Source: Spongiibacter marinus
Lineage (GTDB): Bacteria > Pseudomonadota > Gammaproteobacteria > Pseudomonadales > Spongiibacteraceae
Direction: 5' to 3'
NCBI RefSeq assembly: GCF_016906995.1
Contig: NZ_JAFBBD010000004.1
Span: 1 to 64,000 of the forward strand
Length of the DNA stretch: 64,000 nt
Position numbers and translations under genes: made by a program. Below the pieces are notes generated by a model that was not told where the DNA came from, did no database searches, and worked only from the letters and a program-made list of their open reading frames with translations. Shown here in pieces: positions 1 to 64,000 of the stretch (position 1 is its first letter; every line of letters begins with the position of its first letter).

Positions 1-63
1 GCTGTTGCAACTGAACCGGTGACTTACGAGAACGTCGTTGTGAGGAAGGCTAAGGAGGAATAA
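1..63 (+). CDS. C-terminal tail of an unidentified protein (partial)
   Basis: The window opens inside a reading frame that codes for about 20 residues, ending ...VRKAKEE, with a TAA stop at 61-63. The start lies upstream of the window. The tail is too short to assign a family. An AGGAGG-like run lies just before the stop, but no good start follows it. The next gene, yebG, begins 75 bases later on the same strand. Confidence 0.5.
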   Translation, partial: AVATEPVTYENVVVRKAKEE

Positions 64-89
64 ATGAGAGGTGGAGCTAAATGGATACC

Positions 90-105
90 CCTTATACATA
101 TACAG
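90..105 (+). promoter_or_regulatory. candidate LexA (SOS) box upstream of yebG
   Basis: The 16 bases CCTTATACATATACAG fit the gammaproteobacterial LexA pattern CTGT-N8-ACAG in the right half-site and the AT-rich centre. The left half has two mismatches (CCTT). The site lies 32 bases before the yebG start, where a repressor would block the promoter. E. coli yebG is a known LexA target, so the position is suggestive, but the site is imperfect. Confidence 0.45.
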
Positions 106-137
106 TTATAAAAAATCACTACAGCAAGAGGTGAACC

Positions 138-422
138 ATGGCGGTTGTAGCCAAGTGGATGTGCGACAGGGACAACACGATGTTTGACAGCAAAAAAGAC
201 GCGGACGCTTACGACAAAATGCTCGAGCTCGCCGAGCAATTTACCGCGCTACTACAGCGTGAAGTTCCCGGTGTAGACGATGCCAAAGCGGAGAATTTCG
301 GTATTTTACTCGCCAAAAATAAGGATGCACTCGTTCAGGCCTGCAAGGGCAAAGTCGAAGCCTTAGAGACCTTGTCGCAAGAACAGGACAACAACGTTCA
401 CGCATTGGCCCAAGGTCAGTGA
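138..422 (+). CDS. yebG: YebG family DNA damage-inducible protein
   Basis: A 94-residue protein of the YebG family, small SOS-regulated proteins whose biochemical role is not settled. The family signature is clear: it opens MAVVAKWMCDRD, followed by the conserved block SKKDADAYDKMLELAE (about residues 19-34), which is nearly the same in E. coli YebG. The C-terminal half is diverged and acidic/polar. The ATG at 138 has AGAGGTG about seven bases upstream. A LexA-like box at 90-105 supports damage control of this gene. It stands alone; the next gene is convergent and a hairpin separates them. Confidence 0.9.
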   Translation: MAVVAKWMCDRDNTMFDSKKDADAYDKMLELAEQFTALLQREVPGVDDAKAENFGILLAKNKDALVQACKGKVEALETLSQEQDNNVHALAQGQ

Positions 423-430
423 AAAAAGCC

Positions 431-457
431 TAGCGGCTGCCATCAATACAGCCGCTA
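431..457 (-). terminator. terminator of the RND efflux operon (possibly bidirectional)
   Basis: A perfect nine-base-pair stem (TAGCGGCTG / CAGCCGCTA) with a nine-base loop lies between the convergent yebG and RND genes. Read on the minus strand it is followed by GGCTTTTTT, a good U-tract for transcripts coming from the pump operon. On the plus strand it could also end yebG transcripts, but there it is followed only by a C/T-rich stretch. Confidence 0.75.
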
Positions 458-476
458 CCCCTCTCCTTCGCACACA

Positions 477-3400
477 CTAAAGCGGCGCTGACAGCTGTTC
501 TTTAGGCTCGGCTTTCAATTCATCCTCAGCCAAGCCGGGGAAGTATTTCATCAAGTAAGGACGACGCAGTACCAGAAAGCTGGTGGGTACGAAGACCAGC
601 GAAAGAATAGTGGTCAACACCGTGCCGCCAGCAAGCACCACCGCAAAGGGTGGCCAAAATGTTCCCTCAGCGATCAACAGCGGGACGAGTCCGGCGACCG
701 TGGTAATTGTCGTCGAGGAAATGTGACGCGTACACTCAGAAACGGTTTCAACAATCTCTGCGCGATTGCCCGCCATCGCCAGCGGCGATGCCTTTAGCTC
801 CGTGAGAATAACAATCGCCGCGTTAACCGCCAGCCCCATCAGCCCCATCAGACCGATGATCGCGGTAAAACCGAAGGGATAACCCGCCAACCACAGACTA
901 AAAATACCCAGTCCCGCCGACTGAAAGGCCACTGCAAACACCAGTGCCGACAGGCGGAAAGAATTGAAAGCCATTACCACGGTCACGATCAGCAACACCA
1001 AAATGATGCCAACGCTGCTCATCAGCTTACCAACGGCCCGGTTGCGACCCTCGGCCTCTCCGCCGATCTCCAGCTCGTAGCCCACTGGAACGATAAAGTC
1101 GTGCTCATCCAGGGACTGGCGCACCGCCGCTAACACCACCGCTGGCAGTACGCCGTCGCGAACATAGATTTCAACCTTGTTCATTCGCCGACCATCGCGC
1201 CGGGTGATCTGGGCTTGCGCGGGACGCAGTTCTGCGCTGGAAATCGCCGACAATGGCCGCGACCCCGTCGGTAAAATAAGGGGGAAGGACAGGAAACGGT
1301 CGACACTGGTTTCCTTCACACCCGCCCCTGACACCCTAACCGGCAGCTGCTCACTGCCATCGAGTAAACTGCTGCTAATAACACCATCGACACTTGCCGC
1401 GAGCAGTTGTGAAACATCTCGCAGCCCAACCTGACTGCGCTGCGCCTCGCTCTCTTCCACGTCCAGCCACAATTTCGGCACCACTTCGCCGAGAGAGTCT
1501 CGCACGTGCACAACATCATCGAGGTCTAGCGCAATACGCCTCACCTCATCGCCAAGGCGTTTTAGCTGTGCAATATCGCTGCCGTATATACGCAGCTCAA
1601 CCGGGGCAATGGTTGGCGGCCCCTGGCCCAAACGCCGAACAATTGTCTGATACTCGGGAAAGGCCTGGTCCAGCTCATCTTGCAGCACTGAAACAAGACG
1701 GTTTGCATTGGTTGGGTCACTAACCGTTGTCATCGCCTGCGCGTAATTTGGCGTGCCGTCGCGATTATCCAGCAGGTTGTAGTAAAACGAAGGAGCACTG
1801 CGCCCAACAAACCAATGCAGGGCCTCAATCTCACTGTGGCTATTGATCCACTCGGACATCCGCTCAGTGGCGCGCTGGGTTTCGCGTATGCCGGTACCTG
1901 CCGGTAAATACACCTCGATATCAATCATGTCTCGATCCGAGGGCGGGAAGAATTGCTCGGGCAGGGTTTTCAACACCATAAAGCCAATAAGCGGGAGCAC
2001 GCAGCACAGCAATGCCACGCGTCGCGGCCACATCAGCGCACGACTGAGAAATGCTCGAAACCAGCGGTTGATGGCCGACGACGACATTCCCGGCGCCTGC
2101 TCGGCAGACAGCCAGCGCCCGGCGATAGGCGCGATGATAAAGAGTGAAATAATCCAGCTACCGAACAGCGCAAAAATCACCGAGTTCGCCAAGGGCCCAA
2201 TAAATTCGCCAGCGGAGCCCGGCATCATGGCTATCGGCATAAAGGTCAGCATGGTCGTTAGCGTGGAGCCCAGCAGCGGTACCCACAAATGTTTAAATGC
2301 CTTAACCGATGCCGCAACCGCCGAATAGCCGGATTCGCGATAGCGACGCACCATATCAGCGACAACAATGGCGTTGTCGACCATGATGCCCAGTGCCACG
2401 ATTAAGCCCGTTACCGACATCTGGTGAATGGGCAAACCGCTGATATTCATGCAGGCCAGCGCGTATAGCATGGTCAGCGGTAGCGACAAAGCGACGATTA
2501 CCGCCGAGCGCCAGCCCAGGGTAAATAGCAAAATGGAGAAGATAAACAAAAAGCCCAAGGCGATATTGCTGACTAACTCGCTGAGCCTCGCACTGGTATA
2601 GCGCTCCTGGGAAAACAACTCTTCAACAACAATTTCATCGGGGAGATTCTTGGTGAATTCCTGCAACTCGTGGCGAAGATCCTCGGCCCACAAATCCCCG
2701 CGCACGGTTGGCAGCATTCGCACTGCAATGGCGATACTCCGCTCGCCATCAATAATCGCCAGCTCGCTGGGCACCACCGGCTCACCGCGATAGACCCTGG
2801 CAATATCTTGCAACTGCAACGAGCCACCATCAGCCAGGGTCAACAGCGGTGTGCGACGAATGCGCTCGATCTGATCGAAGCCACCCAGTAGCTCCATGGA
2901 CAGACGTTGCTTATCGCTCACTAACTCACCGGCGGCCGTTTTTGCATCGCTATTGCCCAATAGCGCGGCAATTGCGGGCACGTCTAGACCCACAGCGCCG
3001 GCCTTGATCACGTCCACCTTAACCTGAACTTCCTCGGCCGGTGCCCCCCACAACTTAACAATATCGGTACCGTGAAGATTGCGCAGATGGCTGGCCAATT
3101 CTTCTGCGTAGCGCCCCATCCGCAGTAAATCCGCCTGCCCTTCCCCCTGCCAGCGAAGGCTACCAATCCAGGTAAAGGCGTAGTTGCGCTCATGATCCAA
3201 CTGCGGTGGCGCCGCATCAGCGGGCAGATTTTTCGCTGCCTTTTCCAGCTTGTCGCGAACTTCAGACCACAGGCGGTCGGTATCGTCGGGCTTTACTTCA
3301 TCGGCAAATTCAATACTGATCGCGGCAACCCCGGATTTGGCCGTGGAGTCCAGGTGGTTGATCTCCGGGATGCTGCGCAGCTCGGTTTCTATCGGCTCGA

Positions 3401-3578
3401 CAATCAGTGTTTCAACTCGTTCGGCACTGGCCCCGGGCAGGCTCGACAACACAATTCCGTGACGATTGCCAAAACGCGGATCTTCCAGCCTGGGCAGACT
3501 GGCCACCGCCGCCAAACCGGCGACGAGGACCAACGCAACGCCGAGGGCAATGTAGCGCGGATTATTCAGCATCGACAC
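477..3578 (-). CDS. RND efflux transporter permease subunit
   Basis: A 1033-residue inner-membrane proton-driven exporter of the RND superfamily (AcrB/MexB-like fold), which works with a periplasmic adaptor and an outer-membrane channel. It has the two-fold RND layout: a first helix at about 10-29, a large periplasmic domain, a helix bundle from about 337, a second periplasmic domain and a C-terminal helix bundle. The proton-relay motif in helix 4 reads GIMVDNAIVV (D401, N402), so only the first of the two AcrB aspartates is kept, as in the VDN subgroup of RND pumps. It overlaps the adaptor gene by 17 bases. No outer-membrane factor gene is nearby. The substrate cannot be read from sequence. 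Confidence 0.93.
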   Translation of the reverse strand: MSMLNNPRYIALGVALVLVAGLAAVASLPRLEDPRFGNRHGIVLSSLPGASAERVETLIVEPIETELRSIPEINHLDSTAKSGVAAISIEFADEVKPDDTDRLWSEVRDKLEKAAKNLPADAAPPQLDHERNYAFTWIGSLRWQGEGQADLLRMGRYAEELASHLRNLHGTDIVKLWGAPAEEVQVKVDVIKAGAVGLDVPAIAALLGNSDAKTAAGELVSDKQRLSMELLGGFDQIERIRRTPLLTLADGGSLQLQDIARVYRGEPVVPSELAIIDGERSIAIAVRMLPTVRGDLWAEDLRHELQEFTKNLPDEIVVEELFSQERYTSARLSELVSNIALGFLFIFSILLFTLGWRSAVIVALSLPLTMLYALACMNISGLPIHQMSVTGLIVALGIMVDNAIVVADMVRRYRESGYSAVAASVKAFKHLWVPLLGSTLTTMLTFMPIAMMPGSAGEFIGPLANSVIFALFGSWIISLFIIAPIAGRWLSAEQAPGMSSSAINRWFRAFLSRALMWPRRVALLCCVLPLIGFMVLKTLPEQFFPPSDRDMIDIEVYLPAGTGIRETQRATERMSEWINSHSEIEALHWFVGRSAPSFYYNLLDNRDGTPNYAQAMTTVSDPTNANRLVSVLQDELDQAFPEYQTIVRRLGQGPPTIAPVELRIYGSDIAQLKRLGDEVRRIALDLDDVVHVRDSLGEVVPKLWLDVEESEAQRSQVGLRDVSQLLAASVDGVISSSLLDGSEQLPVRVSGAGVKETSVDRFLSFPLILPTGSRPLSAISSAELRPAQAQITRRDGRRMNKVEIYVRDGVLPAVVLAAVRQSLDEHDFIVPVGYELEIGGEAEGRNRAVGKLMSSVGIILVLLIVTVVMAFNSFRLSALVFAVAFQSAGLGIFSLWLAGYPFGFTAIIGLMGLMGLAVNAAIVILTELKASPLAMAGNRAEIVETVSECTRHISSTTITTVAGLVPLLIAEGTFWPPFAVVLAGGTVLTTILSLVFVPTSFLVLRRPYLMKYFPGLAEDELKAEPKEQLSAPL

Positions 3579-4671
3579 TCTCCTCGCCCTGCCACAGGGT
3601 GACCTTTTGCCCCGGCGCTAAGCGGTGCGTGCCGGCCTCAACAAGCTGGTCGCCATTGTTAAGTTCAGCTTGCACATAGACGCGCCCGCGGTATTGGTAC
3701 AGAGGCTGCACCGAACGTTTGCGCAGGTGGAATTCACCCTTGTCATCTTGGCTCACCTGATAGACCGCCCATGTACCGCGCACATCACCCAGCAGTGCAC
3801 TCATCGGCAGCCAGAATCCCGCGCTTTTGCGCACGACCGGCAAAATCAAATGCACGGTCTCGCCATCAACGAGCGGGGTGTCGTCCACCAACTTCACGCG
3901 AATGCTGCGAGTCTGCGTTCGCCAATCCAGGTTTCGCGACACCGACAACAGCTTTACCGCCCACAGTTGAGAGCCCCGCCTGATCTGCATCTCCTGGCCG
4001 AGAACCAGGTCCCTGCCGAGCTGGTCGGAAACCCCAAAGACGGCTTCGTTATTGCCCGTTTCAACCAGCTGCATAACCGCCTGGCCCGGGCCAACGACCA
4101 CTCCCTCTTCAATTTGAAGTGAGGCAATCTCGCCGTCAAAAGGAGCCAGTAGCCGCGATTTTTGCAAGCGTAGCTTTACGCCCCGCAATTTTTCTTCCAC
4201 TTGATTCAGCTGCGCGCTGGTCGCCCTTTGACGGCTATTGATATCGTCCATCTGCCCAGCGGACACATACCCTTTTTCCGACAGAGCGGTGAATCGCTCC
4301 AAGTCCCGTTTAATCTGCTGCAAGCGTGCCTGAACTTCTAAGCGAGCAGCCCTCAGCTCGCCCTGCTCGATACGCAGCGCCTCGGTATCGAGTTCGGCCA
4401 ATACCTCGCCGCGCATTACTGGCTGGCCATTTTCGACGTGTAAGGTCACCACCCGCCCGGCAAATTCAAAGCCAATATCCGCACGCTGACTACCCACAAC
4501 GCGCCCGGCAAATAATCGCTGTACCTGGTAACTGTCTTGGCGTTCCACCACCACCGTTTTCACCGGATGCGTGTTCGCCATCGTGCAATCCGCCGCCAAC
4601 ATCAGCGATACGCCCATCAACAACGGCAGTAATACACTGGTCAGGCGGCAGGGAAAGTTCGGATATAACAT
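3562..4671 (-). CDS. RND efflux periplasmic adaptor (membrane fusion protein)
   Basis: A 369-residue periplasmic adaptor that would link the RND permease to an outer-membrane channel. It has an N-terminal signal sequence (hydrophobic about 10-27, ending near MAN). A cysteine lies near the end of this stretch, but Asp precedes it, so it is not a proper lipobox. A split biotinyl-lipoyl-like domain follows (AGRVVTLHVENGQPVMRGEVL, and its return at about 185), interrupted by a coiled hairpin at about 100-170. A beta-barrel and a membrane-proximal domain come last. It is the first gene of the pump operon, divergent from the TetR gene, and its promoter region carries two palindromes. Confidence 0.92.
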   Translation of the reverse strand: MLYPNFPCRLTSVLLPLLMGVSLMLAADCTMANTHPVKTVVVERQDSYQVQRLFAGRVVGSQRADIGFEFAGRVVTLHVENGQPVMRGEVLAELDTEALRIEQGELRAARLEVQARLQQIKRDLERFTALSEKGYVSAGQMDDINSRQRATSAQLNQVEEKLRGVKLRLQKSRLLAPFDGEIASLQIEEGVVVGPGQAVMQLVETGNNEAVFGVSDQLGRDLVLGQEMQIRRGSQLWAVKLLSVSRNLDWRTQTRSIRVKLVDDTPLVDGETVHLILPVVRKSAGFWLPMSALLGDVRGTWAVYQVSQDDKGEFHLRKRSVQPLYQYRGRVYVQAELNNGDQLVEAGTHRLAPGQKVTLWQGEESVDAE

Positions 4672-4687
4672 AGGGCGGAACTCTAAT

Positions 4688-4703
4688 TAGACTCGGTAGT
4701 CTA
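4688..4703. promoter_or_regulatory. palindromic operator 1 in the efflux/TetR divergent promoter
   Basis: A perfect inverted repeat, TAGACT-CGGT-AGTCTA (6-4-6), 16 bases before the adaptor start. It shares the core GACT-N4-AGTC with the second palindrome 35 bases away (centre to centre). Paired palindromes between a TetR gene and its divergent pump operon are the usual operator layout for this regulator family. Binding by the adjacent TetR protein is inferred. Confidence 0.75.
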
Positions 4704-4722
4704 GAATATAGGGAAATCAGAC

Positions 4723-4738
4723 TGGACTGTCTAGTCCA
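4723..4738. promoter_or_regulatory. palindromic operator 2 in the efflux/TetR divergent promoter
   Basis: A perfect inverted repeat, TGGACT-GTCT-AGTCCA (6-4-6), with the same GACT-N4-AGTC core as operator 1. It lies 43 bases before the TetR start, so one repressor occupying both sites could control both directions. The near-identity of two independent palindromes within 51 bases makes chance unlikely. Confidence 0.75.
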
Positions 4739-4781
4739 TTTTGGTTACGGTATTTCAACAATCTAAAGTAAGGCCTAAGAA

Positions 4782-5399
4782 GTGAGTCAAGAGAAAAATC
4801 GCGGTCGCAGTAAGAGCGAGGAAAAACGCCGCTTAATCATTGATGCGGCAGGCGACCTATTTATGGAGCAAGGCTATGAAAATGCCAGCATGGACGGTAT
4901 CGCCAAGCTCGCGGGCGTCTCTAAGCAGACGCTCTACAGCCATTTTGGCGGCAAAGAGCAACTATTTAGCGCCGCGATTGAATGCAAATGCGAGGAGTAC
5001 CAACTCGACTCCAGCCTGAGCAACACCGACAACAACTACCGAGACAGCCTGCAGGAATTTTGCGAGCAGCTTGCCCGCCTACTGGTAAGCCCTGAGGCCT
5101 TGCAGGTTTTCCGTGTATGTGTGGCAGAGGCTGACCGCACAGAGGTCGGCAACTTGTTTTGGCAGGCAGGCCCTGAAAGAATCCGCAATCAACTGCACGT
5201 TTTTCTGAATAAACAATGTCAGTTGGGCAATTTGGTTATTCCCAATATCGACCAAGCCTGTAGCCAATTGATTGCCATGCTCCACGGTGAGGCTCACGCC
5301 TGCGCCCTACTCGGCATGCCCTGCGATGAAAGCAATAGAGACCTGTCGAATTACAGCCGCGCCTGCGTTGATATGTTTCTCTGCCGCTACGAGGCCTGA
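4782..5399 (+). CDS. TetR/AcrR family transcriptional repressor
   Basis: A 205-residue regulator, probably of the divergent RND pump. The N-terminal TetR helix-turn-helix is clear at about 35-62 (SMDGIAKLAGVSKQTLYSHF, then GGKEQLF). The all-helical C-terminal ligand domain is variable, as expected. The start is GTG at 4782 with TAAGG eight bases upstream. Two matched palindromes lie in the 110-base gap to the adaptor gene. The last 13 bases overlap the 3' end of the convergent MscS-type gene. The ligand is unknown. Confidence 0.93.
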   Translation: MSQEKNRGRSKSEEKRRLIIDAAGDLFMEQGYENASMDGIAKLAGVSKQTLYSHFGGKEQLFSAAIECKCEEYQLDSSLSNTDNNYRDSLQEFCEQLARLLVSPEALQVFRVCVAEADRTEVGNLFWQAGPERIRNQLHVFLNKQCQLGNLVIPNIDQACSQLIAMLHGEAHACALLGMPCDESNRDLSNYSRACVDMFLCRYEA

Positions 5400-5917
5400 T
5401 CGTCCTCTTTCAATGCCTTAGGCGGCGCTACCCACCCCGGCGGTAATTTAATCACCGGCTTCTGCAATAGCGCGCTATTCGGGTAGGTGATCGTGCCACC
5501 GTCGTCGCGCCGAATCAGCACATGGAACGAGGCAATTTCCACTATCTCGCCGGAAATATCTTCATCGGCATCAACCACCTTTACTCGGTCGCCAACCCGG
5601 TACGGGAAGGCAAAGAAGATAATCACCCCCGCCGTTAAATGACTCAGAATCGACCACTGAGCAAACAGGGCAATACCAATTACTGCGAGCACAGAACTGA
5701 GGAAGATATACACCTGGTGATACCCCAGGCCCAGCACGAAACATGCCGCCAATATAGAGAGAAGCACCATAGAAAAGTTGAGTAGCTTGCGCAGCGCAAA
5801 CACTCGGCGGCTCGCTATCGAGCGCCGCTCAGCAAAATCGTCCACCAGTCGATTAAGGGCTCTATTGAAATAAATAAGGGCCACAACCACAGCAATGGCC
5901 AACAGTGCCTTAAGCAT
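5387..5917 (-). CDS. small MscS-family mechanosensitive channel
   Basis: A 176-residue inner-membrane protein of the MscS family, channels that open on hypo-osmotic shock. Membrane helices lie at about 2-18, 46-66 and 70-100. The last runs into the conserved MscS pore and beta-domain boundary (LTAGVIIFFAFPYRVGDRV) and a beta domain containing GEIVEIASFHVLIR and YPNSALL. It is much shorter than E. coli MscS, ending soon after the beta domain. It could be cotranscribed with the TgpA operon 14 bases upstream. The gating threshold and the ion carried cannot be judged. Confidence 0.88.
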   Translation of the reverse strand: MLKALLAIAVVVALIYFNRALNRLVDDFAERRSIASRRVFALRKLLNFSMVLLSILAACFVLGLGYHQVYIFLSSVLAVIGIALFAQWSILSHLTAGVIIFFAFPYRVGDRVKVVDADEDISGEIVEIASFHVLIRRDDGGTITYPNSALLQKPVIKLPPGWVAPPKALKEDDQAS

Positions 5918-5931
5918 TTGCTATTTCCTTC

Positions 5932-7881
5932 TCACTGAGTTTTTTTCGGGCGCTTTAATGCCCGCAACTGGGATAACGCGTCACTGTCTCGGCGGTACTG
6001 ACAGCGCTCAAAGGCGCTGCTAAACGCGGCAAACCACGGCGCCCACTCCGGTGCTTGCTCACCGACCCGCCGAGAAAAAGCAGCAACCGTTTCCCCTGGC
6101 TCACGCCGCAGGCCCGTTCGCCGAGCCAGTCGCCGACACGCCGTATGATAATAACGCAATGCCGGCTCGCGGCGAGACGCACGCCAGGCGGGTTTGAACA
6201 TCATTAATGCCACAAGTGCCATCGGCAATGCACCAAATATCAATAAACCCACCAACATCCGCTTAACACTGATCCCTCCCATCAGCGACGACAGCACACC
6301 ACTCTGACGCTCGCTATCGTAATTCAGCACCCAATTTGCCCATGCGTAGTTCACGCTATCCAAGTACAGCCGTATATCCCGCGCCCAGTCAAAGCGTCGC
6401 AAAGACAGCGGTGATTTACCGAGAAAGCCCTGTTGCGCACTCAGCATAGAATCTGCACCCAATGCCACACGATCCGGCGCGACTGTCGATGTTGGATCAA
6501 TTCGCTGCCAGCCTCGCGCTGGTAACCATACTTCGGCCCAGGCGTGGGCATCACTCTGGTGAACCAATAAATAGTTGTCGGTGGTATTGACCTCGCCACC
6601 TTGATAGCCCACTACCAGCCTTGATGGCACACCGGCGGCGCGCATCAAGAATACAAAGCTGCCGGCGTAATGCTCGCAAAAGCCCTGCCGGCTCTCAAAA
6701 AGGAACTCGTCGACATTGTCCCGCCCCAATAACGCCGGCTTGAGCGTATAGTCAAACGGGCTATCCCTAAAATACCGCAGCGCGGCAGCGACGCGATCAG
6801 CAGGGTCCGGGTATTGTCGCGCCCACTGCAAGGCCAGTTCCCGCGCTCTTGGGCTATCGTTCCCGGGCAGTCGCAGGTTTCGCTGCAATACACGATTGCT
6901 GGCCTCGGTTCGCGGTTGCGTCAGCACAGAATCCACCACATACTGAAGGCGCCCGGTCAGCGGCGCTTTTGGCAACCACTGATAGGCGCCAGCGTATCGA
7001 ATATCATCCCGGTTTACCCGCGCGACCGGCAAGCTGTAAAGCCACTCATGAGCCCCCGGCTCCAGCGTGACCACGTAGCGCTGTCTCTCCCCTTGTAAAG
7101 GCGGTGGTGGTGGCGTTGTCAGTCGCCCCATGCGGTTGACCGTCCACCGCTGGGAATCGTAATTTTCAAGCACCAATCCGCGCCAATAGCGCTGCGACGG
7201 GGGAGGTAATTGGCCGCCTTCAAAGCGCACACGAAAGGCTAATGCAGCGTTTTGACTCAGCTCCGCAATATCCCCAAAACGCAGCTCATCCGACATACCG
7301 GTCTGGGCCTTTGCGCTAGGCAAAGGCATGGACCACAGCGGGCCAATGCGCGGAAATACCAAAAACAGGAAGAGCATTAGCGGTAAGGCCTGGATCAACA
7401 TCAGCGCTGAAAGGCGCACACTCGCGGCAATAGCAGGCTTTTCTCGATACAACATTTGCTGGGCAGCAAGTATCGCCAGCAGTTGTAAAACGGCAACGGG
7501 CACCGCGTTGATCTGCTGCTCGAAAAGAAAGCGGCAGGCAACCACGAAATAGCACAGCAGCAGTACCAACCAGTGATCGCGGCGCTGTTTCAGCTCCAGG
7601 ACTTTGAGAATGACGGCCAGCACCAGTGTTGCCACCATTGGCTCTAGCGCTAACCACTGGCGATATTGCAAGTAAATGCCCGCGACAGAGAACACCACCA
7701 AGCCCACTTTCACCAGTGCCGACGGAAAGCTCCAAGCCGCTGTCACAATGCGCCAATACCACCACGCCACCGCGCCCCAGACCAAGACCATCCAAATCGG
7801 TATGGTTGGCGCCAAGGGCGCAATCGCGGCGAGCTGCGCCAGCAACAGCCACATAACAGCGGGGGCAGAAGTTCTGGTCAC
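5932..7881 (-). CDS. tgpA: TgpA-type membrane transglutaminase
   Basis: A 649-residue inner-membrane protein with the DUF3488/transglutaminase/DUF4129 layout of TgpA, a protein needed for viability in Pseudomonas aeruginosa. Several hydrophobic helices occupy about 5-180. A periplasmic transglutaminase-like domain follows with the full Cys-His-Asp triad: C402 (GFCEHYAG), H446 (DAHAWAEVW) and D462 (RIDPT). A further helix lies at about 545-565, followed by a cytosolic tail. The start overlaps the end of the DUF58 gene by four bases (ATGA). The DUF58 and MoxR neighbours are the standard partners of this family. The natural substrate is not known; a periplasmic peptide or envelope target is likely. 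Confidence 0.9.
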   Translation of the reverse strand: MTRTSAPAVMWLLLAQLAAIAPLAPTIPIWMVLVWGAVAWWYWRIVTAAWSFPSALVKVGLVVFSVAGIYLQYRQWLALEPMVATLVLAVILKVLELKQRRDHWLVLLLCYFVVACRFLFEQQINAVPVAVLQLLAILAAQQMLYREKPAIAASVRLSALMLIQALPLMLFLFLVFPRIGPLWSMPLPSAKAQTGMSDELRFGDIAELSQNAALAFRVRFEGGQLPPPSQRYWRGLVLENYDSQRWTVNRMGRLTTPPPPPLQGERQRYVVTLEPGAHEWLYSLPVARVNRDDIRYAGAYQWLPKAPLTGRLQYVVDSVLTQPRTEASNRVLQRNLRLPGNDSPRARELALQWARQYPDPADRVAAALRYFRDSPFDYTLKPALLGRDNVDEFLFESRQGFCEHYAGSFVFLMRAAGVPSRLVVGYQGGEVNTTDNYLLVHQSDAHAWAEVWLPARGWQRIDPTSTVAPDRVALGADSMLSAQQGFLGKSPLSLRRFDWARDIRLYLDSVNYAWANWVLNYDSERQSGVLSSLMGGISVKRMLVGLLIFGALPMALVALMMFKPAWRASRREPALRYYHTACRRLARRTGLRREPGETVAAFSRRVGEQAPEWAPWFAAFSSAFERCQYRRDSDALSQLRALKRPKKTQ

Positions 7882-8846
7882 CGGCCTGCCTCTGCGGGAT
7901 AAATGGCCAGTTCGCGCAACACCGCAGCGAGATGGGCAGGCCCCTGGCCCGCCGAAATATCCGCGGTCGGTAAATGAAGGGAAAACGGTAACTCTCGGCG
8001 GTCACATTCCAGCGCCCAGGCACACAGCGTGCTCAACCGATCCTCCACCGCCAATTCGGGCAAACTCTCCCAATCCAACGATAGGTCATCGGCCCTGCTC
8101 TCTTCGTAGCGCTTGCTAAACAAGCCCTGTCCTTTGGCATATGCCTTCCAAAAAATACGTCGCGGCGATTCACCCGGCTGGTATCGTTCGAAACCGCTGA
8201 ACTCGTCGCTGTCACTGCGCATATCGAACACCTCTCCGTGCCCATCACCGCGCGCGCTGCTGATGAGTGGCCGCAGCGCTCTCGGGCGCGGGTACACCAA
8301 GCAGTGCCAGTCCAGAGCCGGCATTGCCCAGCAACGAATCACGCCCAATGGGTAATCAGAGCGAACTTGTATGCGGCCGGGATAGAGCCTCCCACGGCGC
8401 GGTGCCGGACAGGGCACCCTAATTTCAACGCCCTCGCCTTTGGCTAACTCGCTCACCTGCTTGCGTTGCTGGGGGAAACCAACCTGCAACTGGAAGCGCG
8501 GGCGTTGCTGGCTGTTGATATGAACGTGAAAATGCGCGGTATCACCAGCGAAAACCGGTTCACAGGCACCCGCCCGAATCTGCAAACCCGACAGATTGGT
8601 GTAGGTGTGCAGAATCACCACTAAGAACAAGCTGAACAGCAGGAATGCCAGCGCAAAAATAAGGTTGTTTTGGTAGTTAATGGCCAGCAGTAGCAAGCCC
8701 GACAGCATCAGTAAAAAACCGAGACCTGCTGAGGATGGGAAAATGAAGATCTTATTCTGACTCAGTACCCACGCGTTGCGCCGGGGGTTTCGCTTATCCA
8801 GCCACGCCTCGAAGCGTCGCTGAATTGCCGAGCGCAATGCTGACAT
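7878..8846 (-). CDS. DUF58 domain protein
   Basis: A 322-residue protein with two hydrophobic helices near the N terminus (about 35-75) and a C-terminal DUF58 domain, which has a von Willebrand A-like fold. The family hallmark is seen at DEFSGFERYQPGESPRRIFW. DUF58 proteins are paired with MoxR AAA ATPases and are thought to act as their effectors in assembling or maturing envelope or metal-enzyme complexes. It lies two bases from moxR and overlaps tgpA by four bases, so the three are almost certainly one operon. No enzymatic activity is expected. Confidence 0.9.
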   Translation of the reverse strand: MSALRSAIQRRFEAWLDKRNPRRNAWVLSQNKIFIFPSSAGLGFLLMLSGLLLLAINYQNNLIFALAFLLFSLFLVVILHTYTNLSGLQIRAGACEPVFAGDTAHFHVHINSQQRPRFQLQVGFPQQRKQVSELAKGEGVEIRVPCPAPRRGRLYPGRIQVRSDYPLGVIRCWAMPALDWHCLVYPRPRALRPLISSARGDGHGEVFDMRSDSDEFSGFERYQPGESPRRIFWKAYAKGQGLFSKRYEESRADDLSLDWESLPELAVEDRLSTLCAWALECDRRELPFSLHLPTADISAGQGPAHLAAVLRELAIYPAEAGR

Positions 8847-8848
8847 GG

Positions 8849-9775
8849 CTAGGCCAGTACCGATACCTGCGCGAGCATCTTTGCAACCAGCTCGGCGCCA
8901 TCGGCATTGCTATCTGCTGCAGGCTGCAAACGGTGCGCCGCCACCGGCTCTAACACAGCCTGCACATCGTCGGGCAGCAGGTAGTCCCGACCCTCGAGCA
9001 AGGCCCACGCCTTGGCACACTGCAGCAGGGCGAGACCAGCGCGCGTCGAGAGACCAAAGGCTATTTCGGCATCCTGACGGCTAAAAGCGATGAGGCGCTG
9101 AATGTAGCTGACGACGCTACTGCGCACCTCCACTTGTTTTACCAATTCCTGCAAACGCTGTATTTGCGCGTCATCGAGGCAACTTGGGAGCGTCGTCAGC
9201 ATCTCTCTAGGGTCACCGCCCTCCAGTAGCTGTCTCTCGGAGCGCTCGTCGGGATAGCCGAGAGAAATACGCATTAAGAAGCGGTCAAGCTGGGACTCGG
9301 GCAGCGGAAAAGTGCCCGACTGAAACCAGGGGTTCTGCGTTGCAATAACGAAAAAGGGTTTCGGCAACGAGCGCGTTTCCCCTTCAGTGGTCACCCTGCC
9401 CTCTGCCATCGCTTCCAACAGCGCACTCTGGGTTTTAGGGCTCGCCCGGTTGATCTCATCAACGAGCAAAAACTGGGTGAATACCGGGCCGGGGTGGAAG
9501 TGAAAGGCGTTACTATTGCGGTCAAATACCGACACGCCAAGAATGTCCGACGGCAGCATGTCACTGGTAAATTGCACTCTGCGGTAAGCCAAACCGGTCA
9601 CCGCCGCAAAGGCCTGAGAGAGCGTCGTTTTACCGACACCAGGCAAATCCTCGACCAGCAAGTGTCCGCCGGCAAGCAAACAACACATTGCCTGCTGTAT
9701 CTGCCGATCCTTACCCAGCAGAACGTTTCCAATCTCTGCGCGCGCGGCGCTCAGCTGTTCCAGATCAGACGGCAT
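8849..9775 (-). CDS. MoxR family AAA+ ATPase
   Basis: A 308-residue cytosolic AAA+ ATPase of the MoxR family, chaperone-like motors that act with von Willebrand-fold partners such as the adjacent DUF58 protein. Walker A is LPGVGKTT (44-51), Walker B is LLVDEINR, and sensor 1 lies in VIATQNP. A C-terminal lid domain follows. The length is normal for the family. Its start overlaps the end of metZ by 11 bases, so it may be transcribed from the metZ or purF promoters as well as its own. It heads the moxR-DUF58-tgpA unit. Confidence 0.93.
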   Translation of the reverse strand: MPSDLEQLSAARAEIGNVLLGKDRQIQQAMCCLLAGGHLLVEDLPGVGKTTLSQAFAAVTGLAYRRVQFTSDMLPSDILGVSVFDRNSNAFHFHPGPVFTQFLLVDEINRASPKTQSALLEAMAEGRVTTEGETRSLPKPFFVIATQNPWFQSGTFPLPESQLDRFLMRISLGYPDERSERQLLEGGDPREMLTTLPSCLDDAQIQRLQELVKQVEVRSSVVSYIQRLIAFSRQDAEIAFGLSTRAGLALLQCAKAWALLEGRDYLLPDDVQAVLEPVAAHRLQPAADSNADGAELVAKMLAQVSVLA

Positions 9776-10976
9776 CTAGCCCTCTCTGCAAATCGGCCTT
9801 GAGATCGGTAAGCTCTTCCAGGCCCACGGCAAGCCGGATCAAATTGTCACTGATGCCGCTCTCGGCGCGCTGCGCGTCACTGAGACGGCCATGAGTGGTG
9901 GTCGCTGGATGAACAATCGTGGTCTTTGCATCACCCAAATTGGCGGTGATTGACACCAAACGGGTAGCATCGATAAAGCGCCAGGCGGCATCGCGCTGCC
10001 CTCTCACGGTGAAAGACAATACACCACCAAAGGCTTTTTGTTGCTGCGCTGCAAGTTTGTGCCCTGGGTGCGAGGGCAAACCGGCATAATAGACCGTTTC
10101 AATCTTATCTTGCTGCGCTAACCATTGCGCCAATGCCAGCGCACTCGCACTGTGCGCCATCATACGCAGACGCAATGTTTCCAGGCCTTTTAAAAATACC
10201 CAGGCATTGAAAGGGCTCATTGTCGGGCCGGCGGTGCGGATAAACCCGAGGATCTCATCCATATGTTCGCGGCGCCCAACCACAGCGCCACCTACGCAAC
10301 GTCCCTGGCCATCGAGATATTTGGTCGCCGAATGCACAACGATATCTGCGCCCAGGGCCAAGGGCTGCTGTAGCGCAGGGGTGCAGAAACAGTTGTCGAC
10401 CACCAGCAAACTGTCGCTCGCTTTTGCAAGCGCTGCCATCGCCGCAATATCGGCGACTTCGGCCAAGGGGTTGGAGGGCGACTCCAGAAACAACAGGCGA
10501 GTCTGTGGGCGAATCGCATCGCGCCACGCGTCCATATCCAGCGGCGAAACAAAGCTGGTTTCAACGCCAAGCTTGGCCATGTACTTGCTCAGCAAGTTGG
10601 TAGTGGTGCCAAACACACTGCGCGAGCAAACGATGTGATCGCCGGCTTTTAACAGTGCGATACAGGTGCTGAGAATCGCTGCCATGCCCGACGAGGTCGC
10701 CACAGCCGCCTCACCACCTTCTAGCGCGGCAATACGCTCTTCAAATGTGCGAACGGTGGGATTGGTATAGCGGGAGTAGACATTGCCTGGCTGCTCACCG
10801 GAAAAGCGCGCAGCGGCTTCCGCCGCAGAGGCAAACACATAGCTGGACGTGGTAAAAATAGGCTCGGCGTGCTCACCTTCAACGGTGCGGCGCTGCCCCG
10901 CCCTGACAGCCAGGGTGTCCAACTCGCACTCAGCGAGCACATCGAGGCGCTGCTGTTGGTAATCCGCTTCTGTCAT
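9765..10976 (-). CDS. metZ: O-succinylhomoserine sulfhydrylase
   Basis: A 403-residue PLP enzyme that joins O-succinylhomoserine with sulfide to give homocysteine, the direct sulfhydrylation route to methionine. The PLP lysine is K219 in the family motif HSATKYLDGQGR, and the phosphate-binding segment SSGMAAI lies at about 95-101. The length and the start MTEADYQQQRLDVL are typical. It directly follows purF, as in Pseudomonas, which supports MetZ over other gamma-family members such as MetB or a gamma-lyase. The last 11 bases overlap moxR. Confidence 0.92.
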   Translation of the reverse strand: MTEADYQQQRLDVLAECELDTLAVRAGQRRTVEGEHAEPIFTTSSYVFASAAEAAARFSGEQPGNVYSRYTNPTVRTFEERIAALEGGEAAVATSSGMAAILSTCIALLKAGDHIVCSRSVFGTTTNLLSKYMAKLGVETSFVSPLDMDAWRDAIRPQTRLLFLESPSNPLAEVADIAAMAALAKASDSLLVVDNCFCTPALQQPLALGADIVVHSATKYLDGQGRCVGGAVVGRREHMDEILGFIRTAGPTMSPFNAWVFLKGLETLRLRMMAHSASALALAQWLAQQDKIETVYYAGLPSHPGHKLAAQQQKAFGGVLSFTVRGQRDAAWRFIDATRLVSITANLGDAKTTIVHPATTTHGRLSDAQRAESGISDNLIRLAVGLEELTDLKADLQRGLDAV

Positions 10977-10988
10977 AGTTGGCGCTCC

Positions 10989-12509
10989 CTACGACACATC
11001 GTTGTGTAAGCCTACCAGGGCACCATCGCCCACCGCCGCGTTACGCGCAGTTTGCTTACTGTCGTTGCGATCGGCAGCCAATTTATCCAGATAGGCCTGG
11101 TCGACATCACCCGTGACGTAATTGCCGTCGAATACTGCGCAGTCAAAGGCGTCGATGTTGGGGTTGCCCTCTGCGGAACACTCCACTAGGTCATCCAGGT
11201 CTTGATACAACAGCCAGTCCGCCCCTATCTCCTTTTCGATCTCCTCAACGCTGCGGTCATTGGCGATCAGCTCCTGCGCCGATGGCATGTCGATACCGTA
11301 AACATTGGGGTAACGAACCGGTGGCGCTGCCGAGGCAAAATACACCTTGCGCGCACCCGCATCTCTGGCCATTTCAATAATTTGCTGGCAGGTGGTACCA
11401 CGCACAATGGAGTCGTCTACCAGCATCACGTTCTTGCCTTTGAATTCCAGGCCAATGGCGTTGAGCTTCTGTTTAACCGACTTCTTGCGCGCGCTCTGGC
11501 CCGGCATGATGAACGTACGACCGATATAGCGGTTCTTCACCAAGCCTTCACGGAATTTAACGCCGAGAACCGAGGCCATGGATTGGGCAGCAATACGGCT
11601 GGAGTCTGGAATGGGTACGACAACATCAATATCGTGATCCGGGCGCTCGCGCAGAACCTTCTCAGCCAGGCGCTCACCCTGACGAAGGCGCGACTTGTAC
11701 ACCGATACGCCATCCATGATCGAGTCAGGTCGGGCAAAGTATACGTGCTCAAAGATACAGGGGCGGCAATGCGTCTCTGTCGCGCATTGGCGAACGGTGA
11801 TCTCACCCGCATGACTTATGTAGACGGCTTCGCCGGGCGCAACATCGGCCACCAGCTGAAAACCCAGGGCATCCAGAGCCACGCTTTCCGACGCGAGCAT
11901 GTACTCCTTGCCCTGTGCGGTTTCACGCACGCCGTAAACCAGGGGGCGAATGCCGTTGGGGTCGCGAAAGCCAACAACGCCGTAGTTTGCGATCATTGCC
12001 ACTACCGCATAGCCACCACGGCAGCGTTTATGTACGCCCGCGACCGCAGCAAAAATATCGTCGTCGCTGGGCACCAGTTTGCCCAATTTTTGCAGCTCGT
12101 GAGCAAAGACATTAAGCAAAACCTCCGAGTCTGACTCCGTATTCAAGTGGCGGAGGTCCGACTGGAATAACTCTTGCGACAGTTGCTCAGAGTTGGTCAG
12201 GTTACCGTTGTGGGCCAGGCTAATGCCGTAGGGTGAATTCACGTAAAACGGCTGTGCCAGCGCCGGGCTTGAACTGCCCGCTGTTGGGTAGCGCACATGG
12301 GCAATCCCCATAGTGCCCACCAGGCGCTGCATATGCCGCGTGTGGAAAACATCTCGCACTAGGCCATTGCCCTTGCGCTGGTTCAAGCGGCCATCCTGGC
12401 AAGTAACGATGCCCGCAGCGTCCTGGCCACGATGCTGGAGTACAGTCAGGGCATCATAGAGATCCTGATTGACGTTGCGTTTGGCGACGATGCCAGCGAT
12501 ACCACACAT
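10989..12509 (-). CDS. purF: amidophosphoribosyltransferase
   Basis: A 506-residue enzyme for the first committed step of purine synthesis, transferring the glutamine amide nitrogen to PRPP. The N-terminal nucleophile cysteine is at position 2 (MCGIAGIV), exposed after methionine removal. The glutaminase domain includes AHNGNLTN. The phosphoribosyltransferase domain carries the PRPP loop [13 protein letters not shown]. The full length matches proteobacterial PurF. It lies between cvpA and metZ in the conserved gammaproteobacterial order. Purine (PurR-type) control is possible, but I did not find a convincing operator. Confidence 0.96.
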
Positions 12510-12542
12510 GCAGCCTTACCTCGTTGTTGCATATTGGTTAAA

Positions 12543-13064
12543 TTAGCGGTGAGCATCCCACAATGAGGACACCCAGCCGACGAGATCGTGAAAACTTTGT
12601 TCAGACCAGTCTCTCATCAATAGAAACTCAGGAATCAGTGTCGACTCCTGCCACCATTGGTCGTTTTCAATGCCGGTGAGTAATGACGGCAGTAGCACCA
12701 GGGCCGCAAGCACCACAATCATTCCTCTGGTGGTGCCAAAAATCATGCCCAACAGCCGATCGGTGCCGCTCAAACCACTGCGTTTAACGACTTCGGCAAT
12801 CAGGTGAGTCGCCAGGCTCCCCAGTACAAGCGCCCCCGTGAACAACAGTACGTAAGCGAGAATATCGCGCAGGTACGGCTTATCGACCAGAGGTGCCAAC
12901 ACCTCGACCATTTGCATGTGGAATGCAACGGCAATAAAAAAGGCGACCGCCCATGACACAAGGGATAGCGCCTCGCGGACAAAGCCGCGCAGTAAGCTGA
13001 TCAGTGAAGAAACAATGACGACAGCAAGGATGGCCCAATCAGCCCAATTAAAGCTCGTCAGCAC
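12543..13064 (-). CDS. cvpA: CvpA family membrane protein
   Basis: A 173-residue inner-membrane protein with four hydrophobic helices. The N-terminal family pattern FNWADWAILAVVIVSSLISL is followed by RGFVREALSLVSW and GTDRLLGMIFG. CvpA is needed for colicin V export in E. coli and for bile or envelope stress tolerance in enteric bacteria; its molecular action is unclear. It sits just upstream of purF, as in E. coli and Pseudomonas, and is probably cotranscribed with it. Confidence 0.93.
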   Translation of the reverse strand: MLTSFNWADWAILAVVIVSSLISLLRGFVREALSLVSWAVAFFIAVAFHMQMVEVLAPLVDKPYLRDILAYVLLFTGALVLGSLATHLIAEVVKRSGLSGTDRLLGMIFGTTRGMIVVLAALVLLPSLLTGIENDQWWQESTLIPEFLLMRDWSEQSFHDLVGWVSSLWDAHR

Positions 13065-13130
13065 CGCGTGCGACTCCAGCGACCCGTGAAGGGGCGAATT
13101 CTACCAAGCTGTGCAGCCCAGCCCAAGCGT

Positions 13131-13793
13131 TTATCCTTCAAAGCGGCTGAGTATCGACTTCAGCGAGAAGCGGCGGTTGATTTCCGCTTGCAAGGCCTCG
13201 GCGCGCTCACGACTCAGAGCCGGCCCGACAAGCACTCGATAAAGCGTTCTATCGCCGCGCTTCAAGGGCTCGCTGTAAGCTTTATAGCCGCCCTTGCGCA
13301 GGCGCTGCACAAGATTGTCAGCGTTACTTTGCTGGCCAAAACTGCCACATTGAATCACCCAGGCAACAGGCAAGCCGCGTGCTTCCTTACTGGGTTCAGC
13401 GGGCGGTGTTTTGCTAACGGTTGGCGCGGCTGGTTTGGCAGCCGATGCAGTTGGTGCTGGTCGGCTATCGGTCGCTACTTTCTTTTTAGTTACTTCGTTT
13501 TGCGATACCGGCGGTCGCTCTGGCAGCGCCGCTGCCGCTTTTACACCATCGCCACTGTAGCGACCATCGCTGGGCTCGAGCACTTGCTGCGGCTCAACGA
13601 TCGGCGCCAACGCCGAGGGGATATCTTTGGGCTTCTGGGGCTCTTGGACTTCGGGGGCCTCAATGCGCGGCGCCGGCGGGATTTGTGTACTGCGATCCAA
13701 TTTGTACTCGGCGGGCCCCGTAAAGAGTAGCGACCAAAGTATCACGCCACCACAAAGCAAAACCAAAGTTCCAACTAATCGCTGTCTCATCAT
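13131..13793 (-). CDS. SPOR domain membrane protein (DedD-like)
   Basis: A 220-residue protein with one N-terminal membrane helix (about 7-27), a long Pro/Ala/Lys-rich periplasmic linker and a C-terminal SPOR domain (about 145-218, from AWVIQCGSF to the end). SPOR domains bind glycan strands stripped of stem peptides at the division septum. The layout and the position between folC and cvpA match E. coli DedD, a non-essential septal protein that promotes constriction. The start codon overlaps the folC stop by one base (TAATG), which suggests translational coupling. Confidence 0.9.
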   Translation of the reverse strand: MMRQRLVGTLVLLCGGVILWSLLFTGPAEYKLDRSTQIPPAPRIEAPEVQEPQKPKDIPSALAPIVEPQQVLEPSDGRYSGDGVKAAAALPERPPVSQNEVTKKKVATDSRPAPTASAAKPAAPTVSKTPPAEPSKEARGLPVAWVIQCGSFGQQSNADNLVQRLRKGGYKAYSEPLKRGDRTLYRVLVGPALSRERAEALQAEINRRFSLKSILSRFEG

Positions 13794-15085
13794 TAGTGCA
13801 AAGTCTCAACAAAAGCGGTAGCAGGCATCGCTTGCATAACCGCCGAAACGGTAAAGAACGAGCCGAATACGACCAAACAGTCCCTGTCACACAGCGTCGC
13901 CCGAATAGCAGGTAAGGCGCTGGCAACATCACCAACAGTGTGTACTGCAGCGCTATCAACACCTTCATTTAACAAGTGACGCGCCAACACAGCTGGCGCC
14001 ATCGCCCGCGCTATGCCAGGTAATTCCGGCAAGTACCACTGATCAATATAGGGGCTTAGCTCCCTCAAGCTCCCCGCTATTTTTTTATCTTCCATCACCG
14101 CCAGCACGGCTGTGCACTTGCCACCGTTGGGCATGTCGGCCAACTGCTTGGCCAAGCGCGACAGGGCCGCTGGGTTGTGGGCAACATCGAGCAGCAAACC
14201 ATGCTCACGCAAGGGCAGCACTTCCCCGCGGGCAGCGATGTGAACCTGCGCTAAGCCCTCTCGAATCGCCGTTTCACTGACCGGTAGTTCAAACAGACAA
14301 ACAGCTTGCAGGACTGCTGCCGCGTTGTCCAACATCACCGGCGGTAGCGGTAGCGATCGCAGCAAGCGCTCAGAGCCATCTCGTCGCTGCCCCCGCCAAT
14401 GCCAGCAATCTGCGGCCTCTTCGAAGAAAAACTCACTGCCCCGAGCGTAGAGCGGCGCATTAAGTTGCTGCGCAATATCGACGACCGCCGCACTGCTGCG
14501 CGGATCACCGAAGATCAGCGGTGTGTTCTCCCTGGCAATGCCGGCTTTCTCGCGAGCGATGGTTTCTCTGTCATTACCCAGCCATGCTTCGTGGTCGAGA
14601 TCCACGGAACTGATCAAAGCGAGATCGGCATCGACAATGTTGACGGCGTCCAAGCGCCCTCCTAAGCCGACTTCAAGAATCAGGACATCCAGCTGAGCGT
14701 CGGAGAAAAGCTGCAGCGCAGCCAGGGTGCCAAATTCGAAAAAGCTCAGCGACAATGAGCCGCTAGCCCGGTCGACCTTGTCGAAAGCTCGCACAAGAGC
14801 GGCATCTGCCACCTCTTCACCATCAATACGAACCCGCTCGTTATAGCGCAGTAAATGCGGTGAGGTATAGGCCCCCACCCGGTAACCCTCTGCCTCCAAT
14901 ATTGCCGACAACAATGCCACACAGGAGCCTTTGCCGTTGGTACCGGCAACGGTGATCACGGGCATGGTGAGCGCAAGATTCATTTGCTGAAAGACCGCTG
15001 AAACGCGGTCTAGGCCGAGGTCAATCTGGCGAGGGTGCTGCGCCTCCATCCATTGCAACCAATCTTGCAATTGCACAAACCGCAT
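13793..15085 (-). CDS. folC: bifunctional folylpolyglutamate/dihydrofolate synthase
   Basis: A 430-residue ATP-dependent ligase of the Mur ligase superfamily that makes dihydrofolate from dihydropteroate and adds glutamates to folates. The P-loop GTNGKGS is at 48-54, followed by the folate-binding stretch TSPHLLRYNERVRI. The Mur ligase central and C-terminal domains are complete (DVAHNPAAL present). It follows accD by 15 bases and is coupled to the SPOR gene, the order seen in E. coli and Pseudomonas. Confidence 0.95.
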   Translation of the reverse strand: MRFVQLQDWLQWMEAQHPRQIDLGLDRVSAVFQQMNLALTMPVITVAGTNGKGSCVALLSAILEAEGYRVGAYTSPHLLRYNERVRIDGEEVADAALVRAFDKVDRASGSLSLSFFEFGTLAALQLFSDAQLDVLILEVGLGGRLDAVNIVDADLALISSVDLDHEAWLGNDRETIAREKAGIARENTPLIFGDPRSSAAVVDIAQQLNAPLYARGSEFFFEEAADCWHWRGQRRDGSERLLRSLPLPPVMLDNAAAVLQAVCLFELPVSETAIREGLAQVHIAARGEVLPLREHGLLLDVAHNPAALSRLAKQLADMPNGGKCTAVLAVMEDKKIAGSLRELSPYIDQWYLPELPGIARAMAPAVLARHLLNEGVDSAAVHTVGDVASALPAIRATLCDRDCLVVFGSFFTVSAVMQAMPATAFVETLH

Positions 15086-15100
15086 GGGGCGCTTACCTGT

Positions 15101-15973
15101 TTAGTTTTGGTAGAAGGTGAGGTTACCCAGCACTCTGGCAAGGGTGTCGCGCATATCTGCACGACGAACAATCATATCGATGGCGCCATGTTCCAGCAAA
15201 AACTCGCTGCGCTGGAAGCCCGGCGGGAGTTTTTGACGAATGGTCTGCTCGATGATGTTCGGCCCAGCAAACCCGGCGCGAGCGCCCGGCTCTGCCACAT
15301 TGATGTCGCCAAGCAGTGCCAAACTGGCAGAAACACCGCCATAAATTGGATCGGTCATTACCGAGATATAGGGCACGCCATTTTGCTTGAGGCGCTCAAG
15401 TACGGCACTGGTCTTCGCCATTTGCATCAAAGAAATCAGTGCTTCCTGCATGCGCGCTCCGCCAGATGCGGAAAAGCACACCAATGGACGACGCTCTTGC
15501 AGGGCGATGTTCGCAGCCTGAGTGAACTTCTCCCCCACTGCCGAGCCCATCGAACCACCGTGGAAATTAAACTCGAAGGCCACCGTCACAACAGGTACGT
15601 CCTTCACTGTGCCTTTATAGGCAATAAGAGCGTCTTTTTCGCCCGTGCTTTTCTGTGCCGCGGCGAGGCGGTCTTTGTACTTTTTCTTGTCTTTGAACTT
15701 CAGGCGGTCAACGGGCTCGATGCCGCTGAGAATTTCTTCGCGACCCTGCTCGTCCAAAAACAGCGCGATCCGGCGTCGGGCGCCAATGCGCATATGGTGG
15801 TCGCACTTCGGGCATACATCCTGATTTTCTTCAAGCTCAGGCCGGTATAACACCGCCTCACACTTTACACACTTCTTCCACAACCCTTCTGGAACAACAC
15901 CGCCCGACTTCCGCTTTTCCGAAGGATCTGAACGGCGCACCCCTGAGGGCAGAATTTTATCAACCCAGCTCAT
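15101..15973 (-). CDS. accD: acetyl-CoA carboxylase carboxyltransferase beta subunit
   Basis: A 290-residue subunit that, with AccA, moves carboxyl from carboxybiotin to acetyl-CoA to form malonyl-CoA for fatty acid synthesis. The N-terminal four-cysteine zinc ribbon is complete (C35, C38, C54, C57). The crotonase-fold core shows the oxyanion-forming segments [12 protein letters not shown] and [11 protein letters not shown]. The length is normal. Its place before folC is conserved; the trp genes lie upstream of it here. Confidence 0.96.
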
Positions 15974-16023
15974 TGTTATTTCCTGTCTGTTATCGTGCTT
16001 TTAGTTTTTACTGTGGCACCGCT

Positions 16024-16845
16024 TCAAACGTCGGCTACCGCATCTATGGCTTTGCGAATATCGGCGATCAGTGACACCGCCTCCGCTATTTGTTTGTCAG
16101 TATCTGCAGCGTTATCCCATTTGGCAAGACGGTCCACCAGCGCACTACCAACCACAACGCCCTCACACAAGGGCGCAATCGCCGACGCAGACTCACCGTC
16201 TTTAATACCGAAACCAACGGTTACCGGCAGATCGCTATGCTGGCGAATAAGCTGCATTTGCTCACGCACGCTGTCTATGTCTAAGTGACCCGCACCAGTG
16301 ACGCCCTTTAAGGACACGCAGTACAGGTAGCCACTCGCCAAAGCGGCCACTTTCGCAACGCGCTGATCGCTACTCGTTGGCGCCAGCAAAAAGATGTTAT
16401 CCATACCAGCGTCACGCAACAACTGACTGGTTTCTCCGGCTTCCTCCGGCGGCATGTCAACGGTGAGCAGCCCGTCAACGCCTGCCTGCTTGGCGCGCTC
16501 GGCAAACTGTGAGTAACCCATGTGCTCAACCGGATTGGTGTAGCCCATCAACACCACGGGGGTGTCCGCGTTGGTTTGGCGAAACGCCGCCACCATGTCC
16601 AATACTTGGGAGAGCGACACATGGTGTTCCAACGCGCGCTCGTGAGCCAGCTGAATGGTAGGCCCCTCAGCCATGGGGTCTGAAAATGGTACCCCCAGCT
16701 CAATAATGTCTGCACCGCTGTCGACCAGCGCATGCATCAGCGAGACCGAATGTTGCGGCGCAGGATCACCCGCAACAATATACGGTACCAGGGCTTTAGC
16801 ACCGCGCTCGGCAAGTTGTTCAAATACTTTCGCTAGACGACTCAA
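16024..16845 (-). CDS. trpA: tryptophan synthase alpha subunit
   Basis: A 273-residue TIM-barrel subunit that splits indole-3-glycerol phosphate to indole, which tunnels to TrpB. The catalytic acid E49 (ADIIEL) is present. The second catalytic position, Asp60 in the Salmonella enzyme, reads Glu in PFSDPMAEGPTIQ. This is a conservative change, and from memory some other proteobacterial TrpA proteins have it too. The phosphate-binding GFGIKDG is intact. It follows trpB by 12 bases. The trpFBA set is complete here, but trpE, trpG, trpD and trpC are not in the window. Confidence 0.95.
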   Translation of the reverse strand: MSRLAKVFEQLAERGAKALVPYIVAGDPAPQHSVSLMHALVDSGADIIELGVPFSDPMAEGPTIQLAHERALEHHVSLSQVLDMVAAFRQTNADTPVVLMGYTNPVEHMGYSQFAERAKQAGVDGLLTVDMPPEEAGETSQLLRDAGMDNIFLLAPTSSDQRVAKVAALASGYLYCVSLKGVTGAGHLDIDSVREQMQLIRQHSDLPVTVGFGIKDGESASAIAPLCEGVVVGSALVDRLAKWDNAADTDKQIAEAVSLIADIRKAIDAVADV

Positions 16846-16857
16846 TGTCCTTCCCCG

Positions 16858-18081
16858 TCAATCAATTCCAATGCCGTCAATGCCGGCTACCGTATGAATA
16901 TCCTTATCTCCGCGCCCGGATAAGTTCACCACAATGCTTTGATCTGGGCGCATTGTTGCGGCCAGCTTCTCCGCGTAAGCGATGGCGTGGCTGGACTCCA
17001 GTGCCGGCATAATACCTTCAACTAAGGTGAGCTTACGGAAGGCATCGAGCGCTTCATCGTCGTTAATTGCCACATAATTAACGCGGCCAATGTCTTTCAA
17101 CCATGAGTGCTCAGGGCCAACACCGGGGTAATCCAAGCCGGCAGATACTGAGTGCGTATGAATAATCTGTCCGGCCTCATCCTGCATCAAGTAGGTGCGG
17201 TTGCCGTGTAATACCCCCGGAGTGCCATCGCTGAGCGGCGCCGCGTGCTCACCGGTGGCAACGCCGTGCCCACCCGCTTCTACGCCGTACATCGCCACGG
17301 TTTTATCATCGAGGAAGGGGTGGAACAAGCCAATGGCATTCGACCCACCGCCGACACAGGCCACCAGGGCGTCGGGCAGTTTGCCGGTCTGCTCGAGGTG
17401 TTGCTCACGCGCTTCGCGACCAATGACCGATTGAAAGTCGCGCACCAGCATCGGATAAGGGTGCGGGCCGGCCGCCGTACCGATAATGTAAAACGTATCA
17501 TCTACATTAGTAACCCAGTCGCGCATCGCTTCGTTCATCGCGTCTTTAAGCGTGCGTGAACCCGATTTAACCGAGATCACTTCGGCACCAAGTAACTTCA
17601 TGCGATACACGTTCAGCGCCTGACGACGAATATCCTCTTCGCCCATAAATACCTGGCATTCCATGCCCAGACGGGCCGCAACGGTAGCCGAGGCGACACC
17701 GTGCTGGCCGGCGCCAGTTTCCGCAATCACGCGCTTTTTGCCCATGTACTTGGCAAGCAGGGCCTGACCGATGGTGTTGTTAACTTTGTGAGCCCCGGTG
17801 TGGTTTAGGTCCTCACGTTTCAGGTAGATCTGCGCCCCGCCGACTTCACGAGACCAGCGCTCAGCGTGATACAGCGGTGATGGTCGACCTACATAATAGG
17901 CAAGATCGCGATCGAACTCCGCCCGAAACTCAGGGTCCTGGCTCAAGCGCTGGTAATTCTCAGCAAGTTCATCCAAGGCAAAAATCAGCGTCTCCGACAC
18001 AAAACGGCCACCATAAGGGCCGAAATGCCCCTCCGCATTGGGGAACTGGCTAAAATCAACGTGCTCTTGCTGCTTACTCAC
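16858..18081 (-). CDS. trpB: tryptophan synthase beta subunit
   Basis: A 407-residue PLP subunit that condenses indole with serine to give tryptophan. The PLP lysine is in [13 protein letters not shown], the phosphate-binding glycine loop is [11 protein letters not shown], and the C-terminal serine that contacts the cofactor ring is near [10 protein letters not shown]. It is full length and of the standard TrpB1 type, as expected for a partner of the adjacent trpA. It begins immediately after the trpF stop, so the three genes are translationally close. Confidence 0.96.
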
Positions 18082-18717
18082 TCAATACTCCCGTCGGTCT
18101 GCTTCTGCGACCGCTTGAAAAAACTGCCGAATACGCTCGGCGCACTTAACACCGGGCGCACTTTCCACTCCGCCACTGACATCCACCGCCCAAGGACGAC
18201 AACTTGCAATCGCCGCGCCGACGTTTTCACTGTTCAAGCCACCGGCTAACAGCAGCGGAAACGCCCTTTGCGTTGGAATCTTTTGCCAGTCGAAGACCTC
18301 GCCTGTGCCGCCTGGAACGCCCGGCTTATAGCTGTCGAGCAGAATGGCTCGGGCGCCGCTGTAACTTGCGGCAACACCACTCACGTCCATCCCTTCTCGC
18401 ATTCGCAGTGCGCGCATATAAGGGTGTCCCAGCGATTCACAGAATGCCGGCGACTCATTGCCATGGAACTGCACAAGGTCGAGTGGACACACTGCCAAGG
18501 TGTCTCGCAACACCTCAATCGGTGCGTCGACAAACAAGCCAACGCTGGTAACAAAGGCGGGCAATTGCGCAATGATGTCAGCAGCCTGTTCAGGGCTCAC
18601 TGACCGTGGACTCTTTTCATAAAAAACAAAGCCCAGCGCGTCTGCACCGGCGTTAACAGCGGCTTGCGCGTCTTCAAGCCGGCGAATGCCACAAATTTTT
18701 ACGCGGGTTCGAAACAC
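18082..18717 (-). CDS. trpF: phosphoribosylanthranilate isomerase
   Basis: A 211-residue TIM-barrel enzyme that performs the Amadori rearrangement of phosphoribosylanthranilate in tryptophan synthesis. The catalytic cysteine is in VKICGIRR near the N terminus, and the catalytic aspartate is in AILLDSYKPG. The phosphate sites LAGGLNSENV and DVSGGVES are present. It is a monofunctional TrpF, not a TrpC-TrpF fusion. In Pseudomonas trpF also lies beside truA and accD, but without trpBA inserted. Confidence 0.95.
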   Translation of the reverse strand: MFRTRVKICGIRRLEDAQAAVNAGADALGFVFYEKSPRSVSPEQAADIIAQLPAFVTSVGLFVDAPIEVLRDTLAVCPLDLVQFHGNESPAFCESLGHPYMRALRMREGMDVSGVAASYSGARAILLDSYKPGVPGGTGEVFDWQKIPTQRAFPLLLAGGLNSENVGAAIASCRPWAVDVSGGVESAPGVKCAERIRQFFQAVAEADRREY

Positions 18718-18760
18718 TCAGATTCAGCCAAGCTATTAAAGGCTGGAAATACTAGCAAAT

Positions 18761-19648
18761 TTACGGCCTGTCTGCCGCAAATTCAGCACCGAATGAGCGG
18801 ATAAATTCCGGCCCTGGCGATAGTTGAGGGAGGTCAAACTCGGAAGGGTAATTCACATCTACAAGATACAGGCCGTGGGGTTTAGCCGTAACGCCCCCTT
18901 GACTGCGATCTCGACTGGCAAGCACCTCTGCGGTCCAGCCAACGGGCTGCGCCCCACTCCCCACCGCCACCAAGACGCCGGCGATATTGCGCACCATGTG
19001 GTGAAGAAAGGCATTGCCCTGAATATCTATCACAACGTAACGGCCGTGGCGGCTTACGTTGACGTAATGGATATTGCGCATCGGGCTGTGAGACTGGCAG
19101 GACGCCGCGCGAAAAGCGCTAAAGTCCTGTTCACCCACCAACACTTGCGCCTCTCGATGCATCAACGCTTCGTCTAATGGCACATCGATATGAGTAACGC
19201 CGCCCACCAAGTGCGCGGAGCGCCGCAATTGATTCAGAATTACATAGCGATAACGGCGTGCAGTTGCGGAGAAACGGGCATGAAAATCACCGGCGACAGG
19301 GCGCACCCAACGCACAGCGATATCAGTGGGAAGCAAGGCATTACATCCCGCGTGCCACGCCTTAACACTGCGCCCCACCGGGGCATCGAAATGAACGACT
19401 TGGTGACTGGCATGAACGCCCGCATCGGTCCTACCCGCGCAAATCACGGTTACCGGGCTAGCCGCAACGGAAGACAGGGCCGACTCCAACGCGTCTTGAA
19501 TGGTTGCAACCTTTGGCTTGTCCTGGCTCTGCCAACCCCGATAAGCGCCACCTTGATATTCCAGCGCCATGGCTATGCGCGTTCCTTCAGGTAGCGTTTC
19601 GGTATCGGCGCGCTCGAATGCTTGCGGCTCGAAACTAGGGGTGCTCAA
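18761..19648 (-). CDS. truA: tRNA pseudouridine(38-40) synthase
   Basis: A 295-residue enzyme that makes pseudouridine at positions 38-40 of the tRNA anticodon arm. The catalytic aspartate lies in the motif CAGRTDAGVHASHQ. Further family blocks are RRYRYVILN and FLHHMVRNIAG. The N terminus is some 25 residues longer than E. coli TruA; an internal ATG in front of ALEYQGGAYRG is an alternative start. It is two bases from fimV, as in Pseudomonas, and probably shares that transcript. Confidence 0.94.
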   Translation of the reverse strand: MSTPSFEPQAFERADTETLPEGTRIAMALEYQGGAYRGWQSQDKPKVATIQDALESALSSVAASPVTVICAGRTDAGVHASHQVVHFDAPVGRSVKAWHAGCNALLPTDIAVRWVRPVAGDFHARFSATARRYRYVILNQLRRSAHLVGGVTHIDVPLDEALMHREAQVLVGEQDFSAFRAASCQSHSPMRNIHYVNVSRHGRYVVIDIQGNAFLHHMVRNIAGVLVAVGSGAQPVGWTAEVLASRDRSQGGVTAKPHGLYLVDVNYPSEFDLPQLSPGPEFIRSFGAEFAADRP

Positions 19649-19650
19649 TG

Positions 19651-22600
19651 TTACTTCAACTGCTCCATTAATGCCTGGGCTGCCGCTTTCTGTTCGTCGC
19701 TACCCGCCTCCAGCACTTCATTAATAATATCCCGGGCACCGTCTTCGTCGCCCATGTCGATAAACGCGCGGGCGAGATCCAGCTTGTTCGCAATATCATC
19801 ACTGTCTGACAACTCAGGCATGTCCTCCTCGGCCGAATCAGCAGAGAATTCATCAAAAACCAAATCATCTAAATTCAGCGCACCGACCTCGTCGTCGGCA
19901 TCACCCTGAGCTTCGTCGAGCGCCACGCCATCGGTTGACGTTAGCAGCTCCTGATCAGCATCGGCATCGGCGGCATCGACCACGGTTTCAATGGCCTGGT
20001 CCTCGGTGTCTGCCCCGGCATCCTCAGCCAGCGACAAACCCTCTACCTCGGCATCCAGGTCCGCCAATGCGGCGTCGAGATCATCCAATTCAGACAATTC
20101 CTCTGCCGCCGCCTCCGGCTGGGGCTCGCTGTCGTCAGTGCTCAACATTGACTCACCGAGGTCACTGTCTTCTAGACTAAAGTCAAAGTCGCTGAGGTCT
20201 GCACCAAGGTCATTACCTTCTGCAACCGTGTCGCTCTCTACAACGGCATCATCGCCAACGGATAATTCGCCCAGGTCTAGATCAGCGTCACCGAGCTCCT
20301 CCAGGGCTTCAAAGCTACCGTCGTCCAGCTCCAGGTCGCTGCCTTCTGTCGACAAAGCATCCAATTCCAACTCGTCATCACGACCATCGACGTCGAGGCT
20401 ATCATCGGAAGCAAAATCAAAGTCCTCAAGCCCTTCCAAAACCGGCTCGTCAGCTGCCGTTTCGCTGCCGGTGCTGGAATCATCGTCCAGAGAAAGCGCC
20501 TCAGCACCCGCCGCCGAAATCGGGTCAGCTTCCGGCATCGGCGTAGCGTCCACCTCTTCGTCTATGGCCTCGCTGCGATCATCTTCGTGCTGATCTTCTC
20601 CGTCCAGAAAGGCCAACTCTTCATCCAGGTTATCGAGAGATTCAAGCTCTTCGGACGCCGCAGACGACGGCTCATCACTTAACCAACCGCTAACACCCTC
20701 GATAGCAGACATCGACTCTTTAACGCGCGCCAGCGCATCGGCATCGCCGTGCGTTTCTAGCTGCTGATAGGCCTCAAGGAAGGCCTCCCGGTCGCGCGTA
20801 TCCAGATAGATATCAAGCAACTTAACACGCAGCTCGGTGTTTTCCGGCTCATTGGCGATAGCACTCTTCAGTAAGCTCGCCGCCTGATCGTAACGACCAT
20901 AAGCCACATAAATTTCAGCCTCTGAAATCGCGTCGCCGGTCTGCGGCTGAACCGCCTCTTCCACCGACTCTTCCGCTGATTCGCTGCTGGGCTGCTCCGA
21001 GAAGTCATCGTTTAAACTGTCGAAATCGAAATCACCGGCAATTTCTTCGGCCGCGGCGTCAGCTTCAGCGCTCGGCTCATCAAGCTCATCGACAGGCGCT
21101 ATTTCGTCAGCCGAGGGCGCATCCAGATTATTGAGCGCACCGGCATCGGCAAGTGGTGGTTCGATTTGTGGCTCTGCATCATCGTTGGCGCCAGCTCGGC
21201 GACGCACCAATAATAGAAGCAGTAGCAATACACCCAGTCCTGCAGCGGCGTATTGGTATAGCGGCACTAAGTACCACGGCGTCTCTACCGGCGCTGGCGA
21301 GCGCTCCTGCTCGCTAGACATTGGTGGCACGGACTCTGCGGCTTCGCTCGCTACGTCGGCGGCATCAGCGGCAGGTTCGGCGTCACCACCCTCTTCATTC
21401 GCATTCGGGGCAGTCGCATTCAGGGCATTGCGCGCCGCCGCCGTAATCTCAGCCTCGCGCTCTTCCAAAGCACGCTGGTCTTCCTCGAGGCTGGCTTCTA
21501 CCTCGGCAATTTCCGCTGAGATGGCGTTAGCTTCCTCCGTCGCATCAGCAGAGTTGGCCGCCAGGCCAGCCTGCAGCGCGGCCAACTCGCGGTTTTTGAG
21601 TGCGATCAACTTTTGCAAGGTATCAACTTGCTTCTCCATTTCTCGCACACGGCTCGCCATGGAGGCATTCTCAAGCTGTACTTGTTCGAGCACTTCTTGC
21701 TCTTCGCTCAGTCGGCGACGCAGCTCATCAACCTCTTCACTTGACGCGGTGTCACCCGCACTGCCAATACTAAAGCGCACATCATCACTGGTCGCGGAAT
21801 CAACCGGTGCTTGTTCTGCCTTTTTTGTTGCGTCGAGTTGAGGTGCCTTTTGCTCGGACGCGGCACCCGCGTCTACGGAAACCGCACTGGAAGTCCGGCG
21901 TTGTCGCCAATCTTTCGCTTGCTGCCTAATTGTCTGAAGCGCTGTTTCATGATCGAGCGCGTTAATCTCATCCTCACTGGGGATCTCGAGAACATAACCC
22001 GACTTAACGCGGTTGATATTATTACCAATGAAGGCTTCAGGATTTTTGCGCAGCAGCGCGATCATGGTTTGTTCGGTTGTTACAAAGGCGCTGGGGCGAA
22101 GCTTTGCCGCCACCTGCCACATCGTATCGTGATGTTGCACGCGGTATTGCCCGTCTTGATCACTCGACGGCAGATCGGTCTTTTTTTCCAGCGGCCGCGG
22201 CTGCAGGGACTTTGCAGAATCATCCTGAACTGACGACACTGGAACCGGTGGCGCCACGCTAACGCTGCCGCGCGAGCCGCCGGGCTCCCGCTCAGCGACC
22301 GGGGAAGACGGCTGCGCCGGTGAGGGTGAGACATTGGACACCGGCACCCGTGCAGCTTGTGTGGGAGCGAGATCAGATTCAAAAACGGGCAAATCCAACA
22401 GCACCGTGTATTCACGGAGCATGCGACCGTTTGGCCAGCGAACTTCAATAATGAAATCTAAATAGGGTTCAACAACGGGCTGGGTTGTGGTGACAATAAT
22501 TCGGCCGCGGCCGTTTTCACCCACCTCGACAATAAAATCCAAACTATTGAGAAATTGTGTGCGATCAATGCCTGCATTGTCGAAAGCCGACGCGTCAGCA

Positions 22601-22776
22601 AGATCAACGCGCAACTGAGCAGCCTCCAAACCCTCGGCCTCGCGCAGTGGAATAAAGGCTTTAAACGGCTGGTTCAGGGAGGACGCCAGGGCGATGTCCC
22701 CTACCCCGAGGGCGCTCACAAAACCACTTTGAATGGCGCCCACCAATACTGCTACACGGGCCAGACTCTTGCTCAT
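19651..22776 (-). CDS. fimV: FimV/HubP polar landmark protein
   Basis: A 1041-residue inner-membrane protein. FimV/HubP proteins mark the cell pole and organise type IV pili, chemotaxis arrays, chromosome origins and MinD-like ATPases such as FlhG. It has a signal peptide, the conserved FimV N-terminal domain (to about 135), a LysM domain (about 211-265) that binds peptidoglycan, a coiled coil (about 346-445), one membrane helix (about 504-525) and a very acidic cytoplasmic repeat region. A TPR-like C-terminal FimV motif ends the protein (DDIANKLDLARAFIDMGD). The ATG at 22776 is preferred to a GTG 24 bases upstream. Its presence suggests polar organisation, relevant to the FleN gene at 53.3 kb. 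Confidence 0.94.
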   Translation of the reverse strand: MSKSLARVAVLVGAIQSGFVSALGVGDIALASSLNQPFKAFIPLREAEGLEAAQLRVDLADASAFDNAGIDRTQFLNSLDFIVEVGENGRGRIIVTTTQPVVEPYLDFIIEVRWPNGRMLREYTVLLDLPVFESDLAPTQAARVPVSNVSPSPAQPSSPVAEREPGGSRGSVSVAPPVPVSSVQDDSAKSLQPRPLEKKTDLPSSDQDGQYRVQHHDTMWQVAAKLRPSAFVTTEQTMIALLRKNPEAFIGNNINRVKSGYVLEIPSEDEINALDHETALQTIRQQAKDWRQRRTSSAVSVDAGAASEQKAPQLDATKKAEQAPVDSATSDDVRFSIGSAGDTASSEEVDELRRRLSEEQEVLEQVQLENASMASRVREMEKQVDTLQKLIALKNRELAALQAGLAANSADATEEANAISAEIAEVEASLEEDQRALEEREAEITAAARNALNATAPNANEEGGDAEPAADAADVASEAAESVPPMSSEQERSPAPVETPWYLVPLYQYAAAGLGVLLLLLLLVRRRAGANDDAEPQIEPPLADAGALNNLDAPSADEIAPVDELDEPSAEADAAAEEIAGDFDFDSLNDDFSEQPSSESAEESVEEAVQPQTGDAISEAEIYVAYGRYDQAASLLKSAIANEPENTELRVKLLDIYLDTRDREAFLEAYQQLETHGDADALARVKESMSAIEGVSGWLSDEPSSAASEELESLDNLDEELAFLDGEDQHEDDRSEAIDEEVDATPMPEADPISAAGAEALSLDDDSSTGSETAADEPVLEGLEDFDFASDDSLDVDGRDDELELDALSTEGSDLELDDGSFEALEELGDADLDLGELSVGDDAVVESDTVAEGNDLGADLSDFDFSLEDSDLGESMLSTDDSEPQPEAAAEELSELDDLDAALADLDAEVEGLSLAEDAGADTEDQAIETVVDAADADADQELLTSTDGVALDEAQGDADDEVGALNLDDLVFDEFSADSAEEDMPELSDSDDIANKLDLARAFIDMGDEDGARDIINEVLEAGSDEQKAAAQALMEQLK

Positions 22777-22924
22777 ATTTCCACCGTCTCGTTGCTGCAC
22801 CGCGTCTGTCGATCCCGAAACGAGGCGCAGCGCGGCGTGAATATCGAATAGCTTCGCAGTGTGGACCGCAAACTACAGGCGTTGTTATCTAGAATTATTC
22901 TTCGATAGTAAGCGTAAATATTAG

Positions 22925-23890
22925 CTATGTGTCGGTTTTTATCAAGATTTTAAGCGCTTCAATAATGTTAAGTGCGGCACCTTTACGCAAATTGTCTGCC
23001 ACAATCGTTGCGCGCAAAACACGTTCGTCGCGACGATCGACAGCCCACTCAGCAATATCTATCGTTTCACTGCCCTGTAGACCCGCTGGACTCGCCAGTG
23101 CTTCCGCGTTGCCATCACGCAAACGAAACACATCGCTTGCCAGCAGCTGCTCACGCCATTGCGCGGCGGCCACGGCGTCACCAAACTCCGCTCGCAGCAG
23201 CGTGCAATGGCCGTAAAACACCGGCGCCAACATAGCCTGACAGTGAACCTGCGCGAATTCACCCCGCCCCTGTGTTAGCAGGGTAGCCAGATTATGCTCA
23301 ATATCTGCACTATTATCGGCAGTTAGCGGCAAAACATTAAAGGCAATCTGTGCTGGCAGCTGACTGGACTCAAGCGACTGCGCATTCAGCAGGCGCGCCG
23401 TTTCTGCCGCGAGGGTCTCAACACCATTGCTGCCTGCACTCGATACGGGTTGCGCGACCGCCAGGTCGATGCGCTGGGGCGTTGGCAGCTGCGCAAGCAA
23501 TGCGTACACATGGCTACTCACCGCGTCGGCAATCGCGACACTTTTTTCCCCTTCAGCCAACTCGCTGCCTGCACAAAATACGGGCACGTCACCGCGCTGA
23601 GACAACACATTAGCGGCATCAACGACCACGCAGCCTGCACTCTCTGCGGCATCAACTAACTGCGGCAAGGGTTCACCAGGCATAAATACCGCAACGTCCA
23701 CAGCACTAAAATCCGCCTCATCCAGAGGTCGAAAATCCAGCGGACGCCCACGATACATTGCCGGCTCAGCGTCATAAGCGGCAGCGCTGTATAGCCGCAG
23801 CGTTGTTGGCGCAGCCTCCCACTCACTGAGCGCTTCCAGGAGGTGCTTTCCCTCCAGGCTATCGGCGGCAAAAATGGCGTAGTGGGTCAT
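22925..23890 (-). CDS. Usg-like aspartate-semialdehyde dehydrogenase paralogue
   Basis: A 321-residue protein of the semialdehyde dehydrogenase family, like E. coli Usg and its Pseudomonas counterpart next to asd and fimV. It has the N-terminal Rossmann-like domain and the dehydrogenase C-terminal domain. The conserved active-site cysteine region is degenerate: the aligned stretch reads VSSHVYALL with no Cys. Catalysis as a true Asd is therefore unlikely. Its start overlaps the asd stop by one base (TAATG), so the pair is translationally coupled. The function of this paralogue group is not established. Confidence 0.85.
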   Translation of the reverse strand: MTHYAIFAADSLEGKHLLEALSEWEAAPTTLRLYSAAAYDAEPAMYRGRPLDFRPLDEADFSAVDVAVFMPGEPLPQLVDAAESAGCVVVDAANVLSQRGDVPVFCAGSELAEGEKSVAIADAVSSHVYALLAQLPTPQRIDLAVAQPVSSAGSNGVETLAAETARLLNAQSLESSQLPAQIAFNVLPLTADNSADIEHNLATLLTQGRGEFAQVHCQAMLAPVFYGHCTLLRAEFGDAVAAAQWREQLLASDVFRLRDGNAEALASPAGLQGSETIDIAEWAVDRRDERVLRATIVADNLRKGAALNIIEALKILIKTDT

Positions 23891-25005
23891 TAGGCAATAT
23901 CACCTCGGATAATGCGCAACATCCGGCGCAAGGGCTCAGCAGCGCCCCACAGCAATTGGTCGCCAACCGTGAAAGCCGAGAGGTATTGCTCGCCCATATT
24001 CAGTTTTCGCAAACGACCAACGGGTACGCCCAATGTACCGGTCACTGCCGTTGGGGTTAGCCGCTCAAGTGTTGCATTGCGCTCGTTGGGAACCACATCC
24101 ACCCAGTCATTGGCACTGGCAAGGATGGATTCAATGTCACCCATCGGTACATTTTTGTTCAACTTGATGGTTAGTGCCTGGCTGTGACAGCGCATTGCAC
24201 CAACGCGCACACAGTTGCCGTCAATCGCAATCGGCGAGTCGTCGCGACCCAGAATTTTGTTTGTCTCAGCTTGCCCTTTCCATTCTTCACGGCTTTGACC
24301 GTTCTCAAGCTGGGTGTCAATCCAAGGCAACAGACTGCCGGCCAGCGCATGACCAAATTCCTGTGTTGGGAAAGCATCACCGCGCATTGCCTCGGCCACC
24401 TTGCGATCAATATCCAGGATATTGCTGCGTGCATCAGCCAATTCCGGCGCCACCGCGTCGCGAATACTCCCCATTTGTGAGATCAGCTCACGCATATTTT
24501 TGGCACCAGCGCCACTAGCCGCCTGGTAGGTTTGCGCACTCACCCACTCAACCATGCCCTCGCGGAACAGACCGCCAACGGCCATCAGCATCAAACTTAC
24601 GGTGCAGTTGCCGCCGATGTAGTTTTTAACGCCGCGCTGCAGGCCCTGTTTAACCACATCGAGGTTAACCGGATCCAGTACGATGATGGCATCATCGCTC
24701 ATGCGCAGTGACGATGCCGCATCAATCCAGTAACCCTGCCAACCGCTGGCGCGCAGATCGGCGAATACCGCCTTCGTGTAATCACCACCCTGACAGGAAA
24801 TAATCGCGTCCATGGCGGCGAGTTCAGTAATGTCGTGCGCATCCTTCAACGGCGCGATATCGCGACCGATGTCCGGGCCCTGCCCACCGACATTTGAGGT
24901 GGTAAAAAATTGTGGCTCGATACCATCAAAGTCGTTTTCTTCAAGCATGCGACCCATCAATACTGAGCCCACCATGCCTCTCCAACCAACAAAACCTACT
25001 TTCAT
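23890..25005 (-). CDS. asd: aspartate-semialdehyde dehydrogenase
   Basis: A 371-residue NADPH enzyme that reduces aspartyl phosphate to aspartate semialdehyde, the branch point to lysine, diaminopimelate, threonine and methionine. The nucleotide-binding start is [16 protein letters not shown]. The catalytic cysteine is C134 in [10 protein letters not shown], and the histidine region with [12 protein letters not shown] is intact. This is the E. coli/Vibrio Asd1 type. A strong Shine-Dalgarno AAGGAGG lies ahead of the ATG. It is 86 bases downstream of leuB and probably part of a leu-asd-usg run, as in Pseudomonas. Confidence 0.96.
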
Positions 25006-25091
25006 TACTCATTCCTCCTTTACTGCATGGCGACCAACCCATTCACAGGCCGGCGCCCCATTAGCCGCCGCAGGCGGCCAACGACGAGTGT

Positions 25092-26189
25092 TTACACTTC
25101 CGATAAAGCAGCCAAAACGGCATCGCCCATCTGCGCGGTACCCACCTTCTGGCAACCCTCAGAGTAGATATCCGCGGTACGCAGCCCTTTATCCAACACA
25201 CGGCTTACTGCGTCTTCGATGCATTGCGCAGCATTAGGCTCAGACAGGGAGTAGCGCAACATCATTGCCACCGAAAGAATGGTCGCCAGTGGATTCGCGA
25301 TACCTTGCCCGGCAATGTCGGGCGCGCTGCCGTGGCAGGGCTCATACATGCCGCGGCCATTCACATCTAGTGACGCCGAAGGCAGCATGCCAATTGATCC
25401 GGTCAACATCGCTGCAGCGTCAGAGAGAATATCGCCAAACATATTGCCGGTAACGACAACGTCAAATTGCTTCGGCGCGCGCACCAACTGCATGGCGGCG
25501 TTATCCACGTACATATGGCTGAGCTCGACATCCGGATAGTCTTTGGCCATCTCGTCGACGACTTCGCGCCACAGCATGGTCACTTCCAGCACGTTGGCTT
25601 TGTCCACACTGCACAGACGCCCACCGCGTTTTTGCGCCAACTCAAAGGCCACTTTGGCGATCCGGCGGATTTGCGATTCGTTGTAAACGTAGGTGTTGTA
25701 ACCTTCGCGTTCACCATTGTCGAGCTCGCGAATGCCGCGTGGCTGACCGAAGTAAATACCGCCCGTCAACTCACGTACAATCAGTATATCCAAGCCGGCA
25801 ACCAGATCTGGCTTCAGCGAAGACGCATCGGCTAACTGCGGATAAAGAATGGCGGGACGCAAATTGCCAAACAAATCCAAGCGCTTGCGAATCTCTAGCA
25901 GGCCACCCTTTTCTGGGCGCTCTGCGGGGGGCAACTGATCCCACTTAGGCCCGCCGACAGCCCCCAGCAAAATAGCGTCAGCTGCCTGGCATTTCTCGAA
26001 GGTTTCATCCGGCAGTGCCGTGCCCACCGCGTCGATAGCGGCGCCGCCAAGCAGCGCATCGTCTAGCGACAAATTAAGTTGGTGAGAGTGATTGATCGCT
26101 TCCAAGACCTTGCGGGCCTCGGCCATAATTTCCGGACCGATACCATCGCCGGCCAACATCAATACTTTGCGAGCAGTTTTTTCAGACAC
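25092..26189 (-). CDS. leuB: 3-isopropylmalate dehydrogenase
   Basis: A 365-residue NAD-dependent oxidative decarboxylase in leucine synthesis, converting 3-isopropylmalate to 2-oxoisocaproate. It has GDGIGPEI near the N terminus, the substrate-binding arginines in [13 protein letters not shown] and REL, and the metal/cofactor signature [26 protein letters not shown]. Full length. It follows leuD by 33 bases in the usual leuCDB order. Confidence 0.96.
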
Positions 26190-26222
26190 GTTTCTATTCC
26201 CGTATGTAGTTTGTCAGTATGT

Positions 26223-26873
26223 TTACGCGCGATGCTCGCGGAACAACCAAGGCGATTTTTGCTGCCAGTTTTTTTCAAAGTCGCGGATAGCATCGGCATC
26301 CTGCAGGGTTAAGCCGATATCATCCAGACCATTGATCAGGCAGTGCTTGCGAAAGGCATCAACGTCGAAGGTTATGACGTCACCTGCTGGCGTGGTAATC
26401 GTCTGCGCGGGCAGGTCAACCAATAAGCGATAGCCCTCTGAGCTGTACATCTCATTGAACAAATTATCGACAACATCCGCTGGCAGCACTATCGGCAAGA
26501 TGCCATTTTTAAAGCAGTTGTTAAAAAAGATATCGGCAAAACTCGGCGCAATAACGCAACGAAAGCCGTAATCCTCCAATGCCCAGGGGGCGTGCTCGCG
26601 GCTTGAACCGCAACCAAAATTTTCCCTCGCTAACAACACTGAAGCGCCCTGGTAACGCGCGTGATTGAGCGGAAAATCCGGGTTGATTGGGCGCTGGCTG
26701 CAGTCTTCGCCCGGACGTCCTTCGTCCAGGTAACGCAGCTCATCGAACAAATTTGGCCCAAAGCCACTGCGCTTAATCGACTTCAGGAACTGCTTGGGAA
26801 TGATCATATCCGTGTCGACATTCGCGCGATCCATTGGCGCCGCGAGTCCGTCTAATTGGGTAAACGCTTTCAT
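26223..26873 (-). CDS. leuD: isopropylmalate isomerase small subunit
   Basis: A 216-residue swivel-domain subunit of isopropylmalate isomerase, partner of LeuC. The start chosen is the ATG at 26873 (MKAFTQLDG), which has AAGGAG seven bases upstream; a longer reading frame begins 48 bases earlier but lacks a good ribosome site. Family marks are [12 protein letters not shown] and [15 protein letters not shown]. It begins 10 bases after the leuC stop. Confidence 0.95.
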
Positions 26874-26883
26874 TGTTTGCTCC

Positions 26884-28305
26884 TTATATCCACTCGCGCA
26901 CGTCGACGAAATGCCCTGCAATAGCCGCTGCTGCCGCCATCGCCGGACTCACCAAATGCGTTCGACCACCAAAGCCCTGACGTCCCTCAAAATTTCGGTT
27001 AGACGTTGAGGCACAGTGCTCACCCGCTCCGAGCTTATCGGCGTTCATTGCCAAACACATAGAGCAGCCTGGCTCACGCCACTGCAGCCCCGCCTCAGTA
27101 AAGATTTTATCCAGCCCCTCTGCTTCGGCTTGTTTTTTCACCAGGCCTGAACCGGGAACAACCAGCGCTTCTTTCAAACTCTCGGCCACTTTTTTGCCTT
27201 TCACTACCGCAGCGGCCTCGCGAAGATCTTCAATACGAGAGTTGGTGCAGGAACCAATAAACACCCGGTCGAGGGTGATATCGGTAATGGCTTGCCCCGC
27301 GCTAAGCCCCATATACGTCAGCGCACGCTCACAAGCACTCCGCTGCACAGGGTCACTAAAGTCATTGGGAGCGGGGACTACCGCACCGACTGCCGCCACC
27401 ATCTCCGGGCTGGTCCCCCAGGTCACTTGTGGCTCGATACTGCTGCCGTCAAGCTCAACCACCGCATCAAAATGAGCATCGGGATCACTGTGCAGTGTTT
27501 GCCAGTAACTTACCGCCTGCTCCCACTCTTGCTCATTGGGGGCAAACGGCCGACCTTTCACATAATCGATGGTCGTTTCGTCCACGGCAACCATACCCAC
27601 ACGCGCACCCGCCTCTATGGCCATATTACAAATGGTCATGCGGCCTTCCATCGACATATCGCGGATCACTTGCCCGCCAAATTCAATGGCATATCCTGTG
27701 CCGCCTGCGGTGCCGATTTTTCCAATTACGGCAAGGACGACATCTTTGGCGGTAACACCGACGCCGAGCTTGCCGTCGATGCGCACCAACATGTTTTTGC
27801 TCTTCTTCTGGATCAGGCACTGGGTCGCCAATACATGCTCGACCTCAGAGGTGCCAATACCGTGGGCCAGCGCGCCCAGCGCGCCGTGGGTTGCGGTATG
27901 CGAGTCACCGCAGACCACTGTCATACCCGGCAGCGTTGCCCCCTGCTCTGGACCGACAACATGAACAATCCCCTGCCGCTCATCGTTGATCGAGAACTCC
28001 GTGATCCCGAACTCATCACAGTTATCATCAAGTGTTTGAACCTGGATACGCGATATTTCATCTTGGATACCGCTCACACCCGCACTGCGCTCAGCGAGGA
28101 CCGTGGGCACATTGTGATCCGGTGTTGCGATATTCGCACTCACGCGCCAGGGCTGACGCCCGGCAAGCCTAAGGCCTTCAAATGCTTGCGGCGATGTCAC
28201 CTCGTGGACAAGCTGGCGATCAATATAGATCAAGGCCGTACCGTCATCGCGCTCTTTTACCAGATGCGCGGCCCATAATTTGTCGTAAAGCGTTTGTGAA
28301 GCCAT
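26884..28305 (-). CDS. leuC: isopropylmalate isomerase large subunit
   Basis: A 473-residue aconitase-family subunit that isomerises 2- to 3-isopropylmalate with a [4Fe-4S] cluster. The three cluster cysteines are in GSCTNSR and in GCSMCLAMN. The active-site block [27 protein letters not shown] is complete. It is the first gene of leuCDB. GGGGGATC precedes the ATG. A LysR gene is divergent, 97 bases away, and probably controls it. Confidence 0.96.
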
Positions 28306-28389
28306 GAATGATCCCCCAGTCTCCTCTCATTGCAGGCAATTTTACGCAGCCACATAAAATAAAACAAATTCATATTTTTTATTATTTCA

Positions 28390-28404
28390 ATTCCAAAAAG
28401 GAAT
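28390..28404. promoter_or_regulatory. LysR-type palindrome at the lysR start
   Basis: A perfect 15-base palindrome, ATTCC-AAAAA-GGAAT, containing a T-N11-A core typical of LysR-type binding sites. It lies in the leuC/lysR divergent region and overlaps the first codon of the lysR frame at 28403. This suits autorepression and activation of the leu operon. Its right arm also supplies the only purine-rich stretch near that start. Confidence 0.5.
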
Positions 28405-29305
28405 GAATAAACTTACTTCCATGGACACACAATCACTACAAGCGTTTCTATGTGTTGCCGAATGCAGCTCATTCTCAGGCGCGGCGGAACAGCTCCACCT
28501 CACCCAACCCGCAATCAGCAAGCGTATTGCCACACTGGAAAAGCAGCTCAATGCCAGGCTATTTGACCGCATTGGCCGGCATATTCACCTTACTGAAGCT
28601 GGTCGCGCACTGCTGCCGGAAGCGCAGCGCATTCTCCAAGACATCCGCGAAGCCCGCCGACGCATCGACGACCTTCGCGGCAGCGTATCGGGCCGCCTGT
28701 CGATGGGCATCAGCCACCACATTGGGCTACACCGCCTGCCGCCGGTATTGCGGGAATTCAGCCAACGATACCCAGATGTCCAGCTGGATATCGACTTTAT
28801 GGATTCAGAGCAGGCCCACCACCGCATCCTCCACGGCGAGATGGACTTGGCAGTGATCACCCTATCTCCAAGCCAGGAGGAACATTTGAGCTTCCTGCCG
28901 GTGTGGCAAGACCAACTCACCGTGGCGGTCGCCAACGACCACCCTCTGAGTGACGCCGGTGTGGTAACCGCCGAAATGTTGAGCCAACACACCGCCCTGC
29001 CACCCGGGCTGAACACCTATACTGGGCAAATTATCAAACGTCTTTTCGATGAGGCCGGGCTGGAAATGAATATTGGTATGTCCACCAACTACCTTGAGAC
29101 CATCAAGGTCATGGTGAGCATCGGTTTAGGTTGGAGCATCCTGCCGCAAACCCTTCTGGACGACAGTGTTACCGCCCTGGAACTGAAGAACATGCAACTG
29201 AGTCGCACCTTAGGCTGCGTACACCATCGCAACCGCAGTCTGTCGAATGCATCGCGCGCCTTCATAGACCTTTTACCAAATATTGATCACGGCGGCGTGA
29301 AGTGA
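28403..29305 (+). CDS. LysR family regulator divergent from leuCDB
   Basis: A 300-residue LysR-type regulator: N-terminal winged helix at about 7-66 (LQAFLCVAECSSFSGAAEQLHLTQPAISKRI) and a periplasmic-binding-protein-like effector domain. Divergence from leuC suggests control of leucine synthesis, but the ligand is not visible. The start is uncertain: the ATG at 28403 has AAGGA directly abutting it, while the ATG at 28421 (MDTQSLQ) fits the family N terminus better but has no close ribosome site. The 3' end overlaps the convergent mocA-like gene by 19 bases. Confidence 0.9.
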   Translation: MNKLTSMDTQSLQAFLCVAECSSFSGAAEQLHLTQPAISKRIATLEKQLNARLFDRIGRHIHLTEAGRALLPEAQRILQDIREARRRIDDLRGSVSGRLSMGISHHIGLHRLPPVLREFSQRYPDVQLDIDFMDSEQAHHRILHGEMDLAVITLSPSQEEHLSFLPVWQDQLTVAVANDHPLSDAGVVTAEMLSQHTALPPGLNTYTGQIIKRLFDEAGLEMNIGMSTNYLETIKVMVSIGLGWSILPQTLLDDSVTALELKNMQLSRTLGCVHHRNRSLSNASRAFIDLLPNIDHGGVK

Positions 29306-29931
29306 GGAGCCAACGCCAGCAATTGCTCTGGCGTATCCACGTCGCTGTAAATACCCGGGTCACTGACGTCGATAAACCGACGCGTCGACGCTGGATCTTG
29401 GATTACTCCCTTCCCGCCCTGCTCGCCCATTACCGCACATAGCGCCGGCCAATATTTTCTACCAAAGGCCACCGGGTGACCGACCCGCCCCTGACAGCGT
29501 GGCACGACAATATCCTCCGCAGAGGCAGCGTTAATAAGCTGAGAAATCGTGGTAATTCGCAGCAGCGGCAAATCTGCCGGCATGATTAATACCGCCTCAG
29601 GCAAGCTCGGCGGCAACGCGTGAGAGCGCAACTGCTCTTCGGTGCAGCCGAAGTGCTGCAACAACGCGCGCATACCCTCGGCCAAGGAGAAGCCCATGCC
29701 TTCTTCCGCTCGGCGTGCATAGAAACACAGCGCATCGAGCTTTGCCGCAACGTTATTGTGGCGGTCGGACTCACTCAACACGGCGAAAGCCTGCGCTCCC
29801 GCCTTGCCAGCCCGCCGGATTAAGGCAGGCAGCATCTCACCACCTTTGGGAAGCGGCGTGAATCGCTTGTCCTGTTCGCCAAAGCGACGACTGCGGCCAG
29901 CGGCTAACAACAATAACGGCAACACCGCCAT
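29287..29931 (-). CDS. MocA-like molybdenum cofactor nucleotidyltransferase
   Basis: A 214-residue MobA/MocA-family nucleotidyltransferase. The family glycine-rich start is LLLLAAGRSRRFG, followed by a lysine in DKRFTPL. The metal-binding motif is MPADLPLL, and the C-terminal block reads GHPVAFGRKYWPAL. MocA adds CMP to the molybdenum cofactor for xanthine dehydrogenase-type enzymes. The adjacent xdhC supports this over a MobA role. It overlaps the xdhC stop by one base. No molybdenum hydroxylase gene is in the window. Confidence 0.82.
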   Translation of the reverse strand: MAVLPLLLLAAGRSRRFGEQDKRFTPLPKGGEMLPALIRRAGKAGAQAFAVLSESDRHNNVAAKLDALCFYARRAEEGMGFSLAEGMRALLQHFGCTEEQLRSHALPPSLPEAVLIMPADLPLLRITTISQLINAASAEDIVVPRCQGRVGHPVAFGRKYWPALCAVMGEQGGKGVIQDPASTRRFIDVSDPGIYSDVDTPEQLLALAPHFTPP

Positions 29932-30887
29932 TACACAGCCCGTTTACCACTGCGCAACTGGGTTAACTCTGCCATGACCGCCACAGCGATCTCCATCGCC
30001 GACTTACTGCCAATGGGCAAACCTACCGGAGCGTGAAGGCGATCAATTTGCTCGGCACTTAAGTCGAGCTGAAGCAGGCGTTGGCGGCGCTTTTCAGACG
30101 TTCGCAATGAACCCAAGGCGCCGACGTAGTAGCAGTTTTCGCACAAGGCCTGCATCAAGGCCATATCGTCGATACGCGGGTCGTGGGTTAGGGTAATGAC
30201 GATGCTATGCGCATCTGCGGCATGTTCTGCCACCACGTCATCGGGCATGCCTGGCAACACCGTAACCGCAGGCAAGGACCAGCGCTGTCGCCGGTCATCG
30301 CGCGGGTCACACACGAGCACGCGATAATCCATCGCCAAGGCAAGCTCCGCAATGCAGCGAGCCAGCTCGTTAGCCCCAACCAGTAATAGCTGAAAGCGGG
30401 GGCCAAAATCCTGCTGCAAGGTCGTCTCGCTAAGGCTCAACGCCTGGCATTGTTCCAAGCCTTGCAGAGACCAATCCCCGCTTTGCAAATCAACCTGCCT
30501 ACGCATCGCCCTGCGCTCATCCAAGGCGAGCAAAAGGCGGCGAATATCTGCTAAGTGGCTGGCGGTAAGCGGCTCGATGAAAATTTTCATGCGGCCGCCA
30601 CAAGGCAGCCCAAAGCGCTCGTTCTCCTCTGGGCTGACACCATATTCCAGCAACTCACAGTGAGTGGCGGCGAGTTGCCCGGATGCCAGCTTCTCCAGGA
30701 GATCATCCTCTATACACCCACCGGACAGCGAACCTGTTAACGCGCCGTCAGCGGCCAAAAACGCCATCGCCCCGAGCGGCCTGGGCGACGCGCCAAATGT
30801 CGCTGCAATCGTACATAGCCAGCCGCCCTGCCCCTCGTCAACGGCGCTCGCCGCAGCAGCCAAAACCAGTTGATCGGTATTTTTCAA
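29931..30887 (-). CDS. xdhC: XdhC/CoxI family molybdoenzyme maturation factor
   Basis: A 318-residue XdhC family protein. These bind and sulfurate the molybdenum cofactor and hand it to xanthine dehydrogenase-type hydroxylases. The N-terminal XdhC/CoxI domain contains TIAATFGASPRPLGA, GCIEDDLLEKL and PCGGRMKIFIEPL. The C-terminal Rossmann domain has LLVGANELARCIAELAL and YVGALGS. It is coupled to the mocA-like gene. The target enzyme must be encoded elsewhere. Confidence 0.88.
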   Translation of the reverse strand: MKNTDQLVLAAAASAVDEGQGGWLCTIAATFGASPRPLGAMAFLAADGALTGSLSGGCIEDDLLEKLASGQLAATHCELLEYGVSPEENERFGLPCGGRMKIFIEPLTASHLADIRRLLLALDERRAMRRQVDLQSGDWSLQGLEQCQALSLSETTLQQDFGPRFQLLLVGANELARCIAELALAMDYRVLVCDPRDDRRQRWSLPAVTVLPGMPDDVVAEHAADAHSIVITLTHDPRIDDMALMQALCENCYYVGALGSLRTSEKRRQRLLQLDLSAEQIDRLHAPVGLPIGSKSAMEIAVAVMAELTQLRSGKRAV

Positions 30888-30960
30888 ATGCCATCCCCAG
30901 ATTTATACAACCCTAAACATCCCCAACATTATGAAACCAGCCATTTAAAAAAGGCAAAAA

Positions 30961-30983
30961 AAACGCCGCATAAAGCGGCGTTT
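30961..30983 (-). terminator. rho-independent terminator of TonB receptor 1
   Basis: A perfect nine-base-pair stem, AAACGCCGC / GCGGCGTTT, with a five-base loop, about 20 bases beyond the receptor stop on the minus strand. It is followed in that direction by TTTTTGCC. It also separates the receptor gene from xdhC. Confidence 0.85.
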
Positions 30984-31002
30984 ATAGCGTACTACCGACG
31001 GA

Positions 31003-33603
31003 TCAATACCAGCGGTAAGTACCCTGAATGGCAAAGCTACGTGGCGGCTCAACGAAACCGTAGTGGCCCGTGCTACCGAAGATGCTGTTCGCCAGCGGCG
31101 TGTCGTTGGAGTAAGAAATTACCGTTTCATCGGTTAAGTTCTTAGCCAGTAACGCCACTTCCCATCCAGCAGATACATCTGACAACCCCAGACGCAGGTT
31201 AGTCTTCACGTAGGCATCCTGCTCCTGGCTCGGGTCGAGGTTTTGCGACGAGTTGTAGTCACCGGTGAAGACGAAGTCCGCACCACCGCGGAATTCGATA
31301 TCACTGGTCAGCATCGTGGTGTATACAAAGGTCAAGTTACCAGAGTAATCAGCTACGTACTGGTTGGTCTTACCTTTGTAATCACAATAAGCAATCCCTT
31401 CAGCAGTCACCGTATCTGGCGTCTGTCCTTGATAGCACTGACCGTTTTCATAGTCGGTAAATTCAAAGTCAAGGAAGGCCAGGGCACCGGTCATCATCAG
31501 GTTTTCAGTTAATGCGATACGGCCATCAAGCTCGATACCCATGGTCGTCGCAGCACCGGCATTACCCACATTGAAGCCGAGCGTACCATCAAAGATACTT
31601 ACCTGAAGGTCGTCGTACTCAGTGTAAAATGCCGCGATGTTCAACTCAGCAGCGCCATCCAGCAGCGTTGTTTTCGCACCGATTTCCAAGCTCGTCGCCT
31701 GCTCTTCTTCATACTCAAAGCTACCAACAAGAACCACTGGATCGCCGTTATCTAAGTTCTGTAGCGGACGAATCTGATTGGTTGCCGGAGACGCATTGGA
31801 GCGCGCATCGTAACCACCTGATTTGTAACCACGCGACAATGTACCGTAGAGCATCGCGTCATCGTTCACATCGTACTGCAGGTTCAACGACGGCGAGATA
31901 TTTTCCTCGGTACGTGAGCCACTCAAGTCGTGACGCTCAGCGGAGAAGTTCTTCGCCACAACGGTGTCGATCTCACCCTCATCTGGGCGCTCACCCGTCG
32001 CACGGTTAACGAAGTCTAACTTACGGCTACCATCTTTAGTCTCATGCGAATACCGCAGCCCTATGGTTGCTCGGAACAAGTCTGTAACGTTCCACGTTGT
32101 TTGCAGGAAAGCCGAGAACAGCTCTGTCTCTGTAGTGAAGTAACGGGGGGTGCCCAAGTCGCGAATTGCATCCCCTGCATCACCGAAACCACCCAAATCC
32201 AGCGCGTTAAGCAAACCGGCGTCAGCTGCGGGCTGCAAAAGTGCCTCAAGGGGGGTTCCAGCGAAAAGGCCCAAAGCCACATTATCCAGAGGGCCGCCTT
32301 CAATATCACCCGGTGGGCGTTCACCGCGAGCACCCGCTTCTTGAATATCCGCAGCATTCAACAGCCCGGGCAGGATATCACTGTCTACACGGATGCTATC
32401 AAAGAACTCAAGCTCACTCTTTTGATAGAAACCACCGGCGATAAATTCAAAGGTTTCACCGACAGGCGATACCCAACGAAATTCCTGGCTGAACTGGTCG
32501 TAGTTTTCTTCAGCGCCCACACTGAATACTGGCGCGCCAGTGAAGTCACAGTCACACAGCTCTTCGGTATCGTACCCCAGCAAACCAGTAATGAAAGTGA
32601 ACTGGTGGCCTTCGCGATAATAATCAACGTTCAGCGTGATGTTCTGCGTGTCGTTGTAGCTGTAGTCACCGTTCGACGAACGCTTAAAGTCCTGTTTGTT
32701 GTTCAGTACAGAAGAGTCCGCATCAACAGAGGCCAATACAATGGGGCCGGCTGCAACTTCAGTGAAGTCAAGAATCTCGGCGTAGGTGCGGCCGTTGAAC
32801 GAGCCTGTGCTTGAGGTTGACGGCTGATCATTGATGATTTCGATCTGGCGGCCATCAACATCAAACTTACCTACTTCCAATTTCAAGGCTGCAACCAAGT
32901 TTTCCGTCGCATCCCATTCAAAGATTGCCCGAATGGTCCCCTCGTCGCGCGTTGGCTCGTCGCGATTCAAGGTCAGGTTTTCCATGTGACCGTCGATATC
33001 GCGCTTACGGATCGCAAGACGCGCACCCACGGTATCCGTTAACGGACCAGACAATACCAAATCGATAATTTGCTCGTTGAAGTCGGGCTCGTATGTCGCC
33101 GACACAGAGCCTTCAAACTCTTGTCCGGGACGCGCTGAAATCAAGCTTAGCGCACCAGCAATACTGTTTTTACCAAACAGGATATTTTGCGGGCCACGCA
33201 AAACTTCGACGCGGGCCAGGTCAAGAAAAGGTGCGCGCGTCAGCTGCGCACGACCGTAGCTGACACCGTCAAAATACATACCCACGGACTGTTCAAAACC
33301 CGGGTTGATGCCCGAGCCGATACCGCGAATGTAGATGTTCGTACCGATCCCCGTCTCTGACATTGTCAGGTTGGGTACATATGCTTGCAGGTCTTCAACT
33401 TTGGCGATACCCGCCTCAGCCATTTTGTCGCCGCTCACAGCGTTCACGGATACCGGAACATCCTGCAAGCTTTCTGCCCGCAGTGTTGCAGTAACAATAA
33501 CTTCTTCCAAAGCGGGCGCTGCAAACAGCGGTGTTGCTGCTACAGAAACCGCCGCTGCCAGCGCCGAGCGCCGAAATCGTGCTAATGATTTATTCAAGGT
33601 CAT
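31003..33603 (-). CDS. TonB-dependent outer-membrane receptor 1
   Basis: An 866-residue outer-membrane receptor that would import an unknown ligand using TonB energy. It has a signal peptide (to about 28), a TonB box-like EEVIVTA, a plug domain (about 40-160, with NIYIRGIGSG and VEVLRGPQNILFGKNSIAG) and a beta-barrel ending in an aromatic residue (YRWY). It is very similar to receptor 2, 240 bases upstream, but carries a longer extracellular insertion at about 410-480. GGAGGT lies three bases before the ATG. No siderophore or B12 genes are near, so the ligand is open. Confidence 0.93.
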   Translation of the reverse strand: MTLNKSLARFRRSALAAAVSVAATPLFAAPALEEVIVTATLRAESLQDVPVSVNAVSGDKMAEAGIAKVEDLQAYVPNLTMSETGIGTNIYIRGIGSGINPGFEQSVGMYFDGVSYGRAQLTRAPFLDLARVEVLRGPQNILFGKNSIAGALSLISARPGQEFEGSVSATYEPDFNEQIIDLVLSGPLTDTVGARLAIRKRDIDGHMENLTLNRDEPTRDEGTIRAIFEWDATENLVAALKLEVGKFDVDGRQIEIINDQPSTSSTGSFNGRTYAEILDFTEVAAGPIVLASVDADSSVLNNKQDFKRSSNGDYSYNDTQNITLNVDYYREGHQFTFITGLLGYDTEELCDCDFTGAPVFSVGAEENYDQFSQEFRWVSPVGETFEFIAGGFYQKSELEFFDSIRVDSDILPGLLNAADIQEAGARGERPPGDIEGGPLDNVALGLFAGTPLEALLQPAADAGLLNALDLGGFGDAGDAIRDLGTPRYFTTETELFSAFLQTTWNVTDLFRATIGLRYSHETKDGSRKLDFVNRATGERPDEGEIDTVVAKNFSAERHDLSGSRTEENISPSLNLQYDVNDDAMLYGTLSRGYKSGGYDARSNASPATNQIRPLQNLDNGDPVVLVGSFEYEEEQATSLEIGAKTTLLDGAAELNIAAFYTEYDDLQVSIFDGTLGFNVGNAGAATTMGIELDGRIALTENLMMTGALAFLDFEFTDYENGQCYQGQTPDTVTAEGIAYCDYKGKTNQYVADYSGNLTFVYTTMLTSDIEFRGGADFVFTGDYNSSQNLDPSQEQDAYVKTNLRLGLSDVSAGWEVALLAKNLTDETVISYSNDTPLANSIFGSTGHYGFVEPPRSFAIQGTYRWY

Positions 33604-33796
33604 ATGACCTCCAGATGCCTTGTTTTATTATGACTGACCCCACTGGCGCGAATGCTCCAGTAATGTCCCCTCCAGGATTCCCGCGTCGCATTGCTGCGCG
33701 CAAGGTAATGTGATCGCCGACAACATATACGAAATAAGGTGTCTTCGCAATGTCATGAAAGCTTATCGTTGTAGAGCATATAGCTCAAGGCTAAAA

Positions 33797-33828
33797 GCAA
33801 AGGCGCCGCTATACTGCGGCGCCTTTGC
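33797..33828 (-). terminator. hairpin terminator of TonB receptor 2
   Basis: A perfect 13-base-pair stem (GCAAAGGCGCCGC / GCGGCGCCTTTGC) with a six-base loop, 15 bases after the receptor 2 stop on the minus strand. The following T-run is short (GCTTTTAG). The stem is strong enough that termination is likely. The two receptor genes are therefore probably transcribed separately. The rest of the 240-base gap (33604-33843) holds no gene that I can support. Confidence 0.75.
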
Positions 33829-33843
33829 GTAGCCAGCCTGTGC

Positions 33844-36216
33844 TTACCAGCGCCAGCTTGCTTGAACTGCTACGCTGCGTGGCCTTTCAATAAACGCATA
33901 ATGGTTAACGCTGCCGAAGCTGCTGTTCGCCAAGGGCGTGTCATTGGAATACGACACCACCTCTTCGTCAGTCAGGTTTTTACCAACCAGCGCCAACTCC
34001 CAACCGTCCTTCACATCGGCGATCGCCAGGCGCATATTCACTTTCACGTAGCCATCTTGCTCTTGGCTAGGATCGAGGTTTTGCGACGAGTTGTAGTCAT
34101 CGGTAAAGACAAAGTCAGTGGCCGCTCGAAACTCCATGGCGTCGCCGAAGCTATGCGTGTAGTTGAATGCCAAGTTGCCTGAGTAGTCTGCGACGTATTG
34201 GTTAGTCTTGCCCTTGTAGTCACAGAAGGCGACGCCATTCACCACAGAATCTGGAGTTTGTCCTTGGAAACACTGACCGTTTTCGAACTCAGTGAATTCA
34301 AAATCAAGGAAGGCGATCGCTGCACTCATCACCAGTTCATCGGTAAGCGCAATACGGCCATCGAATTCAATACCCTGAGTTTCAGCCTTACCAGCATTGC
34401 CGACATTAAAGCCGAGGGTACCATCGAAGATACTCACCTGGAGATCGTCGTACTCAGTCATGAACACGGCAACGTTCAGCTCAGCACGCCCGTCCCAAAA
34501 ACTGCTCTTGGCGCCAATTTCTAAGCTGGTTGCTTCCTCTTCGTCGTATTCAAAGGAGCCAATGATGACGCTGCCCGCAGCGTTGGGAGCAGCGCTTGGC
34601 GATGCGTTTGAGCGTGCATCAAAGCCGCCGGACTTGTAGCCGCGGCTCGCCGTTGCGTACACCATTACCTCATCGGTCGCATCAAACTGAACATTGATCG
34701 ACGGGGCGAGCTGGTCAGTGTCTTGAGTGTCTTCCAAGTCATGCCGTTCAATTTTGAAAACCCCCGCTAGAACACCGTCCACCGTACCCAGTGGCCGTTC
34801 GTTGCCCTGCAGGTCAGCAACTGTCAGGCTACGCGAGCCGTCTTTTTCCTCTTCAGAATAACGCAGACCAAAGTTGGCGCGTAAGCGATCTGTAACATTC
34901 CAGGTGGTCTGCCAGAACACTGACCACAATTCAGCGTCTGAGCTGAAGTAGCGTGGTGTTGTGGTATTGGCAATGGAGTTACCCGCCGCTTGCGAGCCTG
35001 TTCTCAATGCTACTGCAGTGGGGATAATCGCACTATCAATCACAATGCTGTCATAGAAATCGAGCTTGCTGGTCTGATAGTACAGGCCACCAATATGCTC
35101 AAAGGTTTCCCCTACCGGTGAGGCCCAGCGAATTTCTTGGCTGTACTGCTCATAGTCCTCGCTGAACGGAATGCTAAACACATTGGCGCCAGTGAAGTCA
35201 CAGTCACAGAGCTCATCAAACTCGTACTCCAATGCCGCGGTAATGAAAGTCAGCGTGCCTTCACCCAGCGCATAGTCAACGTTCAAGGTAAAATTACGCG
35301 TCCGGTTATTGCTGTAGTCCCCATTCGAGGAGCGCTTGTAATCCAATCCGGTATTCAGCACCGAGGGATCCGCACCAAACTGCGCTACAAGAATTTGACT
35401 GTAGCTCGCGCCACCAAAGGCCGGATTCGTTGAGGGCTGGTCGTTCACAATTTCAATTTGGCGACCGTCAACATTGAATTTACCCAACTCGAATTTCAAC
35501 ATCGCCGTCAGGTCTGCACTCGCCTCCCAGTCCAAAATTGCGCGGAAAGTACTCTCATCACGAGCTGGCTCATCGCGGTTCAGGGTGAGATTTTCAATGT
35601 AGCCGTCCATCGAGCGTTTGCGCATCGCGATGCGCGCGCCCAAGGTGTCGGTAAGTGGGCCCGACAAAATAAAGTCGACAATTTGTTCTTCGTGATCCGG
35701 CTCGTACAACACCGATAGCGAACCTTCCTGCTCGTCTCCTGGTCGCGCAGAAATCAGGCTCAGTGCGCCAGCGATACTGTTCTTTCCATAAAGAATATTT
35801 TGTGGACCACGCAGTACCTCGACGCGGGCCAAATCTAAAAAGGGTGCCCGTGTTAACTGGGCTCGGCTATATGAAACGCCATCAAAATACATACCGACGG
35901 ACTGTTCAAAGCCGGGGTTGATCCCAGACCCGATCCCCCGAATATAGATGTTTGTGCCAATGCCTGTCTCCGACATTGACAGGTTGGGTACATAGGCCTG
36001 CAGGTCTTCGATTTTGTCGATACCGGCTTCCTGCATTTTTTCACCACTGACCGCGTTCACCGACACCGGCACGTCTTGCAGACTCTCGGTTCGCAGGGTT
36101 GCGGTTACCAAGACCTCTTCAAGAGCTGGGGCGGCAATCGCTGACGACAGTGGACTTAACCCTGCTGTCATTGCCGCCGAAGCCAAACCAATGGAGCACA
36201 CACGCATTATCTTCAT
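33844..36216 (-). CDS. TonB-dependent outer-membrane receptor 2
   Basis: A 790-residue receptor, paralogue of receptor 1. The signal peptide, TonB box-like EEVLVTA, plug and barrel are all present, and it ends in SWRW. The plug domains of the two proteins are almost identical over more than 100 residues, including MSETGIGTNIYIRGIGSG and SVGMYFDGVSY. Differences concentrate in the barrel loops. The start has AGGAG eight bases upstream. The pair looks like a tandem duplication with divergence in the ligand-contact loops. The ligand is unknown. Confidence 0.93.
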   Translation of the reverse strand: MKIMRVCSIGLASAAMTAGLSPLSSAIAAPALEEVLVTATLRTESLQDVPVSVNAVSGEKMQEAGIDKIEDLQAYVPNLSMSETGIGTNIYIRGIGSGINPGFEQSVGMYFDGVSYSRAQLTRAPFLDLARVEVLRGPQNILYGKNSIAGALSLISARPGDEQEGSLSVLYEPDHEEQIVDFILSGPLTDTLGARIAMRKRSMDGYIENLTLNRDEPARDESTFRAILDWEASADLTAMLKFELGKFNVDGRQIEIVNDQPSTNPAFGGASYSQILVAQFGADPSVLNTGLDYKRSSNGDYSNNRTRNFTLNVDYALGEGTLTFITAALEYEFDELCDCDFTGANVFSIPFSEDYEQYSQEIRWASPVGETFEHIGGLYYQTSKLDFYDSIVIDSAIIPTAVALRTGSQAAGNSIANTTTPRYFSSDAELWSVFWQTTWNVTDRLRANFGLRYSEEEKDGSRSLTVADLQGNERPLGTVDGVLAGVFKIERHDLEDTQDTDQLAPSINVQFDATDEVMVYATASRGYKSGGFDARSNASPSAAPNAAGSVIIGSFEYDEEEATSLEIGAKSSFWDGRAELNVAVFMTEYDDLQVSIFDGTLGFNVGNAGKAETQGIEFDGRIALTDELVMSAAIAFLDFEFTEFENGQCFQGQTPDSVVNGVAFCDYKGKTNQYVADYSGNLAFNYTHSFGDAMEFRAATDFVFTDDYNSSQNLDPSQEQDGYVKVNMRLAIADVKDGWELALVGKNLTDEEVVSYSNDTPLANSSFGSVNHYAFIERPRSVAVQASWRW

Positions 36217-36300
36217 GAACAGACTCTCCTAGGAGCTACTTATTGTATTAAACATAACCTTACGCACTTTTTGTCGCGCACGATCATGTCCCGATGAAGT

Positions 36301-36318
36301 CTATATAGTCGAATATAG
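36301..36318. promoter_or_regulatory. palindrome upstream of TonB receptor 2
   Basis: A perfect inverted repeat, CTATAT-AGTCGA-ATATAG, 85 bases before the receptor 2 start. Its AT-rich arms could be a repressor site or overlap a promoter. A second palindrome, CTATTC-GTTAGCGT-GAATAG, lies at 36339-36358, just beyond the flavodoxin stop. Neither matches a Fur box well. Confidence 0.35.
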
Positions 36319-36368
36319 CTGTCTAATGTGGGATTTACCTATTCGTTAGCGTGAATAGTAGTAGTTTT

Positions 36369-36827
36369 TTAATAAATACCCATCTCCAGTCCGGCTACCA
36401 TCGCTTCCGCAAGCTCTTCTAGCGCCGCAAAGTCTTCAGCTTGCGGTGGCCCTTTACAGATAATCGCCTCGGTGACCGGCTTCAATACCATGCCTTTAGC
36501 AATGCGCTGAAGCGCTCGCACTGCACCTTCGCCATCATTGCCGGTGCACAAGTACGCCGCGTAGGGAAGAATCAGTTCGCGCGCGCAGGCGGGGTAAAAA
36601 CTTCGATCCAAAAAATCCTTCAATGCGCCAGGAAGCTGACCAAAATTTTCAGGGAAGACCAACAACAGCGCTTCAGCCCATATTACATCTCGACTACCCG
36701 CCTCGCTCGCGCGAAGCAGGCGCACGCTAGCGCCGGCTGCCTCAGCACAACGCGCTGCCGCATAGGCGAGTCGTAAATTTCTACCCGACTGACTGTGATA
36801 CACAATAAGTAAATTGCTTTTAGCCAC
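36369..36827 (-). CDS. flavodoxin-like FMN-binding protein
   Basis: A 152-residue flavodoxin-fold protein. The FMN phosphate loop is YHSQSGRNLRL near the N terminus. The flavin-contact segment LLVFPENFGQLPGALKDFLD resembles WrbA/NADPH-dependent FMN reductase-type proteins. The start chosen is GTG at 36827, with GGAGTAAGT just upstream; the frame stays open for 45 more codons upstream but that part is hydrophobic, unlike any flavodoxin, and runs into gloA. It is divergent from gloA. The redox partner is unknown. Confidence 0.8.
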   Translation of the reverse strand: MAKSNLLIVYHSQSGRNLRLAYAAARCAEAAGASVRLLRASEAGSRDVIWAEALLLVFPENFGQLPGALKDFLDRSFYPACARELILPYAAYLCTGNDGEGAVRALQRIAKGMVLKPVTEAIICKGPPQAEDFAALEELAEAMVAGLEMGIY

Positions 36828-36942
36828 ACTTACTCCGCCTGATATTTTGTTGGTACTGTGTTCACTCGGCTCTGCCCCTAGCGGTAAGATAACGCAGCAC
36901 AGCCATTGCCATCCATAGACCACCAACAAGAAGCCAGAATTT

Positions 36943-37383
36943 ATGAAGTATCTACATACCATGGTGCGGGTCGCCGACCTTGAGGCGTCAATGCATTTCT
37001 ATTGCAACCTACTGGGCCTGACAGAAGTGGCGCGCTATGACAGCGAGCAAGGGCGCTTCACGCTGGTTTACCTGAGTGCAAGCGCAGATAAAGAACAAGC
37101 AGAAAGGGACAAATGCCCCACGCTGGAGCTGACCTATAATTGGGACCCAGAGAAGTATGATGGAGGACGTAATTTCGGCCACTTGGCGTACCAGGTAGAC
37201 GATATTTATGCCTTGTGTAAAAAGCTGCAAGACGGCGGGGTCGTCATTAACCGACCTCCTCGCGATGGCCATATGGCCTTCGTGCGATCGCCAGACAATA
37301 TTTCCATTGAGCTTCTGCAAGCAGGTGAGGCGCTGCCTCCGGCAGAGCCTTGGCAGTCCATGCCCAATACCGGCGAGTGGTAG
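36943..37383 (+). CDS. gloA: lactoylglutathione lyase (glyoxalase I)
   Basis: A 146-residue enzyme that converts the methylglyoxal-glutathione hemithioacetal to S-lactoylglutathione. All four metal ligands fit: H5 (LHTMVRV), E62 (LELTYNW), H80 ([10 protein letters not shown]) and E123 (ISIELLQ). The small size and pattern match the Ni-type bacterial GloA. It is divergent from the flavodoxin gene, with about 115 bases between the starts, and ends three bases before the convergent transglycosylase gene. Confidence 0.93.
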
Positions 37384-37386
37384 ACC

Positions 37387-40947
<3,561 letters not shown>

Positions 40948-41056
40948 TATTCGGCCCTTATCTGCCTGTTATACGGCCCGCTCAACACACTCGACGCGGA
41001 CTTCGTCCTGTTCGAGTCGCAATTGGCGATATTGTTCCACGCGGGCACCGAAATAT

Positions 41057-44000
41057 CTAGGAAGCGATCATCTCTGCCGCTTTCTCCAAATCCACCGACA
41101 CAAGGCGTGAGACACCCGGCTCATGCATGGTGACCCCCATTAGCTGGTCGGCCATTTCCATCGCGATTTTATTGTGACTGATGTAGATAAACTGCACGTC
41201 GCGGGACATCTCTTTCACCATGCGAGAGTAACGGCCAACGTTGGCGTCATCCAGCGGCGCGTCAACCTCATCCAACATACAAAATGGCGCAGGGTTAAGC
41301 TGAAAGATTGAGAATACCAAGGCAATTGCCGTGAGCGCCTTTTCCCCGCCGGAGAGCAGGTGAATGGTCGCATTGCGCTTACCCGGAGGCCTCGCCATGA
41401 TAGAAATACCGGTATCCAGCAGGTCGTCGCCGGTCATTTCCAGATAGGCGCTACCGCCGCCGAACACTTTCGGGAACAGCTCCTGCAAGCCGTTGTTCAC
41501 CCGGTCAAAGGTTTCTTTAAAGCGGTTGCGCGTTTCTTTGTCGATACGGCGAATGGCATTTTCAAGCGTTTCCAACGCGCCCTCTAAATCGGCGTTCTGT
41601 GCATCCAGATAATTTTTGCGCTCTGACTGTTGCTTGTATTCCTCTATCGCCGCCAGGTTAATCGGCCCCAGGCGGGCAATGCGTCGACCCACAGCCTCTA
41701 ACTGCTCTTGCCAGGAGGCTTCGCTTGCCTCATCGGGCAAGCTTTCAAGAACGGACTGAAGGTCAAATTGTGCCTCTTGAAGTTGGTCCTGCAGACCTTT
41801 GCGCCGTACCTGCAAGCCCTGATTCTCAACCCGGGCGCCCTCGAGCTTACTGGCGACTTGTTGCAGGCGCTGCTCGATGTCGTGCCGTCTTTGCTCGTGC
41901 TGACGAAGCTTCTGATCTACCTCTTCCAATGCGCGACGCGCCGCGCTGAGCTCTTCTTCAACAAGCAGGCGCTGCTCAAGGCGGGCCTCTAAATCCAGCT
42001 TCAAATCATCGATTGGCGAGTCATTGTCGTCCAGATTCTCTCTGAGCTGTTCTTTGCGCTCGCGCAATTGCTCTAATTGTTCCTCTGTGCGGGCAATATT
42101 TTGCAGGGCAGCATCGCGCTGGGTTTGCAGCGACTGATAGCGCATCGCGAGCTGATGGGCGTGATCCTTGCTCTGCCGCGCTTTTTGACGAACGGCATCG
42201 AGCTGCGAGCGGTTGTTGTCGCGCTCACTAAGCAGTTGTTCGCGACGCCCCGAGTCTTGCTCCATCGCCTCAATGGCATCCTGCAAGGTCATGCGTGCAT
42301 CGGCCAGCGATTCCTGCTCCATCTCAAACTGGTTGCGCAACTCGTGAATATCACTGTCCAGCCGCTGGCGGCGCTGGCTCTGCTGTTCGCTCTTTGCCTG
42401 CTGAGCACTTAACTGCGCCCGCAATTCACTCTGCTGCCGGCTGTGTTGCTGAAGCTCGCGCTGCACCGTTTCGCGATCGGCCTCCAGCTGCTTCAGCTGC
42501 TCCCGGCTTGCATCCAGCTGTTCGGTAAGCGCCGCTAGCGCCGCTTCGCCCTCATCTATCGCTGCTTTGAGTTCTTGTAATTCTTCCTGGCGCTGTAATA
42601 CGCCGCCTTGCGCCGTGTCTCCGCGCCGAACGCGAAGCCAATCTCTCCCCAGCCACAAGCCCTCCGGGGTCACCAGTGACTCACCCGCAGTAAGGCTCGT
42701 TCGACGCGCCAGGGCGTCCGCCAAAGTGTCAGCCGTTTTCACATTCGCTAACACACCTTGCAACGCCGGCGAGCCGGAAACCATCGCGGCTAGGCTATCT
42801 GCCTGCACGCCGACATCGCCATTTTGCGCCTGTTCAACAACGCAGAGCTGGCCCTCTTGAAGCTCTGACAACAGGCATTGAACACCCTCCAGGCTGTCGA
42901 TACACAGCGACTGCAGCTGCTCGCCAAGGACTGTTTCGACGGCGGTCTGCCAGCGCTCTTCCACTTGCAAGGCCTCGGCGACAATAGGCTTATCTGCCAA
43001 GCCATGTTGCTGCAACAATTCAGAAAGGGCTTTGTCACCCTGCCCTAAGGCCGCCTGCTGTAATGCTTCAAGAGATGCCATCCGCCCACGTAAACGCTGC
43101 ATTTCACTGCGTTGGCGGTCCACCTCATCACTGGTTTCACGAATGCGCTCACGACATTGGCTAATTGACGGTTGCAGCTGGTCGTGGCGTTCCTGCAAGG
43201 CCTCGCCTTCGAGCTCAAGGGCCATTGCTTGTTCCTGCAATAACTCCAGGTCACCGTCGTCACCTTCAGTCAGCCCGGCGCGCTCTCCTTCGGCTTTCTG
43301 AATACGCTCCTGCAGGCGCTGCATGCTCAGCTCTAAATGCTGAATGCGAGACTGCTCCACTTCAGCCCGTTGACGCGGCCCCGCCGCATTCTGGTTGAAT
43401 TCGTCCCAGCGCTGCTGCCATGACTGCATCGCATCTTCTGCTGCCAACAGGGACTCCGAGGCACTCTCCTCTTCTGCCTGGCTGATTTCCAGCTCAGGTT
43501 CGATGCCCGCCAGCTCCTCTTCCCACAGCTGAATTTTACTGCGGTCCCCGTCCAGCAGACCGGCCGTCTCCTGAATATTGATTTCGAGCCGCTGCAGGTC
43601 AGCGTCCAATTGGCTGCGGCGCTCTTGCTGATGCTGGATACTCTGTTCTACGCGGGCGATATCGGCGCCAATACTGTAAAAGCGCCCCTGCACCTCATTG
43701 AAGGTATCATTGAGCTGAGTGTGCTCGTCGCGCGACTGCTCAATGGCGGTGCCCAGCGATACTTGTTCGGTGACAACCGCTTCCCGGTCCAGCTCCAGTT
43801 CGCGTATCACCGCCTCTTTCTCGCCGACCTGGCCATCCAGCGCCTTCCACTGCAACACCTGCAGTTGCGCTCGCAACAGACGCTCTTCTTTTTTGTATTC
43901 GGTGTATTTTTCAGCGGCGGCGGCCTGGCGCTGCAAGTGCTGTAGTTGTCGTTCTAACTCGTCGCGTAAATCTGTTAAACGTTCCAGATTCTCATGCGTT

Positions 44001-44557
44001 CTGCGCATGCGGTTTTCGGTCTCGCGGCGGCGCTCCTTGTACTTTGAGATACCGGCCGCCTCTTCGATAAACACCCGCAGTTCTTCTGGTTTCGATTCGA
44101 TCAAGCGCGAAATCATGCCCTGCTCAATAATGGCATAACTGCGCGGCCCAAGACCGGTGCCAAGAAAGATGTCGGTGATGTCCCGGCGCCGACACTTAGT
44201 GCCATTCAGGTAGTATTCTGAGGCGCCTTCGCGAGTGACTTTGCGTCGAATGGCAATTTCGTTATAGCGGGCATATTCGCCGCCTAACTTTCCCGCCGTG
44301 TTGTCAAACACAAGTTCGATAGAGGCTTGGCCAACGGGCTTGCGGTTAACCGACCCGTTGAAGATGACGTCCGTCATCGATTCGCCGCGCAAATTTTTCG
44401 CCGAGCTCTCCCCCATGACCCAGCGCACCGCGTCGATAATATTGGATTTTCCGCAGCCATTTGGACCAACAACCGCAGACAGGTTGCTGGGAAAATGGGC
44501 TGTGGTGGGGTCGACAAAAGACTTAAAACCCGCCAGTTTGATACTTTTCAGACGCAT
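41057..44557 (-). CDS. smc: chromosome segregation ATPase SMC
   Basis: A 1166-residue SMC protein that compacts and segregates the chromosome. Walker A is GPNGCGKSN near residue 30, the ABC signature is LLSGGEKALTAIAL, and Walker B is FCMLDEVDAPLDD, at the two ends of a long coiled coil with a central hinge (about 500-660). The ATG at 44557 (MRLKSIKLAGFKSF) is the family start; a TTG 15 bases upstream is less likely. ScpA/ScpB genes are not in the window. Confidence 0.95.
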   Translation of the reverse strand: MRLKSIKLAGFKSFVDPTTAHFPSNLSAVVGPNGCGKSNIIDAVRWVMGESSAKNLRGESMTDVIFNGSVNRKPVGQASIELVFDNTAGKLGGEYARYNEIAIRRKVTREGASEYYLNGTKCRRRDITDIFLGTGLGPRSYAIIEQGMISRLIESKPEELRVFIEEAAGISKYKERRRETENRMRRTHENLERLTDLRDELERQLQHLQRQAAAAEKYTEYKKEERLLRAQLQVLQWKALDGQVGEKEAVIRELELDREAVVTEQVSLGTAIEQSRDEHTQLNDTFNEVQGRFYSIGADIARVEQSIQHQQERRSQLDADLQRLEINIQETAGLLDGDRSKIQLWEEELAGIEPELEISQAEEESASESLLAAEDAMQSWQQRWDEFNQNAAGPRQRAEVEQSRIQHLELSMQRLQERIQKAEGERAGLTEGDDGDLELLQEQAMALELEGEALQERHDQLQPSISQCRERIRETSDEVDRQRSEMQRLRGRMASLEALQQAALGQGDKALSELLQQHGLADKPIVAEALQVEERWQTAVETVLGEQLQSLCIDSLEGVQCLLSELQEGQLCVVEQAQNGDVGVQADSLAAMVSGSPALQGVLANVKTADTLADALARRTSLTAGESLVTPEGLWLGRDWLRVRRGDTAQGGVLQRQEELQELKAAIDEGEAALAALTEQLDASREQLKQLEADRETVQRELQQHSRQQSELRAQLSAQQAKSEQQSQRRQRLDSDIHELRNQFEMEQESLADARMTLQDAIEAMEQDSGRREQLLSERDNNRSQLDAVRQKARQSKDHAHQLAMRYQSLQTQRDAALQNIARTEEQLEQLRERKEQLRENLDDNDSPIDDLKLDLEARLEQRLLVEEELSAARRALEEVDQKLRQHEQRRHDIEQRLQQVASKLEGARVENQGLQVRRKGLQDQLQEAQFDLQSVLESLPDEASEASWQEQLEAVGRRIARLGPINLAAIEEYKQQSERKNYLDAQNADLEGALETLENAIRRIDKETRNRFKETFDRVNNGLQELFPKVFGGGSAYLEMTGDDLLDTGISIMARPPGKRNATIHLLSGGEKALTAIALVFSIFQLNPAPFCMLDEVDAPLDDANVGRYSRMVKEMSRDVQFIYISHNKIAMEMADQLMGVTMHEPGVSRLVSVDLEKAAEMIAS

Positions 44558-44580
44558 AAAAACCGTAACCAAGCTTTGTG

Positions 44581-44625
44581 CCTATCCCTTTGTTGTTATC
44601 CGCAGAATGCCTGCGTTGGGATAGG
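44581..44625. other. nested inverted repeats in the smc 5' region
   Basis: Outer arms CCTATCCC (44581-44588) and GGGATAGG (44618-44625) are perfectly complementary and enclose a second perfect stem, CGCAG/CTGCG (44601-44615). On the minus strand this falls after ccmI and about 24 bases before the smc start. There is no T-run, so it is not a standard terminator. It may be an mRNA leader structure of smc or a protein site. Confidence 0.45.
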
Positions 44626-44682
44626 ACCAGATGTATGCAAAGCGCGATTATAGCCCGAGAACCGGGCAACATCAGTAGAAAT

Positions 44683-45900
44683 TCAACGTGTCGCGGGCTG
44701 TAGCTGATCAATAAGCAGACTGACCGGCTGCGACGTGGCGTCACCATTCAACGTGGCGGCTGCCGACACCCAGTCACCGGGGCTGCGCATCGCCACCCCT
44801 TTGACACTAATGTGGGCGGAAACGCGCAGCGAATCAAAATCACTGAGGGTCGCCCCCTGGCGAATTACGTCACTGTCGATCACATACACCGTCAGCGGAA
44901 AGGCCGCCGTGCCAGCGCGCACTGGAAGCCGCACTGCGGCAACCGGCATAGGCGAGCCACTGGGCTCTCTCACAACCACAAACAGCACGCCATTAGGGAA
45001 GTCACCCAGCGCCGGCGCAATATCCACATTCAGCTGCAAGCCCTCAATAGACCCGGCTTCAATCGCCAGACGCTTCGCTTCGTTTAAGCCAGCGGCGATG
45101 ACCATCGCCTCGCCCGTTTGCGGATCGAGCCCCATCTGAAGACGCTGCCAGTACGTGATCGCATTGAGATAGTCACCGGCAGCAAAGGCGTCTATACCGA
45201 GCACGCCCAGAGCCGTGCCCTGCTGGGGATTCACCGCCAGTGAGCGCTCAAGCAGGCTGCGTGTCTGCGCATCGATCACGCGGTTAGCCGATAAATAGCG
45301 CGCCTGGGCCAGCTGGGCGAGAATATCGGCATCCTGGGGAAATAAATCAAGCAGGCGCTCGTAGTACTTCGCCGCCTCCGCGTAATTACCCTGCTGGCGG
45401 CGTATTGATGCCATCGTCATCAATAACTCCGCGTTCTCAGGCCGGCGAACTAAAATATCATCGACCAGCGCCTCGAACCGATGTAGATCATCTTCGCTGG
45501 GCTGGTCGGCGGCAAATAACTGCTGCTGAACGTCGAGAAGCCGATAATCCAGCCGATAACCAAGATAGTCGTACAACGGTAGGGCAAGCGCGGGAAGCAA
45601 TAGCAATGACAGCCAAAGCACCGGCCCGCGCGAAATGCCAGCGCGAACCGAAAACTCTGCATTCTCTTCCAGCAACTGCTTGTCCAGCTCAGCGTTGAGC
45701 TCAGCCATTTGCTCCTCGCTGATCAAACCCATCTCACGGTCGTTGAGTAGCTCACGCTGTCGCTGGCGATAAAAATCGCGCTGCGCCTGACGGTGCTGTG
45801 CTTTATCGTCACCGATCACCCGGTGCGAACGAAACGCCAGCAAGCACAGGCCCATGGCTAGCGCCAATAGCAAGATGACACCGAGTACAAGTGGGCTCAT
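44683..45900 (-). CDS. ccmI: cytochrome c maturation protein CcmI
   Basis: A 405-residue inner-membrane protein that holds apocytochrome c for heme ligation. It has an N-terminal helix (about 3-23), a cytoplasmic charged region, a second helix (about 97-115) and a periplasmic TPR domain (about 140-270), then an Ig-like C-terminal part with SLLIDQLQPATR. This is the long CcmI form (CycH). Its start overlaps the ccmH stop by four bases. Confidence 0.93.
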   Translation of the reverse strand: MSPLVLGVILLLALAMGLCLLAFRSHRVIGDDKAQHRQAQRDFYRQRQRELLNDREMGLISEEQMAELNAELDKQLLEENAEFSVRAGISRGPVLWLSLLLLPALALPLYDYLGYRLDYRLLDVQQQLFAADQPSEDDLHRFEALVDDILVRRPENAELLMTMASIRRQQGNYAEAAKYYERLLDLFPQDADILAQLAQARYLSANRVIDAQTRSLLERSLAVNPQQGTALGVLGIDAFAAGDYLNAITYWQRLQMGLDPQTGEAMVIAAGLNEAKRLAIEAGSIEGLQLNVDIAPALGDFPNGVLFVVVREPSGSPMPVAAVRLPVRAGTAAFPLTVYVIDSDVIRQGATLSDFDSLRVSAHISVKGVAMRSPGDWVSAAATLNGDATSQPVSLLIDQLQPATR

Positions 45901-46385
45901 GAATTGCCCCCAGAGCGTTCAGAAGGCTTTTCTTCGTCGCTGAGCAACGAGTCGAGCGCAGCGCGGTCGTGATCATCGAGTGGCTGAATCGGCACGCGGC
46001 GGGTTCGCCGCGACGCCATCAGCGCCCAGATTGCCAAGCCACCGAGCAACAAGCCCACCGGCAACAACCAGAGAACCGCCGTCGCGGCATTAAACCGCGG
46101 CCGATACAGAATGAAGTCGCCGTAGCGATCAACCATGTATTGGGTAATTTCAATGTCTGACTTGCCGGCCATGATCATGGCGTGTAACTGCCGACGAAGA
46201 TCCTGAGAGATTGCCGAATCGGAACCAGACAAATTTTGGTTTTGACACTTTGGGCAGCGCAGCTCTTCGATAAAGGCGTTGTAGCGCTGGCGCTGCAAAT
46301 CGGTATCGAACTGGTAGGTTTCAATCACCGCCCAGGACGGCAACGCCAAAAGCAGCAGTGCGAGGAGCAACACGCGGTGGTTCAC
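45897..46385 (-). CDS. ccmH: cytochrome c maturation protein CcmH
   Basis: A 162-residue thiol-redox protein with a signal peptide, the CxxC motif in RCPKCQNQNLSGSDS and a C-terminal membrane helix (about 105-125). It reduces the heme-binding cysteines of apocytochrome c. It is the short CcmH form, with the TPR part on separate CcmI. It overlaps ccmG and ccmI by four bases on each side. Confidence 0.94.
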   Translation of the reverse strand: MNHRVLLLALLLLALPSWAVIETYQFDTDLQRQRYNAFIEELRCPKCQNQNLSGSDSAISQDLRRQLHAMIMAGKSDIEITQYMVDRYGDFILYRPRFNAATAVLWLLPVGLLLGGLAIWALMASRRTRRVPIQPLDDHDRAALDSLLSDEEKPSERSGGNS

Positions 46386-46930
46386 GGCGACGCCTCCTCC
46401 AGTGAGCTGAGCATGGGCGCGAACTGCTCATCCCAGACTTTTTGATCCAGTGCGCCCTGATAACGGAAGCGCACAATGCCCTCGGCGTCGACGAGGTAGG
46501 TTTCCGGTGCACCGGTCACCCCCAAATCCAAACCTAAAGTGCCCTGCTCATCAAATACCGTTGCAAAGTAGGGGTCGCCTTTTTCCGCCAACCACTTCAG
46601 GGCGGGCTCGCGTCGATCCTTGTAGTCAACGCCCAAAATTGGCACGCCGCGCTCCGCTAATTCCACCAGGAAGGGGTGCTCGTAATGACAGGTCGGGCAC
46701 CACGTTGCCCATACGTTGACCAGCAACCACTGCTTGGGAAGCTCTGCCCGGCTGAGCGACTCACCTTGCAGGGTTGGCAAAGAGAACTCCGGAAAGGGCT
46801 TATTGAGCAATGCCGATGGCAGCGCTGTGGGGCTGTAGTCGCCGGTTTGCACTCGGCGCTGCACGCCGAAGAAAATGGCCACCAGCACTAAAAAGATAAT
46901 CAGCGGCAAAAATAGTTTAATCCTGCTCAC
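46382..46930 (-). CDS. ccmG: thiol:disulfide interchange protein CcmG/DsbE
   Basis: A 182-residue membrane-anchored thioredoxin-fold protein with an N-terminal helix (about 7-24). The active site is WATWCPTCHYEHP, and the cis-proline region is GVTGAPETYLVD. It keeps the cytochrome c thiols reduced for heme attachment, fed by DsbD/CcdA. It sits between ccmF and ccmH with four-base overlaps. Confidence 0.95.
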   Translation of the reverse strand: MSRIKLFLPLIIFLVLVAIFFGVQRRVQTGDYSPTALPSALLNKPFPEFSLPTLQGESLSRAELPKQWLLVNVWATWCPTCHYEHPFLVELAERGVPILGVDYKDRREPALKWLAEKGDPYFATVFDEQGTLGLDLGVTGAPETYLVDAEGIVRFRYQGALDQKVWDEQFAPMLSSLEEASP

Positions 46931-48891
46931 GCTTTCCCCCTCGAACCACCAGTAATTTTTCCCCGGTAGCGCTTATCGCAAATCGCTAACAAACCACCCA
47001 ACGCCATGAGGATGCCCCCCAACCAGATCCAACGCACAAAGGGTTTAATATGTATTCTGACCGCCCAAGCGCGCTCGGCAACAGGCTCGCCAAGCGCGAT
47101 GTACACATCGCGCAGCACGCCGGCATCGATCGCCGCCTCGGTCATCACCTGCGATGCGCGGGCGTGATAGCGGCGTTTCTCAGGTGTTAACTGCGCCAGT
47201 AACGTGTCACCGTCATACAAACTAAAACGCCCCTGCTGGCCCTGATAGTTAGGGCCGTTAATGGCCTGGAGGTCGTCGAAAACAACCCGATAGCCAAAGG
47301 CGGTTTCGGTACTCTCCCCCACATTCATACGCAGGTCGCGTTCGTCTTGAAAGCTGGTCACCATACCCACGCCGATAAGGGCCAAGGCCAGCCCGAGGTG
47401 GGCCACAAGCATGCCGTAGTAAGACGGTGTCAGGCGTCGCAAACCCGAAACAAAACTTGACGCATTGCGGGTCTTATCGCGCAAATTAATCAGCGTCGTC
47501 GCAACAATCCATACAAATAGCAAGGCCCCGGCACTGGCAGCGAAATGAAATTCGCCGCCGTACAACCACGGCACCGCTACTCCCAACAGCATTGAGGCCA
47601 GCAATGCCGCAAGCATCGCACTCATCCAGCGCTGGGTATTGCTGCGTTTCCACTGCGTACTCGGCCCAATGCCGACCAACAGCGCGAGCAAGCACGTAAT
47701 AGGTACAAACAAGGCATTGAAATAAGGCGGCCCCACCGAGTATTTACCCAGGCCGGCAAAATCCATAATAAGGGGGAACAGCGTGCCAAGTAGCACGGTC
47801 AATGCGGCAACCACCAACAAAATATTGTTAGCCAGCAGCAGCGCTTCTCGCGATAACAACTCGAATGGCTTGGCACTATGTTGCGACGGCGCTTTTAAGG
47901 CATACAGCGTTAACGAGCCGCCAACCACGACAACGAGAAAAGCCAGAATAAACATTCCTCGGGTGGGGTCTGCCGCAAAGGCGTGCACCGACGTTAGCAC
48001 CCCAGAGCGGACCAGGAAGGTGCCGAGCAAACTCAACGAGAAGGCAAAAATCGCCAGTAACAGCGTCCAGGACTTAAAAATGCCCCGTTTCTCTGTGACC
48101 GCTAAGGAGTGGATCAACGCGGTGCCTACCAGCCAAGGCATGAAAGAGGCATTTTCGACCGGATCCCAAAACCACCAGCCACCCCAGCCAAGTTCGTAGT
48201 AGGCCCACCAGCTACCCAGTGTGATACCAATGGTTAAGAACAACCACGCGATATTAGTCCAGGGTCGTGACCACCGCGCCCAGCTGGCATCCATACGCCC
48301 GCTGAGCAAGGCTGCGATGGCAAAGGCGAACGCCACGGAAAAGCCCACATAGCCGATGTAGAGCATCGGCGGGTGAATGACCATGCCAGGGTCTTGCAGC
48401 AGGGGGTTGAGGTCTTGGCCATCTGCAGGTGTATTCAGAAGGTTGCGCGCAAACGGGTTCGAGGTAAACAGGGCAAAGCCGAAGAAGCCAATGGCAACCA
48501 TGCCCATGACCGACAGCACTCTCGCCAAAATATCCAAGGGGAGTTGCTTGGAAAACACCGCCACGGCAACGGTCCAAAGGGTCAGAATCTCCAACCACAA
48601 TAACAAGGAGCCCTCGTGCCCACCCCACAGCGCACTGAATTTATACGCGACGGGCAATTGAGAGTTGGACTGCAGCGCCACAATATTGACGGAGAAATCA
48701 TCGCTGAGAAAAGCGTAAAACAGGGCGCTTATGGCCAGCGTGGTGAACAGACACTGCCCCCACGCCAGGGTCGCGCCGGCAGCCATTGCGCGCCGGTCTC
48801 CACGCCAAACACCCAACATGGGAACAACCGCTAATAACAGCGCAAAAGCAAAACCAAGAATGAGCGAGAAGTGCCCCAGTTCAATAATCAC
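46927..48891 (-). CDS. ccmF: heme lyase subunit CcmF
   Basis: A 654-residue polytopic membrane protein that, with CcmH, ligates heme from holo-CcmE to cytochrome c. The tryptophan-rich WWD domain is WGGWWFWDPVENASFMPWL, with the conserved histidines of the heme-handling protein superfamily in flanking helices. The length is typical. It overlaps ccmE and ccmG by four bases. Confidence 0.96.
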   Translation of the reverse strand: MIIELGHFSLILGFAFALLLAVVPMLGVWRGDRRAMAAGATLAWGQCLFTTLAISALFYAFLSDDFSVNIVALQSNSQLPVAYKFSALWGGHEGSLLLWLEILTLWTVAVAVFSKQLPLDILARVLSVMGMVAIGFFGFALFTSNPFARNLLNTPADGQDLNPLLQDPGMVIHPPMLYIGYVGFSVAFAFAIAALLSGRMDASWARWSRPWTNIAWLFLTIGITLGSWWAYYELGWGGWWFWDPVENASFMPWLVGTALIHSLAVTEKRGIFKSWTLLLAIFAFSLSLLGTFLVRSGVLTSVHAFAADPTRGMFILAFLVVVVGGSLTLYALKAPSQHSAKPFELLSREALLLANNILLVVAALTVLLGTLFPLIMDFAGLGKYSVGPPYFNALFVPITCLLALLVGIGPSTQWKRSNTQRWMSAMLAALLASMLLGVAVPWLYGGEFHFAASAGALLFVWIVATTLINLRDKTRNASSFVSGLRRLTPSYYGMLVAHLGLALALIGVGMVTSFQDERDLRMNVGESTETAFGYRVVFDDLQAINGPNYQGQQGRFSLYDGDTLLAQLTPEKRRYHARASQVMTEAAIDAGVLRDVYIALGEPVAERAWAVRIHIKPFVRWIWLGGILMALGGLLAICDKRYRGKITGGSRGKA

Positions 48892-49367
48892 GAGCCGTTG
48901 TACTCCTTGCCTGCTGTCGCCTCCTCGGCACGTGACTGCGCAGATTTTTCCAGGGCCTCGCTGACTTCCGGCGGCATATAATTTTCGTCGTGTTTGGCCA
49001 GCACTTCATCCGCGTAAAACACCCCGTCTTCAGCAAGCCGACCGGTAACCACCACGCCTTCGCCCTCGGCGAAGAGATCAGGCAAGATTCCTTCATAGGC
49101 CACCGCTACGCTGGCACTGTAATCCGTCACGCGAAAGCGAACTTTCAGGCTGTCAGTGGCACGCTCCACGGAGCCCTCTTCCACCATCCCGCCAGCGCGA
49201 ATCTTTTTGTCGACCGGCGCTTTGCCCGCGACAATATCGGCAGGTGGGTAAAACAGGTTAATGTTCTCTCGCAAGGCGTAACCCAAGAACGCCGCCGCTG
49301 CCGCACTGGCAAGTAAAATAAACACGACGATTCCAAGGCGCTGTTTACGCAGGGGGTGCATGGCCAT
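48888..49367 (-). CDS. ccmE: heme chaperone CcmE
   Basis: A 159-residue periplasmic heme chaperone with an N-terminal anchor helix (about 12-32) and an OB-fold domain. The covalent heme histidine is in VLAKHDENYMPPE. It takes heme from the CcmABCD complex and passes it to CcmF. Two close ATG codons (residues 1 and 3) are possible starts. Confidence 0.96.
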   Translation of the reverse strand: MAMHPLRKQRLGIVVFILLASAAAAAFLGYALRENINLFYPPADIVAGKAPVDKKIRAGGMVEEGSVERATDSLKVRFRVTDYSASVAVAYEGILPDLFAEGEGVVVTGRLAEDGVFYADEVLAKHDENYMPPEVSEALEKSAQSRAEEATAGKEYNGS

Positions 49368-49388
49368 TACAGCCTCCGTAGCATTAAT

Positions 49389-49574
49389 TTAAAACTGATT
49401 TTCAGCCCGACGACGGCGGGCCGCCGCTGCCGCTAGCGCTCGCGCATTGCGACCGCGACGCCGCGATTCAAATACCAGAGCGCACAACACGATCGCGCTG
49501 GTGGTAAAACTGAACCACACGTAAGGGCCGTGACCATCCATTTGCCAAAGCTGTTGAAGATTTGCAAATACCAC
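49389..49574 (-). CDS. ccmD: heme exporter protein CcmD
   Basis: A 61-residue single-helix protein, MDGHGPYVWFSFTTSAIVL being the typical CcmD start, with a basic C-terminal tail. It stabilises CcmE in the CcmABC complex. It lies 12 bases after ccmC and 21 bases before ccmE. Confidence 0.92.
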   Translation of the reverse strand: MVFANLQQLWQMDGHGPYVWFSFTTSAIVLCALVFESRRRGRNARALAAAAARRRRAENQF

Positions 49575-49586
49575 TACTACCTCCCC

Positions 49587-50330
49587 TTACTTGTCACTCA
49601 CCAACGCTTGCACCCAACGGGTATTTTTCTCTCGCTCAATAATCTCGGCGCGAACGAACAGCAACAGTACCCAGCCAAAAAACAGATACATGCCACTGAG
49701 CGTGGCCATCAACGGGCGCAACATCGTCGGGTGAATCGTTGATTCACCGACGAACTTGATGCTGGCAGGCTGATGCAAGCTGTACCACCACTCCACAGAC
49801 CAGTAGATGATTGGGATGTTCACCGCGCCAACAATTGCCAGCACCGCGCAAGCGCGCGCAGCGGCGTCGCGGTTTTCAAAGGCTTGATGCAGAGCAATCA
49901 AACCCAGATACAGGAAAAACAGAATCAATACGGACGTGATGCGGGCATCCCACACCCACCATGTTCCCCAGGTGGGTTTTCCCCACACCGCGCCGGTCAA
50001 CAGCGCAAGAAACGTTAGCGCCGCGCCAATCGGCGCCGCCGATTTCATGACGATGGCCGCCAGCTTCATACGCCATATCAAATGTACTGCAGCCGCGGTT
50101 GCCATCAGCATATAGCCGCCCATCGCAACGGCGGCGGCGGGAACATGGATGTAGATAATGCGGAAACTATTACCCTGCTTAAAATCAGCGGGTACAAAAG
50201 CGAGCCCCCACACACAGCCCCCAACAAGCAGTAGCAAGGCGGGAATCGCCAACCAAGGCAACAGGCGCCCGCTAAATTGGTAAAACCAGCGTGGGGAGCC
50301 CCATTTGTGAAACCATTGCCAATTTGCCAA
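49587..50330 (-). CDS. ccmC: heme ABC exporter subunit CcmC
   Basis: A 247-residue membrane protein with six helices and the WWD-type motif TWGTWWVWDARITS. It presents heme to CcmE. The start appears to be TTG at 50330 (MANWQWFHKWGSPRWFY), because no ATG or GTG fits the family N terminus; AAGGAAAG lies upstream. It is 30 bases after ccmB. Confidence 0.94.
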   Translation of the reverse strand: MANWQWFHKWGSPRWFYQFSGRLLPWLAIPALLLLVGGCVWGLAFVPADFKQGNSFRIIYIHVPAAAVAMGGYMLMATAAAVHLIWRMKLAAIVMKSAAPIGAALTFLALLTGAVWGKPTWGTWWVWDARITSVLILFFLYLGLIALHQAFENRDAAARACAVLAIVGAVNIPIIYWSVEWWYSLHQPASIKFVGESTIHPTMLRPLMATLSGMYLFFGWVLLLFVRAEIIEREKNTRWVQALVSDK

Positions 50331-50360
50331 AGCCAGTCTTTCCTTAATTCAAACCAATAC

Positions 50361-51020
50361 TTACTGATCCACGCTAATGCGCAGGGCGCCCCCAATAGCC
50401 AGCGGCGCCAACGCGAGGGCCGCCATCAGCAGCGCCGCCAACACCGCCAGCGGCGGCAGATATGCCATGCCATCAATGGCGCTTTTCACCGCTGCACTGC
50501 CAAAAATCAACACCGGAATATACAGGGGTAAGACAATCAACGACAGCAATAGTCCCCCCTTGCGCAAGCCAACCGTCAAGGCGGCGCCAATCGCACCGAT
50601 AAAACTCAATACCGCCGTGCCAAGCAGCAGGCTAACCATCAATACGGCAAGCCCCTCTGAGGGCAACTGCAGGATGGTTGCCAACAAGGGCGACAACAGG
50701 CTCAGCGGCAAACCACTGACCAGCCAGTGACCGAAGGTCTTCGCCAGCACCAGGGGGTACAGCGGTAGCGGGCTCAACAAGAGCTGCTCCAGGGTCGCGT
50801 CGTCGTAGTCTCCGCGGAACAGGCCATCTGTTGCCATCATTGACGCCAGCAAGGCCACCACCCAGATAATGCCCGGTGCTAACACGGCCAATTGCTGACG
50901 CTCGGGGCCGATACCCAGTGGGAACAAGCTGCAAACCATCAAGAAAAACAGCAGAGGGTTGCTCCACTCGCTACCGCGTCGCAGCGCAGCCTGCAAGTCG
51001 CGTCGCAACACGGCAAACAT
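50361..51020 (-). CDS. ccmB: heme ABC exporter permease CcmB
   Basis: A 219-residue six-helix permease of the CcmAB ABC complex, which releases holo-CcmE from CcmC. The ATG at 51020 (MFAVLRRDLQ) gives the family length; an ATG at 51038 is also possible. The same frame stays open much further upstream, through the end of ccmA and its 10-base G tract, to 51152, so a -1 shift in ccmA would fuse the two proteins. Confidence 0.92.
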   Translation of the reverse strand: MFAVLRRDLQAALRRGSEWSNPLLFFLMVCSLFPLGIGPERQQLAVLAPGIIWVVALLASMMATDGLFRGDYDDATLEQLLLSPLPLYPLVLAKTFGHWLVSGLPLSLLSPLLATILQLPSEGLAVLMVSLLLGTAVLSFIGAIGAALTVGLRKGGLLLSLIVLPLYIPVLIFGSAAVKSAIDGMAYLPPLAVLAALLMAALALAPLAIGGALRISVDQ

Positions 51021-51043
51021 TACCGCACCAGTGCCCATTGGGA

Positions 51044-51682
51044 TCACGACCCCCCCCCCAGTTCTATACGGCGCAATGGACGGGGCAAGGACAGCGGGTG
51101 GTGAGTGGTTAACAACACCATTCCCCCGTTGTCGGCAAAGTCGCAGATCCACTGCTCTATTTCCGCAACACCGCGCTGATCTATCGCAGTGAAAGGCTCA
51201 TCCAATAACCAGAGCTGGGCCGGGCAGCAAAAAAGTCGCGCCAGATTTACACGTCGCTGTTGACCCGCAGACAAGCTGTAACAGGGCTGCTGAATAAATT
51301 CCCCCAGCCCCACTTTAGTCAGGGCGCGATGCAAGTCGGCGTCGGCAACCTGCTGCCCTCGCACCGCACAACTCCAACGCAGGTTTTCCAGGGCGGTCAG
51401 CTGCGCTTTGATACCGCTGCCGTGTCCCAGGTACAAACTGTGCTGCCGAAAGTCTTCGCGCCGGGTGATCAAATTCTCACCCCGCCAGTAAATGTCGCCC
51501 TCGTAACGCGAAGACAAACCGGCGAGAATCTTTAGCAACGTAGTCTTGCCACTGCCATTGGGGCCGGCCAGTTGCACAACGTCTCCAGCGCTAACAGACA
51601 GCGACAAGCCCGCAAACAATACGCGTTCATCTCGCTCGCTGTATAGGTTGTGTAACTTGAGGTCTGGTGGCGACAAACTCAC
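51044..51682 (-). CDS. ccmA: heme ABC exporter ATPase CcmA
   Basis: A 212-residue ABC ATPase. Walker A is GPNGSGKTT, the signature is YSLSAGQQRRVNLAR, and Walker B is LWLLDEPFTAID. It powers release of heme-loaded CcmE. It is the first ccm gene and follows the CheA-like gene by 164 bases, the same neighbourhood as in Pseudomonas, where ccm follows the chemotaxis genes. Its last codons lie in a run of 10 G residues that encodes GGG before the stop. Confidence 0.95.
   Translation of the reverse strand: MSLSPPDLKLHNLYSERDERVLFAGLSLSVSAGDVVQLAGPNGSGKTTLLKILAGLSSRYEGDIYWRGENLITRREDFRQHSLYLGHGSGIKAQLTALENLRWSCAVRGQQVADADLHRALTKVGLGEFIQQPCYSLSAGQQRRVNLARLFCCPAQLWLLDEPFTAIDQRGVAEIEQWICDFADNGGMVLLTTHHPLSLPRPLRRIELGGGS
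51050..51059 (-). repeat. 10-base homopolymer (G on the coding strand) at the ccmA end
   Basis: A run of 10 C on the plus strand, G on the coding strand, in the last codons of ccmA. Runs of this length are prone to slippage in replication and sequencing. One extra G, or a -1 ribosomal shift, would place ccmA in the ccmB frame. Confidence 0.7.
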
Positions 51683-51846
51683 TCTCGCTGCTCAAGGCCA
51701 CCGCATTGCGGCAGTCCGATTTAAAACGCGGCTAAGTATATACGAAATAACATCGAAATCCTCGCCCGGAATCTGGCGCGGCAATTTGTCGCAGCGGCAA
51801 CAGCTTCGCTGACAGGCCGATAAGAGCACCCACTTCGCGGTGATGA

Positions 51847-52662
51847 TTACTGACCGCCGGATTGGTGGCGTTGTAGCCAGCGCTCCATATCCTGGGTCAC
51901 TAGGTCGAGGTAGGCTAACGCCTTATTCAGTTTGTCGCCCTCACTCTCAGCCCGGAACCCCATCAAGCGATTGCGCACCCAGGCCAATTCGCTGACGAGG
52001 TCACTGATTTGCGGCTCGCTGACACGCGCCGCCGCGGGTGCCGATTTCAATTCCTTGTCTACCACCGAAGTCGCTGGGCTATACAGGCTATCCAGCAAGG
52101 TGTTCAATTTTGCATCGGATTGCGGCGCGCGACCGGAAGTGGCCGCAGGCCGTGTATTCACTGCCGATGACCGCCCTCCTGCTGCCGCGTCGAAAAACAC
52201 ATCCAGTAAGGCATCGCCACTGCGCGGCGCTGGCCCCTCTTGCTTCGTTTTCGACTCGTCAACAGCCTGCCCTGCCGCCTTCAGCAGGCGTTCTCTCAGC
52301 TCATCCGGAATGCGATTGACAGTTTGGTGGTTGATCAACCGGCTCAACATCACTTCTATCGCGCTTGTCGCGCCGACAATCAATGACACCAGGCTCGGGC
52401 TAAGGGCAATTCGCCGCGTTCTGAGCCTATCCATCACGCGTTCACTTAAACGCGCACACTCGGTTAGCTCGACCAGCTCCAGGACGGCAGCGCCGCCATA
52501 GAGGGTGTGAAAGCCGCGGTGGATATCATCCAGTATTCGCTGGCCATCATAGCCGTACTGCAGCTCTTCCAGCTGCGCAAACAAGCCCTTAACAATATCC
52601 TCGGCTTCCGCCAAAAATATCGCCAGGATACCTTCGTGTTCGTTTGCGTCCACAGTATGCAC
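51847..52662 (-). CDS. CheA-like protein with P1 and P3 segments, no kinase domain
   Basis: A 271-residue protein. Residues 8-110 match a CheA P1 phosphotransfer domain; the phospho-accepting His52 is kept in GFHTLYGGAA, where CheA usually has HTLKG. A Ser/Ala-rich linker follows, with LLDVFFDAA and LNTLLDSLY. Residues 219-264 (LVSELAWVRNRLM, LAYLDLVTQDMERWL) match the start of the CheA P3 dimerisation helices in Pseudomonas-type CheA. It then stops: no ATPase (P4) or CheW-like (P5) domain, and the 164 bases downstream are too short to hold them. The start is GTG at 52662. It could carry phosphate between partners but cannot phosphorylate itself. It is the last gene before ccmA. Confidence 0.78.
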   Translation of the reverse strand: MHTVDANEHEGILAIFLAEAEDIVKGLFAQLEELQYGYDGQRILDDIHRGFHTLYGGAAVLELVELTECARLSERVMDRLRTRRIALSPSLVSLIVGATSAIEVMLSRLINHQTVNRIPDELRERLLKAAGQAVDESKTKQEGPAPRSGDALLDVFFDAAAGGRSSAVNTRPAATSGRAPQSDAKLNTLLDSLYSPATSVVDKELKSAPAAARVSEPQISDLVSELAWVRNRLMGFRAESEGDKLNKALAYLDLVTQDMERWLQRHQSGGQ

Positions 52663-52790
52663 TCTATTGTTATTGATCTCAGGCCAGCTGGATCAGCGAA
52701 TCCGGATTCGTAATAGCTGGCAATTATGCGCAAAGTCTTGCAGTAACACTGTTGGCCCGGTCACAAAGGGCCGATTTTGTAATCAAATGG

Positions 52791-53258
52791 TCATGTTTTC
52801 GACGTATTCGTGCAAAACAGCTCACGAATTTTGTTTTCCAGCATTGCCGCCGTAAACGGCTTAACGATATAGGCATCCACCCCAGCCTGCGCGGCGGCGA
52901 GGATTTTTTCCCGCTGCGCATCAGCGGTGACGATCATCACCGGTATATGCCTCAAGGCACTATCGGCGCGAATAACCCGCAGCAGCTCCAGCCCTCCCAT
53001 TTCAGGCATCAACAGATCGGTAATCACTAAGTCAAAGTGTTGGTTGTGAAGCATGGGCAATGCCACGCTGCCATCATCAGCTTCACTAATGCGCGCATAA
53101 CCCAGATCATTGAGCAGATTGCGCATCACACGACGCATGGTGGCGAAATCCTCGACCACCAGAATTCTGATATCGCGCAAGGACGACGCCCCTGGGGCGG
53201 GCGAGTCGCTACCGACATCACTGCTGGCAAAAGGATCGGGGGAGCGCTCATCACTCAT
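52791..53258 (-). CDS. cheY: CheY response regulator with N-terminal extension
   Basis: A 155-residue single-domain response regulator of the chemotaxis CheY group. About 28 polar residues precede the receiver. Acidic pair E36/D37, phospho-acceptor D81 (VITDLLMPEMGG), T111 (IVTADAQ), switch tyrosine Y130 and K133 (AYIVKPF) are all present. Segments EADDGSVALPML and LRHIPVMIVTA closely follow Pseudomonas flagellar CheY. It should bind FliM when phosphorylated. Its start overlaps the fleN stop by eight bases. No cheZ follows, so the dephosphorylation route is unknown. It is 128 bases before the CheA-like gene. Confidence 0.9.
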   Translation of the reverse strand: MSDERSPDPFASSDVGSDSPAPGASSLRDIRILVVEDFATMRRVMRNLLNDLGYARISEADDGSVALPMLHNQHFDLVITDLLMPEMGGLELLRVIRADSALRHIPVMIVTADAQREKILAAAQAGVDAYIVKPFTAAMLENKIRELFCTNTSKT

Positions 53259-54078
53259 GCGGCGCCTCCATTCCAGCGGGCTGCTGAATCAGGTTCTCCA
53301 GAAAAAACGCAAGCTGCCCAGACGGCTTGCGCGGCAAGGGCCAGTCGCTTACCCGCATCGCCAAGTCTCGGAACGCCCGTGAGGCCGTTGCACTCGGGGC
53401 ATAATCGACCACTGGCCGCTGCTTTTTCACCGCCTCTCTGAGCGCCGGATCAAAAGGAATGCTGCCGCTGTAGATGAGACTGACGCTTAGAAATTGCTCG
53501 CAGACACCTGCCAGCTTTTGCACTAAGCCGCGCCCCTCATCTTCGTCGCCAACCATGTTGGCCAGAATGCGGAAGCGTTGGCGCCCGAAATCGCGATTCA
53601 GTAATTTGATCAGCGCATAGGCATCGGTCAGCGACGAGGGCTCATTACAGACCACCACCAGCACCTCCTGACAGGCGTTGGTAAAGGTTAAAACGGTGTC
53701 GGTGATCCCCGCTGCCGTGTCGACGATCAATACATCCAACTGCGCAGCCAAATCACTGAACGCCCGGATCACGCCAGCATGCTGCAACTCACTCAAACGA
53801 GTCAGCTGCCTGGCACCGGAAGACGCCGGGATAATGCGCACACCAGAGGGGCCGCTAATCATTGCTTCTTCCAGTGAGCATTCGCCACTAAGGACCTGCT
53901 CAATAGTCCGCGGGGCCGACAGCGACAACAAAACATCGACATTTGCCAAGCCAAAGTCGGCGTCGAGAATAGCCACACGCTTACCCTGGTGCGCCAGCGC
54001 CACAGCGGTATTGATGGCGACATTGGTTTTTCCTACCCCGCCTTTGCCGCCGCTTACCCCAATAACCTGAACCGTCAT
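53251..54078 (-). CDS. fleN: FleN/FlhG family MinD-like ATPase
   Basis: A 275-residue ATPase of the MinD/ParA group. It has the deviant Walker A GGKGGVGKT (10-18), LDADFGLANVDVLL, VDTAAGI and the FleN-type C-terminal blocks YALIKLLNRDFGRQRFRILANM and SDWPLPRKPSG. It follows Pseudomonas FleN through its whole length, so it is a FleN orthologue rather than MinD. FleN/FlhG sets flagellar number and binds FliM/FliN and FlhF in flagellated bacteria. The N terminus is short and lacks a DQA-type FlhF-activating motif, and flhF is absent here. It overlaps the genes on both sides. Confidence 0.92.
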   Translation of the reverse strand: MTVQVIGVSGGKGGVGKTNVAINTAVALAHQGKRVAILDADFGLANVDVLLSLSAPRTIEQVLSGECSLEEAMISGPSGVRIIPASSGARQLTRLSELQHAGVIRAFSDLAAQLDVLIVDTAAGITDTVLTFTNACQEVLVVVCNEPSSLTDAYALIKLLNRDFGRQRFRILANMVGDEDEGRGLVQKLAGVCEQFLSVSLIYSGSIPFDPALREAVKKQRPVVDYAPSATASRAFRDLAMRVSDWPLPRKPSGQLAFFLENLIQQPAGMEAPHE

Positions 54079-54632
54079 AAAGCTCCTCTCCCAGTAAGGG
54101 AGTTTTGCGGGTATCGATAGCTACCAAAATAGCGGTGCCGGGTATCGAGGTATCGCAATCCGATTTGGGCCAGCTCGCGTCTAAGCAGCCGCTGATGAAG
54201 CGTGGGACAATCAACAAATACCAGGCCGCTGGCACTCGACCACGCTTCCCGGTACGCCTCATACACGGGATTTACGCGCATGGTGCCGAGTAAACCGCCC
54301 AACCATAGCCCAAAGAAAATCAACGCGCTGGGCAGAGCGTAGCGAATCACTGCCTGCATCGCCCCGGAGAGCTCGCGGCTATATGGCCAGAGTACGGTAA
54401 CCACCACCGCTGACATGACGGCGGCCCAGACTGCACCACGCCAGCTGAGCCCGGGAATATCGCTCAGCTGCAGCTCATTAAGATGTGGCAACGACGCTGC
54501 CGGAGAACGCGCCCCGTCCCTCGCCCACAGTCGCAGGCGCCAGTGCGAACCCTGCTCACACTGCATCTGCGCCCAACATTCCAGTGCAGACAGTGAGGCT
54601 GCATCGGGAATAACAAATACCAGTTTATTCAT
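54075..54632 (-). CDS. unknown two-helix membrane protein of the switch cluster
   Basis: A 185-residue protein that I do not recognise. Residues 1-60 form a soluble, mixed N-terminal part (MNKLVFVIPDAASLSALECW). Two membrane helices lie at about 66-83 and 98-117, followed by a 68-residue C-terminal cytoplasmic part (GLVFVDCPTLHQRLLRRELAQ), basic and Tyr-rich near the end. The predicted topology puts both ends in the cytoplasm. It lies three bases after fliN and overlaps fleN by four bases, so it is coupled to both. It occupies the place where flagellar loci hold fliOPQR-flhBA-flhF, but resembles none of them. It could anchor FliN or FleN to the membrane. Confidence 0.75.
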   Translation of the reverse strand: MNKLVFVIPDAASLSALECWAQMQCEQGSHWRLRLWARDGARSPAASLPHLNELQLSDIPGLSWRGAVWAAVMSAVVVTVLWPYSRELSGAMQAVIRYALPSALIFFGLWLGGLLGTMRVNPVYEAYREAWSSASGLVFVDCPTLHQRLLRRELAQIGLRYLDTRHRYFGSYRYPQNSLTGRGAL

Positions 54633-54635
54633 AAG

Positions 54636-55025
54636 CTATCGCAGCGACTGCAAACGTTCGGTGGCACTCACAACCTCGGTCAGCCGAATACCGAGTTTGT
54701 CATCAACCACCACCACCTCTCCCCGCGCAATCAGTCGACCATTGACGAGGACATCCAGCGGTTCACCTGCTTGGCGGTCCAACTCCACCACCGCGCCCTG
54801 CTGAAGTTGCAACAGGTCGCGAATGGCCATGTCACTGCCACCCACCTCCAGCGTGACGCGGACGGGAATGTCCATCACCATATCGAGGTCCGGCGCCGCC
54901 GCTGTGCGCTCTCGAAGCCGGGCCTGCCCCAGCAGGTCAGACGCTCCAGACGACTCTCCCTCTTCCGCTTCTATTTGCTGACGCAGCATCTCACGCTCTC
55001 GCCGCAGGTTTTCTGGCTCTGTCAT
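54636..55025 (-). CDS. fliN: flagellar switch protein FliN
   Basis: A 129-residue FliN. Residues 1-48 form a charged N-terminal segment, and 49-121 are a complete SpoA domain (VMDIPVRVTLEVGG, LLQLQQGAVVELDR, LDVLVNGRLIARGEVVVVDDKLGIRLTE) at family consensus. FliN builds the base of the C-ring with FliM. AAGGAGTGAGG precedes the ATG. It lies 18 bases after fliM. The high conservation argues for a functional protein, not a relic. Confidence 0.93.
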   Translation of the reverse strand: MTEPENLRREREMLRQQIEAEEGESSGASDLLGQARLRERTAAAPDLDMVMDIPVRVTLEVGGSDMAIRDLLQLQQGAVVELDRQAGEPLDVLVNGRLIARGEVVVVDDKLGIRLTEVVSATERLQSLR

Positions 55026-55043
55026 TGCCTCACTCCTTAAACG

Positions 55044-55997
55044 CTATGTGCGCCCTTTTATTTTTAACGCCAACTGTCCCTTGCTCATACCGACACTGGC
55101 CTTGAGTAGCGATACGCCGGATGCGCGAATTTCGGCTTGCTGACAACTCCCCAAGCTCAGCACATCCCCCACTTTTAAATTGGCGACCTGCCCCAGTGTC
55201 ATCGCCTTATCTGCCAACACGCAGCGGGTAGGCAGTGGCGTATCCAGCACGGCGCGCTGCATGGCGCCTTGCCACTGCGGGTCGGGTGCCCGGCTCTGCG
55301 CCAACTCACTCTGAGAGAGACTCTCTCGCAAGGGCTCGAGCATTGCCAGAGGAAAACACATATGCAGCTCGCCACCGCCACCGCCCTCGGCATCCAATTG
55401 AAAACGGCAAACCACAACGGTGTCCGCCGCGCCAACGATATTGGCCAGCGAGGGATTCAACTCGGTGCCCATCGGCTTACACTGCAGTGCGGCAACAGGC
55501 TTGCACGCTTCTTCAAAGTCAGCGTGAGCGCGGCTGAGGAGCTTGCCGATCAGCCGCCGCTCGGAGGGGCTAAAATCGCGACCATCCGGCACACCCTGGG
55601 CCTCACTGCCGCCGAAGTAGATTTCCACTAAGCGAAAGACCAAGCGCGCATCAAAGACCATCATCGCCGTACCCAGTAGCGGCTCTACGCGCATTAAATT
55701 CATACTTGAGGGGATATACAGCGAATGAAGATATTCCGCGTAGGGCGAGAATTGTAGCTCCAGCAGGCTGACATCGACGTCCTGCCCCAGCACGTCGAGC
55801 AAACTACTGCGAAAATGTTCGGCAAAGCGCTTACTCAGTTGCTCTAAACCCGGCAGACGACGTGCCTTCGGTTGCTGCCGACTGGCCAGATCAAACTGGG
55901 CATAGCTGGGCTTGGGCTCGATGCCCGGAACCGCTGGCTCGTCCTTCACGGCGGCCAGTAGCGCGTCTATCTCTGCTTGAGAAAGCAAATCCTTCAT
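55044..55997 (-). CDS. fliM: flagellar switch protein FliM
   Basis: A 317-residue FliM. It opens with the CheY-binding peptide LSQAEIDALL (5-14), which is almost the flagellar consensus, and the FDLAS linker. A CheC-like middle domain (about 40-225) and a C-terminal SpoA domain that would pair with FliN follow. The Gly-rich stretch in the middle domain is unusually long (GGGGG at about 205). The ATG at 55997 fits the family; a GTG 27 bases upstream is less likely. It should recruit phospho-CheY to a FliG-bound ring. Confidence 0.93.
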   Translation of the reverse strand: MKDLLSQAEIDALLAAVKDEPAVPGIEPKPSYAQFDLASRQQPKARRLPGLEQLSKRFAEHFRSSLLDVLGQDVDVSLLELQFSPYAEYLHSLYIPSSMNLMRVEPLLGTAMMVFDARLVFRLVEIYFGGSEAQGVPDGRDFSPSERRLIGKLLSRAHADFEEACKPVAALQCKPMGTELNPSLANIVGAADTVVVCRFQLDAEGGGGGELHMCFPLAMLEPLRESLSQSELAQSRAPDPQWQGAMQRAVLDTPLPTRCVLADKAMTLGQVANLKVGDVLSLGSCQQAEIRASGVSLLKASVGMSKGQLALKIKGRT

Positions 55998-56056
55998 TGC
56001 TGCCCCTGCACCCTCGGCCACCACCAGCCTGTGTTAGTCAAAAAAATGACGCGCAC

Positions 56057-56389
56057 TTAACAACGCTCCCTGAGTACCCGAAGTGTTATTGCCAAATGTT
56101 CCTCAACACGCCGAAGCGCCAGGTTTGCCGCCGCGGAATCTGTGTCCTTTGCAGCACCCTCCAGGCACTTGCACTCCTCAGCCAAAGCCAATGCAGCCAT
56201 CCCTAATGCCCCCCCTTTTAAGGTGTGCGCAATGCGTCGTAGCCGCTCAAAGTCGCTGGCGGCGAAGGCGTCTTGCGCATCAGCGATACGCTGCTGACAA
56301 TCGCGCTCAAAACTCGCGACCAACACACCGATATCACTGCCCATAACCCGCCGAAGTTCGTCGTATTGTTGCTGGTCAATTGTTGTCAT
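56057..56389 (-). CDS. Hpt phosphotransfer protein
   Basis: A 110-residue stand-alone histidine phosphotransfer protein. The phospho-histidine motif is RIAHTLKGGALGMAAL, within a four-helix Hpt fold. The ATG at 56389 has AGGGA five bases upstream; the longer frame starts at TTG. It lies between the FliG-like gene and fliM, where flagellar loci do not carry an Hpt gene. With the kinase-less CheA it suggests that phosphate reaches CheY by a relay from a kinase encoded elsewhere. Confidence 0.88.
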   Translation of the reverse strand: MTTIDQQQYDELRRVMGSDIGVLVASFERDCQQRIADAQDAFAASDFERLRRIAHTLKGGALGMAALALAEECKCLEGAAKDTDSAAANLALRRVEEHLAITLRVLRERC

Positions 56390-56418
56390 AGCTATCCCTG
56401 CAAAAGCCAATAAGCTAG

Positions 56419-57699
56419 TTAGTTTCCAAGTGATAATTTGCGACTGTCGAGCACGATCTCGCCAACACCTGCCAGCCGTTTAGCGGCGGCAACAAGCTCC
56501 TGTTTGGCGAGCTCTACTTCGCCGTTAGAGGGCTCCCCAAGCAGACGCTCTTCAGGGTGCTGACTCTGCAACGCGTTTTGCAATGCCGCACGTAATTCAC
56601 CGGTGGCGCCTTCAAGCGCACGCAGCGCGGTCTGCGGGTTGAGCTGAGATACCAGATTTTTCATATCGGCCTCCGTCAAGCGCTGCAACTGATCAAACCC
56701 AAACATCTGGTCTTCAACACGCTCGGCCAGGCCTGGGCGATGCTCCCTCAAGCCCTCCAATAACGCACTTTCATCGGCAACATCCAGCTCATTAAGCAGC
56801 GCGGCTGCCAGGCTTTCCCCGGTTAAACGGCGACCACTGTGGCCACGCGCGTTCAAGTATTCTTCAATCAACCAATCCAATTCCGCCAACGCAGCGGTCG
56901 ACAGGGACTGCAGCGACGCCAAACGGCTGAGTAACTCCCTGCGTCGCTGGGGGTCAAAACAGGTAATAACGGCCGCCCCCTGCGCCGGCTCCAAACAGGC
57001 GATCAGCACGGCCTGTATTTGCGGATGCTCCCTGCGAAGCATGTCCGCTATGGTATCTGCCGCCAACCACTTCAATTTAGCAATCTGCTGCGACTGCCCC
57101 TGCAGTGCCAGGTTGCTTTTCACTAGGGCCGCCCGCTCTTCACCGAGGGCCTCCTCAAGCAAATCGCGAATATCTTCTGCCTGGCTGGGCCGCACCAGGG
57201 AAAACTGCAGCATATCGTCGTTAAAGCGTGCCAGTAATTGCGCTAGCTGCCCGGCATCCGGCGTTGCCAGGGTGGCCATATAGCCGGTCAATGCTTGAAT
57301 TCGTTCCGGGCTGAATTCACGCATCACGCTTGCGGCAACTTTCGCCTCCAGGGCCATTAGCACCATGGCGGCTTGCTCGGGGGAGCACTGTGAGGTTTGC
57401 CCGTCCAGCCAGTGATCAATCACCGCCGCGACACGCGCTGGTTCATCCTCAGCGGTGGTGCGCAGCAAACGCAAATGAACACCGTAGTCGACCCGTTTAT
57501 GTTTTTTGACTCGGGGTTTGGTCGCTGGCTGCGACATAAGCTGTATAAATAGCGCAACGGCGAGGCTTGCGCCGCCGGACAACAGACTCACACTGAGCCA
57601 CTCCGCCTGCCTGAGCAGCGCCGCGACCGCTGCGCCGCCGAGCAATGCGACCAGCAGGAAAAACTGGAATGTAATCAGCACGCGCGGGGCTATTGCCAT
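56419..57699 (-). CDS. FliG-like switch protein with N-terminal membrane anchor
   Basis: A 426-residue FliG homologue, some 90 residues longer than flagellar FliG. Two membrane helices (about 8-30 and 35-54) and a basic linker (61-70) precede the FliG domains. FliG N-domain: MVLMALEAKVAASVMREFSPERIQAL (112-137). Middle domain with the FliM-contact EHPQ motif (224-227). The MFxF hinge reads MFGF (332-335), and the C-domain ends AAAKRLAGVGEIVL. The segment 342-354 (TEADMKNLVSQLN) stands where flagellar FliG has conserved Asp, Arg and Glu residues that face the stator. GGAGGGG precedes the ATG. It is the first gene of the switch cluster. No fliF gene is present. Confidence 0.88.
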   Translation of the reverse strand: MAIAPRVLITFQFFLLVALLGGAAVAALLRQAEWLSVSLLSGGASLAVALFIQLMSQPATKPRVKKHKRVDYGVHLRLLRTTAEDEPARVAAVIDHWLDGQTSQCSPEQAAMVLMALEAKVAASVMREFSPERIQALTGYMATLATPDAGQLAQLLARFNDDMLQFSLVRPSQAEDIRDLLEEALGEERAALVKSNLALQGQSQQIAKLKWLAADTIADMLRREHPQIQAVLIACLEPAQGAAVITCFDPQRRRELLSRLASLQSLSTAALAELDWLIEEYLNARGHSGRRLTGESLAAALLNELDVADESALLEGLREHRPGLAERVEDQMFGFDQLQRLTEADMKNLVSQLNPQTALRALEGATGELRAALQNALQSQHPEERLLGEPSNGEVELAKQELVAAAKRLAGVGEIVLDSRKLSLGN

Positions 57700-57768
57700 T
57701 GGCTAGCCCCTCCACTAACAGTCATTTTTTTGACAGCGCTGATTTTCAAAGCCACTCAAACCCGTTTC

Positions 57769-57782
57769 GTCAAATTATTGAC
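57769..57782. promoter_or_regulatory. palindrome upstream of the FliG-like gene
   Basis: A perfect inverted repeat, GTCAA-ATTA-TTGAC, about 70 bases before the first gene of the switch cluster, within the 176-base gap to ttcA. It may be an operator. I see no clear sigma-28 or sigma-54 flagellar promoter in this gap. Confidence 0.35.
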
Positions 57783-57875
57783 AGTAGCACCCGCGCATAT
57801 ACATTGGTTATCAATGACTTACGCGACTAGTTACTGCCTACACTGACTGTAATGCAGGTTTTAGGCCAGCTGAGC

Positions 57876-58790
57876 TTACAGCCGCACTTCGACAAAAGGC
57901 AGGGACTGAGGGCCACCCGCATCAATGCTCTGGGCGGCGTCAAAGGGGTGAGCCTCACGCTCGGCAGAGCGGTCAATATTGAGGCTGGCAAAGTCAAACA
58001 AGTCGCGATCTGCGAGCTGTGAGGGAGCAATGTTTTGCATTGCTGAGAAAATTTTCTCTATACGGCTACCATCCTGCTTTTCCCACTCCAGAAGCATCTT
58101 GCGGATATTTTGGCGCTGCAGATTTTCTTGCGAACCACAGAGGTTGCAGGGAATGATGGGGAACGCTTTATAGGCTGAAAAGCGTTCGATATCCGCCTCC
58201 CGGCAATACGCCAGCGGACGAATAATGACGTTGCGCTTGTCGTCAGACAGCAGCTTTGGCGGCATCGCAGCCATCCTGGAGCCATAGAACATATTTAAAA
58301 ACAGCGTCTGTACGATATCGTCTTTGTGGTGTCCGAGTGCGATTTTCGTGGCGCCAATTTGCTCGGCAAAGCCGTATAGTGTTCCCCGCCGGAGTCGCGA
58401 ACACAACCCACAGGTGGTCTTGCCCTCGGGGATTTTCTCTTTGACGATTGAGTAGGTGTCTTTGTTAACAATGTAGTACTCGATACCCAGCGTCTCGAGG
58501 TATTCGGGAAGAACATGCTCAGGGAAACCCGGCTGCTTCTGGTCCATATTCACCGCGATCAACTCGAAGGAGACCGGTGCGCTCTTTTGCAGGTTCATCA
58601 GGATATCGAGCATGGTGTAACTGTCTTTACCACCGGACAGGCAAACCATTACCCGGTCGCCCTCTTCGATCATCTGAAAATCCTCTATCGCCTGCCCGGT
58701 GTGGCGGCGAAGGCGCTTCTGCAACTTGTTAAATTCCAGCTTAGACATTGCCGGCGTCGCAGAACTCGGGGTTTCAGAAGCGGAAAACAT
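57876..58790 (-). CDS. ttcA: tRNA 2-thiocytidine synthetase
   Basis: A 304-residue enzyme that adds sulfur to cytidine 32 of tRNA using ATP and an iron-sulfur cluster. The PP-loop is [11 protein letters not shown], and the two CxxC pairs are CGLC and CNLC. The ATG at 58790 (MFSASETPS) has AGG nine bases upstream. The open frame continues 81 codons upstream to 59033, but that part is unlike the family and faces the mdh leader. An ATG at 58748 (MSKLEF) is an alternative. Confidence 0.94.
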
Positions 58791-58993
58791 AGCTATTGCC
58801 TGTGTATCGGTGAACGAAGACGAGCGGCGCATTATATAGAGTTGGCTAAATATCAGCCACAAAGGCTTGAAAAATTCCCCTTCCGGCGTTGGAAACGCCG
58901 CTGCGACTGGTAATCTTTGCCTTAGGTGTCTATTATTAGCGCGCCAAAATCTTCTGGCATGAGGTGTTATTTTTACACGGCCAGACCCCGGCA

Positions 58994-59036
58994 CGGGTGC
59001 ATGCCGGATTGTGTAATCCACGTCCGGTCGCACCCG
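58994..59036 (+). promoter_or_regulatory. structured 5' leader of mdh
   Basis: Within the 294-base gap between the divergent ttcA and mdh genes, outer arms CGGGTGC (58994-59000) and GCACCCG (59030-59036) enclose a perfect inner stem GGATT-GTGT-AATCC (59006-59019). It ends 48 bases before the mdh ATG. A separate short hairpin, GGCGTT-GGA-AACGCC, lies at 58885-58899. The nested shape suggests a folded mRNA leader; I recognise no known riboswitch. Confidence 0.4.
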
Positions 59037-59084
59037 CTCACAACCGGCTTAAGACCAGATCACTTACCAGAAAGGGAACGCTCC

Positions 59085-60065
59085 ATGAAACAACCCGTTC
59101 GTGTCACCGTTACCGGTGCAGCAGGCCAGATTGGCTATGCACTGCTTTTCCGTATCGCTTCCGGCGCTATGCTGGGCGACGATCAGCCCGTCATTCTGCA
59201 ACTGCTGGACATCACTCCTGCTCTGGACGCGCTGGAAGGCGTAAAAATGGAGCTTGAAGACTGTGCCTTCCCACTGCTGAGCGGTGTTGTCTGCACTGAC
59301 GACCCCAATGTTGGCTTCAAAGACAGCGATTACGCCCTGCTTGTTGGCGCTCGCCCACGTGGCCCCGGCATGGAGCGCAAGGATCTGCTGGAAGCAAATG
59401 CCGCGATCTTCTCTGTTCAGGGTAAAGCGATCGACGAAAATGCCAGCAAAGATATCAAAGTACTGGTAGTCGGCAACCCTGCCAACACCAACGCTCTGAT
59501 CACTCAGCGCAATGCGCCTTCTATCAACCCGCGCAACTTCACTGCAATGACTCGCCTGGACCACAACCGCGCGATGACGCAGATTGCTCAGAAAACCGGC
59601 AAAACCGTTAACGACGTAACGAACATGACCATCTGGGGCAACCACTCTGCCACTCAGTACCCGGATCTGTTCAACGCAAAAGTTGCGGGTGAAACGGCCT
59701 CTGACCTGGTTGATCAAGAATGGCTGGAGAACGACTTCATCCCAACGGTTCAGCAGCGTGGCGCAGCCATCATCAAGGCACGCGGTGCGTCTTCTGCAGC
59801 GTCAGCAGCCAATGCGGCTATCGACCACATGCGCAGCTGGGCACTGGGTACTGAAGGCGACGACTGGGTATCTATGGGCGTATACAGCGACGGTAGCTAC
59901 GGCATTCAAGAAGGCCTGATCTACTCCTTCCCCTGCCGCTGCAAAGGCGGCGACTGGGAGATCGTTCAAGGCGTTGACGTCAACGATTTCAGCCGTGCGA
60001 AAATGCAGGCGACTGAGCAAGAGTTGGCTGAAGAGCGCGACGGCGTTAAGCACTTGCTGCCCTAA
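59085..60065 (+). CDS. mdh: malate dehydrogenase
   Basis: A 326-residue NAD-dependent malate dehydrogenase of the TCA cycle, of the cytosolic-like form found in many proteobacteria. The nucleotide-binding motif is [11 protein letters not shown], the substrate arginines are in [13 protein letters not shown], and the catalytic histidine is in [12 protein letters not shown]. The ATG at 59085 with AGGGA eight bases upstream is chosen; the frame stays open upstream without family similarity. A strong terminator follows. Confidence 0.96.
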
Positions 60066-60087
60066 GGCATCGTGCCAGGCAGTAAAG

Positions 60088-60115
60088 AAAAAGGCGGCCT
60101 TCAGGCCGCCTTTTT
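60088..60115 (+). terminator. rho-independent terminator of mdh
   Basis: A perfect 12-base-pair stem (AAAAAGGCGGCC / GGCCGCCTTTTT) with a TTCA loop and a six-T run, 22 bases after the mdh stop. A textbook terminator for the plus strand. Confidence 0.93.
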
Positions 60116-60158
60116 TGTAAGCGCGTAAATGGAACCAGCCATCAACGGGGACATATCA

Positions 60159-60812
60159 ATGAATAAAACCGCAGTGGTACTCGGTGGCACAGGCCTGGTT
60201 GGCAGTGCGTTGCTGGAACTCTTGGTTCACAGCCCAGCATTCTCTAACGTGCGCTGCATCAGTCGCCGGGCTCCCCACCTCGACCATCCCAAATTAACGC
60301 ATTGTCACGCTGATTTTGAGCAATTGGAAAATTACGCAGAGGCGTTTCAAGGCGACTGTCTATTTTCCTGCCTGGGGACAACGCGCAAGCAGGCGGGCTC
60401 ACTGGCCGCTCAGCGTCGCGTCGACGTGGATTATCAGCTTCGCGCCGCTCAAATAGCCGCCCAACAGGGCGTGCCACACTATTTGCTTGTATCAGCCATG
60501 GGCGCGAATGCGGATAGTCTTAGCGCCTACATGCAAATGAAGGGCGAGTTAGAGGACGCGGTCATTGCGCTTAACTTCGCAAGCACCAGCATATTTCAAC
60601 CGTCGCTGCTAACAGGTGCTCGCGACCAACGCCGCTGGGCAGAATCACTCTCCGCCCCGCTTATGGAAGCCGCCTGCCACCTTCCGGGCTTAAAAAACTA
60701 CCGGCCGATTTCAGGCACACAACTGGCACAAGCGATGCTGGAGCGCAGCCTGGAATACACTCAAGGCCTCAAGCGCTACCGCCTGGGGGAGTGTTTTCCA
60801 AAGTCAGAGTAG
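60159..60812 (+). CDS. atypical SDR (TIP30/HTATIP2-like) NAD(P)-binding protein
   Basis: A 217-residue Rossmann-fold protein. The N-terminal cofactor motif is VVLGGTGLVGSALLELL. It continues with FSCLGTTRKQAGS, VDVDYQL and HYLLVSAMGAN, and has YMQMKGELE as the Tyr-x-x-x-Lys-type site. This pattern fits the HTATIP2/YbjT-like atypical SDR group. The ATG at 60159 is preferred, with GGGG eight bases upstream. The substrate is unknown. It is convergent with rpoS, five bases away, with no terminator between. Confidence 0.8.
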   Translation: MNKTAVVLGGTGLVGSALLELLVHSPAFSNVRCISRRAPHLDHPKLTHCHADFEQLENYAEAFQGDCLFSCLGTTRKQAGSLAAQRRVDVDYQLRAAQIAAQQGVPHYLLVSAMGANADSLSAYMQMKGELEDAVIALNFASTSIFQPSLLTGARDQRRWAESLSAPLMEAACHLPGLKNYRPISGTQLAQAMLERSLEYTQGLKRYRLGECFPKSE

Positions 60813-60817
60813 CCCCC

Positions 60818-61795
60818 TCAGTCGGGCTCGTCGGCAAACAGCGCACTTGCGCTAAGGCCATTGCTTTCAAACATGCCCCGTAGGCTTTTTAAGGCCTCAA
60901 CCTGGATCTGCCGAACCCGCTCGCGGGTCAAGCCGATCTCACGCCCGACCTCTTCCAGTGTTGCCGCCTCGTGGCCGCGCAACCCAAATCGCCTTACCAC
61001 CACTTCTCTTTGCTTATCGCTCAGCTCATCGAGCCAGTGGTCAATGCTGTCGGAGAGGTCATCATTTTGCAGAATTTGACTGGGGTTTAGCGCGTTGTGG
61101 TCAGCGATTGTATCCAGCAGCACTTGATCTGAGTCCTGCGCCAGGGGCACATCCACCGACGCCACACGCTCTTTTAGCCCACACAGGCGCTTGGCCTCGG
61201 CAACAGGGCGATTCAGCTCCCTTGCCATTTCTTCCGGCGAGGGCATGTGATCCAGCTTTTGGCTCAGCTCGCGCTCCGCACGCAAATAACTGTTGAGCTC
61301 TTTTACCACGTGTATCGGCAAACGAATCGTGCGGGTCTGATTCATAATCGCCCGCTCAATAGTTTGGCGAATCCACCAGGTGGCATAGGTAGAAAAACGA
61401 AAGCCGCGCTCAGGGTCAAACTTCTCAACGGCGCGAATAAGCCCCAAATTTCCCTCTTCCACCAAGTCGAGCAAAGTAAGGCCTCGATTTAGATAGCGGC
61501 GGGCAATTTTCACCACCAAGCGCAGGTTACTCTCTATCATGCGCTTGCGACCGGCCTCATCGCCTTTGCGAGCCAGGCGCGAGTAATAGACTTCTTCATC
61601 GGCAGTGAGTAACGGCGAGTAGCCGATTTCGTTGAGGTATAGCTGAGTAACATCTAACTCAGCGCTGTGGCGCTTACTGCGTTTTAAGCGACTGATGCCT
61701 TTTTCAGTTGTGGATTCTTGTTGTTTTTCTATATCCGTATCTGCCACGCCCTTAACAGGCCGCGACGCTTTTCCGTTCGATTCATATACCCGCAT
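60818..61795 (-). CDS. rpoS: RNA polymerase sigma factor RpoS
   Basis: A 325-residue stationary-phase and general stress sigma factor. Region 1.2 starts at [11 protein letters not shown], region 2 contains [12 protein letters not shown] and [17 protein letters not shown], and region 4 contains [28 protein letters not shown]. It lacks the long insert of RpoD. The ATG at 61795 (MRVYESNG) with AAGGA seven bases upstream is chosen over one 18 bases upstream. nlpD lies just upstream; in E. coli the main rpoS promoter lies inside nlpD, which is likely here too. Confidence 0.95.
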
Positions 61796-61860
61796 CGTCG
61801 AATCCTTATGCAAGATTGTTATTGTTTCGACTTGGGTGACGCCCTCTTGCTCCTCCTACT

Positions 61861-62631
61861 CTAACGCCGCGGAAGCAGCTTCAAGGGATCAACCGGTTTT
61901 CCGTCAATTCGAACTTCAAAATGCAATTTCGCCGAGTTCGTACCACTATCGCCAAGTTCAGCGATCGTTTGCCCAGCGTTAACGCTCTCTCCCTCTTTTA
62001 CCAGCAAGCGCCGATTGTGACCGTAGGCACTTAAGTAGCGCTCTGAGTGTTTCAATATAAGCAGGTTGCCGTAACCGACCAGGCCACTGCCTGCATAAAC
62101 GACAACACCACTCTTCGATGCCCTTACAGGCTCACCCATTTTACCTTTGATATCAATACCCTTGTGGGCCTGCCCGGTCGCAACAAACCCTCGCGTAAGC
62201 GGCCCCTTTACCGGCCAGCGCCATGACTCCTTCGCGGCGCTACGCGGCGGCGACGGCTTTTTCGCAATGGTCTTTTTTTGAGGCTTTACGGTTGGCGTAG
62301 GGGTTTTTACTGAGGGTGAAGAAACGGATTTCCCCGCGATTTTTTTCGGCGCGGACGGCGCAGCATAACGCTCTTTCAACATGATCGCCTGGCCGGGGAA
62401 GATGGTGTACGGCGCTCGAATGTTGTTAGCGTTCGCTAACCGTTTAACGTCGAAGCCGTAACGCCATGCGATTGAAAAAAGGGTGTCACCACGGCTGACA
62501 ATATAATAGGGCGGCGGTTTTTCTGAGGGGTTGTATCGGTCAACTACCGGCGCAGCACGATGGGGAGCACTGCATGCGCCAAGCGCCAACAACAGCACAG
62601 CCACAAGCAGCGTGTATCCTACCCTCTTCAC
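61861..62631 (-). CDS. nlpD: NlpD-type murein hydrolase activator lipoprotein
   Basis: A 256-residue outer-membrane lipoprotein that activates the amidase AmiC at the septum. Its signal ends in lipobox LALGAC. It has a LysM domain (YYIVSRGDTLFSIAWRYG), a basic Ser/Pro/Lys linker and a C-terminal M23 (LytM) domain. The zinc motif is partial: HKGID keeps its His and Asp, but the HxH site reads KLHFE, so hydrolase activity is unlikely. The GTG at 62631 gives a clean lipoprotein signal; an ATG-type start further upstream would add a polar stretch. Confidence 0.9.
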   Translation of the reverse strand: MKRVGYTLLVAVLLLALGACSAPHRAAPVVDRYNPSEKPPPYYIVSRGDTLFSIAWRYGFDVKRLANANNIRAPYTIFPGQAIMLKERYAAPSAPKKIAGKSVSSPSVKTPTPTVKPQKKTIAKKPSPPRSAAKESWRWPVKGPLTRGFVATGQAHKGIDIKGKMGEPVRASKSGVVVYAGSGLVGYGNLLILKHSERYLSAYGHNRRLLVKEGESVNAGQTIAELGDSGTNSAKLHFEVRIDGKPVDPLKLLPRR

Positions 62632-62803
62632 TGACGCGGAACCTTCATAGCGAGCTTTCCAGTGGCAATTTGTCATTGGCAACGACTCATTGACCCTAAA
62701 GCGAACAAAAGATTCTTTTTATCCGCAGCAGGGTCAAGCGGGTTTTGATTATTATCAGTGATTTAAACGCCTCGGCTTATGTAAAAATAATCTTAAAAAA
62801 GTC

Positions 62804-63709
62804 TCAATTTCTACTGGCTACGCGTTCGAGCAAAAGGACAGTCGCGAAACCCACGGCCATCAGCAGCGCACACATCAACCACTGAGGGTCCGCCTGTTCA
62901 GCGTACTGCATGGGCAAGACATTATGCCAATCGACGCTGTGCTCATCGGTTAATAACCGCCCCGCTGAGGAAAGCTTCCACGGCCAGATCACTGCCAATG
63001 ATCCCAGCAGAATCCCCGTCAGCGTAGCCAGCAACGAGCGCCGATGAGTGTGCATCAGGTAGCTAAGCAGGCGCACAAATAACATCAGGCCCGTGGCGCA
63101 ACCCAACATGAACACCGCGATCATGCCAAGGTCCATCGACTTAATGGCATTGATAATGGGCTCATACATCCCCAGCAACAGCAGGATAAAACTGCCTGAA
63201 ATTCCCGGCAAGATCATCGCGCATATCGCCACCGCACCCGCGCCATAAACGGTCAGCATATTCACCGGCACCTCAGCCGGGCGCAGCGCGGAGATGACCA
63301 GCGCGAAAACCAAGCCCAGTACAACAAAGCCAACAGGCTGACCCCGGCCGGGAATCTGTTGGTAGACAAACAATGCCGACGCGAGAATCAACCCGAAAAA
63401 GAAGGCTGCCAGCAATAGCGGATGAGTAGCCAGAGCCCAGGATATCGCCCGTGCCAGCGACAACACACTAATGGCGATTCCCAGCAATAAACTCAGCAGA
63501 AAACCGCCGTTAACGTACTGCCATGCCGCCGACGGACCACGCGTGAACAACAACTTGAGTGCCTGCAGGTTGCAGGCTTTCAAACTTTCAATCAGCTGGT
63601 CGTAAATACCGGTGATGAAGGCAACCGTTCCCCCCGAGACTCCCGGTACAATATCGGCAGCACCCATTGCCGCCCCGCGCAGCATCACGCCGGCGCTAAA
63701 GCCCTTCAT
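62804..63709 (-). CDS. popT: DUF368 undecaprenyl phosphate translocase (PopT family)
   Basis: A 301-residue polytopic membrane protein (about eight helices) of the DUF368 family. Its N-terminal signature is RGAAMGAADIVPGVSGGTVAFITGIYDQLI, and an inverted second copy of the motif is seen in MILPGISGSFILLLLGMYEPII. Members of this family (PopT) recycle the C55-P lipid carrier across the membrane for cell-wall and surface polymer synthesis. It is inserted between pcm and nlpD, an unusual position. Confidence 0.88.
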   Translation of the reverse strand: MKGFSAGVMLRGAAMGAADIVPGVSGGTVAFITGIYDQLIESLKACNLQALKLLFTRGPSAAWQYVNGGFLLSLLLGIAISVLSLARAISWALATHPLLLAAFFFGLILASALFVYQQIPGRGQPVGFVVLGLVFALVISALRPAEVPVNMLTVYGAGAVAICAMILPGISGSFILLLLGMYEPIINAIKSMDLGMIAVFMLGCATGLMLFVRLLSYLMHTHRRSLLATLTGILLGSLAVIWPWKLSSAGRLLTDEHSVDWHNVLPMQYAEQADPQWLMCALLMAVGFATVLLLERVASRN

Positions 63710-63740
63710 ACATCTTCCTTAATTGAATTTGGCAACACGT

Positions 63741-64000
63741 TTAGGCGACAACACCGCCCACCAGGGGCACGAACAACACCGGCTCAATGCATTGCTCTTC
63801 AATGCCGTCTTCGTGGCGGTCGTAAACATATAGACTCTGCGGTTTGCCCTGTTCACCGACGGGAATAACCAGCCTGCCGCCCACCGCGAGTTGTTCTAAT
63901 AACTCAGCTGGCACCACCTCTGGCGCCGCCGCCGAGAGTATCGCATCGAAGGGCCCACGCTCAGGCCAGCCCATACCGCCGTCAGCATGGCGCAAATGCA
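63741..64000 (-). CDS. pcm: protein-L-isoaspartate O-methyltransferase (partial)
   Basis: The C-terminal 86 or so residues of Pcm, which methylates damaged isoaspartyl residues for repair. Visible are the SAM-enzyme segment GPFDAILSAAAPEVVP, the family LLEQLAVGGRLVIPVG and the final VLFVPLVGG. The N-terminal part with the first SAM motif lies beyond the window. It heads the pcm-(popT)-nlpD-rpoS series. Confidence 0.9.
   Translation of the reverse strand, partial: HLRHADGGMGWPERGPFDAILSAAAPEVVPAELLEQLAVGGRLVIPVGEQGKPQSLYVYDRHEDGIEEQCIEPVLFVPLVGGVVA

Follow-up and report, generated by a model that had tools for sequence, protein, structure and literature searches.

A block of flagellar switch genes between ttcA and ccmA

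A window of 64,000 nucleotides from the genome of Spongiibacter marinus contains eight genes for switch and signalling proteins of a flagellum, which raises the question of what such a set may do where no other part of a flagellum is encoded around it. All eight open reading frames (51847-57699, minus strand; Table 1) are intact, and ORF, Pfam and NCBIfam analyses bear out the gene identities of the original prediction, which had been made from the sequence alone. Pfam domains over their cut-offs were FliG N/M/C, Hpt, FliM, FliN, a ParA/MinD-type ATPase, a receiver domain and a second Hpt (CheA P1). Among NCBIfam models, those for FliM and FliN reached their cut-offs; the match of FliG stayed below (150.7 versus 226.7 bits), as did that of CheY to PRK10610 (153.5 bits; cut-off 189), and no family in either collection reached cut-off for the two-helix membrane protein TM2. 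Some start codons of the module are uncertain, and FliM possibly begins at an inner ATG before KDLLSQAEIDALL. As predicted, no export, rod, hook, filament, stator, flhF or fliA genes were seen among the eight genes.

Table 1. Positions of the features of the switch module in the window.
Feature	Position	Strand	Basis or remark
Sigma-54-like promoter element TGGCCTAAAACCTGCA	57853..57868	-	ttcA-module gap; family pattern
FliG residues 1-58, predicted two-helix membrane hairpin	57526..57699	-	hydropathy, AF2; replaces FliF membrane helices and periplasmic domain
FliG residues 72-106, putative FliF C-terminal FliG-binding tail	57382..57486	-	mini-FliF profile; fused to FliG
FliG N, M, C domains	56419..57381	-	Pfam; EHPQ kept, torque charges predicted lost
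Stand-alone Hpt protein, His62 at 56225-56227	56057..56410	-	Pfam
FliM, peptide LLSQAEIDALL at about 55956-55988	55044..56024	-	TIGR01397, 230 bits
FliN	54636..55025	-	TIGR02480 over cut-off
TM2, two-helix membrane protein, no named family	54075..54632	-	present in 18/20 modules
FleN/FlhG paralogue (MinD-like ATPase)	53251..54078	-	P-loop, DTAAGI motifs
CheY, acceptor Asp81 at 53016-53018	52791..53258	-	best NCBIfam match is the CheY model PRK10610
CheA relic: P1 (His52 at 52507-52509), linker, P3-like helix	51847..52662	-	hhalign, profile

When the block was sought in relatives, it was found in 20 of 21 Spongiibacteraceae genomes, always between ttcA and ccmA, the sole miss being a genome that is 70% complete. 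In all 20 modules FliG, FliM and FliN homologues are encoded together, the reading frames are open and the gene order is kept. FleN and Hpt are missing from the modules of G063 and G145, and the membrane anchor and TM2 from that of G155, which indicates that neither a private FleN nor the anchor is indispensable everywhere. Between ttcA and ccmA, none of the 20 blocks contains export gate, rod, hook or filament genes, nor does a gene of another machine accompany the module there.

The genome encodes a complete second flagellum

The module had been described as standing without a flagellum, which does not hold for the genome: another contig carries a complete flagellar cluster with export gate, rod, hook and filament genes and with its own fliF, fliG, fliM and fliN, and the genome has one MotB with an adjoining MotA-like gene. 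Since this resident cluster has its own switch genes, the set in the window is a second switch. Gene names alone might suggest that the switch operon has simply split off from the genes of the resident flagellum, a reading that we reject as next to impossible given the resident switch genes and a resident FliG that retains its torque charges; a flagellum lacking its own fliG, fliM and fliN, named beforehand as the case that would speak against a separate module, is likewise excluded. Of the proposed repurposed C-ring, it is supported that the surrounding genes encode no flagellum whose switch the module could be, but the genome is not flagellum-less.

Outside the family, the sole second FliM match in 145 genomes of the order (5 of them from the family) was one of 22 bits in G094. 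By search score alone, second FliG matches were seen in G084, G094, G104 and G132. In the class, a mini-FliF profile matched 48 of 369 genomes (G000 included), and among the matches listed most sit in frames of FliF length. Three short frames were found outside the family (G200, G222 and G249). That of G200 belongs to an ordinary flagellar cluster in which FliF is interrupted by an inserted cassette, that of G222 lies at a contig start, and both were rejected as modules. The FliG profile matched 192 of the 369 genomes; among the matches listed, none outside the family came near the score of the window's FliG (best 296 versus 464 bits). Two FliG matches each were seen, by search alone, in G211, G380 and G432. 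In a search of genome contigs, at least three of the 80 loci listed were module-like by score and genus. In the literature covered, from which subscription journals are largely absent, no title or abstract opening describes such a module. This family of marine bacteria appears to have retained the direction switch of an old flagellum, lost in its other parts, as a separate and presumably membrane-anchored signalling module beside a complete second flagellum.

FliG carries a FliF-like anchor and has lost its torque charges

At the N-terminus of the FliG-like protein, ~106 residues are predicted to form two membrane helices followed by the FliG-binding tail of FliF. Hydropathy places the helices at residues 7-25 and 37-55, and an AF2 model at 5-28 and 33-56, the AF2 models being of moderate confidence (pTM 0.40 and 0.33). 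The mini-FliF profile matches the window at 57394-57564 (E 3.7e-7); canonical FliF tails were matched too. In another search, the match in several flagellar genomes begins at about query residue 71-77 and crosses the fliF stop codon into FliG. Among the 20 blocks, the anchor is a separate mini-FliF in 12, is fused to FliG with a periplasmic domain in three and as hairpin only in four, and is reduced to the tail in one, with full-length FliF in none of them. The statement that fliF is absent is therefore right for a full-length gene but misses the hairpin and FliF tail at the N-terminus of FliG. Comparison of mini-FliF with FliF by hhalign gave 96.7% (E 4e-10) and with FliF of the PDB an E of 5.9e-5, and in Foldseek the RBM3 domain of FliF came out on top. 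Beneath the FliF matches, Foldseek returned EscJ/PrgK and unrelated OsmC-type folds. Judged by these comparisons, the anchor of the module is a miniature FliF or a mere helix hairpin with FliF's FliG-binding tail.

Foldseek found C-ring FliG proteins as best matches for the AF2 model of the window's FliG, and EHPQ, the contact motif between FliG and FliM, is invariant in all 20 module FliGs. The stator-facing side differs. R281, D288 and D289 occur in no module FliG, position 264 (K) is R in three and R297 is kept in one of the 20, a gap in the FliG-C torque helix making the exact alignment columns uncertain, whereas 36 of 36 flagellar FliG controls (10 from the family, 26 from the order) keep all five charges when E is accepted for D288 and K for R297. 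By this alignment, the stator-facing charges are lost in all 20 module FliGs.

Strong purifying selection acts on FliM, FliN and FleN

The N-terminal CheY/FlhG-binding peptide of FliM is kept in 20 of 20 modules. The resident FliM has the altered peptide LDPEELEALM, an altered peptide is carried by each of the seven flagellar FliMs examined in the window's genus, and module and flagellar FliM are just 28% identical. The P-loop and DTAAGI are conserved in 18 of 18 module FleNs and, as aligned with the resident FleN, the deviant Walker A, DTAAG and a putative C-terminal FFV-type amphipathic helix are present in all 18. In three close pairs, dN/dS amounted to 0.025-0.035 for FliM, 0.047-0.056 for FliN and 0.034-0.038 for FleN; with FliG included the range was 0.025-0.10, near or under that of the neighbouring ccmA (0.05-0.21). 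Purifying selection on FliM, FliN and FleN is strong, and the original argument against simple decay is upheld for the C-ring gene set. TM2, the CheA relic and Hpt are looser (0.19-0.29 in the window's own pair).

The signalling proteins are kept to different degrees

FleN, CheY, Hpt and the kinase-less CheA are retained in the modules of most species. The acceptor Asp of CheY is kept in 18 of 20 relatives and, by reading of the alignment, the full set of acidic pocket, Thr and Lys is standard in 10 of 20, the window copy included. Phospho-CheY, proposed as the general input, thus finds partial support, more from the acceptor than from the whole pocket. The phosphosite His is present in 18 of 18 module Hpts. 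For the CheA relic, P1 (15 of 20 sequences aligned) matched a Marinomonas-type CheA in hhalign (99.3%, E 3e-20) and a P3 profile (17 of 20 sequences) scored 28.5 bits versus at most 5.0 in 200 shuffles; neither a P4 kinase nor a P5 CheW-binding domain was found in the window protein by Pfam, NCBIfam or hhalign. The kinase-less CheA was correctly recognized and, by these profiles, is P1 plus, in the window's genus, P3, a P3-like dimerisation helix being kept in the window protein as well. CheZ was not found in the genome; a protein that we read as ChpA-like and other large Hpt proteins are encoded elsewhere in it.

A sigma-54-like site precedes the module

TGG-N9-TGC was present in 18 of the 20 ttcA-module gaps of the family, compared to a mean of 1.3 and a maximum of 6 of 20 in 1000 mononucleotide shuffles, a pattern picked after the sites had been seen and in genomes that are not independent. 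The family pattern matches the window once, at this gap (expected 0.10). By itself, the copy in the window departs from the textbook sigma-54 consensus at 4 positions, the commonest outcome in shuffles, and the sister-genus modules of G063 and G145 are without such a site. Similar sites, with 1 mismatch each, precede flgB, fliD and fliK of C8 (three of the eight C8 upstream stretches tested).

Gene order points to reduction of an ancestral superoperon

In G037 and G044, the order is fliF-G...fliM-N...flhF-fleN-fliA-cheY-cheZ-cheA...ccmA, with fleN between flhF and fliA, which is not so in G097. The module is collinear with this fliF...cheA-ccmA superoperon of relatives and shares its ccm linkage, judged by the distance between fliM and ccmA; the collinearity suggests reduction in situ. 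We lean slightly towards the module being a remnant, left in situ, of the polar-flagellum superoperon that the family originally had, taken jointly with the non-rotating, FliF-anchored switch ring discussed below. BLAST found no Hpt in G037, G044 or G097, and the ancestral place of Hpt therefore rests on similar Hpts that lie downstream of fliG in 32 of 78 canonical loci, a count in which one HdN1 locus is included twice. In 13 of these 32, Hpt is followed by what we take to be a FliK-like motif; in the other Hpt-bearing loci the simple motif was not found, and four of them have little room. Beside ccmA (BLAST, 1.5 kb flanks), CheW/DUF2802/ParP was found in just one of 28 loci and a FliK-like match in one other.

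In FliM trees, the module belongs with the common flagellar FliMs of the order and the resident FliM lies elsewhere. The first tree contained 25 order FliMs, the best-scoring of 95 order genomes matched outside the family, which biases the tree towards nesting, and its nearest neighbour of the module was f37 (92/85). In a second tree, with 16 mostly divergent and eight resident FliMs, the common type still took in the module (86/84), and f35, f14 and f8 were joined by the resident FliMs (96/89); the nearest neighbour of the module shifted to the long-branched G107, so that its sister differs between trees. In a FliG tree of 56 rows, which is uninformative on origin due to long branches, the module stood apart from flagellar FliGs (95/94) and was not nested among those of the order. 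This tree places the resident FliG beside HdN1 (99/99), with which the FliM tree disagrees.

Discussion

The original reading is partly supported; a single sequence could not reveal that the torque charges are lost, that the anchor derives from FliF or that the module arose by reduction of the ancestral superoperon. With anchor and FliG/FliM/FliN contact motifs kept, stator charges lost and a second flagellum equipped with its own switch, the explanation that we consider somewhat better than even is a switch ring that does not rotate, is fixed to the inner membrane by a much reduced FliF and remains from the original polar flagellum beside a full second one. Ring formation and output are inferred from sequence. 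FleN would load FliM and FliN onto membrane-bound FliG via the EIDALL peptide of FliM. CheY would compete for this peptide and would be supplied, through Hpt and P1, by kinases elsewhere; the module's own FleN is the probable loader of the ring, and CheY probably tunes it. Its occupancy would constitute a switchable membrane platform, probably polar, whose likeliest output may be the amount of FleN held versus released, and this balance would determine flagellar gene expression or how many resident flagella are made and where. FliM's N-terminus is bound by FlhG in monotrichous species, according to PMC12826062. In Campylobacter, polar FlhG requires the C-ring (PMC6946799), although that paper reports that stable contact of FlhG with a C-ring protein was not detected, which counts against a FleN platform. 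Further points against the preferred explanation are the modules that lack FleN, Hpt or the anchor, the CheY pocket that is non-standard in 10 of 20, the moderate confidence of the AF2 models and the looser dN/dS of TM2, the CheA relic and Hpt in the window's own pair.

A canonical FliG elsewhere in all 20 module-bearing genomes also counts against the preferred explanation and would suit an accessory of the resident flagellum, in which module FliM, FliN and CheY mix into or dock on the motor and supply the canonical CheY control that resident FliM may lack. The altered peptide of the genus' flagellar FliMs and the sigma-54-like site shared with C8 flgB, fliD and fliK fit this as well. We regard it as unlikely, as a FliG and FliF-type anchor of its own would be needless for docking, the module FliG is without stator-facing charges and the two FliMs are so dissimilar. 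A phosphate/CheY hub serving another machine such as type IV pili, in place of a FleN platform, is a slightly weaker candidate still. A CheY with two Hpt-type proteins but no kinase in the module, the missing CheZ and the ChpA-like and other large Hpt proteins speak for it; on the other side, no other machine's gene travels with the module in 20 genomes and the CheY pocket is non-standard in half of them, whereas the motifs are intact in FliM and in those FleNs that are present. Least probable of these three is a slowly decaying relic without function, in spite of an origin through massive gene loss, a fast-evolving FliG and species in which periplasmic domain, anchor, FleN, TM2 or phosphosites are missing, since low dN/dS of FliM, FliN, FleN and FliG, frames and order kept in 20 of 20 and a conserved upstream site speak against decay.

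Compared to the polar C-ring/MS-ring of gammaproteobacteria, the non-rotating ring would have homologous parts, the FliF tail, EHPQ, the CheY-binding peptide of FliM and the order of FleN and CheY in common. It differs by the missing export gate, rod, hook and filament, by the lost torque charges, by a FliF of which a periplasmic domain with helices, or just a hairpin, is left, and by the second, complete flagellum of its genome. With the FlhG/FleN-FliM assembly checkpoint, as described in the accessible part of PMC12826062, it shares a MinD-like ATPase encoded with a FliM bearing the N-terminal peptide, but it is without FlhF, FliA and FleQ, and the ring would lie outside any growing flagellum. 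The Campylobacter C-ring sets a precedent for a non-motility role through FlhG, in keeping FlhG polar and in division control, but is part of a working flagellum, as far as the excerpt of PMC6946799 goes. In spirochaetes, a second FliG has a specialised role and asymmetric location; unlike module FliG, FliG1 is said to act in torque, and the accessible text of PMC7225975 reports neither a second FliM/FliN/CheY set nor a FliF fusion.

We give slightly less than an even chance to the view that a rotary-motor switch has here turned into a signalling organelle in its own right: a membrane ring that neither drives a motor nor secretes, is loaded by FleN and read by CheY, and has been kept throughout the family's history after another flagellum had taken the place of its own. 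If true, the C-ring would be separable from rotation and export and viable as a signalling platform, and the family would offer a natural experiment for telling apart the C-ring contacts used in switching and those through which FlhG/FleN controls the number and polarity of flagella. FliF would be seen at successive stages of shrinkage, from separate mini-FliF to hairpin to bare tail, in a family where one flagellum would have been replaced by another and the old switch retained.

A second switch beside a complete flagellum

Analysis with Pfam and NCBIfam models upheld the original prediction as to the eight genes of the module and their families (FliG, Hpt, FliM, FliN, a two-helix membrane protein, here TM2, FleN, CheY and CheA', a kinase-less CheA relic). 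The module had also been thought to occur without a flagellum, but a full flagellar cluster lies on contig C8 of the same S. marinus genome (G000), spanning flgN/flgA to fliA (most names by reading). In this cluster, Pfam confirmed flagellin, FlgE, FliD, FlgI, FlhA, FlhB, FliP and a FliI-type ATPase, a FliA-like sigma factor and a sigma-54 activator, an SRP54-type GTPase (FlhF), a ParA/MinD-type ATPase (FleN), and FliF, FliG, FliM and FliN. G000 has two FliG genes, the second one on C8, one MotB with an adjoining MotA-like gene, and MinC; CheZ was not found in G000. The module would simply be a split-off switch operon if the flagellum elsewhere lacked fliG, fliM and fliN. Since the resident flagellum on C8 is complete and already includes a switch, the set in the window is an additional one rather than a piece that the C8 flagellum lacks. 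No che genes were seen in the C8 cluster, and a CheA/CheW/CheD/CheR set is found on another contig (L062).

Features with their locations
Feature	Location	Strand	Description
Module	window 51847-57699	minus	eight genes
Upstream of module	window		ttcA and a divergent malate dehydrogenase gene (names by reading sequence)
Downstream of module	window		ccmABC and more ccm genes (names by reading sequence)
TM2	window 54075-54632		weak relatives at L011-L019 in other families of the order (21-26% identity)
TonB-receptor-like genes	window 31003-36216		two neighbours with near-identical N-terminal sequence, apparently a tandem duplicate
Resident-flagellum FliM (G000)	L005 8141-9094		altered CheY-binding peptide, as in L288, L289, L290, L291, L293, L105 and L104
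Ordinary flagellar cluster (G200)	L255 11183-15021		fliF truncated beside an inserted cassette with integrase-like gene and toxin-antitoxin-like pair (names by reading)

Conservation in the Spongiibacteraceae

A module FliG together with a separate canonical FliG was found in 20 of 21 family genomes, and the one genome without a match is a 70% complete assembly. The expectation that relatives share the gene order was borne out, as ttcA-[mini-FliF]-FliG-Hpt-FliM-FliN-TM2-FleN-CheY-CheA'-ccmA, where mini-FliF is a shrunken FliF-like anchor, recurs in all 20 module-bearing genomes with some losses: FleN and Hpt are missing in G063 and G145 (sister genus), TM2 in G145 and G155, and the membrane anchor in G155. 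In the last genome (L102), the module FliG lacks a predicted membrane helix and TM2 is also absent, hinting at a soluble version. Outside the family, no module was seen among the matches read from 145 genomes of the order (5 of them family members) or among those listed and read from 369 genomes of the class. No Pfam family reaches its cut-off for TM2.

For three close genome pairs, dN/dS values obtained with our own Nei-Gojobori script were 0.025-0.035 for FliM, 0.047-0.056 for FliN, 0.034-0.038 for FleN and 0.039-0.099 for FliG, compared to 0.049-0.210 for ccmA. Looser values were obtained for mini-FliF (0.20 and 0.33) and, in the window's own pair, for TM2, CheA' and Hpt (0.19-0.29). The pattern TGG-N9-TGC, chosen after the sites had been seen and in related genomes, occurs upstream of 18 of 20 modules (shuffles: mean 1.3, largest 6/20). 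A sigma-54-like site with one mismatch is present in three of eight C8 flagellar upstream stretches (flgB, fliD, fliK).

Loss of torque residues and retention of switch contacts

The FliG charged residues K264, R281, D288, D289 and R297 face the stator. In an alignment to E. coli FliG, none of the 20 module FliGs has R281, D288 or D289; arginine occupies the K264 position in three and the R297 position in one. The flagellar FliGs examined, 10 (of 20) from the family and 26 from the order, retain these charges, allowing for two substitutions: D288 is E in seven family rows and one order row, and R297 is K in 10 family and 12 order rows. The FliG EHPQ motif is invariant in all modules (20/20), and the FliM peptide [LM]SQxE[IV]DALL is present in all of them (20/20). 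The resident FliM peptide reads LDPEE[LI]EALM or LEPEEIEALM in seven sequences of the window's genus and LDQEEIDALM in one of the sister genus.

Among the signalling parts, the Hpt histidine (18/18) and the FleN P-loop and DTAAGI motif (18/18) are intact. The CheA' histidine is kept in 19 of 20 (Asp in G154), and the CheY acceptor aspartate in 18 of 20 (Glu in G158, lost in G154). At the second acidic-pocket residue of CheY, a seven-member clade has Gly or Ser and three further copies are altered; as read from the alignment, this leaves 10 of 20 with an entirely standard pocket, the window's copy being one of them. G154 (L099) thus combines CheY-site loss with the His-to-Asp change of CheA', a parallel loss of phospho-input in one species. 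This genome retains FleN and the FliM peptide, and G063 and G145, which lack FleN, retain a standard CheY and the peptide; therefore, the peptide persists even in genomes that retain just one intact partner of the two likely ones. Compared with the Marinomonas-type flagellar CheA, CheA' matches its P1 (15/20 sequences aligned) and, in a profile of 17/20 sequences, its P3; this profile left out the sister-genus CheA' (162 and 164 residues), apparently too short for P1 plus P3. The P3 part gave no match to G000's own CheA on contig C2.

A FliF-derived anchor

A separate mini-FliF of 216-340 residues precedes FliG in 12 genomes. It matched the C-terminal part of ten FliFs (hhalign probability 96.7, E 4e-10), and its profile matched FliF in the PDB (E 5.9e-5). 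An alpha-beta-beta-alpha-beta core is seen in its AF2 model (pLDDT 73.5), and the best Foldseek matches of this model are FliF RBM3 structures, at modest TM-scores of about 0.3-0.5. In three genomes the periplasmic domain is fused to FliG; four others, including the window's, are reduced to a hairpin-like hydrophobic stretch plus the FliG-binding tail, and one has the tail alone. The mini-FliF profile detected the window's FliF-type tail (E 3.7e-7).

Origin and proposed function

G037 and G044 carry, on one strand, fliF-fliG-fliH-fliI ... fliK-fliL-fliM-fliN-fliP-flhB-flhA-flhF-fleN-fliA-cheY-cheZ-cheA ... DUF2802-ccmA; in G097 the order is the same, but FleN is not between flhF and fliA. Among non-family genomes, fliM and ccmA lie on one strand within 50 kb in 13 of 35 with both matches, or 13 of 17 with both on one contig, and fliG precedes fliM on the same strand and contig in 11 of these 13. 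A module-like Hpt was looked for and not found in G037, G044 and G097, and occurs about 5.5-8.5 kb downstream of fliG at 32 of 78 scanned loci (one counted twice). Once the intervening genes are discounted, the module is collinear with this superoperon and sits where its ccm end originally lay; TM2 has been added to the gene set. The window FliM shares 36-40% identity with the best FliMs of the order and 28% with the resident one. A larger FliM tree of 69 rows clusters all 20 module FliMs with the common FliMs of the order (86/84), and eight resident family FliMs with divergent ones from families f35, f14 and f8 (96/89). Identities and groupings place the module's descent in the order's common type and the resident flagellum in another, divergent type. 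In the FliG tree, the neighbour of the resident flagellum differs from that in the FliM tree.

Judged by its gene content, the module has kept the parts for building and loading a switch ring and for binding CheY or FleN, and has lost those for torque, secretion and propulsion. Besides acting on FleQ/FlrA, FlhG reportedly binds FliM via the FliM N-terminus (PMC12826062); a Campylobacter report describes polar FlhG as needing the C-ring, a stable contact with it not being detected there (PMC6946799). Together with the retained parts, these reports lead us to propose that the module may be a static membrane ring which, under the control of CheY, would catch and free FleN. CheY might be fed via Hpt by kinases encoded elsewhere, and such a ring would presumably form, take a polar position and have an output.
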